Source of the DNA: an uncultured marine group I thaumarchaeote
GTDB taxonomy: Archaea; Thermoproteota; Nitrososphaeria; Nitrososphaerales; Nitrosopumilaceae
DNA: 40,677 bases
NCBI GenBank assembly: GCA_902514095.1
Contig: CABXPS010000004.1
Coordinates: 1 to 40,677 of the forward strand
Direction: 5' to 3'
The notes beneath the pieces were generated by a model. That model was given only the letters and a program-made list of their open reading frames with translations. It did no database searches and was not told the origin of the DNA. Each line of letters opens with the position of its first letter. Within the stretch, counting starts at the first letter, position 1. Below, piece after piece: positions 1-40,677 of this stretch. The position numbers and the translations under genes are program-made.

Positions 1-1125
1 ATCTTTTTCAGTTGGATTTTCATATTTTTTACCTATTTCATCCACTCTGATGTTGAGTTTATCCAATAAAGTCTGATTCAATCCTTCACCGTAAACATCC
101 ACTCTTGCAGCAATGACTGCTTTTGCAGCAACTGCTCGTGCAATTTTACCTCTTTGCCATCTAGGAGCTGCATGTACCATTGCATGTTGGAATAACAATC
201 CATGTTTTGGTGGTTGAGAACCTGTTTTCAATGCTCTAAACAATGCTTTTTCAGCACCTAATACTTGTATTGTACTGGCAGGCATTGATGCCATTTTTTT
301 GAGACTTCCGGCTCTTCCTAAAATTCTTGCACCTACAGCACTACCAAGTATAGCTGAAAGATTTGGTGCAATTTCATGCATTTCTGATTCAACATGTTCT
401 TCAAGTTTTTTACGTAACTCATGAAAATCTAAAATTTGTTTTGCAATTGATTGAACTATTGCTAAATTGATATCTGAAATATCTCCACCTCTGCTTTTTG
501 ATAAAATTAATGATAACATTTCTACTTTTGATTCTGGAAAACCTGCTTCTTCAAAAACTTGCTTTGATAATGATTCACGTTTGCCAGCCATTACGATTTG
601 TGCATATCCGTTAATGCTGTCTATCATGTTATCTAATTCTGGAAAATGTAATCCGTACCATTCTCTAAGTCTTGAACTTAATCCGTTTGCAATTTTATCA
701 ATTTCATCTAATGAATTAATTGCTTGAATAATGTGAAGATCTGGACTTTGTGATACTTCTGTAACTTTTGAAGATGAAAATCCTAGAGCAAATTCTCTTA
801 ACTTACCTAATGTGTCTTGAAGATTTGATGCAAATCCTGAATCGACAATTATTTGTGGTTTTGTTGATTGTGTTTTTTCTAATTCTTCTGAATCCATCAT
901 ATGACAATCAATTGAAAATTTTTTTAAAATTGTAAGTAATGACTCATCACTTACTGAAACACCTCTTTGAATTTTAGCTAAATAATTTATTAACTCATTT
1001 AGTTTTGCTTCCTTGTTTTTAACTGCAAGATACTCTTTAACTGGATTTGAAAATGAAAATGCTTTATCTACTTGTCCGTCATTGAATACTGAAATACCTA
1101 ATTCTGTTAAAATTACGGAATACAT
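1..1125 (-). CDS. nop5: Nop5/Nop56-family C/D-box sRNP core protein (3' end outside window)
   Basis: The reading frame opens with ATG at 1125 (MYSVILTELG) and is still open at the window edge, giving 375 codons, so the C-terminal end is missing. The second half holds the Nop domain: a GAxxLxxxAG-like stretch (GARILGRAGSLKKMAS), then IQVLGAEKALFRALK and the basic HAAPRWQRGKIARAVAAK segment that contacts the kink-turn RNA with L7Ae. The N-terminal half fits the NOP5NT and coiled-coil regions. In archaea this protein bridges fibrillarin and L7Ae in 2'-O-methylation guide complexes. A fibrillarin gene would be expected just beyond position 1. A TATA-like TTTTTTAAA (minus strand, about 1149-1157) lies roughly 25-32 bases before the ATG. 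It is divergent from pyrD. Confidence 0.95.
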   Translation of the reverse strand, partial: MYSVILTELGISVFNDGQVDKAFSFSNPVKEYLAVKNKEAKLNELINYLAKIQRGVSVSDESLLTILKKFSIDCHMMDSEELEKTQSTKPQIIVDSGFASNLQDTLGKLREFALGFSSSKVTEVSQSPDLHIIQAINSLDEIDKIANGLSSRLREWYGLHFPELDNMIDSINGYAQIVMAGKRESLSKQVFEEAGFPESKVEMLSLILSKSRGGDISDINLAIVQSIAKQILDFHELRKKLEEHVESEMHEIAPNLSAILGSAVGARILGRAGSLKKMASMPASTIQVLGAEKALFRALKTGSQPPKHGLLFQHAMVHAAPRWQRGKIARAVAAKAVIAARVDVYGEGLNQTLLDKLNIRVDEIGKKYENPTEKD

Positions 1126-1210
1126 GACTAGTTGAACCTAGATCACCTTTAAAAAATGTACTAGAACATCAAATCAACTATTATATTCGAAACTATGTTA
1201 ATTTATCAAG

Positions 1211-2122
1211 GTGGAGCCCAGTCTTTCAACTTCCATAGGAAAAATTGAATTAAACAGTCCTGCTATGCTTGCATCTGGAATTTTAGGAATTTCTTTGGAT
1301 GTATTTAATAGATTATATCGTTCAGGGGCTGGAGCTGTTGTCAGCAAGTCTCTTAGTATTGAACCTTGGGAGGGTTATCCGAATCCAACTATTTTTAGTG
1401 TAAATGGAGGGGGCTGGATGAATGCAGTTGGTCTTTCAAATCCTGGGGCTTCCAATTTTGCTAAAATGATTGAACATAATCAAGATGTTCCAATTATAGT
1501 AAGTCTAGTTGGTTCTATCCCTGAAGATTTTGAAATGATGATTAAAGAATTTACAAATTGTAACGTCACTGCATTTGAATTGAATTTATCCTGTCCTCAT
1601 GTTGCAAAAGTTGGTTTAGAAGTTGGAGATGACCCTGAATTAGTAAAAAAAATTGTAACTACTGTAAAAAATTCTACTAGTATACCTGCAATTGCAAAAG
1701 TTGGTTTAGGTACTACTGATTACTTGAATACTGTTAAAATTGCAATTGATTCTGGAATTGATGCTATTACTGCAATTAACACTGTTAGGGCGATGGCAAT
1801 AGATGTTGAAACTCAGCGACCCATTCTTAGTAATAAATTTGGGGGATTGTCTGGTACCCCAATAAAACCAATTGCGTTAAGATGTGTTTATGAAATTGCT
1901 TCAAAATATGATGTTCCAATAATTGGTTGTGGTGGTATCTCTACATGGGAAGATGCAATTGAATTTTTCTTAGCAGGTGCATCTGCTATTCAACTTGGTA
2001 GCGCTATAGGTGATAATTGGATTAATGTTTTTGATGATATCAATAAGGGTGTGTTACAATACATGAAACAGAAAAATTATTCTACAATAGATGAGATGGT
2101 GGGACTTGCAAAGAAATTCTAA
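1211..2122 (+). CDS. pyrD: Dihydroorotate dehydrogenase B, catalytic subunit
   Basis: A 303-residue FMN-binding TIM-barrel protein that oxidises dihydroorotate to orotate in UMP synthesis. ELNLSCPH around residues 124-130 carries the cysteine (C128) used as catalytic base in class 1B enzymes, rather than the serine of class 2. Other family features are ASGILG near residue 21, the KVGLG strand, and the C-terminal phosphate-binding GCGGI...A..FFLAGASAIQLGSA. The start is GTG at 1211. A TTATATTCG box at 1181-1189 sits the usual distance upstream for a leaderless message. The 3' end overlaps pyrK, which supplies the electron-transfer subunit, so a PyrD-PyrK complex is expected. Confidence 0.96.
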   Translation: MEPSLSTSIGKIELNSPAMLASGILGISLDVFNRLYRSGAGAVVSKSLSIEPWEGYPNPTIFSVNGGGWMNAVGLSNPGASNFAKMIEHNQDVPIIVSLVGSIPEDFEMMIKEFTNCNVTAFELNLSCPHVAKVGLEVGDDPELVKKIVTTVKNSTSIPAIAKVGLGTTDYLNTVKIAIDSGIDAITAINTVRAMAIDVETQRPILSNKFGGLSGTPIKPIALRCVYEIASKYDVPIIGCGGISTWEDAIEFFLAGASAIQLGSAIGDNWINVFDDINKGVLQYMKQKNYSTIDEMVGLAKKF

Positions 2123-2918
2123 TCATACTACTATTGTTACAATTGAAAAAGTAATTGATGAAACTCCTACTGTTAGAACTTTAGTCTTTTCCGATAGTAT
2201 AATGCCTAATGTTTTACCTGGACAGTTTGCAATGGTATGGATTCCTGGAATTAATGAATTACCTATGAGTGTAATGATTTCAAAAGAATCTGGAAAGGCT
2301 GCATTTACTGTACGTAAACATGGTCTTGCTTCAACTGGGTTATTCAACATTAAGGTTGGAGAAAAAATTGGAATTCGTGGTCCATATGGAAATGCTTTTG
2401 ATATTAAACAAGGAAAACTTTTGTTAGTTGGAGGAGGAACTGGACTTGTTCCAATGATGAGGTTACTTACTCATGTAAAATCTACTGATGACGTAACTGT
2501 TTTGATTGGTGCAAAATCTAAAGATGAAGTTTTCTTTGAAGATTTAGCAAATGATCTTTTACAAAATAATCCTCACAATGTGATTATTTCTACAGACGAT
2601 GGAAGTTATGGTGAAAAAGGATTTGTAACTGATATAGTTGAAAAATTGGTTAATGAATCTCATTTTGATGGTGTATATACTTGCGGACCTGAAAAAATGA
2701 TGTACAAAACTGTTCAATCTGCTCATTCCAGAGGAATTTTTGTTCAAGCAAGTCTTGAACGTATGATGAAATGTGGTGTTGGAATTTGTGGTAGCTGCTG
2801 TGTTGGTGAGGATCTTGCTTGTAAAGATGGAACCATATTTGATGGTAATCATTTATCCAAAAATAATGAATTTGGATATTTTCATAGAAATAAGGCTGGA
2901 ATTCTTGAAGATTATTGA
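2091..2918 (+). CDS. pyrK: Dihydroorotate dehydrogenase B, FAD/2Fe-2S electron-transfer subunit
   Basis: A 275-residue ferredoxin-reductase-like protein that passes electrons from PyrD to an acceptor. An N-terminal FAD-binding barrel has PGQFAMVWIPG near residue 43. An NAD-type nucleotide fold follows, starting LLLVGGGTGLVPM at residue 110. The C-terminal cluster cysteines C228, C233, C236 and C244 have the PyrK spacing Cx4Cx2Cx7C. The ATG at 2091 overlaps pyrD by 32 bases; an in-frame TTG at 2106 would shorten the overlap and cannot be excluded. The overlap implies co-translation with pyrD. Confidence 0.94.
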   Translation: MRWWDLQRNSNHTTIVTIEKVIDETPTVRTLVFSDSIMPNVLPGQFAMVWIPGINELPMSVMISKESGKAAFTVRKHGLASTGLFNIKVGEKIGIRGPYGNAFDIKQGKLLLVGGGTGLVPMMRLLTHVKSTDDVTVLIGAKSKDEVFFEDLANDLLQNNPHNVIISTDDGSYGEKGFVTDIVEKLVNESHFDGVYTCGPEKMMYKTVQSAHSRGIFVQASLERMMKCGVGICGSCCVGEDLACKDGTIFDGNHLSKNNEFGYFHRNKAGILEDY

Positions 2919-2960
2919 ATTTTACCAGTAAGGTTTAAACTCCATTATCAAATATTTTGC

Positions 2961-4694
2961 GTGAAGGGAATGGGAACTCCAAAAATCGTTTTAACTGCTG
3001 ATAGAACTTTGATGTCTCCGTATAGGGGATTATCTTTGGCAACATTTTTTGGATGTGCTCCTGCATTAGATCCTCATAGAGATCCTAAGAGCTTTTGGTA
3101 CAAAATTCTTGGTAAACAAGTAACTCCTAAAATTCTATTTGACTTTATTTGTAATTGGTCTCCTGATATTGATGGTGCTGCAAAATATGCTCCATATGGA
3201 TTAAGAAAATTAGAAGCTGGTTTGTTACGTGATGGCTTTGCACGAAAAGATGTAGTTGTTGCTCATCCAAATCATATTGAAAAATTCATTGGTCCTGAAA
3301 CTGAAGTTATTGGAACTTATGAAATGGATCCACTTGGAATGGGTCCAGTTACTATGACATTTACTTATGGAAGAAAACAGACATCTTATGATGAATTTTA
3401 CAATGCCGATTTGCATTATCGAATTAAAGCTGCTAAAGCACGAACTGGAAGTAAAGCCAAAGTAATTTCTGGTGCATCTGGTACTTGGCAATACAATTAT
3501 GATCCTGCAAAAATTGAGGAGTTTGGAATTTATGCAATTTTAGAAGGAGAGTTAGGTGGTATTGCACCTGAAATTGATGGGCATGCTGGAAGATTTTTTA
3601 ATTATTTAATTAATGGTGATTTTGAAAATATGGATCCTTTTAGAAAACGAAGTGACTTTAAAGTTAACATTAAAGAATTTGAAAGAGAAGGCAAAAAAAT
3701 TCATGGCCGATTTGTAAATTTCTGGGATAGACCTGATTTAGAAGAGATTCCAGATATTATAGAACCTAGTATGCATGGAATGGTAGAAGTAATGCGTGGT
3801 TGTGGAAGAGGATGTAAGTTTTGTGATGTTACATTAAGATCATTGAGATATTATTCTCCCGAAAAAGTGAAAAAAGAAATTGAAGTTAACATCAAGAAAG
3901 GTGGTTCAAAATCTGCATGGATTCACAGTGATGATATTTTCGTTTATGGTATGGATCCAAGAACTGCAAAAGGAATGGAACCAAATAGAGAAGCATTAGA
4001 GGAATTATTCACTGCAATTATGTCTACTGGAGTTGAACATACCAATCCAACTCACGGAACATTAGCTGGAGCAATTGCTGATGAAAAACTTCTTCCTAAT
4101 TTATCCAGAATAATGAAAGCTGGTCCTGATAACATGATTGGTGTCCAAGCTGGATTTGAAACTGGCAGTCTTAGATTAATTGGTAAATATGCTGATAGAA
4201 AACTTGCACCATATGATCCATCTGAATGGCATTGGGTTGTCAAAGAGGGTGTAAAATCTATGAATGAAAATTATTGGATTCCTGCATTTACGCTAATTAT
4301 GGGTCTTGATAATGATGAAACTCCTGAGGATTCGTGGGATACTATTAGATTACTTAGTGAATTAGAACATGAGCAGCCTGATTCCATGTTTACTGCTACT
4401 GCTCTAACTTTTGTCCCAATTGGATTGTTGGAATCATCTCAATTCTTTAACATTGGCCAGGAAATGACTCCTGCACAATTAGGTGTTCTTTACAAAACAT
4501 GGCAGCACAATTTCAAATATGCAATTCAAAAATTCATGACTAAGACTGGTGCAAAAGGACCGCAAAGATATTTCTTTAATGCTATTGCCAGATCTCTTGG
4601 TGGAGTTCCACTTGGTGCTATGGAAAAATATGCACGGAGAAAGAGTCCTGAACATGAAAAGGTCATTGAAACCATTAAGGCAAAGTACTGGTAG
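2961..4694 (+). CDS. Radical SAM protein of the large archaeal Fe-S oxidoreductase type
   Basis: A 577-residue protein with the radical SAM signature CGRGCKFC (C281, C285, C288), preceded by MHGMVEVMRG as is usual for B12-binding-type radical SAM enzymes. The approximately 270 residues before the core lack an obvious DxHxxG cobalamin motif. They contain an EGELGG segment near residue 195, where some family members carry a degenerate B12-like fold. The substrate is unknown. The GTG at 2961 was taken as start; an in-frame ATG lies three codons later. The gene stands between pyrK and S30e with short gaps, which does not reveal its function. Confidence 0.88.
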   Translation: MKGMGTPKIVLTADRTLMSPYRGLSLATFFGCAPALDPHRDPKSFWYKILGKQVTPKILFDFICNWSPDIDGAAKYAPYGLRKLEAGLLRDGFARKDVVVAHPNHIEKFIGPETEVIGTYEMDPLGMGPVTMTFTYGRKQTSYDEFYNADLHYRIKAAKARTGSKAKVISGASGTWQYNYDPAKIEEFGIYAILEGELGGIAPEIDGHAGRFFNYLINGDFENMDPFRKRSDFKVNIKEFEREGKKIHGRFVNFWDRPDLEEIPDIIEPSMHGMVEVMRGCGRGCKFCDVTLRSLRYYSPEKVKKEIEVNIKKGGSKSAWIHSDDIFVYGMDPRTAKGMEPNREALEELFTAIMSTGVEHTNPTHGTLAGAIADEKLLPNLSRIMKAGPDNMIGVQAGFETGSLRLIGKYADRKLAPYDPSEWHWVVKEGVKSMNENYWIPAFTLIMGLDNDETPEDSWDTIRLLSELEHEQPDSMFTATALTFVPIGLLESSQFFNIGQEMTPAQLGVLYKTWQHNFKYAIQKFMTKTGAKGPQRYFFNAIARSLGGVPLGAMEKYARRKSPEHEKVIETIKAKYW

Positions 4695-4739
4695 TCTTAT
4701 TATCCAAATACATAAATTCACTAATTCATAGATTAAATC

Positions 4740-4922
4740 ATGGCAACTCACGGATCACTTACCAAAGCAGGTAAAGTAAGAGGACAAACACCTAAAGTAG
4801 AAGGAAGAAAAATCGTAGGCGACAGTTCTAGTGTTGCAAATAAAAGTAATTTCAAAAAACGATTTGCTTTAGGTAGATACCCAGGACAAAACAAACCTGG
4901 TCAAAGAAGAAAACGTCGTTAA
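4740..4922 (+). CDS. rps30e: 30S ribosomal protein S30e
   Basis: A 60-residue, very basic protein. The N-terminal block HGSLTKAGKVRGQTPKV is the hallmark of S30e (the ribosomal half of eukaryotic FAU), and the C-terminus ends in GQRRKRR. It belongs to the small subunit and is shared by archaea and eukaryotes but absent from bacteria. There is no fused ubiquitin-like domain, as expected for an archaeon. The message is probably leaderless or short-leadered, with an AT-rich box around 4706-4717. Confidence 0.96.
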   Translation: MATHGSLTKAGKVRGQTPKVEGRKIVGDSSSVANKSNFKKRFALGRYPGQNKPGQRRKRR

Positions 4923-4972
4923 CAGTTTATACTAATTCTTATAATTTTACGATCAATTTTAAAAACAATACT

Positions 4973-4981
4973 GTTATAAAG
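4973..4981 (+). promoter_or_regulatory. TATA-like box of radA
   Basis: GTTATAAAG lies 23-31 bases before the radA ATG at 5004. That spacing places transcription initiation at or next to the start codon. The region between the box and the ATG is filled by two palindromes. Confidence 0.6.
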
Positions 4982-5004
4982 TACTAGTACCGTACCATAC
5001 GGTA
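4981..5004. repeat. Two adjoining palindromes in the radA leader
   Basis: GTACTAGTAC at 4981-4990 is a perfect 10-base palindrome. It adjoins TACCGTA-CCA-TACGGTA at 4988-5004, with 7-base perfect arms and a 3-base spacer. The right arm ends on the A of the radA ATG. Both lie between the TATA-like box and the start codon, where a bound protein could block initiation. That role is an inference. Confidence 0.55.
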
Positions 5005-6152
5005 TGGTTGAAGATTTAAGATTAGATAGTTTAGAGGGCGTAGGTCCTGTAACTACAAGAAAATTATCCGATGCAGGTGTCCACAACGTCATGGATCTCA
5101 TCGTTAGAGGTCCTGTTGACATTGCAGAAATAACTGGAATGGAAAAGGATACAGCTGAAAAAATTGTCAATAAAGCCCGAAAACATTTAGTTGAAGGTGG
5201 TTTACTTGCTAAAGATTTTATCAGTGCAAATGATCTTTATAAAACTCGACAAAGTATTGGTAAAATTACCACTGGTACTAATTGTCTAGATACATTGTTT
5301 GATGGCGGTATTGAAACTAGAGCTTTGACAGAAGTTTATGGAGAGTTTGGTTGTGGTAAAACTCAATTTGCTCATACAATGTCTGTAATGGTTCAAAAAA
5401 GTAAAGAGGAAGGTGGACTTGAAGGTGGTGTTTTGTATATTGATACTGAAGGTACTTTTAGACCTGAAAGAATAGTTCAAATTGCTCAAGCTCATGACAT
5501 GGATCCAGAAAAAGTTTTAGATAATATCATCGTAGCACGTGCATACAACAGTGCACATCAAGTTTTAATTCTTGAAGAAGCTGGTACTGTGATTGAAGAA
5601 CACAATGTCAAGTTAATCGTTGCAGATTCTGCAGTTGGATTATTCCGTGCTGAATATCTTGGAAGAGGTACATTATCTGTTAGACAACAAAAACTAAATC
5701 ATTTTGTTCATTTGTTGGTTCGAATTGCAGAAACATATGATTGTGCTGCAATTGCAACCAATCAAGTTATGGCATCACCTGATGTCTTCTTTGGAGATCC
5801 AACTAGGCCTATTGGTGGAAACGTAGTTGCACATACAAGTACTTACCGAATCTACTTTAAGAAATCTGGTAAGAAGAGAATTGCTAGAATGGTGGATAGT
5901 CCTCATCATCCTGAAGAGGAAGTAATCTTTGCTTTAGGTGAAGCAGGTATTATTGATCCTGAAGAAGCAGAGAAAAAATCAAAAAAGACTGCAAAGAAAG
6001 CAATTACTAAAAAAACTAAAGAACCAAAAGTAGAGGCTACAGTAGAACCAAAAGTAGAGGCTACAGTAGAACCAAAAGTAGAGGCTACAGTAGAACCTGA
6101 AGTAGAAATTCTAGAAGATCATGGCGCAGATATTACATCTGATGACCTCTAA
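5004..6152 (+). CDS. radA: DNA repair and recombination recombinase RadA
   Basis: The archaeal Rad51/RecA homologue that forms ATP-dependent filaments on single-stranded DNA. An N-terminal helix-hairpin-helix domain begins LEGVGPVTTRKL at residue 10. Walker A is GEFGCGKT (113-120), and Walker B is in VKLIVADSA. The recombinase core ends near residue 320 with FALGEAGIIDPE. About 59 further residues follow: a lysine-rich linker, three exact EPKVEATV units, a fourth altered unit and an acidic end. That makes 382 residues against roughly 320-350 for usual archaeal RadA. A TATA-like box at 4973-4981 and palindromes precede the ATG. A T-rich tract follows the stop. Confidence 0.97.
   Translation: MVEDLRLDSLEGVGPVTTRKLSDAGVHNVMDLIVRGPVDIAEITGMEKDTAEKIVNKARKHLVEGGLLAKDFISANDLYKTRQSIGKITTGTNCLDTLFDGGIETRALTEVYGEFGCGKTQFAHTMSVMVQKSKEEGGLEGGVLYIDTEGTFRPERIVQIAQAHDMDPEKVLDNIIVARAYNSAHQVLILEEAGTVIEEHNVKLIVADSAVGLFRAEYLGRGTLSVRQQKLNHFVHLLVRIAETYDCAAIATNQVMASPDVFFGDPTRPIGGNVVAHTSTYRIYFKKSGKKRIARMVDSPHHPEEEVIFALGEAGIIDPEEAEKKSKKTAKKAITKKTKEPKVEATVEPKVEATVEPKVEATVEPEVEILEDHGADITSDDL
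6021..6092 (+). repeat. 24-base tandem repeat, 3 perfect copies, inside radA
   Basis: The unit begins GAACCAAAAGTAGAGG and is repeated without change at 6021, 6045 and 6069. A diverged fourth partial copy follows at 6093. Each unit encodes EPKVEATV. Perfect identity at the DNA level, including third positions, suggests recent slippage expansion. Confidence 0.95.
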
Positions 6153-6167
6153 TCTGTAGAAGAACCC

Positions 6168-6196
6168 TTTCTTCTTTTATTTTCATTTTTTTTATT
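6168..6196 (+). terminator. Pyrimidine/T-rich terminator after radA
   Basis: Several T-runs, up to eight or nine bases, follow the radA stop codon within 20-45 bases. Archaeal RNA polymerase terminates at such oligo-T tracts without needing a hairpin. Confidence 0.5.
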
Positions 6197-6242
6197 TATA
6201 TTCATTAAATTCTAATATCATTTGAGAATCTGATACTGTATC

Positions 6243-7298
6243 ATGACTGATCTTTATAGATTTCTTCCTGAAGAAATGGAAAAACTAGTAATTGATATGG
6301 GGTATCCTAGATATCGGGCAGATCAAATTTTACTTCCTTTGTATTATAAATTTCCTAAAAATATTTCTGATATCAAACAACTTCCAAAAACATTGATTGC
6401 AGAATTAATTGAATCTGGTTATACTATAGGTTCTGCAAAAGAAACTCATCGTATTGTAAGTGAAGATGGAGATACTACAAAATTATTACTTAATTTAACT
6501 AATGATGAATCCGTTGAAACTGTTTTGATGCAATATGATCCATCTAAAATTGGCGGTCATCCAAGATCTACAATTTGTGTTTCAACTCAAATTGGATGTG
6601 CAATGGGATGTGTGTTTTGTGCAACTGGACAAATGGGTTTTGAAACAAATCTAAAAGCTGAACATATTGTATCTCAGGTAATTCATTTTGCAGAAATACT
6701 ACAACAAAGAGGAGAACATGTCACAAATTTAGTTTTTATGGGAATGGGTGAACCTATGGCAAATTATGATGAAATGATTAGGGCTGTAAAAATTTTAACT
6801 CATCCTCGAGGATTTGGTTTAGGTCAACGTCACATTACTATCTCTACTATTGGAATTAAATCTGGAATTGAAAAATTGGCTGAAGAAAATTTACAGATTG
6901 GACTTGCTATATCTTTACATGCACCAAATAATGAATTACGTAAAAAATTAGTTCCTACTGCAACTTTTAATTCTGTTGAGGAGATTATTGAATCTGGGTA
7001 TAACTATTTTAAGAAAACTGGAAGACGTGTAACTTTTGAATATGCTTTAATGGATGGAATTAATGATTCTGCTGAAATTGCAAATGATTTAGCTGAACTT
7101 TTACGAGGTAATGGTTCACATGTTAACTTAATTCCTATTAATCCTACAGCTGGTGATTTTAAACGACCATCTAATAATCGAGTTCATGAATTTGAACGAA
7201 TTTTATCTACTGCAGGCGTTAATTGTACAATTAGAATTGAAAAAGGTACTGAGATCTCAGCTGCATGTGGTCAACTTAGAACTGATATTATTGGCTAA
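6243..7298 (+). CDS. rlmN: RlmN/Cfr-family radical SAM RNA adenine-C2 methyltransferase
   Basis: A 351-residue protein with the complete RlmN catalytic set. The cluster motif CAMGCVFC gives C119, C123 and C126. C112 in STICVSTQ corresponds to E. coli C118, and C342 in SAACGQLR to the methyl-carrying C355. GMGEPMANYD and ISTIGI are also typical, and the length matches bacterial RlmN. In bacteria the enzyme methylates A2503 of 23S rRNA and A37 of some tRNAs; the archaeal target is inferred. It is transcribed separately from radA and followed by the L21e operon. Confidence 0.93.
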   Translation: MTDLYRFLPEEMEKLVIDMGYPRYRADQILLPLYYKFPKNISDIKQLPKTLIAELIESGYTIGSAKETHRIVSEDGDTTKLLLNLTNDESVETVLMQYDPSKIGGHPRSTICVSTQIGCAMGCVFCATGQMGFETNLKAEHIVSQVIHFAEILQQRGEHVTNLVFMGMGEPMANYDEMIRAVKILTHPRGFGLGQRHITISTIGIKSGIEKLAEENLQIGLAISLHAPNNELRKKLVPTATFNSVEEIIESGYNYFKKTGRRVTFEYALMDGINDSAEIANDLAELLRGNGSHVNLIPINPTAGDFKRPSNNRVHEFERILSTAGVNCTIRIEKGTEISAACGQLRTDIIG

Positions 7299-7354
7299 TT
7301 TTTCTAAAAATATCTCCTAAGTGTTAAAATAGGGCTTTTCAAGGTTTTACACTC

Positions 7355-7654
7355 ATGGCAACTAAGAAGTCTCATGGTCGTTCACATGGTTTTAAACATA
7401 AATCTAGATCTGTAATGACAAAAAAATCTCCTAGAGGAGTATCGTTTTTGTTACGTGAATATCAAGAAGGCCAACAAGCACTTGTCATCATTGATCCTCG
7501 ACAGCACAAAGGATTACCACACAGAAGATATCACGGTAAAGTAGGTGTAATCACTAATGTTGGTAGACGTGCTATTACACTTAGTGTAAAATTAGGTGAT
7601 AAACCAAAAACCTTAATCACTAGATTGGATCACATAAAACCATTCGGTGTATAA
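7355..7654 (+). CDS. rpl21e: 50S ribosomal protein L21e
   Basis: A 99-residue basic protein with the L21e blocks SHGFKHKSRSVMTK, GLPHRRYHGKVGVITNVGRRA and a C-terminal LDHIKPF. It is an archaeal/eukaryotic large-subunit protein. It begins the run L21e-rpo4-DUF655-ksgA-methyltransferase, a gene order widely seen in archaea, with only two bases between its stop and the rpo4 ATG. Confidence 0.96.
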   Translation: MATKKSHGRSHGFKHKSRSVMTKKSPRGVSFLLREYQEGQQALVIIDPRQHKGLPHRRYHGKVGVITNVGRRAITLSVKLGDKPKTLITRLDHIKPFGV

Positions 7655-7656
7655 TT

Positions 7657-7983
7657 ATGGAAGAAGTACAAAAAAAACAAGCAATTTCTCTTTCTGAAGT
7701 AAAAGAAATTTTAGGTAAAGTTGATGTTGAAGAAATGGATCAAATACAACGTTGGACATATGATTACGTTTCAAAATTTACATCTATGGATTCTAAAGTT
7801 GCAAAAGAAATGAAAAAACAGCTTATCAAAGATTGTGAATTAACAGAAGATGAAGCTGTTGAAATTGTTAATATCAGACCAACAAGTATGGCTGAATTAC
7901 GTTCATTTACATTCGGTTGGAAAAAATTAATTCTTGCTGAAACCCTGGAAAAAATACTCAAAATAATCCAGGTGCATTCATAA
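7657..7983 (+). CDS. rpo4: DNA-directed RNA polymerase subunit Rpo4 (RpoF)
   Basis: A 108-residue protein of the Rpb4/RpoF family. It has the HRDC-like helical fold with EVKEILGKVDVEEMDQIQRWTYDYV, a run of tandem helices, then the conserved ELTEDEAVEIVNIRPTSMAELRSF. It pairs with Rpo7 as the stalk of RNA polymerase, which is needed for open-complex formation and RNA binding. It sits between L21e and DUF655 in the conserved order. Confidence 0.95.
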   Translation: MEEVQKKQAISLSEVKEILGKVDVEEMDQIQRWTYDYVSKFTSMDSKVAKEMKKQLIKDCELTEDEAVEIVNIRPTSMAELRSFTFGWKKLILAETLEKILKIIQVHS

Positions 7984-8003
7984 TTTTTCTGGAGTATTAA
8001 TTT

Positions 8004-8570
8004 TTGTATCGGGCACAATCCCCTCCTCGAAAGTATGAAGAATATGCGTATGTTTTAGATTTTAATTCTAGAGGAAAATCAACAACAGTAAGGGGGAGGG
8101 ATGGTATTATCATCACTTCTATTGGTGAGGATCGATTAACTCTTTTGGAAGTTTTAGGTGTTCCAAATTCTACTTTTGAAATTGGCGAAAAAATTTACAT
8201 TGGCAAGGAAGGTAGAACTAAAATTTTATCTGTATTGGGAAAACTGGAACATGGTCATATTTCATCATCTGCTCAAAGTGAATTATCCTCTGTTGTAGAA
8301 AATATTGTAACTACCAATGAAGCAAAATTTGTAGAATATCTTAACAATGCAAGACCATTAACTCCAAGAATACATGCACTTGAATTAATTCCTGGAATTG
8401 GAAAAACATACATGAAAACAATGTTAGAGGAAAGAGAAAAGAAAAAATTTGAAAGTTATGTTGATTTACAAAATAGGGTTGGATTTAAAGATCCAGTGAA
8501 ACATATCTCTGAAAGAATTTTACATGAAATTTCTGGTGAGAGTAGAATGAATCTCTTTGTTAAGAGATGA
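8004..8570 (+). CDS. DUF655 family protein with helix-hairpin-helix
   Basis: A 188-residue protein starting at a TTG (YRAQSPPRKYEEYAYVLDF). The N-terminal part is an OB-like beta domain with EEYAYVLDF and the GEKIYIGK element. The C-terminal half carries a helix-hairpin-helix, LELIPGIGKTYMKTMLEER, near residue 130, followed by a second helical repeat. DUF655 proteins are nucleic-acid-binding by fold and almost always sit between rpo4 and ksgA, so a role in rRNA handling is plausible but unproven. It overlaps ksgA by 4 bases. Confidence 0.9.
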   Translation: MYRAQSPPRKYEEYAYVLDFNSRGKSTTVRGRDGIIITSIGEDRLTLLEVLGVPNSTFEIGEKIYIGKEGRTKILSVLGKLEHGHISSSAQSELSSVVENIVTTNEAKFVEYLNNARPLTPRIHALELIPGIGKTYMKTMLEEREKKKFESYVDLQNRVGFKDPVKHISERILHEISGESRMNLFVKR

Positions 8571-9271
8571 TAAAACGAAAATTCTTGGGACAACATTTTC
8601 TTAACTCAAAATCTATTGCAGAATTTATTGTTAATGAAGCTCAAATTTCTAAAACTGATGTTGTTTTTGAAATTGGAACAGGACTTGGCATGTTGACCCC
8701 ACTATTATGTAAAAAAGCTCAAAAAGTCATATCAGTTGATGCTGATGAACGTCTAATTAAAAAGGCAAAATTTGAATTCTCTACACTTCATAATCTTGTG
8801 TTAGAGTCAGGTGATGGATTTAAGAAAAAACGTGATTTTACCATTTTTGTTTCTAATCTTCCTTATTCTAGGAGTAAAGATGCTGTTGAATGGTTGGCAC
8901 ATAACTCTTTTTCTCATGGAATAATTATGGTCCAAAAAGAATTTGCAGAAAAACTTCTTGCACAGTCAAAAAATAGAAGATCTATTAGCATAATTGCAAC
9001 TCATGCATTTGATATTACAAAAATATCTGATGTTGGTAAGAATAATTTTTCACCTGCACCAAAAGTTGATTCAGTAATTTTAAAAATTTCTAAAAAAATT
9101 GATATGGATAAAAAATTAATTTCTATCATTAATGATATTTTTTCTTATAGAAGAAAAACTGTGAAAAATATTTTAAAACAATTCAATAAACAAAGTAGTG
9201 TAGAGAAACGTGTCGATGAACTTTCAGGGGATGAAATAGTTAATCTTGGAAAACAAATTCTTGCAAAATGA
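8567..9271 (+). CDS. ksgA: 16S rRNA dimethyladenosine transferase KsgA/Dim1
   Basis: A 234-residue class I methyltransferase starting KRKFLGQHFLNSKSIAEFIV, the family N-terminus. The SAM-binding motif is FEIGTGLGMLTPLL, and the catalytic motif IV is NLPYS near residue 97. It dimethylates two adjacent adenines in the helix 45 loop of 16S rRNA during late small-subunit assembly. The protein is shorter than the usual 260-270 residues, mainly through a reduced C-terminal helical domain (FSYRRKTVKNILKQF is still present). It overlaps DUF655 upstream and the next methyltransferase downstream. Confidence 0.93.
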   Translation: MIKRKFLGQHFLNSKSIAEFIVNEAQISKTDVVFEIGTGLGMLTPLLCKKAQKVISVDADERLIKKAKFEFSTLHNLVLESGDGFKKKRDFTIFVSNLPYSRSKDAVEWLAHNSFSHGIIMVQKEFAEKLLAQSKNRRSISIIATHAFDITKISDVGKNNFSPAPKVDSVILKISKKIDMDKKLISIINDIFSYRRKTVKNILKQFNKQSSVEKRVDELSGDEIVNLGKQILAK

Positions 9272-9782
9272 TGAATATCCTCCATCTGAGGATACTTTTT
9301 TTATTGCAAATAATATTGAACATGAAAAAGGAGATTATGCGCTAGATATTGGAAGTGGATCTGGGTATCTTACAAAATTACTTTCTGAAAATTTTTCTTT
9401 TGTTGTTGGGACTGATATTAATTATACTGTATTACAACATCAAAGCTCTTACAAAACAAATAATTTAATTTGTTGTAATAGTTCAGATGCATTAAAAATA
9501 AAATTTGATTTCATTGTTTGTAATTTACCTTATTTGGCAACTGATGACATTTTAGATATTGCAACTGATGGTGGTGTTGAAGGATTTGAGATACCAAAAA
9601 AAATCTTTGACTCATCTTTAAAAAATCTTAAAGAAACTGGCAAATTTATTTTTGTTACTTCTTCTTTATCTAATTATCAAAAACTTATAGATTATGTTGA
9701 AAAATTAGGTTTGAAAACTAAAATTATTGCAAGGAAGAAACTTTTTTTTGAAGAATTAATACTCGTAGAGGCAACAAATTGA
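9246..9782 (+). CDS. HemK/PrmC-Mtq2-like protein-glutamine methyltransferase
   Basis: A 178-residue class I methyltransferase. It starts with YPPSEDTFFIANNI, matching the YxPxEDSF opening of archaeal Mtq2-type enzymes, and continues ALDIGSGSGYLT (SAM motif I). CNLPYL near residue 95 is the NPPY-type catalytic motif. This family methylates the GGQ glutamine of peptide-chain release factor aRF1; that target is inferred. There is no N-terminal PrmC helical domain, as in eukaryotic Mtq2. The TTG at 9246 is one possible start and a second TTG at 9261 would serve. Either overlaps the end of ksgA. Confidence 0.85.
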   Translation: MENKFLQNDEYPPSEDTFFIANNIEHEKGDYALDIGSGSGYLTKLLSENFSFVVGTDINYTVLQHQSSYKTNNLICCNSSDALKIKFDFIVCNLPYLATDDILDIATDGGVEGFEIPKKIFDSSLKNLKETGKFIFVTSSLSNYQKLIDYVEKLGLKTKIIARKKLFFEELILVEATN

Positions 9783-10814
9783 TTATTTTCTTAAATTATT
9801 TTTTGCATATGTAATAATTGCATCTGTCATTTGTGTAGTAGTTGCATTACCTCCGATATCCCATGTTACTACTTTTCCTTCGTTGATAACCTGTTCAGTT
9901 GCAGAAAATATTGCATCTCTTACTTCTCTTTCCCCCATGTAATCTGCCATCCATGCACCTGATAACACAGTTGCTGTTGGATTTACTTTATTTTGTCCTG
10001 CAAATTGTGGTGCACTTCCATGTGCTGCTTCAAACATTGCATAATTATTTCCAATATTTGCAGAATAAATTAATCCAATTGAACCTACAAGAGCCGATGC
10101 AAGCTCTGAAATAATATCCATAAATAAATTGGTACTAACTAATACTGAACCATTAAACTGTTCAGTTGCAATTACCATTTGCTGTGCCATATTATCTATG
10201 TAAATTTCTGATAATTCTATTCCTGTTCCTTCAACTGCTTTTTGTGTTTCATCCCAAAATATTCCATCTGTTTGTTTTAAGATATTTCTTTTTGTAATTG
10301 CAACCATTTTTTTCATTTCAAATTTGTTTGCCCAATCTACTGCAGAGTCAACTAATCTTCTACTTCCTTGTCTAGTGATTTTTCTAATTGCTATTGCTGC
10401 ATCATCTGTAATTTTTGTCTCTACACCTGTGTAGAGACCTTCAGTTGCTTCTCTAAAACATACACAATCAAGTTTTCTGTTTGGTGTTAATCTATCATAA
10501 GTTTTAGTTGGTCTAATATTTGCATAAAGATCAAATTTTTGTCTTAATGTAACTGCAACACTTCTAGGAGCTCCTGGAACTGGGATTGTTGTCGTTGGAC
10601 CTTTGAAACAACAGTCTGAATTTTCTAATGTACTCATAGTTGAATCTGGGATATATGATGCATCTTTTCTTCCATTTTTTTCCCATTGTTCTGAACCCGC
10701 TTCACACAAAATAATCTCTGATTGAAAGTTACATTCCTTTAGAACTCTTAACATTGAATCTACTACTTCAGGTCCTATGCCGTCTCCTTTCATCACTGCA
10801 GTTTTTTTACTCAT
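9783..10814 (-). CDS. Isocitrate/isopropylmalate dehydrogenase family (NAD(P)-dependent decarboxylating dehydrogenase)
   Basis: A beta-decarboxylating dehydrogenase of about 343 residues. Seen are GDGIGPEVV at the N-terminus, the substrate-binding run SVAVTLRQKFDLYANIRP, REATEGLYTG, the metal-binding LVSTNLFMDIISELAS (NLFGDILSD in relatives) and EAAHGSAPQFAG. Subfamily choice among isocitrate, isopropylmalate and homoisocitrate dehydrogenase is uncertain. The TEGLYTG block and NAD-IDH-like DLYANIRP favour isocitrate or homoisocitrate. The latter would serve the lysine pathway encoded at 33.8-39.5 kb. The ATG at 10814 (MSKKTAVMKGDG) is preferred over an in-frame ATG at 10835 because the family N-terminus starts there. 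Confidence 0.88.
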   Translation of the reverse strand: MSKKTAVMKGDGIGPEVVDSMLRVLKECNFQSEIILCEAGSEQWEKNGRKDASYIPDSTMSTLENSDCCFKGPTTTIPVPGAPRSVAVTLRQKFDLYANIRPTKTYDRLTPNRKLDCVCFREATEGLYTGVETKITDDAAIAIRKITRQGSRRLVDSAVDWANKFEMKKMVAITKRNILKQTDGIFWDETQKAVEGTGIELSEIYIDNMAQQMVIATEQFNGSVLVSTNLFMDIISELASALVGSIGLIYSANIGNNYAMFEAAHGSAPQFAGQNKVNPTATVLSGAWMADYMGEREVRDAIFSATEQVINEGKVVTWDIGGNATTTQMTDAIITYAKNNLRK

Positions 10815-10907
10815 TATTGCAAGATTCTGATACACTTCTAATTAATTCTATAACTGTCCATATGACAACGAATGAATTTATTTACAGATACATCTAGTCA
10901 TAATTAT

Positions 10908-10994
10908 GCGGGGGTCGCCTAGCCTGGTAGGGCGTGAGATTGCTAATTTCATGTTCGCAAGAACTCGTGGGTTCGAATCCCTCTCCCCGCGCCA
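10908..10994 (+). tRNA. tRNA-Ser (anticodon GCT)
   Basis: An 87-base cloverleaf. The acceptor stem is GCGGGGG with TCCCCGC (one G-T pair), and a CCA is encoded at 10992-10994. The anticodon stem TGAGA/TTTCA has loop TTGCTAA, with GCT at 10942-10944, which reads AGC/AGT serine codons. A long variable arm (GTTC-GCAA-GAAC) confirms a class II serine tRNA. The T arm GTGGG-TTCGAAT-CCCTC contains one T-T mismatch. No intron. Confidence 0.93.
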
Positions 10995-11029
10995 TTAAAA
11001 CTTAATAGACCGATTTAGGCAGTTTTTTT

Positions 11030-11191
11030 ATGGGACGTAGAAAAAGTCAAAAAATTATTCGTACTGGTCCAAAGAATGCCACTACTGGAATGTGCCCTTT
11101 ATGCCAAACAATTGGAAAAATATTCCTTTTAGGCTCACCTGGTGAAGAACGAGCAAAATGTGAAAAATGCCGTCAAGAATTTGAATTATAA
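11030..11191 (+). CDS. Small zinc-ribbon protein, Elf1-like candidate
   Basis: A 53-residue protein beginning MGRRKSQK. It contains one four-cysteine zinc ribbon, C22-x2-C25 and C44-x2-C47 with 18 residues between the pairs, and ends QEFEL. The basic MGRRK start followed by CPxC and CxxC is the layout of the eukaryotic elongation factor Elf1, for which a crenarchaeal orthologue has been described. The eukaryotic C-terminal part is missing. Elf1 is therefore a resemblance, not a firm call. The gene starts 36 bases after tRNA-Ser; an A/T-rich stretch there could hold its promoter, or it may be read through from the tRNA. Confidence 0.75.
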   Translation: MGRRKSQKIIRTGPKNATTGMCPLCQTIGKIFLLGSPGEERAKCEKCRQEFEL

Positions 11192-11264
11192 TTTACCCTC
11201 AATATCTCTGAATTCAACCATTCACCCATAACCTTTTAAAACAATTTTCTAATCATAATTAATT

Positions 11265-11435
11265 ATGAGTTCAGAAGCTGAAACCATTTATGAGCGAGTT
11301 GCAAAACTTGAAGATGAAATTGCATTACTTCGTAGTGAATTGGATATTATCAAAAGAGCATTTAGAAATAAAATTGCCCGTCATGAAATATCACTGATCA
11401 AAGAAGGTAAAGAAGTAGATTCTATAATTGATTAA
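11265..11435 (+). CDS. Small predicted coiled-coil protein of unknown function
   Basis: A 56-residue ORF (MSSEAETIYERV) with a heptad-like run VAKLEDEIALLRSELDIIK, then a short basic helix (RAFRNKIARHE). It has no cysteines, signal peptide or membrane segment. The composition is that of a charged dimerising helix. Codon use resembles its neighbours. The stop codon overlaps the stop of the convergent SirB1-like gene by 4 bases. No family is recognised; the small-gene pair with the zinc ribbon upstream may be one transcript. Confidence 0.7.
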   Translation: MSSEAETIYERVAKLEDEIALLRSELDIIKRAFRNKIARHEISLIKEGKEVDSIID

Positions 11436-12250
11436 TTTTTTGTCTTTATACTTCTAATCAATTCTAAAATAAAATCTACGTCCTCTGCATTTGGATTTAT
11501 TTCTAAATATTTATTCAAATATTGTAATGCTTTTTTTGAATTAAGTAATCTTTGTTCCAAAATTCCTTTGTCTCTTATGTCCTCTGGAGATTCTGGTTCA
11601 ATTGCTAATGCCATATTTACACAACGTAATGCTTTTTCATATACGAATGATTGTATGTATGAATTTTTTAAATTACGAACCATTCTTATGAGAATTTGTT
11701 CATCTTTTACTTCATCCAAAAATTCTGGTTTGAATTCTAATTCCCCATCAAAATTTGCATCTAAAACTTCTTGTAAATCATCAATATCTAATAAACGTCC
11801 ATCATAAAATGGATCTAATATCATCTCTTCGTTATATTTCACTAATATGTGTCCTGGAAATCCTACAATTTTAAGATCCAACCCAATAAATTTTGCAATT
11901 TCAACATAAAGAATAGATATTGTAATTGGTAGACCTGTTTTTTTGTCTATGACTTCATTAAGAAAATTATTTTTTGGATTATAGTAATCATCATCATCTC
12001 CACTATAACCTAAATTTTCAAAGAGATGCTCATTTAACATTGAAATTAGATATGTTGGATTTTTTATATCGCTAATTGATTCTTTTAATGACATTCCAAT
12101 TTGATTGATTCTTTTAATGTATTCTTCAACATGTAAATCTGGATACTCTATTAATTGTGAGAATTTGAGACATTTTTCAATTAAGTTAAAGTTTGGATTT
12201 TTTACAAATGATATCCATTCTGCAACTAATGGATCAAATTTTTCACTCAA
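11432..12250 (-). CDS. SirB1/transglutaminase-like family protein with C-terminal TPR
   Basis: A 272-residue protein of the Transglut_core2 (SirB1) type. Diagnostic blocks are NNFLNEVIDKKTGLPITISILYVEIAKFIGL (family NSFLNEVLDRRxGIPITLSVLY), VGFPGHILVKY and ILDPFYDGRLL. The C-terminal about 80 residues are tetratricopeptide-like, with EKALRCVNMALAIEPESPEDIRDKGIL and a second unit. The family resembles transglutaminases but lacks their full catalytic triad, so enzymatic activity is doubtful. Its start lies 5 bases after the preceding 397-residue gene's stop, indicating an operon. Confidence 0.88.
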   Translation of the reverse strand: MSEKFDPLVAEWISFVKNPNFNLIEKCLKFSQLIEYPDLHVEEYIKRINQIGMSLKESISDIKNPTYLISMLNEHLFENLGYSGDDDDYYNPKNNFLNEVIDKKTGLPITISILYVEIAKFIGLDLKIVGFPGHILVKYNEEMILDPFYDGRLLDIDDLQEVLDANFDGELEFKPEFLDEVKDEQILIRMVRNLKNSYIQSFVYEKALRCVNMALAIEPESPEDIRDKGILEQRLLNSKKALQYLNKYLEINPNAEDVDFILELIRSIKTKN

Positions 12251-12255
12251 TATTA

Positions 12256-13449
12256 CTAACTCAGTTTTTTTAGGTATAATTGAGGATCTTTCAATTCTTT
12301 TGTATTTGGAGGAATTTCAATCATTTTTTTGAATGTATTTATGCCTAATTTTTCATATATTGTCTTGGTGAAGTCTTTACCCATACTTTTTCGCACTTGA
12401 TATGCAGAAAAATCAGTCCCCATAAACGTGGTAAGATAATTTTGAAAATCTTTGTCATCTTTTAAGATATTTTCAATGGCAAAAGCTGCCATTCCTTCCA
12501 TTGCAGTAAATGCCGCATGATGTTGCTGTATTGGAACTAACCATTTTTTGTAAATATCTAAAAGTTGTGGAATTGATTCTCCTATTTTTGGATCTATCTC
12601 TACATGAGTGAATGTCATTACATCTGGACCTATCTGTTCAATTAAGAAATGATCTGGATTCAAAAAGAAAAATAAATTTGCTTTTTTTGCAAATGGAAAA
12701 TCATCTGGTACAGCTTGTAATTGACAATATTCTGAAAGTTTGTTTGTTGTTTCAGTATCTAATGATAAAATAATGCTTGCTAATTCTTCATTTATTTTAT
12801 TGACTTCAATTGCTGCATTTTTATTCACTTGTTGTAAATTTTCTTGTGCTGCATGAATTAATTCTTCAAGAACCGTCATTTTTACAGCCCCTATGTATCC
12901 CGAGTTTACACTATCAAATTTTAATTCATATGGTTCACCTTGTTTATGAAGAATTATTCCTGGATATCTTGATAGAATAAATTTATTTAAATAAATTATT
13001 GAATCTAGATAATCTCCATACGTTGTTGTAATTTTAGAAATATATTGAATTGCATATGTAGAATATACTAAATATTTTGCAGTATCTTCTTGCATTAATT
13101 CTGCAATTTTTGTTTTATCCTCTTTTGCAACCGCATTGAATAATTCTGTTACAAATTCTTTAGATTCTTTATCTGCAAATACTTTTTCCCCCTTCAATCT
13201 TTTCAAATCCGTTAGTTCTGGAAATTTTAATTCAACATTTTTTGGAATTTTTACTCCTAAAAATTCTTCAACTTTATTTTTATAATCTGAAAAAATACCT
13301 GTTGCAATATCTTCCAAGTCCTTGAATTCTACTTTTCGACTTATGTCCTCGTTGGCTCTACTTGCTAATTTAATAATCTCTTTTTCTTCATCCAATTCCA
13401 CTGATAATTGCCCAAATAACGCCTCAGTAAATTCTTGAAATTCTCCCAA
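12256..13449 (-). CDS. Unidentified 397-residue protein with a degenerate zincin-like motif
   Basis: I do not recognise the family. The protein is soluble, largely helical and acidic at the N-terminus. VLEELIHAAQ (E195-E196-L-I-H199) resembles a HExxH metallopeptidase helix in which the first histidine is glutamate. About 120 residues later, AMEGMAAFAIE (E318) resembles the EGxAxF helix that gives the third zinc ligand in gluzincins. An HH pair (H310-H311) lies just before it. These could form a metal site or be remnants of one. There is no signal peptide or transmembrane segment. It is co-oriented and probably co-transcribed with the SirB1-like gene. Confidence 0.6.
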   Translation of the reverse strand: MGEFQEFTEALFGQLSVELDEEKEIIKLASRANEDISRKVEFKDLEDIATGIFSDYKNKVEEFLGVKIPKNVELKFPELTDLKRLKGEKVFADKESKEFVTELFNAVAKEDKTKIAELMQEDTAKYLVYSTYAIQYISKITTTYGDYLDSIIYLNKFILSRYPGIILHKQGEPYELKFDSVNSGYIGAVKMTVLEELIHAAQENLQQVNKNAAIEVNKINEELASIILSLDTETTNKLSEYCQLQAVPDDFPFAKKANLFFFLNPDHFLIEQIGPDVMTFTHVEIDPKIGESIPQLLDIYKKWLVPIQQHHAAFTAMEGMAAFAIENILKDDKDFQNYLTTFMGTDFSAYQVRKSMGKDFTKTIYEKLGINTFKKMIEIPPNTKELKDPQLYLKKLS

Positions 13450-13564
13450 TTTGTTTAAAATTTGAAAATACTACATTTAACATTAACTTGATTTTCTTAA
13501 AACAAAATATTTTGTTAGTAAAAAAAGAATAACAATGAAATATGCAATTATCCCTTAGTATTGT

Positions 13565-13870
13565 ATGGCAACTGCTGTGATAATTATCCCTATTTTGGTA
13601 GTCACTGTAATTGCACTTTCTTCTTATCTAGTCTATAAATTATTTTTACAAAATTTATTATCTAAACGATCAATAACTCAAACACTTGAAAAATATAATA
13701 TTGATAAGACTCCTTCTCAAATAATTAAAGAATACTATGAGAATAAAGGCGAATCCTTATCTCATCAAGAAATTCAAAAACTTGAAAAAAATTATACAAA
13801 AAATGAACCAGAACAATTTCTAGCAATGTATGATGCAATTAGAGATAATGATAAGACTAAAGAAAAATAA
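13565..13870 (+). CDS. Small single-span membrane protein, unknown function
   Basis: A 101-residue protein whose first 27 residues are a hydrophobic membrane segment (AVIIIPILVVTVIALSSYLV). A charged, helix-prone cytosolic tail follows, with QIIKEYYENKGESLSHQEIQKLEKNY. No domain is recognised. It converges on the SPFH gene with an 18-base gap between stop codons. Confidence 0.65.
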   Translation: MATAVIIIPILVVTVIALSSYLVYKLFLQNLLSKRSITQTLEKYNIDKTPSQIIKEYYENKGESLSHQEIQKLEKNYTKNEPEQFLAMYDAIRDNDKTKEK

Positions 13871-13888
13871 TAATTTACTTTACTGATT

Positions 13889-14752
13889 TTATGGTGAAGT
13901 TGGAATTGCAATAAATGGAGTTCCACCTTCTCCTACTACAAGTGGAAGTTTACCATCCCATGCTTGAGTCTTTAACCATTCTAGATAGTATGGATTTTGT
14001 GATAATGCATTGTTGATAATTGAAATTGCTTCTGCTTCACCTTGTGCTTCTGCAATGTTTGCTGCTGCTAAACCGACTGCTTGAGCTTCTAATTGTCTAG
14101 CTTCAACTTCTATTCTGATAAGATCATTTTCTGCTTTTTGGGCTTTTTGTTCTGCTTCTACTTTAGATTCAATTGCTTTAGCAAATAATGGTGAAAATTC
14201 GAAATCTGTAATTGAAATTACTTCTGTAGTTACGTAAAATTGATTTAATCTATCTCTAATTGCATTTTCAATATCTCCCTTAACTAGTGGTCTTTTTGTA
14301 ATTAATTCTTCTGCATTATAATTTGCTGTAACTTGTTTTACTGTTTCTTCAACTGCTGGTCCAATAACTCTATTTTCATAGTCTAATCCAATTTCCTTGT
14401 AAAGAAAATTTACTTTCTCATATTCTGCATGATAGTTTACAGTAACTGTTGTTTGAACTGTTTGAAGGTCTTTTGATGCACTTCTAGTCTCTTTATCATA
14501 TTTTAGAGTACGAACTTCAATTTGTACTACCTCATCTTGAAATGGCACAACAAAGTGAATACCTTCAGCAAGCGGTGGTGCTGTTAAATCTACTGCACTC
14601 CATTGTGTAAGTACTCCTCTATTACCTGATTCTACAATTTTAACAGATGAAGATGCAACTACACCTATTATGACAAGAACAATAATTGCTAAAAGAACTA
14701 TCTTAGCTCCTCCCATGTTTACATTAACTTTAGGTGATTGATACTTTGACAT
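13889..14752 (-). CDS. Prohibitin/SPFH-domain membrane protein
   Basis: A 287-residue band-7 protein. One membrane segment at about residues 15-35 (AKIVLLAIIVLVIIGVVASS) precedes an SPFH domain: VESGNRGVLTQW, PPLAEGIHFVVPFQDEVVQIEVRTLKY, then the AVEETVKQVTANYNAEELITKR helix typical of prohibitins. A coiled coil rich in E, A and K (AKAIESKVEAEQKAQKAENDLIRIEVEARQLEAQA) supports oligomer formation. It probably forms ring-shaped membrane scaffolds that influence membrane proteases. The operon partner NfeD or HflK is not present; two small membrane proteins flank it. Confidence 0.92.
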   Translation of the reverse strand: MSKYQSPKVNVNMGGAKIVLLAIIVLVIIGVVASSSVKIVESGNRGVLTQWSAVDLTAPPLAEGIHFVVPFQDEVVQIEVRTLKYDKETRSASKDLQTVQTTVTVNYHAEYEKVNFLYKEIGLDYENRVIGPAVEETVKQVTANYNAEELITKRPLVKGDIENAIRDRLNQFYVTTEVISITDFEFSPLFAKAIESKVEAEQKAQKAENDLIRIEVEARQLEAQAVGLAAANIAEAQGEAEAISIINNALSQNPYYLEWLKTQAWDGKLPLVVGEGGTPFIAIPTSP

Positions 14753-14858
14753 CTGAAATTCCTATGATATTTCCTACTATTATACCCATCACAATTTGTT
14801 CTTGGATTGTGGAATAATCTGCCTCAACAGATTTATCTTGTTTATTCTTAGCAGTATC

Positions 14859-15302
14859 ATGGAAGCTGATTTTTCATGGATTTATTTGATAATTTTCTTA
14901 ATGATTCCATTAGCTCGTATTTTGCCTCGTGTTTTGAAAAAATTGAAATATGGTAATTCTGAGTCTCAGGACATTCCTCAAAGACAATTTGAATCTAATT
15001 TTAATAGATATGAAGATCAATCTGATAACCCATTTGAATCTAATTCAACTGAATATCCAGAACCTCCAAAATCTTCTAAACCTCAAACCAAAAACATGCT
15101 TGTTTTAGGTGAATTACATAGAGGAGTAAAACAATTTGAAAACATCCAAAAAAATACTGGATTAACTACTGAGGAACTTGATTCTATTTTAGAAGACTTG
15201 GAAAATAACGGATTAATGAAAGCCCAACAAAAATCTGGATTATTTGGTATGAAAACTGAATTAATACCAACTGATAAAGGATTCAAAGAGTATTATTCCT
15301 AG
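14859..15302 (+). CDS. Membrane-anchored protein with C-terminal winged-helix-like domain
   Basis: About 147 residues from the ATG at 14859 (MEADFSWIYLIIFLMIPL). A TTTATC box near 14831 lies about 28 bases upstream, so this start is preferred over an in-frame ATG at 14796. One N-terminal membrane span is followed by a basic patch and a polar, proline-containing linker. The C-terminal about 65 residues have a winged-helix pattern: LVLGELHRGVKQFENIQKNTGLTTEELDSILEDLENNGLM, then a K/G wing. A DNA-binding domain tethered to the membrane is plausible. The gene is divergent from the SPFH gene. Confidence 0.75.
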   Translation: MEADFSWIYLIIFLMIPLARILPRVLKKLKYGNSESQDIPQRQFESNFNRYEDQSDNPFESNSTEYPEPPKSSKPQTKNMLVLGELHRGVKQFENIQKNTGLTTEELDSILEDLENNGLMKAQQKSGLFGMKTELIPTDKGFKEYYS

Positions 15303-15575
15303 ATATCTTATCTAATTCTACTCATAAAATTCAGATATTTTGTTTTAAACATATTTTTTTGTGTAACGTAAGAAAATTACATCTGGATCGATACTAATTT
15401 CGATAAGATGATTCATGATTGATGGATTTATTATGATTTTATGAATTGTAAAAAAGGATTTGTCCATAGTTTTGCATATTTTTCTATTTTAAATAAAACA
15501 TGTTGTATCCATTGCGGTATTGACAAGTCTATTTGATCTAAGCGGATACTTGTAAAATTTTAAGAATAATCTGTG
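15303..15575. other. Intergenic stretch with one very short cysteine-containing ORF
   Basis: AT-rich sequence between the membrane winged-helix gene and tRNA-Met. The only coding candidate is 15441-15536 (+), 31 codons starting MNCKKGFVHS and containing KTCCIHCG, a half zinc-finger-like cluster. It is too short to distinguish from chance or from a decayed zinc-finger gene. No convincing C/D-box RNA was found here. Confidence 0.35.
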
Positions 15576-15690
15576 TGCCGGGGGCGAGTTTCGAACTCGC
15601 GACCTCCAGATTATGAGTATTGCCTTAGTTGGAGAACCGTTAGAGTTTACCAATTGAACTGGCACTCTAACCAGGCTGAGCTACCCCGGC
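15576..15690 (-). tRNA. Elongator tRNA-Met (anticodon CAT) with a non-canonical intron
   Basis: The acceptor stem GCCGGGG/CCCCGGC with discriminator A at 15576 has no encoded CCA. D arm GCTC...GAGT and T arm GCGAG-TTCGAAA-CTCGC are intact. The mature anticodon arm is inferred as CCAGA-CTCATAA-TCTGG, with CAT at 15613-15615. This matches archaeal elongator initiator-distinct Met tRNAs. The 5' half supplies CCAG and the 3' half A-CTCATAA, so about 40 bases (15619-15658) interrupt the anticodon stem between positions 30 and 31 instead of the canonical 37/38. Exact splice sites are uncertain because a textbook bulge-helix-bulge could not be drawn by eye. Mature length is about 75. Confidence 0.88.
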
Positions 15691-15854
15691 ATACTATATG
15701 CTCCAAAATATGGGAAATTAAATGATTCTACGGTGCTAAATTATGTCATATTTTTTGATTTTTTTCCAATTTCATAATTTTAGGATTTTGACATTTTTCT
15801 CTATTTTTAAAATCTGCCAAAATCTGCTTTTTCTTTTGGTGCTGGTTTTTTTAT

Positions 15855-16613
15855 TTAATCCTCTTTTACTTCGATTTTATTTTTACCAAATTTGTTGTAT
15901 CCGTCTTCGTTGTACCCATCTCTATTGTAACCTAGGTGGTCATATCCCAGTCTATCATATCCGTCTTCGTTATGCCCATTACTATCATACCCATCTAAGT
16001 CATACCCATTACTATCATACCCATTTTCATCATACCCATTTTCATCATACCCATCTAAGTCATACCCATTACTATCATACCCATTTTTGTTAAACCCATT
16101 TTTGTTGTATCCATCTTTATCATACCCATTTTCATCATACCCATTTTTGTTGTATCCATCTTTATCATACCCATTTTTGTTAAACCCATTTTTGTTGTAT
16201 CCGTCTTCGTTGTATCCCTTTTTGTTGTATCCGTCTTTATCAAAATTTATTTTTGTATCAATGTGAATTCCATTAAAAGAAAAACCATTACTATCATACC
16301 CATCTTCGTTGTATCCATTTTTATCATACCCATTTTTGTTAAACCCATCTTCGTTGTATCCCTTGTTATCATACCCATCTTCGTTGTATCCCTCTCTGTT
16401 AAACCCATTTTTGTTATACTCCTTTTCATCATACCCATCTTTATCATACCCATCTTCGTTGTATCCTTTTTTGTTGTATCCCTTTTTGTTGTATCCATCT
16501 TTATCATATCCCTTTTTGTTGTATCCCTTTTTGTTGTATCCATCTTTATCATACCCATCCATATCATATCCAAACTTATCAAATGTTTTACTAAATTTAT
16601 CAAACAACCCCAT
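15855..16613 (-). CDS. Low-complexity protein of 43 GY(D/N)xx pentapeptide units
   Basis: A 252-residue protein starting MGLFDKFSKTFDKF, after which almost everything is five-residue units of the form G-Y/F-D/N-x-D/N/K. There are 20 units, a 13-residue interruption (GIHIDTKINFDKD), 23 more units and a basic-acidic tail. D-x-D-G-Y and N-x-D-G-Y recur and resemble the DxDG part of calcium-binding loops, but no complete EF-hand or dockerin is present. There is no signal peptide or membrane span. The frame is favoured over other open frames because the periodic G-Y-acid pattern, non-repeat ends and promoter belong to it. Function is unknown. T-rich sequence lies downstream. Confidence 0.75.
   Translation of the reverse strand: MGLFDKFSKTFDKFGYDMDGYDKDGYNKKGYNKKGYDKDGYNKKGYNKKGYNEDGYDKDGYDEKEYNKNGFNREGYNEDGYDNKGYNEDGFNKNGYDKNGYNEDGYDSNGFSFNGIHIDTKINFDKDGYNKKGYNEDGYNKNGFNKNGYDKDGYNKNGYDENGYDKDGYNKNGFNKNGYDSNGYDLDGYDENGYDENGYDSNGYDLDGYDSNGHNEDGYDRLGYDHLGYNRDGYNEDGYNKFGKNKIEVKED
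15888..16571 (-). repeat. 15-base tandem repeat array
   Basis: About 43 imperfect 15-base units encode the GY(D/N)xx pentapeptides. On the plus strand they show as recurring CATACCCAT and GTATCC words. Neighbouring groups of units are duplicated as blocks, for example the segment ending in GTCATACCCATTACTATCAT, seen twice near 15990 and 16060. This indicates growth by slippage and unequal recombination. Confidence 0.9.
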
Positions 16614-16925
16614 AACAAAAACTCATGAATTTAATTTAGATAAGCATTTTCGTTACTGAAACACATACTAACGAAATGCATTGATACAACAATGATTTAG
16701 ATTAATCTTGTAGAATTTGATTTAAAATTGCTTTTTGTTTTGATGTTGATAAATGATTTTTTTAATTATTATCAAATGGTATTAAAAAATTTGTGATATG
16801 TTTGGAACTATTTTGATTGTGTATCTTTTTGCAATTTTAGAGATATCTGGTAATTTTATTTTGGAATTGAATTTTTAATTATCTAGATAATTTTGATTTT
16901 TTAATTTATTTTTAGAGGTTAAATC
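16614..16925. other. AT-rich intergenic region upstream of the repeat-protein gene
   Basis: 312 bases separate the topoisomerase IB stop from the repeat-protein start. The part next to the repeat gene holds its likely promoter (TTATCTAAA on the minus strand, about 30 bases before the ATG) and an inverted repeat. The remainder, 16680-16925, is AT-rich with T-runs, which may terminate topoisomerase transcription. No ORF or RNA gene was recognised in it. Confidence 0.5.
16644..16679. promoter_or_regulatory. Inverted repeat before the pentapeptide-repeat gene
   Basis: GCATTTTCGTTA (16644-16655) and TAACGAAATGC (16669-16679) are reverse complements apart from one extra T, separated by 13 bases. 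The element lies 31-66 bases upstream of the start codon and just upstream of the TATA-like sequence. That is the place for an activator or repressor operator. Regulatory function is inferred. Confidence 0.55.
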
Positions 16926-18596
16926 CTACTTTAGATTTTTCCATTCTACATCCTCATTTTTAACCCAGAGGAATTTCTTTTGCAATGCTGCTGTGTACAA
17001 TTTCTCCCATTCAGCTCCAACTTCCTCAGTCCATGCTTTGAAAACACGTGGATCTATGTAGTTTCTGAGAGATGTTCCAATAGCATAATCTTTGGTTTTT
17101 TCTGATAAATCTAATTGAAGTTCTAGTTTTTCTAATCTTTCTTTGTGTTTTGATTTTTGCTTTTTAATTTGTTCATTTAATGTCTTAATTCTTTTTGTCT
17201 TACTTTTCTTTTGAGTATCTGTTTTTGATTCTTTTGCTTCTACTTTTTTAAGAGTTTCTTGAGTTTTTTTCCAGACTTGTTCTTTTTCTAATTTTTTAAT
17301 AGAGTCTCGTTTCTTTTGTAATGTTAGTTCATATGTTTTAGGAATTGTTCTTTTATGATTACACATCATTGCAGCTTCCAAGTTTGCTAATTTGGCATGG
17401 TATAATTTTTCATTTGGTGTTTTTCCCTTTATGTTATCATATTTTACTAGATATTTTTTCACAACTGCTGTTGCAAGATATGTCCTAAACACTTTGGCAG
17501 TTAATCCTTTTACAATTCCTGAATAGTATTGATTTACATGTCTTGATGTAATGTCTTCAAAAATTTCATCTTTTGGTTTTTTCTTCTCAATTATTTTTTT
17601 AAGATTTTCATGAAATTGTTTATCATGACCTTCAGCTACTACTGTTTCCTGCCACCTGACACTATCTTTACCTAGAAAATCAAACTCAATTGCATCTGCT
17701 GTAATTTTGATGTGCTCTTTTCTGAGAGTTGTAGCACCTACTGTATCTGCTTCATCTGGGTCTTTTTCATCTCCTACTCTCATAGCAGTTCTATAAATTA
17801 AATAACATGCAGTAGATATCTTGTTAATTTTTGGATCTTTACTTTTCATGTCTTTTACTATTCTATCTTTTATCTTTTCAATTTCGTTTCCCAGTTTAAC
17901 TGCTTTTTCATATTTTTCTTTATCTCTATCTTGTTTTAGTCCTGCAGTATCTGCCAGCCATACATACTTTCTTTTTTGTGTTAGAAAATCCATCCAACTA
18001 GCCAACCACATAGAATCATTATCATGAATAATTTTCCCCCAATCACCTTCTGGTTTTTTTGCATCTTTTCCTAAGTTTAATGTCACATCTTTTGTTGTTA
18101 CTCTAGGTTTCCATTTTCCTCTTAGTGGATGTTCCCCTCTTCCTATGAATATGCCTGGAGGTTCTGCCATATAGTTTCCAACTTCAACTTCTTTTCCATC
18201 CATGATGGCAATTCCGTATTTTATTTTTAATTTCTCTCGTAATTCTTTTCTTTTTACAGCTAATGCTTTTCTATCTTCTTTTGTCATCATTTCTTTGAGG
18301 TCTTTTTCTTTATCTACAACTTTGTAAGCATTTGAAAAATCAATATCCTCATATGAAATTTTTTTAAATTTTGAATCTAATGTTTTAGCAAAATCTTCTG
18401 TAAAGTTTTTTTGAAAAACTTTATCTTGTGCATATGGAGTATCTTTTTTCTTTGCCCATTGATACACCATTTCCTCTTGATTGATATCAAGATTGATCGA
18501 CTCCCCTTTGATTTTGATCGTAATTCCCTGTTTCTCATATTCAGGAGGGAATAGAATTCCATTATGTTGTAATTTTTTCCATTTCATTTTTTTCAT
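16926..18596 (-). CDS. DNA topoisomerase IB, eukaryotic type
   Basis: A 556-residue enzyme that relaxes supercoils through a 3'-phosphotyrosine. The N-terminal DNA-clamp blocks HNGILFPPEYE, YMAEPPGIFIGRGEHPLRGKWKPR and the core GNEIEKIKDRI...YLIYRTAMRVGDEKD are those of eukaryotic Top1. Other active-site segments are FDFLGKDSVRW and SRHVNQY...LTAKVFRTYLAT (R-H-type residues). A lysine-rich linker coiled coil follows. The catalytic tyrosine is Y513 in GTSLRNYIDPR, matching human Y723. The long eukaryotic N-terminal tail is absent. Among archaea this enzyme marks Thaumarchaeota and relatives, supporting the taxonomic call. Confidence 0.97.
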   Translation of the reverse strand: MKKMKWKKLQHNGILFPPEYEKQGITIKIKGESINLDINQEEMVYQWAKKKDTPYAQDKVFQKNFTEDFAKTLDSKFKKISYEDIDFSNAYKVVDKEKDLKEMMTKEDRKALAVKRKELREKLKIKYGIAIMDGKEVEVGNYMAEPPGIFIGRGEHPLRGKWKPRVTTKDVTLNLGKDAKKPEGDWGKIIHDNDSMWLASWMDFLTQKRKYVWLADTAGLKQDRDKEKYEKAVKLGNEIEKIKDRIVKDMKSKDPKINKISTACYLIYRTAMRVGDEKDPDEADTVGATTLRKEHIKITADAIEFDFLGKDSVRWQETVVAEGHDKQFHENLKKIIEKKKPKDEIFEDITSRHVNQYYSGIVKGLTAKVFRTYLATAVVKKYLVKYDNIKGKTPNEKLYHAKLANLEAAMMCNHKRTIPKTYELTLQKKRDSIKKLEKEQVWKKTQETLKKVEAKESKTDTQKKSKTKRIKTLNEQIKKQKSKHKERLEKLELQLDLSEKTKDYAIGTSLRNYIDPRVFKAWTEEVGAEWEKLYTAALQKKFLWVKNEDVEWKNLK

Positions 18597-18661
18597 CTTA
18601 TAATTGTGGACTTTGACAAAAACTCTTCTGTATCTGTATATAATTTAATGTAAAATGGTTT

Positions 18662-19492
18662 TTAGCCTGGAAATAGTTCTTTACTCATGTATTTTTCAAA
18701 TTCTATATCCGTTTTGGATTGTTTTGCCTCCATAAACATGGCGGCATCTGTACCTACTGTATAACGAGGTAAAATTTCATCACTATGAATTGCTTTCATA
18801 ATTACGTCTGCAACTTGTGATGGTGGGGTTCCCATCTGTGCCATCATTTTGAGACCTGCTAATATATGATCTGTTAATTCTTTGTATTTTGGATCTATTT
18901 TTGATTCTGGAACTTTCATAGAATCAAAAAAGTTTGTTTTAATTACTCCCGGTTCGATTAACGTAGTTTTTATTCCAAATTGACCCAGTTCATATCTTAA
19001 ACATTCACTAAATCCTTCTAAAGCAAATTTTGAACTGATGTAAGCTGAAGAACCTGGTAATCCTATTTTTCCAGCAATTGAACTTATGTTAACTATAATT
19101 CCAGATTTTTGTTTTCTCATGATTGGAGATATTTCTTGAATTATTCTAACAATACTGAAAAAATTTGTTTCAAATTGTTTTCTAAAATCATCTAATGTAA
19201 TGTCTTCAGTACATCCAAATTGACCATATCCTGCATTATTAACTAAAACATCTAATCTTCCATGTTCTGAGGATATTTTTTTAATTGCTGTAACAATTGA
19301 TTCTTCTTTATCTACATCTAATTCAATAATTTTTATTTTGAGATTTTCTTTTTTTACTGCATATTCTAATTCTGCTGATTTCTTGATATCTCTCATACTT
19401 GCAAATGTTTCATATCCGTCTCTTGCTAGTACTAATACTGTTTCTAATCCAATACCTGATGAACTACCAGTTACAAGAGCAACTTTTTCCAT
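18662..19492 (-). CDS. Short-chain dehydrogenase/reductase
   Basis: A 276-residue classical SDR. The cofactor motif TGSSSGIG spans residues 8-15. NNAG is at 85-88, and the catalytic S138, Y151 and K155 are in VNISSIAG and YISSK. PGVIKTNF follows. R34 in ASMRDI suggests a preference for NADP(H). The substrate cannot be read from sequence. The C-terminal extension (ILPRYTVGTDAAMFMEAKQ) resembles retinol-dehydrogenase-like SDRs. It stands alone between topoisomerase IB and a methyltransferase. Confidence 0.88.
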   Translation of the reverse strand: MEKVALVTGSSSGIGLETVLVLARDGYETFASMRDIKKSAELEYAVKKENLKIKIIELDVDKEESIVTAIKKISSEHGRLDVLVNNAGYGQFGCTEDITLDDFRKQFETNFFSIVRIIQEISPIMRKQKSGIIVNISSIAGKIGLPGSSAYISSKFALEGFSECLRYELGQFGIKTTLIEPGVIKTNFFDSMKVPESKIDPKYKELTDHILAGLKMMAQMGTPPSQVADVIMKAIHSDEILPRYTVGTDAAMFMEAKQSKTDIEFEKYMSKELFPG

Positions 19493-19627
19493 AGTTATCT
19501 AATTTTTTGCTTATATTTATCCCATTTTGATTTTCTAGACTAGTGGTTTATCTCCATCAACTGGATCAATTAATTTTTTTTAATAACCAATGAGATTATT
19601 AACCTAGAAACAATCTTCAATTTAAAA

Positions 19628-20404
19628 ATGAAAAAAATAGAAATTAACAAAATTTACAATCAAAACTGTATTGAAGGAATGAAATTAATTCCTAAAAATA
19701 AAATTGATCTTGTGATTACTGATCCACCATTTGCTATTGATTTTAAAGCAAAAAAAGCCAATTACAATCGAACTGCTTCTAATGTCTTATCTGGATACAA
19801 TGAAATCAAGCCTGAAGATTACTATAATTTTACATTCTCTTGGATGAATGAGGTGTTTCGAATTTTAAAAGATTCTGGCAGCATGTATGTTTTTTCAGGC
19901 TGGAATAATCTCAAGGATATCTTACGTGCCTTAGATGATGTTGGATTTACAACTATTAATCATATTATTTGGAAATATCAATTTGGTGTTGTGACAAAAA
20001 AGAAATTTGTTACTTCCCATTATCATTGTCTTTATGTTTGCAAAGATGATAAACAAAGAAAATTTTTTCCTTTTTCTAGATTCAAAAAAGAGGATAAAAC
20101 TGAGGATGGTCGTAGTCTTCATTATCGTGATAAAGAAGATGTTTGGGATATTAAACGAGAATATTGGTCTGGAGATGAAAAAACTCCTACTAAACTTCCA
20201 TTAGAAATAATTAAAAAATTATTAGAATATTCTAGTGAAAAAAAAGATATTGTGTTTGATCCTTTTCTAGGTTCAGGACAAACTGCTGTTGTAAGTAAAT
20301 TATTTAATCGTCGTTTTCTTGGATTTGAAATTGTTCCTGATTATTATAAATTTGCTAAAAAGAGATTAGATAAAGATCTGTATCGAATTAAAAAATCAAA
20401 ATAA
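19628..20404 (+). CDS. Solo site-specific DNA methyltransferase (beta class, DPPF)
   Basis: A 258-residue amino-methyltransferase. The catalytic motif IV TDPPF is at residues 31-35 near the N-terminus, and the SAM-binding motif FDPFLGSGQT is at about 211-219 near the C-terminus. This is the beta-class motif order of many N6-adenine and N4-cytosine enzymes. The target sequence is unknown. No restriction endonuclease or specificity subunit lies beside it, so it is either an orphan regulatory methylase or a remnant of a restriction system. It converges on tatA with a 3-base gap. Confidence 0.88.
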   Translation: MKKIEINKIYNQNCIEGMKLIPKNKIDLVITDPPFAIDFKAKKANYNRTASNVLSGYNEIKPEDYYNFTFSWMNEVFRILKDSGSMYVFSGWNNLKDILRALDDVGFTTINHIIWKYQFGVVTKKKFVTSHYHCLYVCKDDKQRKFFPFSRFKKEDKTEDGRSLHYRDKEDVWDIKREYWSGDEKTPTKLPLEIIKKLLEYSSEKKDIVFDPFLGSGQTAVVSKLFNRRFLGFEIVPDYYKFAKKRLDKDLYRIKKSK

Positions 20405-20407
20405 TTT

Positions 20408-20752
20408 TTATTTTGTTTCAGTAGTGTCTGTTGTTTTTTTCCCCATCTTTGAAGAAATTTCTTTTTGAAGTTCATCATCTGTTTTATTTTCTGTTTTAAT
20501 TCCAGCTGATTTTGCTATCATTTCTAATTTTTCCCTTTCTGTTTCAACTGGTCCTGATATTTTTGGAATTTCTTCATTTACTTCTTTCATTTGTTGTTGA
20601 ATTTCATTTTTGGCATTATTGTATTCACTGACAACTTTTCCCATTTTTTTTGCTGCTCCTGGAAGCTTACCAGTTCCTAAAACTAATACAACTGCAACAA
20701 ATATGATGATCATCCATTCACTTCCACCTATATTCAATGAATATTCTAACAT
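20408..20752 (-). CDS. tatA: Sec-independent translocase TatA/TatE family protein
   Basis: A 114-residue protein with one short membrane helix (EWMIIIFVAVVLVLG). The hinge GTGKLPGAAKKMGK follows, then an amphipathic helix and a charged tail. These features define TatA/TatE, the pore-forming component that exports folded proteins with twin-arginine signals. Usual bacterial TatA reads FGPKKLP; here the hinge is GTGKLP, common in archaea. No tatC is in the window. The acidic-basic tail, ending in T/E/K-rich residues, is unstructured. Confidence 0.9.
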   Translation of the reverse strand: MLEYSLNIGGSEWMIIIFVAVVLVLGTGKLPGAAKKMGKVVSEYNNAKNEIQQQMKEVNEEIPKISGPVETEREKLEMIAKSAGIKTENKTDDELQKEISSKMGKKTTDTTETK

Positions 20753-20830
20753 GTTCAGACATTCTTTGATTTAAAATTAAACGTAATGCTTGATATTGTG
20801 CCTACTTTACTTGTAATTTTGAATAATTAT

Positions 20831-21985
20831 TTATTCACTAATTTTCAATGGTTCTAATTTCTTTCTTGAAATTATTGCTAGTATTGTAATTCCTATACCT
20901 ATAATGGAAAATATGATGTATGGTGTTTCATCTCCAAATGCTTGAGTTATTGGTCCTCCTATAGTTGGTCCTACTACCCATCCTAATCCAAAAATTGTTT
21001 CATATGCTCCAATTATTTTTCCAGATATTCCTTTTCTTGTTTTGCTTAAAATAATTTCTAAAGTTAATGGGAAAAATATACTAAATCCAAATCCCATTAA
21101 CACTATGGCAATTCCAAACATTATGATTGAATCTGCAATAACTGATATTGCTAATCCTAAAGAAACTGCTAGTGTAGCTGCAATCAAAGTTTGACTTGTC
21201 CTTTTTGCAAATTGTCCTGCTAATGCAAGTGATATTACTCGTGAAATTCCAAATGCAAAATATAAATATAAAATATCTGTTGCACCCATTCCTTTATCAT
21301 TAAGAAATGCAGGAAAAATTGTTAAAATTATTCCAAACGATGATGTACAAAAAATTAGTAATGTAATGACTTCGGGAAATTTTTTCATATCTTTAATTGC
21401 TGAAAAAGAAAATCTTTCATGATGTTTTTTGATATGTTTTTTTGATGCAAGTAGTGCAGTAATTATTCCTGCAGCTAAAATGAATGATGCAATTTGGAAC
21501 AATATTCTATACGTGGCATCTATGTTTTCTAAAAATACAGTTCCGAGTAGTGGGCCTATCATGAAACCCATTACAAAAAACATTGTAAACCAAGAGATGT
21601 TTTTGACTCTATTTTTTTCTGTGCTCTCATTCGAAATAATTGATTCACATGGTGGCCAGAAAAATGCATGAGCTACGCCTGTCATTATCCTAAATCCCAT
21701 TATTTCTGGAACTGACTGTGCAATGGATAGAAGATAAATTGATGCTGAATTGAGTGCTGCCCCTATTGCTAGTATGTATGCATTGTTTATTCTATCTAAC
21801 AATATTCCTACAAAAAGTGGAATGAACATGTATGGAACAAAATTTGTTAATCCGATAAAACCTAATTCTGAATATGTTGCACCAATTACATTTTTTGCAA
21901 AAATTGGAAGTATTGGACCATGAAGACCATATGAAATCCCTATGATTAGTCCTGTTATGTTTACTAAAATTAAAACTCTATTCAT
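20831..21985 (-). CDS. Major facilitator superfamily transporter
   Basis: A 384-residue protein with about twelve hydrophobic segments in two halves. The MFS loop signature LLDRINNAYILAIG lies between spans 2 and 3, and TGVAHAFFWPPCESII is in span 4. GKIIGAYETIFGLGWVVGPTIGG in the second half matches motif C-like drug and sugar exporters. The substrate is unknown. The start codon overlaps the upstream methyltransferase stop by 4 bases, so the two genes are co-translated. Confidence 0.9.
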   Translation of the reverse strand: MNRVLILVNITGLIIGISYGLHGPILPIFAKNVIGATYSELGFIGLTNFVPYMFIPLFVGILLDRINNAYILAIGAALNSASIYLLSIAQSVPEIMGFRIMTGVAHAFFWPPCESIISNESTEKNRVKNISWFTMFFVMGFMIGPLLGTVFLENIDATYRILFQIASFILAAGIITALLASKKHIKKHHERFSFSAIKDMKKFPEVITLLIFCTSSFGIILTIFPAFLNDKGMGATDILYLYFAFGISRVISLALAGQFAKRTSQTLIAATLAVSLGLAISVIADSIIMFGIAIVLMGFGFSIFFPLTLEIILSKTRKGISGKIIGAYETIFGLGWVVGPTIGGPITQAFGDETPYIIFSIIGIGITILAIISRKKLEPLKISE

Positions 21986-22674
21986 TTGTATGCTGCAACC
22001 ATTATTGCGCCACCCATAAGATCTTTCTCAAATTCCACTCGTGAAAATTTTTCTAATAGTAATTTTTCTAGTTTTTTATTTTGAGGCCATCTTTGGAATG
22101 TACCGTATAGTGTTCCAAATTTTAATCCTAATCGTCCTCCTGCACTAAATGCAAGAATTGGTAAGATACATCTCAGATAAAATGCAACCCCTGCTCTGAT
22201 GATTCCTTTATCTGGTTTTCCTAAATCTACAATCACCATACGTCCTTCTTTTTTTAATACTCTGTGAATTTCAGAAATTGCAATTCTTAAATTAATTGCG
22301 TCTCTTAATGAATATCCGCACAACACTGCATCAAATTCTTCATCTCTAAATGGTATATGTTCAAAAACTCCATTTGCCATATCTGGAATTTTTTCAAAAT
22401 GTGAACCTGTATTTTTGAGCATAGGTACTAGAGGATCATAAAGTGTAATTGAAATATCGCCATCTGTAAGCTTTAGTGCAGTTTTAGACATATTTCCAAA
22501 TCCCGAACCTGCATCTAAAATTTTATTTCCTTTGAGTACTCTTCCTGAAATTCCTCGATTTCTATGTTCTACATCTTTACCTAATGATATTATTGAATTA
22601 ACCTTATCATAAATTGGAATAATTTCTCGAAGTACTTCTATAACTTCACTCCAATAACTGCTTCCTAAACCCAA
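21982..22674 (-). CDS. UbiE/MenG-like SAM-dependent methyltransferase
   Basis: A 230-residue class I methyltransferase. IYDKVNSIISLGKDVEHRNRG near residue 20 follows the UbiE/MenG opening. ILDAGSGFGNMS is SAM motif I, and HIPFRDEEFDAVLCGYSLRD and EIHRVLKKEGRMVIVDLGKP match quinone methyltransferases. Demethylmenaquinone methylation is plausible because these archaea contain menaquinones, but this is not proven. The middle GVAFYLRCILPILAFSAGG is hydrophobic and could contact the membrane. Coupled with the MFS gene downstream. Confidence 0.82.
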   Translation of the reverse strand: MGLGSSYWSEVIEVLREIIPIYDKVNSIISLGKDVEHRNRGISGRVLKGNKILDAGSGFGNMSKTALKLTDGDISITLYDPLVPMLKNTGSHFEKIPDMANGVFEHIPFRDEEFDAVLCGYSLRDAINLRIAISEIHRVLKKEGRMVIVDLGKPDKGIIRAGVAFYLRCILPILAFSAGGRLGLKFGTLYGTFQRWPQNKKLEKLLLEKFSRVEFEKDLMGGAIMVAAYK

Positions 22675-22723
22675 ATCTATTTTCTCCTTGTATCTAATTG
22701 AATATTTTTCAACTCTAAAACTT

Positions 22724-23449
22724 CTATTCGTTTGTAAACTTTGATACGTTTTTAGAATAGTTTCCTAAATCTGATTCTGAAACTTTTTCAAAAACTTTTG
22801 ACTCTGATGAAACTTTGGCCATTTTGACATTTTTAATTTCATCTTTTGCTTCTACATTCAAATTGATTGATGCAATAGCTAATGCTGCTGCATCTTCTAA
22901 ACTCATATCTGGATTGTAATTTTTTTCTAAAAATGAATTTACTTCATCAGCTCCTGCACCTATTGCAACTGCTGTGAATTGTACATATGTTCCACTAGGA
23001 TCTATTACATAGATGGATTCTCCTTTTTGATCAACTCCTGCAATGATCATTGAAACTCCGTTTGGACGTACTCCTCCATATTGAGTAAATTGATGAGCTG
23101 TATCTGCTAAATATTTTGAAACTGTTGCAATTTCTACTGATTCATCATATGTCATTTTATTTCCTTGTGAAAATGCTCTTGCACTATCTACTTGAACACG
23201 TGCATCTGGAATGTATCCTGCTGCTGCAACTCCAATATGATGATCTACTTGGAAAATTTTCTGTGTAATATTTTTAGTTTGTAATGTTCTTGCTTTTTCT
23301 TCAACTGCCATGATTACTCCTTGTTTGGTACTTATTCCAATTGCTAATGTTCCTCTTTTTACAGTCTCTATTGCATATTCTACTTGGTAGATCCTGCCGT
23401 CTGGAGAATACATAGTAGGTGTCATATCGTAACCTCGTGATGCCATCAT
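22724..23449 (-). CDS. psmA: Proteasome subunit alpha
   Basis: A 241-residue protein. The alpha-type N-terminal helix signature MYSPDGRIYQVEYAIETVKRGT gates entry to the 20S core. The body has the Ntn fold without an N-terminal threonine, as expected for a non-catalytic alpha subunit. VEEKARTLQT and the YIPDARVQVDSARAFSQ block are standard. The first of two adjacent methionines was used as start; the second would also serve. It is divergent from gdhA. Confidence 0.96.
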   Translation of the reverse strand: MMASRGYDMTPTMYSPDGRIYQVEYAIETVKRGTLAIGISTKQGVIMAVEEKARTLQTKNITQKIFQVDHHIGVAAAGYIPDARVQVDSARAFSQGNKMTYDESVEIATVSKYLADTAHQFTQYGGVRPNGVSMIIAGVDQKGESIYVIDPSGTYVQFTAVAIGAGADEVNSFLEKNYNPDMSLEDAAALAIASINLNVEAKDEIKNVKMAKVSSESKVFEKVSESDLGNYSKNVSKFTNE

Positions 23450-23550
23450 GATATGACAAGTTTATTCTCAGTCAATTTAAGGGTAATTATCTATCTGCTA
23501 TTGTGAATTTTTTTATAAATTTAAAATCTTAATCTTCATTTTTGAACCAA

Positions 23551-23561
23551 ACTTATATAAT
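23551..23561 (+). promoter_or_regulatory. TATA box of glutamate dehydrogenase gene
   Basis: ACTTATATAAT stands 25-35 bases before the ATG at 23586 and is among the clearest TATA boxes in the window. It predicts a leader of only a few bases. Confidence 0.7.
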
Positions 23562-23585
23562 CTGAATAGTAGTATTATCGTTATT

Positions 23586-24860
23586 ATGGTAAAGCACGAT
23601 CCATTTGCCAATGCAACTAAACAAGTCAATGATGCTTGTGATATTCTTGGTATTAAGGACAAAGGACTTCGTGAGTATCTTGCAATGCCAAATAAAATGT
23701 TGAGAGTTAAGATCCCTGTTAAAATGGATAATGGAAAAATTAGAATATTTACTGGTTTTAGAAGTCAACACAATAATGATAGAGGCCCATACAAAGGTGG
23801 TATTCGTTATTTCAATCCCGAAGGTGGTGTTGAATATATGGAACGAGAGGTTATGGCACTTTCTTCATGGATGACATGGAAATGTGCAATTGTTGATGTT
23901 CCTCTTGGTGGTGGAAAAGGTGCTATCTATGTTAATCCAAAAACTGAAAAACTTAGTGATGGTGAAATGGAGAGATTAACTAGAGGTTTTGCTTACAAGA
24001 TTTCTGAAATTATTGGACCTGAAAAAGATATTCCTGCTCCTGATGTTTATACAACTGGTAGAGAGATGACCCAAATTATGGATACCTTTAGTAAACTAAA
24101 TGGAAACAAGTATTCTCCAGGTGTTATTACTGGTAAACCAATTTCAATGGGTGGTTCTTTAGCAAGAAATGTTGCAACTGGTTTAGGAACTGCATATACG
24201 GTAAGAGAAGCTGCAAAAACTTTGAAACTTAAATTAAAAGGTGCAAAAGTAGTTTTACAAGGATTTGGTAATGCCTCTACATTTGCTGGTGAATATTTAG
24301 AAAAAATGGGTGCAACAGTAGTTGGTGTAAGTGACTCAAAAGGTTCTATCCTAATTCCAAAGGGTGCTAAAGTTAGTAAAATTTTAGAGCATAAAGGAAA
24401 AACTGGTTCTGTTGTAGGTTTTACTGGAAGCAAAAAAGTCTCAACTGAAGAATTACTAACTGCAAAATGTGATGTTTTGATACCTGGTGCTTTAGAAAAT
24501 CAAATTACTGCAGCAATTGCAAAAAAACTAAATTGTAAAATTATTGCTGAAGCTGCAAATGGTCCAACATTACCTGAAGCAGATCCTGTAATTGAAAAGA
24601 AAAAAATTATTGTTATTCCTGATATCTTGGCTAATTCTGGCGGTGTTTGTATTTCTTATTTGGAATGGGTTCAAAATAATATGGGATATTATTGGAGCTT
24701 TGATGAAGTTGCATCTAAGATGGAGAAAAATATTACACAAGGATTCAAAGATGCATATGCATTATCTAAAAAACATAAAGTCGATATGCGTAAAGCTACC
24801 ATGGTTTTAGCAGTTGAACGTGTTCTTGAAGCATTTAATCAAAAGGGCATCTGGCCTTAA
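23586..24860 (+). CDS. gdhA: Glutamate dehydrogenase (Glu/Leu/Phe/Val family)
   Basis: A 424-residue hexameric-type dehydrogenase interconverting glutamate with 2-oxoglutarate and ammonia. The glutamate-binding segment FRSQHNNDRGPYKGGIRYFNP leads to the catalytic lysine K111 in PLGGGKGA. DIPAPDVYTTGREM contains the conserved aspartate. The nucleotide-binding Rossmann fold starts VVLQGFGNASTFAGEYL near residue 223. The length is normal for archaeal GDH. In an ammonia oxidiser this provides a link between ammonia and central carbon. It has its own strong TATA box and is followed by a glutamine-amidotransferase-like gene. Confidence 0.96.
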   Translation: MVKHDPFANATKQVNDACDILGIKDKGLREYLAMPNKMLRVKIPVKMDNGKIRIFTGFRSQHNNDRGPYKGGIRYFNPEGGVEYMEREVMALSSWMTWKCAIVDVPLGGGKGAIYVNPKTEKLSDGEMERLTRGFAYKISEIIGPEKDIPAPDVYTTGREMTQIMDTFSKLNGNKYSPGVITGKPISMGGSLARNVATGLGTAYTVREAAKTLKLKLKGAKVVLQGFGNASTFAGEYLEKMGATVVGVSDSKGSILIPKGAKVSKILEHKGKTGSVVGFTGSKKVSTEELLTAKCDVLIPGALENQITAAIAKKLNCKIIAEAANGPTLPEADPVIEKKKIIVIPDILANSGGVCISYLEWVQNNMGYYWSFDEVASKMEKNITQGFKDAYALSKKHKVDMRKATMVLAVERVLEAFNQKGIWP

Positions 24861-24889
24861 CCTAATTATTTTTCAATTTAATTCAACAT

Positions 24890-25573
24890 ATGTCTGACGT
24901 TTTAGTAGTACAAAATACTCGGATTGAAAGTTCAGGATATCTGGGAGAATTATTATCTCGTGATGGATTTGATATTACTTCAATTAATGCAAAACATGAA
25001 ATCATTCCTAACAAAAAATTTTCATTGGTAGTGATATTAGGTGCCCCTGAAAGTGCTAATGATGATTTTCCCTATCTTATAGAAGAACAACAACTCATCA
25101 AAAATTCTGTAAATGATGATATCCCTGTTTTGGGAATTTGTTTAGGATCACAACTAATTGCAAAAACTTTTGGTGCTAAAGTCTATTCTGGTCCAAAAAA
25201 AGAGATTGGCTTTTACAATGATTTGAAAATTTCTAATGACTCTACATTTTTTTCAGGTTTTCAAAATCCATTCACTGTTTTTCATTGGCATGGTGATACC
25301 TTTGATTTACCTCAAGGTGCCCTGAGATTAGCCTCATCTGAGCATTATCTAAATCAAGCATTTCAGTACAAAAGTGCTATTGGATTACAATTTCATTTAG
25401 AGGTAAATGAAGAGATGGTGAATTTGTGGCTTGATAACACCAAAGAAAAATTACAAAAAATCTCATATATCAATCCACAAGAAATCCGATCAGAAATAAA
25501 TGAGAATATTTCAATTGTAAAATCAAATATGAAGAATTTTTACAACAATTTCAAATCATCATTTGATCTTTGA
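24890..25573 (+). CDS. Class I glutamine amidotransferase-like protein
   Basis: A 227-residue stand-alone GATase domain. The nucleophile is C84 in GICLGSQLIA, and H169 and E171 in LQFHLEV complete the triad; an oxyanion GAPES loop is near residue 51. It is of the GMP-synthase-like family (YbhE/GuaA-related) without a synthetase domain, so the partner or acceptor is unknown. An uncharacterised hydrolase of gamma-glutamyl compounds is also possible. The gene directly follows gdhA in the same direction but is 29 bases away. Confidence 0.85.
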   Translation: MSDVLVVQNTRIESSGYLGELLSRDGFDITSINAKHEIIPNKKFSLVVILGAPESANDDFPYLIEEQQLIKNSVNDDIPVLGICLGSQLIAKTFGAKVYSGPKKEIGFYNDLKISNDSTFFSGFQNPFTVFHWHGDTFDLPQGALRLASSEHYLNQAFQYKSAIGLQFHLEVNEEMVNLWLDNTKEKLQKISYINPQEIRSEINENISIVKSNMKNFYNNFKSSFDL

Positions 25574-25579
25574 CCAAAG

Positions 25580-25590
25580 TTTAATATATT
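25580..25590 (+). promoter_or_regulatory. TATA box of the ADP-forming acyl-CoA synthetase
   Basis: TTTAATATATT sits 25-35 bases before the ATG at 25615, giving the synthetase its own promoter independent of the amidotransferase gene. Confidence 0.65.
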
Positions 25591-25614
25591 GAGTTTTGAT
25601 TTATCGATCGAACG

Positions 25615-27732
25615 ATGTCAGCAGTGAAGAAAATTTTTGAAGAAACAATTCAAACCGATCATAAGGTTATCACTGAAGAATCATCAAAATCTATTCTCAA
25701 ATCTTATGGTGTCAAAGTTCCACCATTTGCATTAGCAACATCTGCTGAAGATGCTGCAAAACAAGCAAAAAAAATTGGCTTTCCACTTGTAATGAAAGTA
25801 GTATCTCCACAAATCTTACACAAGACTGATGTTGGTGGTGTCAAAGTTGGCGTAAACAATGTAGCTGATGTTAAAAAAACATTCAATGATATGTATGGTA
25901 GACTTTCTAAAAAGAAAGGAGTTAACGTTAAAGGCATTCTTTTGGAGAAAATGGTTCCAAAAGGTGTTGAACTAATTGTAGGTATTCAAAATGATCCACA
26001 ATTTGGTCCAATGATCATGGCAGGATTAGGTGGAGTAATGACTGAGGTTTTCAAAGATGTTGCATTTAGAATGTTACCAATTACAACATCTGATGCAAAA
26101 TCTATGATTAATGAACTTAAAGGTTCCAAACTTCTCAAAGGATTCAGAGGTAGTGCTCCAGTTGACCTAAACATGGTTGCAAAAATGTTGGTAGACATTG
26201 GTAAACTAGGTGTAGATAATGCCGATTACATTAACAGTATTGACTTTAACCCAGTAATTGTATATCCAAAATCTCATTTTGTAGTTGATGCAAAAATTAT
26301 TTTAAATAATAAATTCAAAAAGAATTCAATCTCAAAAGCTAAACCAAACATTACATCAATGGAGTCATTCTTTACTCCAAAATCTGTTGCACTAGTTGGT
26401 GCATCTGCAACACCTGGAAAGATTGGTAATTCTGTATTAGATGCACTTGGAAAACAAGATTACAAAGGTAAAGTTTATCCGATTAATCCTAAACAAAAAT
26501 CAATTCTTGGAATCAAATGTTATCCATCATTAGAAGACATACCAGGAAAAGTTGATCTGGTTGTTGTTTGTATTGATCTTTCAGCATGTGTCCCAATTAT
26601 GAAAGCATGTGCTAAAAAAGGAATTCATAATGTTGTAATTGTTTCAGGTGGCGGTAAAGAACTTGGTGGTGACAGAGCAGTAATGGAAGCTGAAGTCAAA
26701 GAATTATCTATAAAACACAAAATTCGTGTAATTGGTCCTAATTGTATTGGAATGTTTAATGCAGCAAATAGACTTGATTGTGCATTCCAAGGACAAGAAA
26801 GAATGATACGTTCAAAACTTGGCCCTGTTGCATTTTTCTCACAAAGTGGAACTATGGGAATTAGTATGTTAGAAAGTGCTGATCTATTTGGTTTATCAAA
26901 AATGATCAGTTTCGGTAATCGCTCTGATGTTGATGAAGCAGACATGATATGGTATGCTGCAAATGATCCTCAAACTAAAGTAATTGGATTATACGTTGAA
27001 GGATTTGGTGATGGTAGAAAATTCATCAATACAGCTAAACGTGTAATGAAAGAAACAAAGAAACCCATCGTTATTTGGAAGAGTGGAAGAACTGCTGCAG
27101 GTGCAAAACAAGCTGCATCTCATACTGGTTCTCTTGGTGGCTCAAATGCAATGATTATGGGTGCATTCAAACAAGCAGGAATTATTTCAGTTGACAGTTA
27201 TCAACAACTAGTTGGAGTTCTAAAGGCATTAGCATGGCAACCATCTGCAAAAGGAACTCATGTTGCTATGACTAGTAATGGTGCTGGTCCAATGATTGGT
27301 GGAATGGATCAATTAGAAAAATTTGGTCTTACAATAGGAAAGTTATCACCAGAACGTGTCAAAAAGATGAAGGCTCATTTTCCAATAGCTGTTCCTATTC
27401 ATAGTGGTAATCCGGCAGATGTAGGTGGCGGTGCAACTGCAGAAGATTATAGATTTGTAATTCAGCACTTCATGGAAGAAAAAAATATTGATATTGCTAT
27501 GCCCTGGTTTGTATTCCAAGATGATCCACTTGAAGAAACAATTGTTGATTATCTTGCTGATTTCCAAAAGAAAAGAAAGAAACCACTTTTAGTTGGATGT
27601 AATGGGGGTCCATATACTGAAAAAATGGTAAAATTAATTGAGAAACATAATGTTCCAGTTTATCAAGACCTTCGAACTTGGGTTGAAGCTGCAGGTGCAT
27701 TAGTTCAATTTGGCAAAATACAAGGAAAATAG
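25615..27732 (+). CDS. Acyl-CoA synthetase (ADP-forming), probable 3-hydroxypropionyl-CoA synthetase
   Basis: A 705-residue single-chain NDP-forming synthetase. The ATP-grasp (beta) domain comes first (about residues 15-235, with [26 protein letters not shown]). The CoA-binding fold follows ([22 protein letters not shown] near 257). The ligase domain carries the phosphohistidine H503 in [10 protein letters not shown]. In Nitrosopumilus maritimus a homologous enzyme activates 3-hydroxypropionate with ADP formation in the energy-saving hydroxypropionate/hydroxybutyrate cycle. The following gene is the matching hydratase, which supports this call over acetate or 4-hydroxybutyrate activation. Substrate remains an inference. 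Confidence 0.88.
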
Positions 27733-28530
<798 letters not shown>

Positions 28531-28540
28531 GCTATTTCAG

Positions 28541-28560
28541 TCTCTTTTTTTATTTTTATT
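28541..28560 (+). terminator. T-rich terminator after the hydratase gene
   Basis: A run of seven T and a following five-T run begin some 15 bases after the stop codon, typical of an archaeal oligo-T terminator. Confidence 0.5.
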
Positions 28561-28606
28561 ATCTGTTGAGCCTATTTAGATTACTAGTATGTTGACGGGG
28601 AAAAAC

Positions 28607-28618
28607 TTATTATAATTT
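28607..28618 (+). promoter_or_regulatory. TATA box of the A-type Fe-S carrier gene
   Basis: TTATTATAATTT lies 21-32 bases before the ATG at 28639, which supports that ATG, not an in-frame TTG three codons earlier, as the start. Confidence 0.6.
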
Positions 28619-28638
28619 GAAATTGGTTTTTGATCATA

Positions 28639-28989
28639 ATGGCAACTGAACAAACACAAAAAATGGTTACAGTTACTGCAAAAGCAGCTGAGAAAATTCA
28701 TGAATTCATGAAAGAGGAAGCCGAATCCCCTGAATACTTACGAGTATATGTTCAAGGTGGAGGTTGTTCTGGATTATCTTATGGAATGGGATTTGAAAAA
28801 GCCCCAGAAGAAGATGATCTAGTTCTTGAAGAAAATGGTGTTAAACTCTTAGTTGATAGCTACAGTGTCGATCATTTACAAGGTGCAAACGTTGACTATA
28901 TTGAAAGCCTAATGGGTTCTGGATTTAAAATTAACAATCCAAATGTTACAAAATCCTGTTCATGTGGCCACTCATTTAGTACTGAATAA
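28639..28989 (+). CDS. A-type iron-sulfur cluster carrier (IscA/ErpA/HesB family)
   Basis: A 116-residue protein. The three ligand cysteines are C43 in GGGCSG and C107 and C109 in SCSCGHSF, the signature of A-type carriers that deliver Fe-S clusters to target proteins. LRVYVQGGGCSGLSYGM is highly conserved. The ATG at 28639 (MATEQTQKM) was chosen on the TATA position. It is transcribed alone between the hydratase and dnaG genes; other Fe-S assembly genes are not nearby. Confidence 0.95.
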   Translation: MATEQTQKMVTVTAKAAEKIHEFMKEEAESPEYLRVYVQGGGCSGLSYGMGFEKAPEEDDLVLEENGVKLLVDSYSVDHLQGANVDYIESLMGSGFKINNPNVTKSCSCGHSFSTE

Positions 28990-29121
28990 ACTAGTATCCT
29001 TTATTTTCATTTTTTAATTCACTTAGCGTTTGCTTTATCTAAAATTTATCTATATTTTTCGATACCCTCATATATCACAGATTAGAATTTAGGGTATAAT
29101 GATAAAGGAGATGAAGAGTAT

Positions 29122-30264
29122 ATGCCTCAATCAGGAATTGTCAAATATCACGTTAAACTTTCCTACGAAGTTGATGGACTCGTTGAACGAGCCGATATAA
29201 TCGGCGCCATCTTTGGTCAAACAGAAGGACTGTTAGGCCCAGAGATGAATCTAAATGAACTGCAACGAGTTTCAAAAGTAGGACGTATTGAAGTTATTGC
29301 TAAATCTACTTCTAACACTACAAGCGGAAATGCAGTAATTCCAATGAGTACTGATATTGATACATGCGCATTAATTGCTGCAGGTATTGAAAGTATAGAT
29401 AAAGTTGGTCCATTTGATTGTAAATTTACATTAGATGCAATTGATGATGTACGAGCTGCAAAGAAAGATGATATTGTAAGACGTGCCAAAGAAATTAAGC
29501 AAAAATGGGCAACAAAAACAGTTAGTGAAGGAGAGACCATGTTAAATGATGTTCATCAGGGTGATTCTGGTAAATTATCTACATACGGACCATCAAAATT
29601 AACTTGTAGTTCTGGTGTATTTGATTCAAAATGGATAATTCTTGTTGAAGGTAGAGCTGATGTGATTAATCTTTTACGGGCTGGATATGATAATGTTCTT
29701 GCAATTGAAGGTGCAAAAATTGATGAATCTATAAAAGAATTATGTGCTGAAAAAGATACTGTTGTTGCTTTTATTGATGGCGATAGAGCCGGTGGTTTTA
29801 TTCTTAAGGAACTCAAATCTGTTGTCACACTTGATTATGAATTACAAGCAGATACTGGTGTTGAAGTAGAAGAATTAACTCCTCAAAGACTAGATGAAAT
29901 TCTAAGACCTATTGCTGATGAAATTAAAAATGGTAAACCTGCACCAAAATTTGTAAGTGAAGATGATAAATCTATTACAGATGTAGCTACCAAAGTTTTT
30001 CCAAATCTCAATGAAACCCTTGAAGCTATTGCATTGGATGGTGATCAAAATGAAATTTTTAAAGTTCCAATAAGTGAAGTAGTTAGCAAACTATCCTCAC
30101 AATCTGGTATCAAATATCTTTTGTTAGATGGTATCATTACAAAGAGACTTTTAGAAGGTGCAAAAAATGCTGGTATTGAATGTGTAGTTGGACATAGAGT
30201 TGCAAAACTTTCTAATTCTGATGGCATGACACTAAAAACATTCGCTGACTTAGGCGTATCTTAG
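29122..30264 (+). CDS. dnaG: DnaG-like Toprim-domain protein (archaeal DnaG)
   Basis: A 380-residue archaeal DnaG. The N-terminal domain (VKYHVKLSYEVDGLVERADIIGAIFGQTEGLLG) is archaea-specific. The Toprim domain has E176 in VEGRADV and the metal-binding D219 and D221 in FIDGDRAG. No bacterial zinc-binding or DnaB-interaction domain is present. Archaeal DnaG is associated with the exosome, as the poly(A)-favouring subunit, and with primase activity. An AAAGGAG sequence about 12-18 bases before the ATG may act as a ribosome site, unusual in a region of mostly leaderless genes. Confidence 0.95.
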   Translation: MPQSGIVKYHVKLSYEVDGLVERADIIGAIFGQTEGLLGPEMNLNELQRVSKVGRIEVIAKSTSNTTSGNAVIPMSTDIDTCALIAAGIESIDKVGPFDCKFTLDAIDDVRAAKKDDIVRRAKEIKQKWATKTVSEGETMLNDVHQGDSGKLSTYGPSKLTCSSGVFDSKWIILVEGRADVINLLRAGYDNVLAIEGAKIDESIKELCAEKDTVVAFIDGDRAGGFILKELKSVVTLDYELQADTGVEVEELTPQRLDEILRPIADEIKNGKPAPKFVSEDDKSITDVATKVFPNLNETLEAIALDGDQNEIFKVPISEVVSKLSSQSGIKYLLLDGIITKRLLEGAKNAGIECVVGHRVAKLSNSDGMTLKTFADLGVS

Positions 30265-30272
30265 GATTTTAG

Positions 30273-30956
30273 ATGACTGAACTAAAAATTCAGCACCTCT
30301 TAACTCTCTCTCATTTATTATCTAAAGGAGCAAAATACAATTATGTAACTATCACAACTTCTTCTTTAGGAAAAAATATTCATAAATCACAACAAGCAGC
30401 ATCTAAGCATTTACTTGAATTAGAAGAAAATAAATTCATTACACGAATAATTAATGGAAGAAATCTTTCAGTAAAAATTACTAGTAAAGGTTTTTCTGAA
30501 ATGGTGAAACTATCTTCTGTTTTACAAAAAAGTTTAGATTCTTCACCATCTCATATTGATCTAAAAGGTACTTTAGTTTCAGGAATGGGTGAAGGTGCAT
30601 ACTATATGGGATTAAAAGGTTACACTAAACAATTTCAATCTAAAATTGGATACATTCCATTTCCTGGAACTCTTAATGTTAGATTGGATCAAAAAATTCA
30701 TCAAGAATCCATTAAACAATTTGAAACTTTGAATGGAATTAAAATAAAGAGCTTCTTTGATGGTAAGAGGACATATGGCTGGGTAAAATGTTTTTCAGCT
30801 AAATTAAATAATTCAATAAATTGCCAATTAATCGTACTTGAGCGTACTCATCATGATGATTCTGTAATTGAATTAATATCCAAAGTTTGTTTACGTAAAA
30901 ATGCTAAATTAAAAGATGGTTCAAAAGTTTCAATTAAAATTGAAATTAATTCTTAG
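30273..30956 (+). CDS. ribK: CTP-dependent riboflavin kinase with N-terminal winged helix
   Basis: A 227-residue protein. The C-terminal half (from about residue 95) is the DUF120/RibK domain: LKGTLVSGMGEGAYYMGL, then IGYIPFPGTLNVRLD, the CTP- and flavin-binding loops. It converts riboflavin and CTP to FMN and CDP. The first about 90 residues form a winged-helix DNA-binding domain (IHKSQQAASKHLLELEENKFITR), so the protein may sense flavins and regulate genes. It starts 8 bases after dnaG and meets ribL tail to tail. Confidence 0.93.
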   Translation: MTELKIQHLLTLSHLLSKGAKYNYVTITTSSLGKNIHKSQQAASKHLLELEENKFITRIINGRNLSVKITSKGFSEMVKLSSVLQKSLDSSPSHIDLKGTLVSGMGEGAYYMGLKGYTKQFQSKIGYIPFPGTLNVRLDQKIHQESIKQFETLNGIKIKSFFDGKRTYGWVKCFSAKLNNSINCQLIVLERTHHDDSVIELISKVCLRKNAKLKDGSKVSIKIEINS

Positions 30957-31630
30957 ATTCCATGGATTGATTCTCCATATTCTTTCTCAATTTTAGAACT
31001 AGAGCTTTCTGGAATTGGAGATTGTAATCTAGCAACTCTTGCATCTAGTTTGATTTTTTTACATCCTTCTGTAATGAATTTTTCTTGATGAACTTGATCA
31101 TACCCTAATACAATGATTTGTGGTTTGACAAGATTTACTGTTTTGAAAATATCATTTTCTTGTCCAATTAAGCACAAATCTACTACTTTAAGTGATTTTA
31201 CCAATTCTTGTCTTTGCTCCTGATTGTGTAATGGATTTCTTTTTTTCATTTTTACTGCTGTATTATCAGTTGCTACAACTACCACTAATACATCTCCTAG
31301 TGCTTTTGCTGCATTTAATGTAGAAATATGTCCAGGATGAATAATATCAAAAACTCCACCTGCTAATACTACACATAATGAATTTCTTCCAATTTCTGTA
31401 AGTGTTATTCTATCTTTATTTACAAGATTTTTTTCTATCAAATCATCAATTTTCTCATTTATTTGATCCTTTGAAAGTATGTTTTTTTCCTTTAGACTAT
31501 CTGTAAGATTTCTTTCATTAATTTGACATACATACATTGTTGAGAGAATTGTTTTTTCAATTAATTCCAATGTTTTTGTATCTTTTGACCTCTTCTTTAA
31601 TTTATTGATAATATCACATTTTTGGTTCAA
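30953..31630 (-). CDS. ribL: FAD synthase RibL-type nucleotidyltransferase with N-terminal helix-turn-helix-like region
   Basis: A 225-residue protein. From residue 87 it is a cytidylyltransferase-fold enzyme with VVLAGGVFDIIHPGH (HxGH at 98-101) and the downstream IIVLGYDQVHQE. This matches archaeal RibL, which makes FAD from FMN and ATP. An ISSSK-like motif is replaced by ESSSSK near the end. The N-terminal about 85 residues are extra: helices ending EKIDDLIEKNLVNKDRITLTEIGRNSL, a winged-helix-like pattern. Its stop overlaps that of ribK by 4 bases; its start overlaps dphB by 17 bases. Glycerol-phosphate cytidylyltransferase is a less likely alternative. Confidence 0.87.
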   Translation of the reverse strand: MNQKCDIINKLKKRSKDTKTLELIEKTILSTMYVCQINERNLTDSLKEKNILSKDQINEKIDDLIEKNLVNKDRITLTEIGRNSLCVVLAGGVFDIIHPGHISTLNAAKALGDVLVVVVATDNTAVKMKKRNPLHNQEQRQELVKSLKVVDLCLIGQENDIFKTVNLVKPQIIVLGYDQVHQEKFITEGCKKIKLDARVARLQSPIPESSSSKIEKEYGESIHGI

Positions 31631-32651
31631 GGCCTTTTGCCAATCTTAATGCATCTACTAATCCATCTGCATATCCTATACTCAGAATTGCAACTTCATC
31701 TTGTCCTTCTTCTAAAAATTTCTCTGCATCATTAACGTATAATTCTACATTTTCTAAAATTATTTCAAATTCTTTTTGATTTTTATAATATGGTATAATT
31801 TCTTCAAGTGCTTCTCTTACCATTGGAACATATTTTTTCATCATTTGATTTGAAATTTTTTCTGTTTTTTCAGAATTATCGAATGGCTCATCCATACATT
31901 GACCAAATAATTTAAGAGCATCTGACTCTGTAAAATGTAATCTTCCTGGAATAATTATCGTGTGAGGTGGTTTTCCAAAATTTATTTGTGCTAAAGTAGA
32001 TATTTTACCTGAAATTATTGTCTGATCTTTAAAACCAATTCTTGAAGCAACTATGACATAGCTTGAATCTGTGAGAACTTTTCTTCTTTGACCCTCTTCT
32101 GTTTCCAGTAATCCTTTTAGTGCATCATTAGGATCTAGAAAAAAATCTTTGTCTTGATTATATTCTAGTAATAATACTGTGTGGTTACCTTCTATAATAT
32201 TTTTATAAATTACATAATATGGAGTTGTTAGTGATTTCATTTCACTCATTATTGTTGCAATTCTTCCAACTTTGTAAAAATGCAAACCACATTCTCCTAT
32301 CATTGATGTAAGTGATGATGCTGCATGTATCGAACGTGTTTCTATTTTTAATTCAATTGCTCTTGTTCGTAATTCAATATGTGTTGTTGCAATATATGGA
32401 TCCCCATATGATAGCAGCACCACTTTTTTTTCTTTTGATTTTTCTAAAATTTCATTGCCATCTTCAACTAGCCATCTTTTTGCAGATATGAATTCACCTT
32501 TCATTGCTTTTTTAATTTTCTCTAAATCTGATTTTCCAATTGGACTAGTAAATTGTTCAAGGTATACAATATCTGCATTTGATATTATTTCTAATCCTTC
32601 AATTGGAATGGATTCAAATCCTGAAATTCCTAGACCTACAAATGATAACAT
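31614..32651 (-). CDS. dphB: Diphthine synthase fused to a DUF357 domain
   Basis: Residues 1-254 are DphB: MLSFVGLGISGFESIPIEGLEIISNADIVYLE, the SAM-binding LLSYGDPYIATTH, IHAASSLTSMIGECGLHFYKVGR, and HTIIIPGRLHFTE. It methylates the modified histidine of EF2 during diphthamide synthesis. Residues about 262-340 match DUF357, ending YVNDAEKFLEEGQDEVAILSIGYADGLVDALRLAKG. DUF357 is usually a separate short archaeal protein. At 345 residues the fusion exceeds the usual about 265. The gene follows lysK and overlaps its end by one base. Confidence 0.92.
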   Translation of the reverse strand: MLSFVGLGISGFESIPIEGLEIISNADIVYLEQFTSPIGKSDLEKIKKAMKGEFISAKRWLVEDGNEILEKSKEKKVVLLSYGDPYIATTHIELRTRAIELKIETRSIHAASSLTSMIGECGLHFYKVGRIATIMSEMKSLTTPYYVIYKNIIEGNHTVLLLEYNQDKDFFLDPNDALKGLLETEEGQRRKVLTDSSYVIVASRIGFKDQTIISGKISTLAQINFGKPPHTIIIPGRLHFTESDALKLFGQCMDEPFDNSEKTEKISNQMMKKYVPMVREALEEIIPYYKNQKEFEIILENVELYVNDAEKFLEEGQDEVAILSIGYADGLVDALRLAKGLEPKM

Positions 32652-33778
32652 TATTGCATTTTTTTATCATGAAGTCTTTTTAAATGCTGTAAAGTTGCTT
32701 TGAGAATTTCTATGCCTTTTAGGTACTCCTCAATTGAAACCTTTTCATCTATTGTATGAGCTTCATGTGGATCCCCTGGACCATATGTTACAACTGGAAT
32801 TTTCCATTGATTACCTAAAACATTCATGTCTCCTGTTCCTGTTTTTCTAATTAAAGTTGGTCTGGATTGTACTACTTGCATTGCTCCTAGTGTAAATGCT
32901 CTAACTAGTGCTGAATTATGTGGTGCCTCAAATGGCTCTGTTTCATCTAAAATTGAATAAAATGCTTCAACTTTTCTATTTTGAGATATTTCTTTAACTA
33001 ATGTTGCAATTTTTTGTTCAATAGTTTTACAATTCATGTTCACTGGAATTCTTATGTCGAAAAGAGTTTCACATTCTTTTGGTGTTATATTGTGACTTGT
33101 TCCACCTTTAATTTCAGTCATGGTTGCAGTTAACAACATTCCCTTGGTTTTTCCATCTTGATTTGCTTCTAATTTTTCTTTTAATTCTTTTACAAATATT
33201 ATTGATTCCTCAATGGCATTTTTTGAAAGCCATGGTGCACTTGCATGTGAACTATCTGGTACGCTGATTTTTAGATTAATTGCTAATCTACCTTTGTATG
33301 CAATTGTTACTTGTTTAATTCCACTTGGTTCTCCAAATACTGCATAATCAATATTCATTTCTTTTTTTACAATATTTTTAATTCCTATTGCATTTCCTTC
33401 TTCATCTACTGCCCCTACAAAAATTACTGTCCCTTGATTCTTTTCAATTGATGCTGCAGCAAATAACATTGCCATTAATGGTGCTTTTGCATCTGATGCT
33501 CCTCGACCATAAAGTGAATCTCCTTCTTTTCTAACTTTTACTTTTCCTGGAACCACATCCATGTGACCGCATAGCATTATTCGTGGAGATCCGGTTCCTT
33601 TTGTTGCAATAACATTCCCTACTTCGTCAATTTGTATATCTTCAAATCCTAAATCATCACATTTGTCTACCAAAAATTCTGCCATTGGTTTTTCACTGAG
33701 TGATGGTGTGTAGAGTCGAAGTGCTTTTTCTAGCATCTTTGTTGCAAACCTAGGGGTTACCGTAAAATGATTTTCCAT
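32651..33778 (-). CDS. lysK: [LysW]-lysine/ornithine hydrolase (M20 family)
   Basis: A 375-residue M20 metallopeptidase. Zinc ligands are H72 in LCGHMDVVPG, D96 in GRGASDAK and the E126-E127 pair in VDEEGNAIG. VFGEPSG and the late THTIDE-like AHTIDEKV are family features. It releases lysine, or ornithine in the arginine branch, from the LysW carrier. It begins one base after the lysX stop, within the hcs-lysW-lysX-lysK unit. Confidence 0.92.
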   Translation of the reverse strand: MENHFTVTPRFATKMLEKALRLYTPSLSEKPMAEFLVDKCDDLGFEDIQIDEVGNVIATKGTGSPRIMLCGHMDVVPGKVKVRKEGDSLYGRGASDAKAPLMAMLFAAASIEKNQGTVIFVGAVDEEGNAIGIKNIVKKEMNIDYAVFGEPSGIKQVTIAYKGRLAINLKISVPDSSHASAPWLSKNAIEESIIFVKELKEKLEANQDGKTKGMLLTATMTEIKGGTSHNITPKECETLFDIRIPVNMNCKTIEQKIATLVKEISQNRKVEAFYSILDETEPFEAPHNSALVRAFTLGAMQVVQSRPTLIRKTGTGDMNVLGNQWKIPVVTYGPGDPHEAHTIDEKVSIEEYLKGIEILKATLQHLKRLHDKKMQ

Positions 33779-33779
33779 T

Positions 33780-34622
33780 TTACTTTTCTACTTTTAGCGC
33801 GTAATCTAGCATTAGAGCTGGTATGTCTATTTCACATACTCTTACAGTATTTTTGTACTCTGTTGTATTGTTAACTTCATGAACGACAAGACCTTTTTCC
33901 TCACTTTCCATTAAATCTACACCTACAATGTCTCCTTGAACTGCATTTTTTGCTTTGATACACATTTCTTCCATTTCTTGTGTTACTTTACATGGTTCAG
34001 CAGTTCCACCTAATGCCATGTTTGTTTTCCAATGTTCAGAATTTCTGTAAATTGCAGCAACTATTTTCTCTCCTACCATGATTGCTCTAATGTCTCTTGG
34101 TGGTCTTTTTACAAATTCTTCCAAGTAATGAACTTGATAAATTGGATACATTGTTTCTCTACTTTCAATTATCCCTTCAGCTGAATCCTTATCATTTAAT
34201 TTTGAAATTAATCTTCCCCAACTACCTACTGTTGGTTTGATTACTTTTGGATATCCTTGTGTTTCTAATGCCTCTATTGCAGCATCTTTGGAAAATGCAA
34301 CTGTTGCATCTGGTGTTGGAACTCCAATTTTTTTTAATAACATATGTGTAAATAATTTATTTCCTGCAAACACTCCTGTGTTTAAACAATTGATTACTTT
34401 AACTCCTAATCCTTCTAGAGCTGCAGTTGAATGTAAATTTCTATAATAACTCACACATCGTTGAATAACCACTCCGTAATCTTCAGGTTTTTTTTCTAAA
34501 TCTAATGCTAATTTTTTACAATCTATCATCTGTATGTTGATATTCTTTTTTTTACCTGCTTCTAGCAGAGCTTTTTCTTCCCAACGTATGGAATCGTAAA
34601 GAATTGTAACATCTGGATTCAC
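33780..34622 (-). CDS. lysX: LysW-amino-acid ligase (LysX/ArgX, ATP-grasp)
   Basis: An ATP-grasp ligase of about 280 residues that attaches aminoadipate or glutamate to LysW. Typical segments are VIQRCVSYYRNLHSTAALEGLG, ATP-binding KPTVGSWGRLISKL, VKRPPRDIRAIMVG, and GVDLMESEEKGLVVHEVNNTTEYKNTVRV. The LysX/ArgX specificity loop cannot be assigned by eye. The GTG at 34622, overlapping the lysW stop as GTGA, is preferred to the TTG at 34631, because a 4-base overlap is usual for coupled genes. It fits directly after lysW. Confidence 0.9.
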   Translation of the reverse strand: MNPDVTILYDSIRWEEKALLEAGKKKNINIQMIDCKKLALDLEKKPEDYGVVIQRCVSYYRNLHSTAALEGLGVKVINCLNTGVFAGNKLFTHMLLKKIGVPTPDATVAFSKDAAIEALETQGYPKVIKPTVGSWGRLISKLNDKDSAEGIIESRETMYPIYQVHYLEEFVKRPPRDIRAIMVGEKIVAAIYRNSEHWKTNMALGGTAEPCKVTQEMEEMCIKAKNAVQGDIVGVDLMESEEKGLVVHEVNNTTEYKNTVRVCEIDIPALMLDYALKVEK

Positions 34623-34786
34623 TGTCCCCAATCCTCGCCAACTGTTTGAGCCGGCTTTAGATCGAAACCATCTGAACCTTTTGCTAATTCAAAACTTGCG
34701 CCGCATTCTGGACATGTTACAATTTCTCCCTCAAGTGCATCACTTGGTATGGAGATATCTGCATCACATTCTTCACATTTTGACAT
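34619..34786 (-). CDS. lysW: Amino-group carrier protein LysW, ending EDWGQ
   Basis: A 55-residue acidic carrier. The zinc site is C4-x2-C7 and C25-x2-C28 (CEEC, CPEC), and the C-terminus is TVGEDWGQ. LysW proteins normally end EDWGE, and the final glutamate's gamma-carboxyl holds the aminoadipate or glutamate substrate. Here the last sense codon is CAG (glutamine) before TGA. The reading was checked base by base at 34619-34633. It stands 22 bases after the homocitrate synthase gene. If the glutamine is real, the carrier residue is non-standard or modified after translation. Confidence 0.93.
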   Translation of the reverse strand: MSKCEECDADISIPSDALEGEIVTCPECGASFELAKGSDGFDLKPAQTVGEDWGQ

Positions 34787-34808
34787 ATCTCTTATTCATT
34801 TCTCCTCT

Positions 34809-35975
34809 TTATTTATCTTCAACAATCTTTTTTTCAAGTCTATCCTCAAGTGGAATTTCTATTAGATCCCCCATTCTTAGATTTTTTAGTCCTACTGCAA
34901 CAGCTTTTGCACCTACGTCATCTTTTTCTAATCCTAGTAATGACATTAGATAGGCCGCACCTGTTTTTCCAGCTAATTCTCCAAATACTATTCTTCTTCT
35001 ATTTCCTACAGCTCTTGGTGGTATTGGTTCATAGGCTGCTGGATTTTTGAGAATTGCTGCAAGATGTGTACCTGCTTTGTGTTTATATGCTGATGATCCT
35101 ACTATTGGTTTTGAATCATATGGTTTGATTGTTGTATAGTCTTCAATTAATCTAGATAAATCCAATAGCATATCTAATCTAAAATCATTTGGTGATTTGT
35201 ATAAGTAAGTTAGTGCTACTGCAACTTCTGCAAGTGGTGGTATACCTGTTCTTTCTCCAATTCCATCAATTGTTGTATGGATTTGATTAACTCCTGCATC
35301 ACATGCTGAAAATGCATTTGCTACTGCAAAACCAATATCATTATGAACATGTGCATCTAATGGAACATCTACAACTTCTCTAACTTTTTTTACAAAATTA
35401 TACATTCCAATTGGACGTAAAATCCCTACTGTATCTGGAAGACTAATTCTATCTACTCCTGCTTCTTCAATTGCTTTACATACTTTTAGTAAAAATTCTG
35501 GTTCTGTCCTACTTCCATCCTCTACTGTAAATCTTACTTTTAATCCATGAGATTTTGCATACTCTACAGTTCCTACTGCTCTTTCCAAAGCTTCTTCCCT
35601 AGAAATACGTAATTTGTCTTTTAGATGTATATCTGAAATTCCTAAATATGCTGCACACCATTTTGCATCACAGTCTAATGAAGTGTCTATATCTTCCTTA
35701 AGTGCACGTCCGTGAGATACAATATCTGCTGTTAGCCCTTGTTTGATAATTGTTTTAGTTGCTTCTTTGTGATCTTTTGATACTATTGGTGAAATCTCTA
35801 TTTGATCCACTCCAAAATAATCTAACATCCATGCAATCTGGATTCTTTGTTTATTTGTAAATGAAACACCTGGATGTTGTTCCCCTTCCCTTAGAGTACT
35901 ATCTAATACTCTGATCTTTTTTGGATTTTTTTCATATGCGTTATACATGTCTGCATAGTGATTCGGATCTTTCAT
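34809..35975 (-). CDS. Homocitrate synthase (isopropylmalate synthase superfamily)
   Basis: A 388-residue TIM-barrel acyltransferase. LDSTLREGEQHPGVSFTNKQRI (D25, R29, E30) provides the metal site and catalytic residues. HVHNDIGFAVANAFSACDAG gives the two metal histidines, and GIGERTGIPPLAEVAV is the conserved later block. The length and the neighbouring lysW point to homocitrate synthase, first step of the alpha-aminoadipate pathway; 2-isopropylmalate synthase would usually have a longer regulatory domain. A GATATAAAC box at 36001-36009 precedes it by about 30 bases, so it leads its own transcript. Confidence 0.88.
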   Translation of the reverse strand: MKDPNHYADMYNAYEKNPKKIRVLDSTLREGEQHPGVSFTNKQRIQIAWMLDYFGVDQIEISPIVSKDHKEATKTIIKQGLTADIVSHGRALKEDIDTSLDCDAKWCAAYLGISDIHLKDKLRISREEALERAVGTVEYAKSHGLKVRFTVEDGSRTEPEFLLKVCKAIEEAGVDRISLPDTVGILRPIGMYNFVKKVREVVDVPLDAHVHNDIGFAVANAFSACDAGVNQIHTTIDGIGERTGIPPLAEVAVALTYLYKSPNDFRLDMLLDLSRLIEDYTTIKPYDSKPIVGSSAYKHKAGTHLAAILKNPAAYEPIPPRAVGNRRRIVFGELAGKTGAAYLMSLLGLEKDDVGAKAVAVGLKNLRMGDLIEIPLEDRLEKKIVEDK

Positions 35976-36000
35976 TACTGAATTCGTTAGATAAAATTGA

Positions 36001-36009
36001 TGATATAAA
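36001..36009 (-). promoter_or_regulatory. TATA box of the homocitrate synthase operon
   Basis: TTTATATCA on the minus strand is 26-34 bases before the ATG at 35975, a good leaderless distance. It splits the lys region into two transcription units. Confidence 0.6.
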
Positions 36010-36077
36010 CATATTCGTACTATTTTCGTTGAAAATTATTTTAATTGATCCTAAATTAGTTTTTAATTAAATTTTTT

Positions 36078-36094
36078 AAAACGAAACTCGTTTT
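36078..36094. promoter_or_regulatory. Perfect palindrome between the Lrp gene and the homocitrate synthase promoter
   Basis: AAAACGA-AAC-TCGTTTT has perfect 7-base arms and a 3-base spacer. It ends at the Lrp stop codon and lies about 70 bases upstream of the homocitrate synthase TATA box. It could be an operator for the neighbouring Lrp protein or a hairpin near the 3' end of the Lrp message. Confidence 0.5.
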
Positions 36095-36513
36095 TAGATA
36101 ATTTTTCTTAAAATGATTACTGTATTGGTATCTACTACCCCTGTAATTTTTCTTAATGCATCTATGCTATTATTAATTTCTGTAATACTTGATGCACTCA
36201 TTATTGTTGTGATATCGTATTGCCCTGTAATTTCATAAACTGTTTTTACTCCATTTAATTTTGCAAGCTTTAAAGACACTTTGGATGTTTCTGTTGCAGA
36301 ATCCACTGAAACTAGTACTATTGCACTAGTAACATTTTCTTCTCCTAATTCTATTGTAAATTTATCAATTGTTTTACTGTCTACTAAATTTTTAACTCTC
36401 CTTCTAACTGCTGATTCTGAAAGTTTTAATTTTTTACCAATGTCTACAAATGATTCCCTGGAATCTTCTTTTAGATATCCGATAATTTTTTCATCTACTT
36501 TATCTTTATACAT
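36094..36513 (-). CDS. Lrp/AsnC-family transcriptional regulator, LysM-like
   Basis: A 139-residue regulator. An N-terminal winged helix (VDIGKKLKLSESAVRRRVKNLVDSKTIDKF) is followed by a RAM ligand-binding domain with VKTVYEITGQYDITTIMSAS. It lies in the lys gene cluster and overlaps lysJ by several bases. In Sulfolobus, LysM of this family controls the lysW-X-J-K genes in response to lysine; a similar role is inferred here. A perfect palindrome lies just after the gene. Confidence 0.92.
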   Translation of the reverse strand: MYKDKVDEKIIGYLKEDSRESFVDIGKKLKLSESAVRRRVKNLVDSKTIDKFTIELGEENVTSAIVLVSVDSATETSKVSLKLAKLNGVKTVYEITGQYDITTIMSASSITEINNSIDALRKITGVVDTNTVIILRKII

Positions 36514-37681
36514 TTCTTTTTTCTTCCTCCTTACCTATTACAACATCTAATGCATGTAAAACTTTTGTTACATCTTCTTCTTTAATCACTAATGGTGGCA
36601 ATATTCTGAGAATGTTTCTTCCTGAGTATAACATCAAAACACCTTCTTCAATTAACCCCATCAAAATATCTTTGACTTCAAATTTCATTTCAATTCCAAT
36701 CATTAGGCCTTTTCCTCTAATTTCTCTAATCATTGTATGTTTTTCTTTTAGTTTTTCTAAACCTTCTTTAAAAACTTCTCCCATTTTTTTAGAATTTTCA
36801 ATTAACCCATCCTCTGTTATTGATGTTAGTGCTGCAATTCCAGCTGCACATGATATTGGATTTCCACCAAATGTTGATGAATGTTCTCCTTTACTTATTG
36901 CTGCTAAAATATCTGGTCTAACTAATGTTGCTCCCATTGGTACTCCGCCTGCAATTCCTTTTGCAAGACATAAAATATCTGGTACCGTATTCCAATGTTC
37001 ACCTGCCCATAATCGACCAGTTCTTCCTAATCCTGCTTGAATTTCGTCAAAAATTAATAAAATTCCTTTTTCATTACATAGTTTTCTAACTTCTTGTAAG
37101 AATCCATCTGGTGCAACAATTATTCCACTTTCTCCTTGAATAGGTTCTAAAATTACGAAAGCTGTATCTTCATCAATTACGGAACGAAGTGAATCCATGT
37201 CTCCAAATGAAGCAAAAGAAACTTTTTCAACTAACGGTGCAAATGCTTTTTTGTATTTTGGATTAAATGTTAATGATAATGCTCCAAATGATTTTCCATG
37301 GTACGATCCTTTCATTGCAACCATTCCTTTCTTTCCTGTAAACTTTCTTGCAAATTTCATTGCAGCTTCAATAGCTTCTGCCCCACTATTGTTAAGATGC
37401 ACTTGTGTTAATCCTTCTGGAGATATTTCAATTAATTTTTTCAAAAATTCTTCTCGTGTTTTATTGTATAACGAACTATGCACTGTAATTATTTTATCAA
37501 TTTGTTCTTTGATTGCATTGTTAACTCTTTGATTTTGATGTCCAACTAATGCTACGCCATATCCTCCCATACAATCGATGTATTCTTTTCCTTCTGTATC
37601 CCAAACATGAGCTCCTACGCCTTTTTCAATTGTAACTGGGAATCTCTGATAGAGATTACCCATGTGTTGATCTTCACTCAT
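36506..37681 (-). CDS. lysJ: [LysW]-aminoadipate semialdehyde/glutamate semialdehyde aminotransferase
   Basis: A class III aminotransferase of 391 residues from the ATG at 37681. This start overlaps lysZ by 8 bases; an in-frame TTG six bases earlier is less likely. The PLP lysine is in LAKGIAGGVPMG (K241 in this numbering), the PLP-ring aspartate is in LIFDEIQAGLGRTG, and NSGAEAIEAAMK is the phosphate loop. It transaminates the LysW-bound semialdehyde with glutamate, in lysine or arginine synthesis. It overlaps both its neighbours, indicating tight co-translation. Confidence 0.92.
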   Translation of the reverse strand: MSEDQHMGNLYQRFPVTIEKGVGAHVWDTEGKEYIDCMGGYGVALVGHQNQRVNNAIKEQIDKIITVHSSLYNKTREEFLKKLIEISPEGLTQVHLNNSGAEAIEAAMKFARKFTGKKGMVAMKGSYHGKSFGALSLTFNPKYKKAFAPLVEKVSFASFGDMDSLRSVIDEDTAFVILEPIQGESGIIVAPDGFLQEVRKLCNEKGILLIFDEIQAGLGRTGRLWAGEHWNTVPDILCLAKGIAGGVPMGATLVRPDILAAISKGEHSSTFGGNPISCAAGIAALTSITEDGLIENSKKMGEVFKEGLEKLKEKHTMIREIRGKGLMIGIEMKFEVKDILMGLIEEGVLMLYSGRNILRILPPLVIKEEDVTKVLHALDVVIGKEEEKRNV

Positions 37682-38477
37682 GTTCAATCACCGTACAATT
37701 ATCCTGTGAAATTGCTGAAGAAATAGGGTTTTCTTTCTGACCATTTGCAATAAAAGCTTGTTTCACACCCATATCAAGTGCTTCTGTGGAAGCCAAAATC
37801 TTTTTTTCCATACCTGGACCTATTTTTGGTCTAATTTCTTTTGCTTCTACCAATGTCAATTTTGGTACCACTTTATCATCCATTAAAAGCCCATCTACAT
37901 TTGTAATGAATAATACCTTGTCACTTCCTACACTTCCTGCTACATATGCTGCAGCCCTATCTCCATCTACATTAAGAAATTCTGATTCCTCACTAATTGC
38001 TATTGGTGAAATTACAGGTGTTAGTCCTTGCTTGAGTAATGATTTGATAAATTCTGAATTTACGTTTTTAATTTTACCTGTATATCCTCCATCAATTGCT
38101 TGTTTTCTACCCTTTTCATTTACAATCAATAGTTTCTTTTTCCTGTCTGCTTCTATGACTTTGGCATCTACTCCTGATAATCCAATTGCATTAATTCCAT
38201 TTTTTTGTAACATTTGAACAATTGTCTTATTTATTCTACCTGACATAACCATTGTAAAAATTTCTGCAGTTTCTTTATCCGTGTATCGACTTTTAATTCC
38301 ACTTGGTGATGTTACAAATTTTGGTTCTTTTCCTAATTGTTTACAAACTTTTGTAACTTCTTTTCCTCCACCATGAACTATGATGATGCCTTCTGATTCT
38401 GCAGTTTTTTTAATGTCTGAAATTGTGGATGGATGTAAATCATCTACTACACTTCCACCAATTTTAATTGTGATCAT
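37674..38477 (-). CDS. lysZ: [LysW]-aminoadipate/glutamate kinase
   Basis: A 267-residue amino-acid kinase of the ArgB family. ITIKIGGSVVD at the start and VHGGGKEVTKVC are the ATP- and substrate-binding glycine motifs. NVDGDRAAAYVAGSVGSDKVLFITNVDGLL is the central block, and GPGMEKKILASTEALDMGVKQAFI the C-terminal one. It phosphorylates the side-chain carboxyl of LysW-bound aminoadipate or glutamate. It starts 2 bases after lysY stops and precedes lysJ. Confidence 0.92.
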   Translation of the reverse strand: MITIKIGGSVVDDLHPSTISDIKKTAESEGIIIVHGGGKEVTKVCKQLGKEPKFVTSPSGIKSRYTDKETAEIFTMVMSGRINKTIVQMLQKNGINAIGLSGVDAKVIEADRKKKLLIVNEKGRKQAIDGGYTGKIKNVNSEFIKSLLKQGLTPVISPIAISEESEFLNVDGDRAAAYVAGSVGSDKVLFITNVDGLLMDDKVVPKLTLVEAKEIRPKIGPGMEKKILASTEALDMGVKQAFIANGQKENPISSAISQDNCTVIEHE

Positions 38478-38479
38478 TT

Positions 38480-39526
38480 CTAAACCGGAGTTAGCGGTGT
38501 ATATCTTAGTCCGCTCATTTCATCAAAACCACACATGACATTCATGTTTTGAATAGCAGAACCTGCTGCACCTTTCATTAAATTATCTGATGCTGATAAA
38601 GAAATTAGTCTATTGTTATCTTCATCCAAATCAAATCCAATATCACAAAAGTTTGAACCCACTAAGAATTTTGGATCTGGGAATTTGTACAATCCTTTTT
38701 TATCTCTAATTAGTCTAACAAATTTTTCATCGCCATATGCTTGACGATATATTTTCCATAATTCTTTTTCTTCGATATCTTTTTTCATAAATGTATGATT
38801 TGTACACAAAATACCTCTGACAACATCTACTGCATGTGGGCTCATTGAAACACGGATTTTTTTCCCTGCAATTTCACTTAATTCCTGTTCAATTTCACCT
38901 GTGTGTCTATGTTTTGCTGGTTTGTATGGTCTGATAACTCCTGCACGCATTGCATGTGCTGTTCCAGAACCAGAACCGGCACCAGATGATCCGATTTTTG
39001 AATCTACAATTATGTGATCCGTATCTATGATGTCATTTTTAATTAATGGTGCAAGTGCTAGTGTTGATGTAACTGCCATACAACCTGGGCATGAGACGAG
39101 TTGTGCTTTTTTAATTTCTTCTCTATGTAATTCTGGAACTCCAAAAACTGACTTTGGTAAATAATCTGGATGTGGGTGTTTCCAACCGTACCATTTGTCA
39201 TATGCTTCTTGTTGATGTAATCTGTAATCTGCACTCAAATCAATTACTTTGATGCCTCTATCATAGAGTGCTTTTACAATTTCAGTAGCAGTTCCATGTG
39301 GTACTGCTGTAAAGACCACATCGCATTGATCCGTTAATTTATCATAATCTAATTCTGAAAAAGTAAGATCTGTAAATCCTTTCAAACTAGGCTGAACTCT
39401 GTGTAAATATTCTCCAACATGTTGTCTTGATGTTACCATGCTAATTTCAACATCTGGGTGGTTGACAAGAAGACGTAGTGTTTCTCCTCCTACATAACCT
39501 GATGCTCCTACTACTCCTACTTTCAT
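38480..39526 (-). CDS. lysY: [LysW]-aminoadipate/glutamate phosphate reductase
   Basis: A 348-residue ArgC-like dehydrogenase. GASGYVGGETLRLL binds NADP. The catalytic cysteine is C149 in VSCPGCMAVTS, where the common ArgC form reads NPGCYAT. GSSGAGSGSGTAHAM and HRHTGEIEQEL follow, along with the SMSPHAVDVVRGILCTNH strand. It reduces the LysW-bound acyl phosphate to the semialdehyde. It heads the lysY-lysZ-lysJ-regulator transcript; a TATA-like box at 39548-39557 is upstream. Confidence 0.93.
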   Translation of the reverse strand: MKVGVVGASGYVGGETLRLLVNHPDVEISMVTSRQHVGEYLHRVQPSLKGFTDLTFSELDYDKLTDQCDVVFTAVPHGTATEIVKALYDRGIKVIDLSADYRLHQQEAYDKWYGWKHPHPDYLPKSVFGVPELHREEIKKAQLVSCPGCMAVTSTLALAPLIKNDIIDTDHIIVDSKIGSSGAGSGSGTAHAMRAGVIRPYKPAKHRHTGEIEQELSEIAGKKIRVSMSPHAVDVVRGILCTNHTFMKKDIEEKELWKIYRQAYGDEKFVRLIRDKKGLYKFPDPKFLVGSNFCDIGFDLDEDNNRLISLSASDNLMKGAAGSAIQNMNVMCGFDEMSGLRYTPLTPV

Positions 39527-39547
39527 GATAAATCACATCAAAAGTAG

Positions 39548-39557
39548 TATAATTTAT
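39548..39557 (-). promoter_or_regulatory. TATA-like box of the lysYZJ transcript
   Basis: ATAAATTATA on the minus strand is 22-31 bases before the lysY ATG at 39526. Confidence 0.55.
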
Positions 39558-39655
39558 CTTGTTATATTGAACCTTGAATGTCTATTTTTTTATTTAAATC
39601 GAGGATTTCTCTAGAAAAACTTGTTTCAATTTCATACAATTTCTATTTTTAAAAT

Positions 39656-39664
39656 AAATTTATA
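39656..39664 (+). promoter_or_regulatory. TATA-like box of deoxyhypusine synthase gene
   Basis: AAATTTATA lies 24-32 bases before the ATG at 39688, consistent with a leaderless transcript. Confidence 0.55.
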
Positions 39665-39687
39665 GGCAGTCTGACAAATCTCCCCTT

Positions 39688-40635
39688 ATGGTTGAGATAG
39701 GTCGTCCAGTAAAAGATATTGAAATAGATTCAAACACTTCAATAGAAAAAATTTTTGATGAATTGTCTAAGTCAGGAGGTTTTGAATCAGTAAATCTTTC
39801 CGATGGCTTAGATATTTTGACTAAAATGATTTCTGATGAGAAATGTTTGAAATTTGTTTCATTTGTAGGTGCAGTTGTATCCACAGGATTACGAGGAATC
39901 ATTAAAGATATGATCAAAAACAAATGGTTTGATGTAGCAATTACTACTTGTGGTGCATTGGATCATGATATTGCAAAACACTACTCACATTACAATGAAG
40001 GTTCATTTACAATGGATGATAATGAATTGGCAGATCAAAATATTCATAGATTAGGAAATGTGTTAGTCCCAATGGACAATTATGGTCCATTAATTGAAGA
40101 AAAAATGCAATCATTCCTAGAAGAAGAATACAAAAATGGAGTAAGGGAAATGACAACTGCAGAAATTTGTAAAATGATTGGAAAACATTTGGGCGAAGAT
40201 TCATTTCTACATTGGGCAAACAAAAATGATGTTAGTGTAGTGGTTCCAGGAATTATGGATGGTGCAGTTGGAAGCCAAATTTGGATGTTTATACAAAATC
40301 ACAGAGATTTTAAATTAAATTTAATTGGAGATGCAGATTTACTTTCAGAATATATTTTCAAAGCAGAAAAATCTGGAGCATTTATGATTGGAGGAGGTAT
40401 TTCTAAACATCACACATTATGGTGGAATCAATACCGGGAAGGACTAGACTATGCTTTCTATATTACAACTGCTCAAGAATTTGATGGAAGTTTAAGTGGA
40501 GCATTAGTTAGAGAAGCAATTTCATGGGGAAAGGTGACAAAAATTGCAAGACAATCCACTTTACATGCTGAAGTAACAACAATTTTACCTTTCATTTATG
40601 CTGCTCTACTTTCCAAATTAAATAAAACCTCTTGA
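39688..40635 (+). CDS. dys: Deoxyhypusine synthase
   Basis: A 315-residue homologue of eukaryotic DHS, which transfers an aminobutyl group from spermidine to a lysine of initiation factor 5A. The active-site lysine is K240 in GGGISKHH (human K329 in GGGVVKHH). YITTAQEFDGSLSGALVREAISWGK binds NAD and spermidine. VSFVGAVVSTGLRGII and TTCGALDHDIAK are N-terminal NAD-binding blocks. It is divergent from lysY. A T-rich terminator follows. Confidence 0.96.
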   Translation: MVEIGRPVKDIEIDSNTSIEKIFDELSKSGGFESVNLSDGLDILTKMISDEKCLKFVSFVGAVVSTGLRGIIKDMIKNKWFDVAITTCGALDHDIAKHYSHYNEGSFTMDDNELADQNIHRLGNVLVPMDNYGPLIEEKMQSFLEEEYKNGVREMTTAEICKMIGKHLGEDSFLHWANKNDVSVVVPGIMDGAVGSQIWMFIQNHRDFKLNLIGDADLLSEYIFKAEKSGAFMIGGGISKHHTLWWNQYREGLDYAFYITTAQEFDGSLSGALVREAISWGKVTKIARQSTLHAEVTTILPFIYAALLSKLNKTS

Positions 40636-40646
40636 TCTTTTAACAA

Positions 40647-40666
40647 TTTTTTTGTTTTTGTTTTTC
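40647..40666 (+). terminator. Oligo-T terminator after deoxyhypusine synthase
   Basis: Three T-runs, of 7, 5 and 5 bases separated by single G residues, begin about 12 bases after the stop codon. Confidence 0.5.
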
Positions 40667-40677
40667 AATTATTATTG

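Follow-up and report, generated by a model that had tools for sequence, protein, structure and literature searches.

Many archaeal genomes encode the amino-group carrier protein LysW with a terminal glutamine

Background

LysW is the carrier of lysine and arginine precursors, and its terminal glutamate is regarded as the residue central to the chemistry of the system. The closest described systems are the LysW/ArgW carriers of Thermus, Sulfolobus, Thermococcus and Natrinema. In alignments, the LysW relatives of solved structure (3vpb, 3wwl and 5k2m) end in EDWGE, and so does Natrinema ArgW according to the accessible parts of PMC10433800. The same parts state that the E54A variant of Natrinema ArgW is not functional, that its terminal glutamate is crucial for arginine synthesis, and that glutamate was found attached to Glu54.

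Here we describe a lysW gene in a 40,677-nucleotide stretch of DNA from an uncultured marine thaumarchaeote (the whole stretch is called the window below). Its product resembles the described carriers in length, zinc ribbon and EDWG tail, and its operon resembles theirs in encoding LysX, LysZ, LysY, LysJ and LysK. Unlike these carriers, the window LysW ends in EDWGQ, and many archaea, including marine ammonia oxidizers, turn out to encode this glutamine. If a glutamine stands where attachment needs a glutamate, either conversion to glutamate comes first or the chemistry of attachment departs from the textbook.

Gene cluster and C-terminus of LysW

The genes for LysY, LysZ, LysJ, a LysM-like regulator, a synthase-like protein, LysW, LysX and LysK form one cluster, all on the minus strand (Table 1). 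This agrees with the original prediction, in which the operon around lysW had been called intact. Relatives of the window LysX in the PDB are 3vpd, 1uc8, 5k2m and 3vpb. The lysK product matches Peptidase_M20 in Pfam and reaches 279.4 bits with PRK04443 ([LysW]-lysine hydrolase), below the cut-off of 363. The synthase-like gene scores 417 bits with PRK00915.1-2, also below the cut-off (517), and stays under the cut-offs of both the homocitrate synthase and the 2-isopropylmalate synthase models.

Table 1. Features of the lysine gene cluster in the window
Feature	Coordinates	Strand	Evidence
lysK, M20 hydrolase, expected to free the product from LysW; candidate deamidase	32651..33778	-	TIGR01902 278.9 bits, cut-off 163.1
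lysX, ATP-grasp ligase, GTG start over the lysW stop	33780..34622	-	TIGR02144 LysX_arch 332.5 bits, cut-off 275.6
lysW, amino-group carrier protein, 55 aa, tail EDWGQ	34619..34786	-	ORF and family models
CAG, terminal Gln codon (Glu in characterised LysW)	34622..34624	-	direct reading
homocitrate/isopropylmalate synthase-like gene, upstream of lysW	34809..35975	-	TIGR02146 374 bits, below cut-off 413.6
LysM-like Lrp/AsnC regulator	36094..36513	-	NF040947 178.7 bits, just below cut-off 180
lysJ-like aminotransferase	36506..37687	-	TIGR00707 437 bits, cut-off 410; LysJ equivalogs below their cut-offs
lysZ kinase	37674..38477	-	NF010662 [LysW]-aminoadipate/[LysW]-glutamate kinase 309 bits, cut-off 194
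lysY reductase	38480..39526	-	TIGR01850 argC 418.8 bits, cut-off 233.6

The lysW frame has 55 codons (translation MSKCEECDADISIPSDALEGEIVTCPECGASFELAKGSDGFDLKPAQTVGEDWGQ) and closes on the minus strand with GGC GAG GAT TGG GGA CAG TGA. The TGA occupies positions 34621-34619 and overlaps the GTG start of lysX (34622-34620) as GTGA. The tryptic C-terminal peptide of the protein is ...GSDGFDLKPAQTVGEDWGQ. The carrier residue is encoded as glutamine, just as had been predicted, and the four zinc-type cysteines and the EDWG motif said to be kept are both present. These cysteines, C4, C7, C25 and C28 in the numbering of the first row, form two CxxC knuckles and are invariant in a 12-row LysW alignment that includes the window. 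The protein scores above the cut-offs of NF041070 carrier_LysW_Arch (89.2 bits, cut-off 75) and PF21344 (46.5 bits, cut-off 27). With TIGR01206, the lysW equivalog, it reaches 31.3 bits against a cut-off of 53.2; the E-ended paralogue from the same genome, described below, also fails this model (35.9 bits). What the window LysW lacks is the encoded C-terminal glutamate of EDWGE. Judged by its sequence, it is a Gln-ended variant of the LysW/ArgW family and not a canonical member.

A LysW match was found in 90 of the 95 genomes of the genus scan, and 18 genomes, the window's own included, are 100% identical to the window LysW over all 55 residues. Together with the census of the order and the finding of Q in 151 of 246 genes (see below), these identical genomes exclude a sequencing or assembly error, the weakness that the original prediction had itself named.

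Distribution of the terminal glutamine

Using LysW queries cut short of the tail, and dropping repeats of the same last 120 bases, we obtained 246 distinct lysW genes from 263 loci. The tail is EDWGQ in 151 genes and EDWGE in 95, with no other ending. Among the 115 genes from loci that were not chosen by their end pattern, 67 end in EDWGQ, 48 in EDWGE and none otherwise; the remaining loci had been selected in part with a peptide pattern that names E or Q as the last residue, or with the Q pattern. A motif-based count of 217 lysW genes (218 before one regex match that was not LysW was removed) gave 129, 88 and 0, respectively. This comparison of C-termini across relatives shows that the glutamine is a widespread and recurrent state, beyond what the reading of a single window could show.

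The EDWG ahead of the terminal residue is present in all 246 genes, with no difference between Q and E genes. In the Q lineages, the substrate might conceivably be attached to the Glu or Asp of this motif, both of which are found in 246 of 246 genes. However, the two residues are equally constant in E genes, attachment there would not predict that only E or Q stands at the end, and the carrier would have to reach into the pathway enzymes in another way. Moreover, the terminal Glu is the residue used in Natrinema, according to the accessible parts of PMC10433800. We regard attachment within EDWG as very improbable.

A scan of the order detected the EDWGQ-stop pattern, GARGAYTGGGGNCARTRR, in 201 of 300 genomes and its reversed control in none of the 300. 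The TRR of this pattern also admits TGG; one listed match is of that kind (G101:C1:1952672, next codon TGG) and was discarded as chance. Within the order, the Q pattern is confined to families f1, f2 and f8, being found in none of the other 14 families. These three are probably the ammonia-oxidizer families Nitrosopumilaceae, Nitrosocaldaceae and Nitrososphaeraceae. The EDWGE-stop pattern was found in 235 of 300 genomes (reversed control, 1 of 300). The Q pattern occurs without the E pattern in 52 of the 300 genomes (5 in f1 and 47 in f8), some of which are incomplete. Reading loci individually confirmed that the lysW of the lysine cluster ends in EDWGQ across many genera of the window's family, and also in two further families. 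Some members of the Q families have a lys-type carrier with an E end (G066, G067, G141, G080 and records L160, L177 and L206).

The 151 Q genes use CAG (125) or CAA (26) as the terminal codon and TGA (110), TAA (22) or TAG (19) as the stop. All four glycine codons occur before the glutamine. Since the glutamine is kept through both of its codons and all three stops, selection acts on the residue and not on the overlap with lysX. A constraint from the overlapping lysX frame is ruled out by the same variation, with Q persisting beside TAA and TAG. These data also bear on whether the Gln codon could be partly read as Glu. Archaea make Gln-tRNA by transamidation, and incompletely amidated Glu-tRNAGln, for example, might yield enough LysW-Glu for a recycled carrier, which needs few active molecules. 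However, CAG and CAA would then be mistranslated proteome-wide, and a local recoding signal is hard to reconcile with the variation of Gly codon, Gln codon and stop around the site. Such misreading is hardly credible.

In a scan of the phylum, the Q pattern was found in 87 of 398 genomes and its reversed control in 3 of 398. Outside the order, 15 genomes have a Q-pattern match, and 14 of these matches lie in a LysW gene (8 in f25, 4 in f30, and one each in f48 and f51). The fifteenth, in G366, is a chance match that is not LysW; the LysW of this genome ends in E. In six f25 g72 genomes, a LysW search detected a single clear LysW each, and a further match at E = 2.15 in one of them was read as noise. 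The single-contig genomes G353 and G456 have one LysW match each, Q-ended in both. All eight f25 clusters contain two LysX-type ligases. Our reading of this distribution is that Q probably had several independent origins. In six f25 loci (L249-L253 and L263), the Q-ended LysW carries His for the first Cys of the second zinc knuckle (HEDCG/HEECG). In G456 (L260, 2601-9354), a Q-ended LysW and a LysX (TIGR02144, 315.9 bits) lie near carbamoyl-phosphate synthase genes, and no lysZ, lysY, lysJ or lysK was found in the 17 kb read around this LysW.

The Gln-ended LysW is thus real and widespread and, as far as literature searches reach, unreported. A search of the running text of 5.39 million open-access papers found no mention of the string EDWGQ and no paper that names LysW together with Nitrosocosmicus. 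The available portions of PMC10433800, PMC6038301, PMC4745020 and PMC9303977 contain no mention of a Gln end of LysW.

Carrier and ligase pairs

The genome of the window, 71% complete and in 53 contigs, contains a second LysW on another contig (L002, G000:C24, 561-2802). It ends in EDWGE and sits between argG (TIGR00032, 494 bits, cut-off 268) and the second ligase of the genome, a paralogous ArgX-like protein (TIGR02144 LysX_arch, 292.8 bits, cut-off 275.6). In several relatives, two carrier-ligase pairs, separated by about 6-8 kb, flank lysY, lysZ and lysJ genes that they share. Because argG lies beside the E pair and a homocitrate-type synthase beside the Q pair, the former is probably the arginine pair and the latter the lysine pair. 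A published metabolic model, in the parts accessible, places a LysW and an ArgX from N. maritimus on the arginine side (PMC6038301).

All four combinations of lys-type and arg-type ends occur among relatives. Lys-type Q with arg-type E is found in Nitrosopumilus-type genomes and in Nitrosotenuis chungbukensis MY2 (L166). The reciprocal state, lys-type E with arg-type Q, is found in Nitrososphaerales TH703, TH526, TH1920 and others (L138, L140, L147, L152, L153 and L156). Both carriers end in Q in G150 and G176 (single contigs, 99% completeness), G116, G233, G267, G177 and G311; both end in E in G066, G067, G141 and G080, as do the carriers read in families that lack the Q pattern. In addition, G101, G135 and G143 (single contigs, 99%) have only one LysW match, which is Q-ended, beside two ligases. 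In G101, argG overlaps argX directly, with no lysW between them (L087, 1267-3328), which means that one Q carrier must serve two ligases. We take G101, G135 and G143 to be Nitrosocosmicus-like, and G150 and G176 to be Nitrososphaera-like. In the Nitrosocaldus-like G095, lysW(Q)-lysX-lysK lies about 150 kb from lysW(E)-argX-lysY-lysZ-lysJ-synthase (L092/L093).

The E-ended paralogue raises the possibility that LysW-Gln is no carrier at all but a scaffold, a regulator or a relic, and that both branches depend on the E-ended LysW next to argG. In principle, this LysW could serve LysX in the window genome. G306 provides a possible parallel: no lys-type lysW was found between its synthase gene and lysX, where low-complexity repeats lie instead (L112), while lysX and lysK are open, and therefore its E carrier presumably serves both branches. 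However, the scan for the EDWGE-stop pattern found none in G101, G135, G143, G150 and G176, all of which keep two ligases. If these organisms are prototrophic, five single-contig genomes with only EDWGQ carriers mean that the Gln-ended carrier must work. The reciprocal lineage, in which it is the arg-type carrier that ends in Q, and the identity of the EDWG motif in Q and E genes also speak against this explanation, which we find distinctly improbable. The original prediction had considered a second canonical LysW that alone serves the pathway. A second LysW ending in E does exist in the window genome, but the Q-only relatives rule it out as the general answer.

Two enzymes of the pathway appear to be common to both branches. 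LysK and LysY each have one match in 19 of 20 genomes, with a distant second LysK in G095 and a distant second LysY in G103, and thus both branches, and E and Q carriers alike, would share these enzymes.

Comparison of the ligases

E and Q interchange on both paralogues. At least 7 changes are required on the LysX tree, which has 114 rows, and at least 2 on the ArgX tree, which has 78; these are rough minima from quick trees with many open forks, whose starred branches alone force 3 (Q, LysX tree) and 1 (ArgX tree). Fragments shorter than 255 aa and duplicates were left out, and near-identical rows with the same label were dropped (150 to 114 rows for LysX, 85 to 78 for ArgX). The Q arg-type carriers of G177 and G311 add to the changes on the ArgX tree, from which they are missing because no ArgX lies beside these carriers in the stretches read.

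LysX itself is little changed. GSWGR, the motif that recognizes EDWGE, is present in 150 of 150 LysX rows. Screens by group, by near relative and by nearest Q relative found no LysX column that changes in all E/Q switches, and the differences from the first two were read as lineage effects, not as ligase adaptation to Gln. ArgX has nine positions that differ between Q and E, but only seven rows are on the Q side, all from f8 by their family labels. In the nearest-Q-relative screen, nine LysX columns changed in at least three of six E groups, none of them involving the Nitrosopumilus switches. One of these, column 137 (L001 row), lies just after GSWGR and changes from I to V in four of the six E groups (every row in three groups, but a single row out of six in the fourth). 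The E rows of Nitrosopumilus and f3 keep I, and ArgX mostly has V at the matching column with Q and E carriers alike; for these reasons we read the change as probably unrelated to the carrier end and possibly due to chance, yet as a lead.

These comparisons are relevant to the question of whether the glutamine might be used as such. Two forms of such use can be considered. First, LysX and ArgX of the Q lineages could use the alpha-carboxyl, forming an ordinary Gln-aminoadipate peptide bond for which the side chain would be irrelevant. An alpha-carboxyl is present on every terminal residue. LysX belongs to the RimK-like ATP-grasp ligases (RimK, CofF, MptN), with 286 bits to TIGR00768 (cut-off 143.4), although the CofF, MptN and S6-ligase models stay below their cut-offs on the window LysX; the NCBIfam names in this family include alpha-L-glutamate ligases, that is, alpha-linked ligation. 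LysK is an M20 hydrolase, and that family includes carboxypeptidases. However, ends that are only E or Q are predicted by use of the gamma-carbonyl and not by use of the alpha-carboxyl, with which other residues would be expected; none occurs in 246 genes. In mixed E/Q genomes, the LysY and LysK that have a single match would need to handle both linkages, and no LysX change cleanly tracks Q. We give this switch a small chance.

Second, LysX could exchange the amide: LysW-Gln, phosphate and ADP would yield a gamma-acyl phosphate and NH3, aminoadipate would attack, and later cycles would run on LysW-Glu. Analogous partial reactions are known from glutamine synthetase. Such an exchange would explain the absence of a separate deamidase, and it fits both the interchange of E and Q on the two paralogues and the little-changed ligase. 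On the other hand, we know of no ATP-grasp ligase with an exchange of this type; we consider it improbable. Taken together, the idea that LysX works without a free gamma-carboxyl, through amide exchange or a switch to the alpha-carboxyl, is an unlikely but sizeable possibility. To our knowledge, direct linkage chemistry on glutamine is known from no amino-group carrier.

Possible maturation of LysW

We favor the possibility, with a rough probability of 60%, that the Gln end masks a Glu and that each carrier molecule undergoes a single deamidation, with LysK as the candidate enzyme. This is suggested by the restriction of ends to E and Q, their interchange, the Q-only genomes, the little-changed LysX, the shared LysK and LysY and the precedent of Pup-Gln discussed below. 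The gamma-carbonyl is probably still the site used, in which case the amide must be removed or exchanged. The original prediction had offered three mechanisms: use of another carboxyl, prior deamidation and transamidation-like chemistry in LysX. Deamidation fits best, and the other two are less likely.

The following pathway can be proposed. LysW would be made as inactive LysW-Gln, whose side-chain amide would be hydrolyzed once to give LysW-Glu. LysX would then join alpha-aminoadipate to the gamma-carboxyl of LysW-Glu, LysZ, LysY and LysJ would process the carrier-bound substrate, and LysK would free lysine and regenerate LysW-Glu. Because the carrier would be recycled, one deamidation per LysW molecule would suffice. 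LysK may be the likeliest LysW-Gln deamidase, since the amide in LysW-Gln is of the gamma-glutamyl type on which LysK acts, with NH3 standing where lysine normally does; LysK is a candidate on these chemical grounds. CheD is a known protein-glutamine deamidase, and we considered it as well. Among 18 genomes searched, CheD is present in five and has no match in 13, ten of which have a Q carrier (G001, G003, G010, G101, G135, G143, G187, G346, G353 and the incomplete G000), and this absence rules it out as a universal deamidase. Among the neighboring genes read in the window and in the loci of relatives, no candidate for a dedicated deamidase was found beyond the pathway genes.

The long retention of Q and E on separate Nitrosopumilus paralogues suggests a purpose that deamidation before use leaves unexplained. 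Delayed activation of the carrier, or separation of the two branches, would be guesses.

In our judgement, the Gln-ended proteins represent a variant form of the LysW system, in whose current description either a step of maturation or a piece of chemistry is missing. If the glutamine is deamidated, there would be an unrecognized activation, with a pro-carrier and a deamidase. If it is not, the ligation chemistry would be unrecognized, and a protein-borne pathway widespread in ammonia-oxidizing archaea would depend on an unfamiliar kind of linkage. Metabolic models in which these LysW proteins count as carriers ready for use may lack a step.

Relation to known systems

A precedent for a carrier of this kind may be Pup. 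In some actinobacteria, Pup is encoded with a C-terminal Gln, and Dop both deamidates Pup-Gln and cleaves the conjugate, according to the accessible parts of PMC8599861. Pup-Gln, like the LysW described here, is a small protein with an encoded C-terminal Gln where ligation needs Glu. Dop, a conjugate hydrolase, doubles as the deamidase, and LysK may do likewise by analogy. The two proteins show no sign of homology: the only Pfam match of LysW at 1e-5 is the PF21344 zinc ribbon. Pup is conjugated to proteins, whereas LysW carries metabolites. The likeness is therefore one of logic and not of descent. In LysW, deamidation of the terminal Gln before use is suggested by the exclusive occurrence of E and Q and by the Q-only genomes, and it would extend the Pup-Gln logic to a second, unrelated protein.
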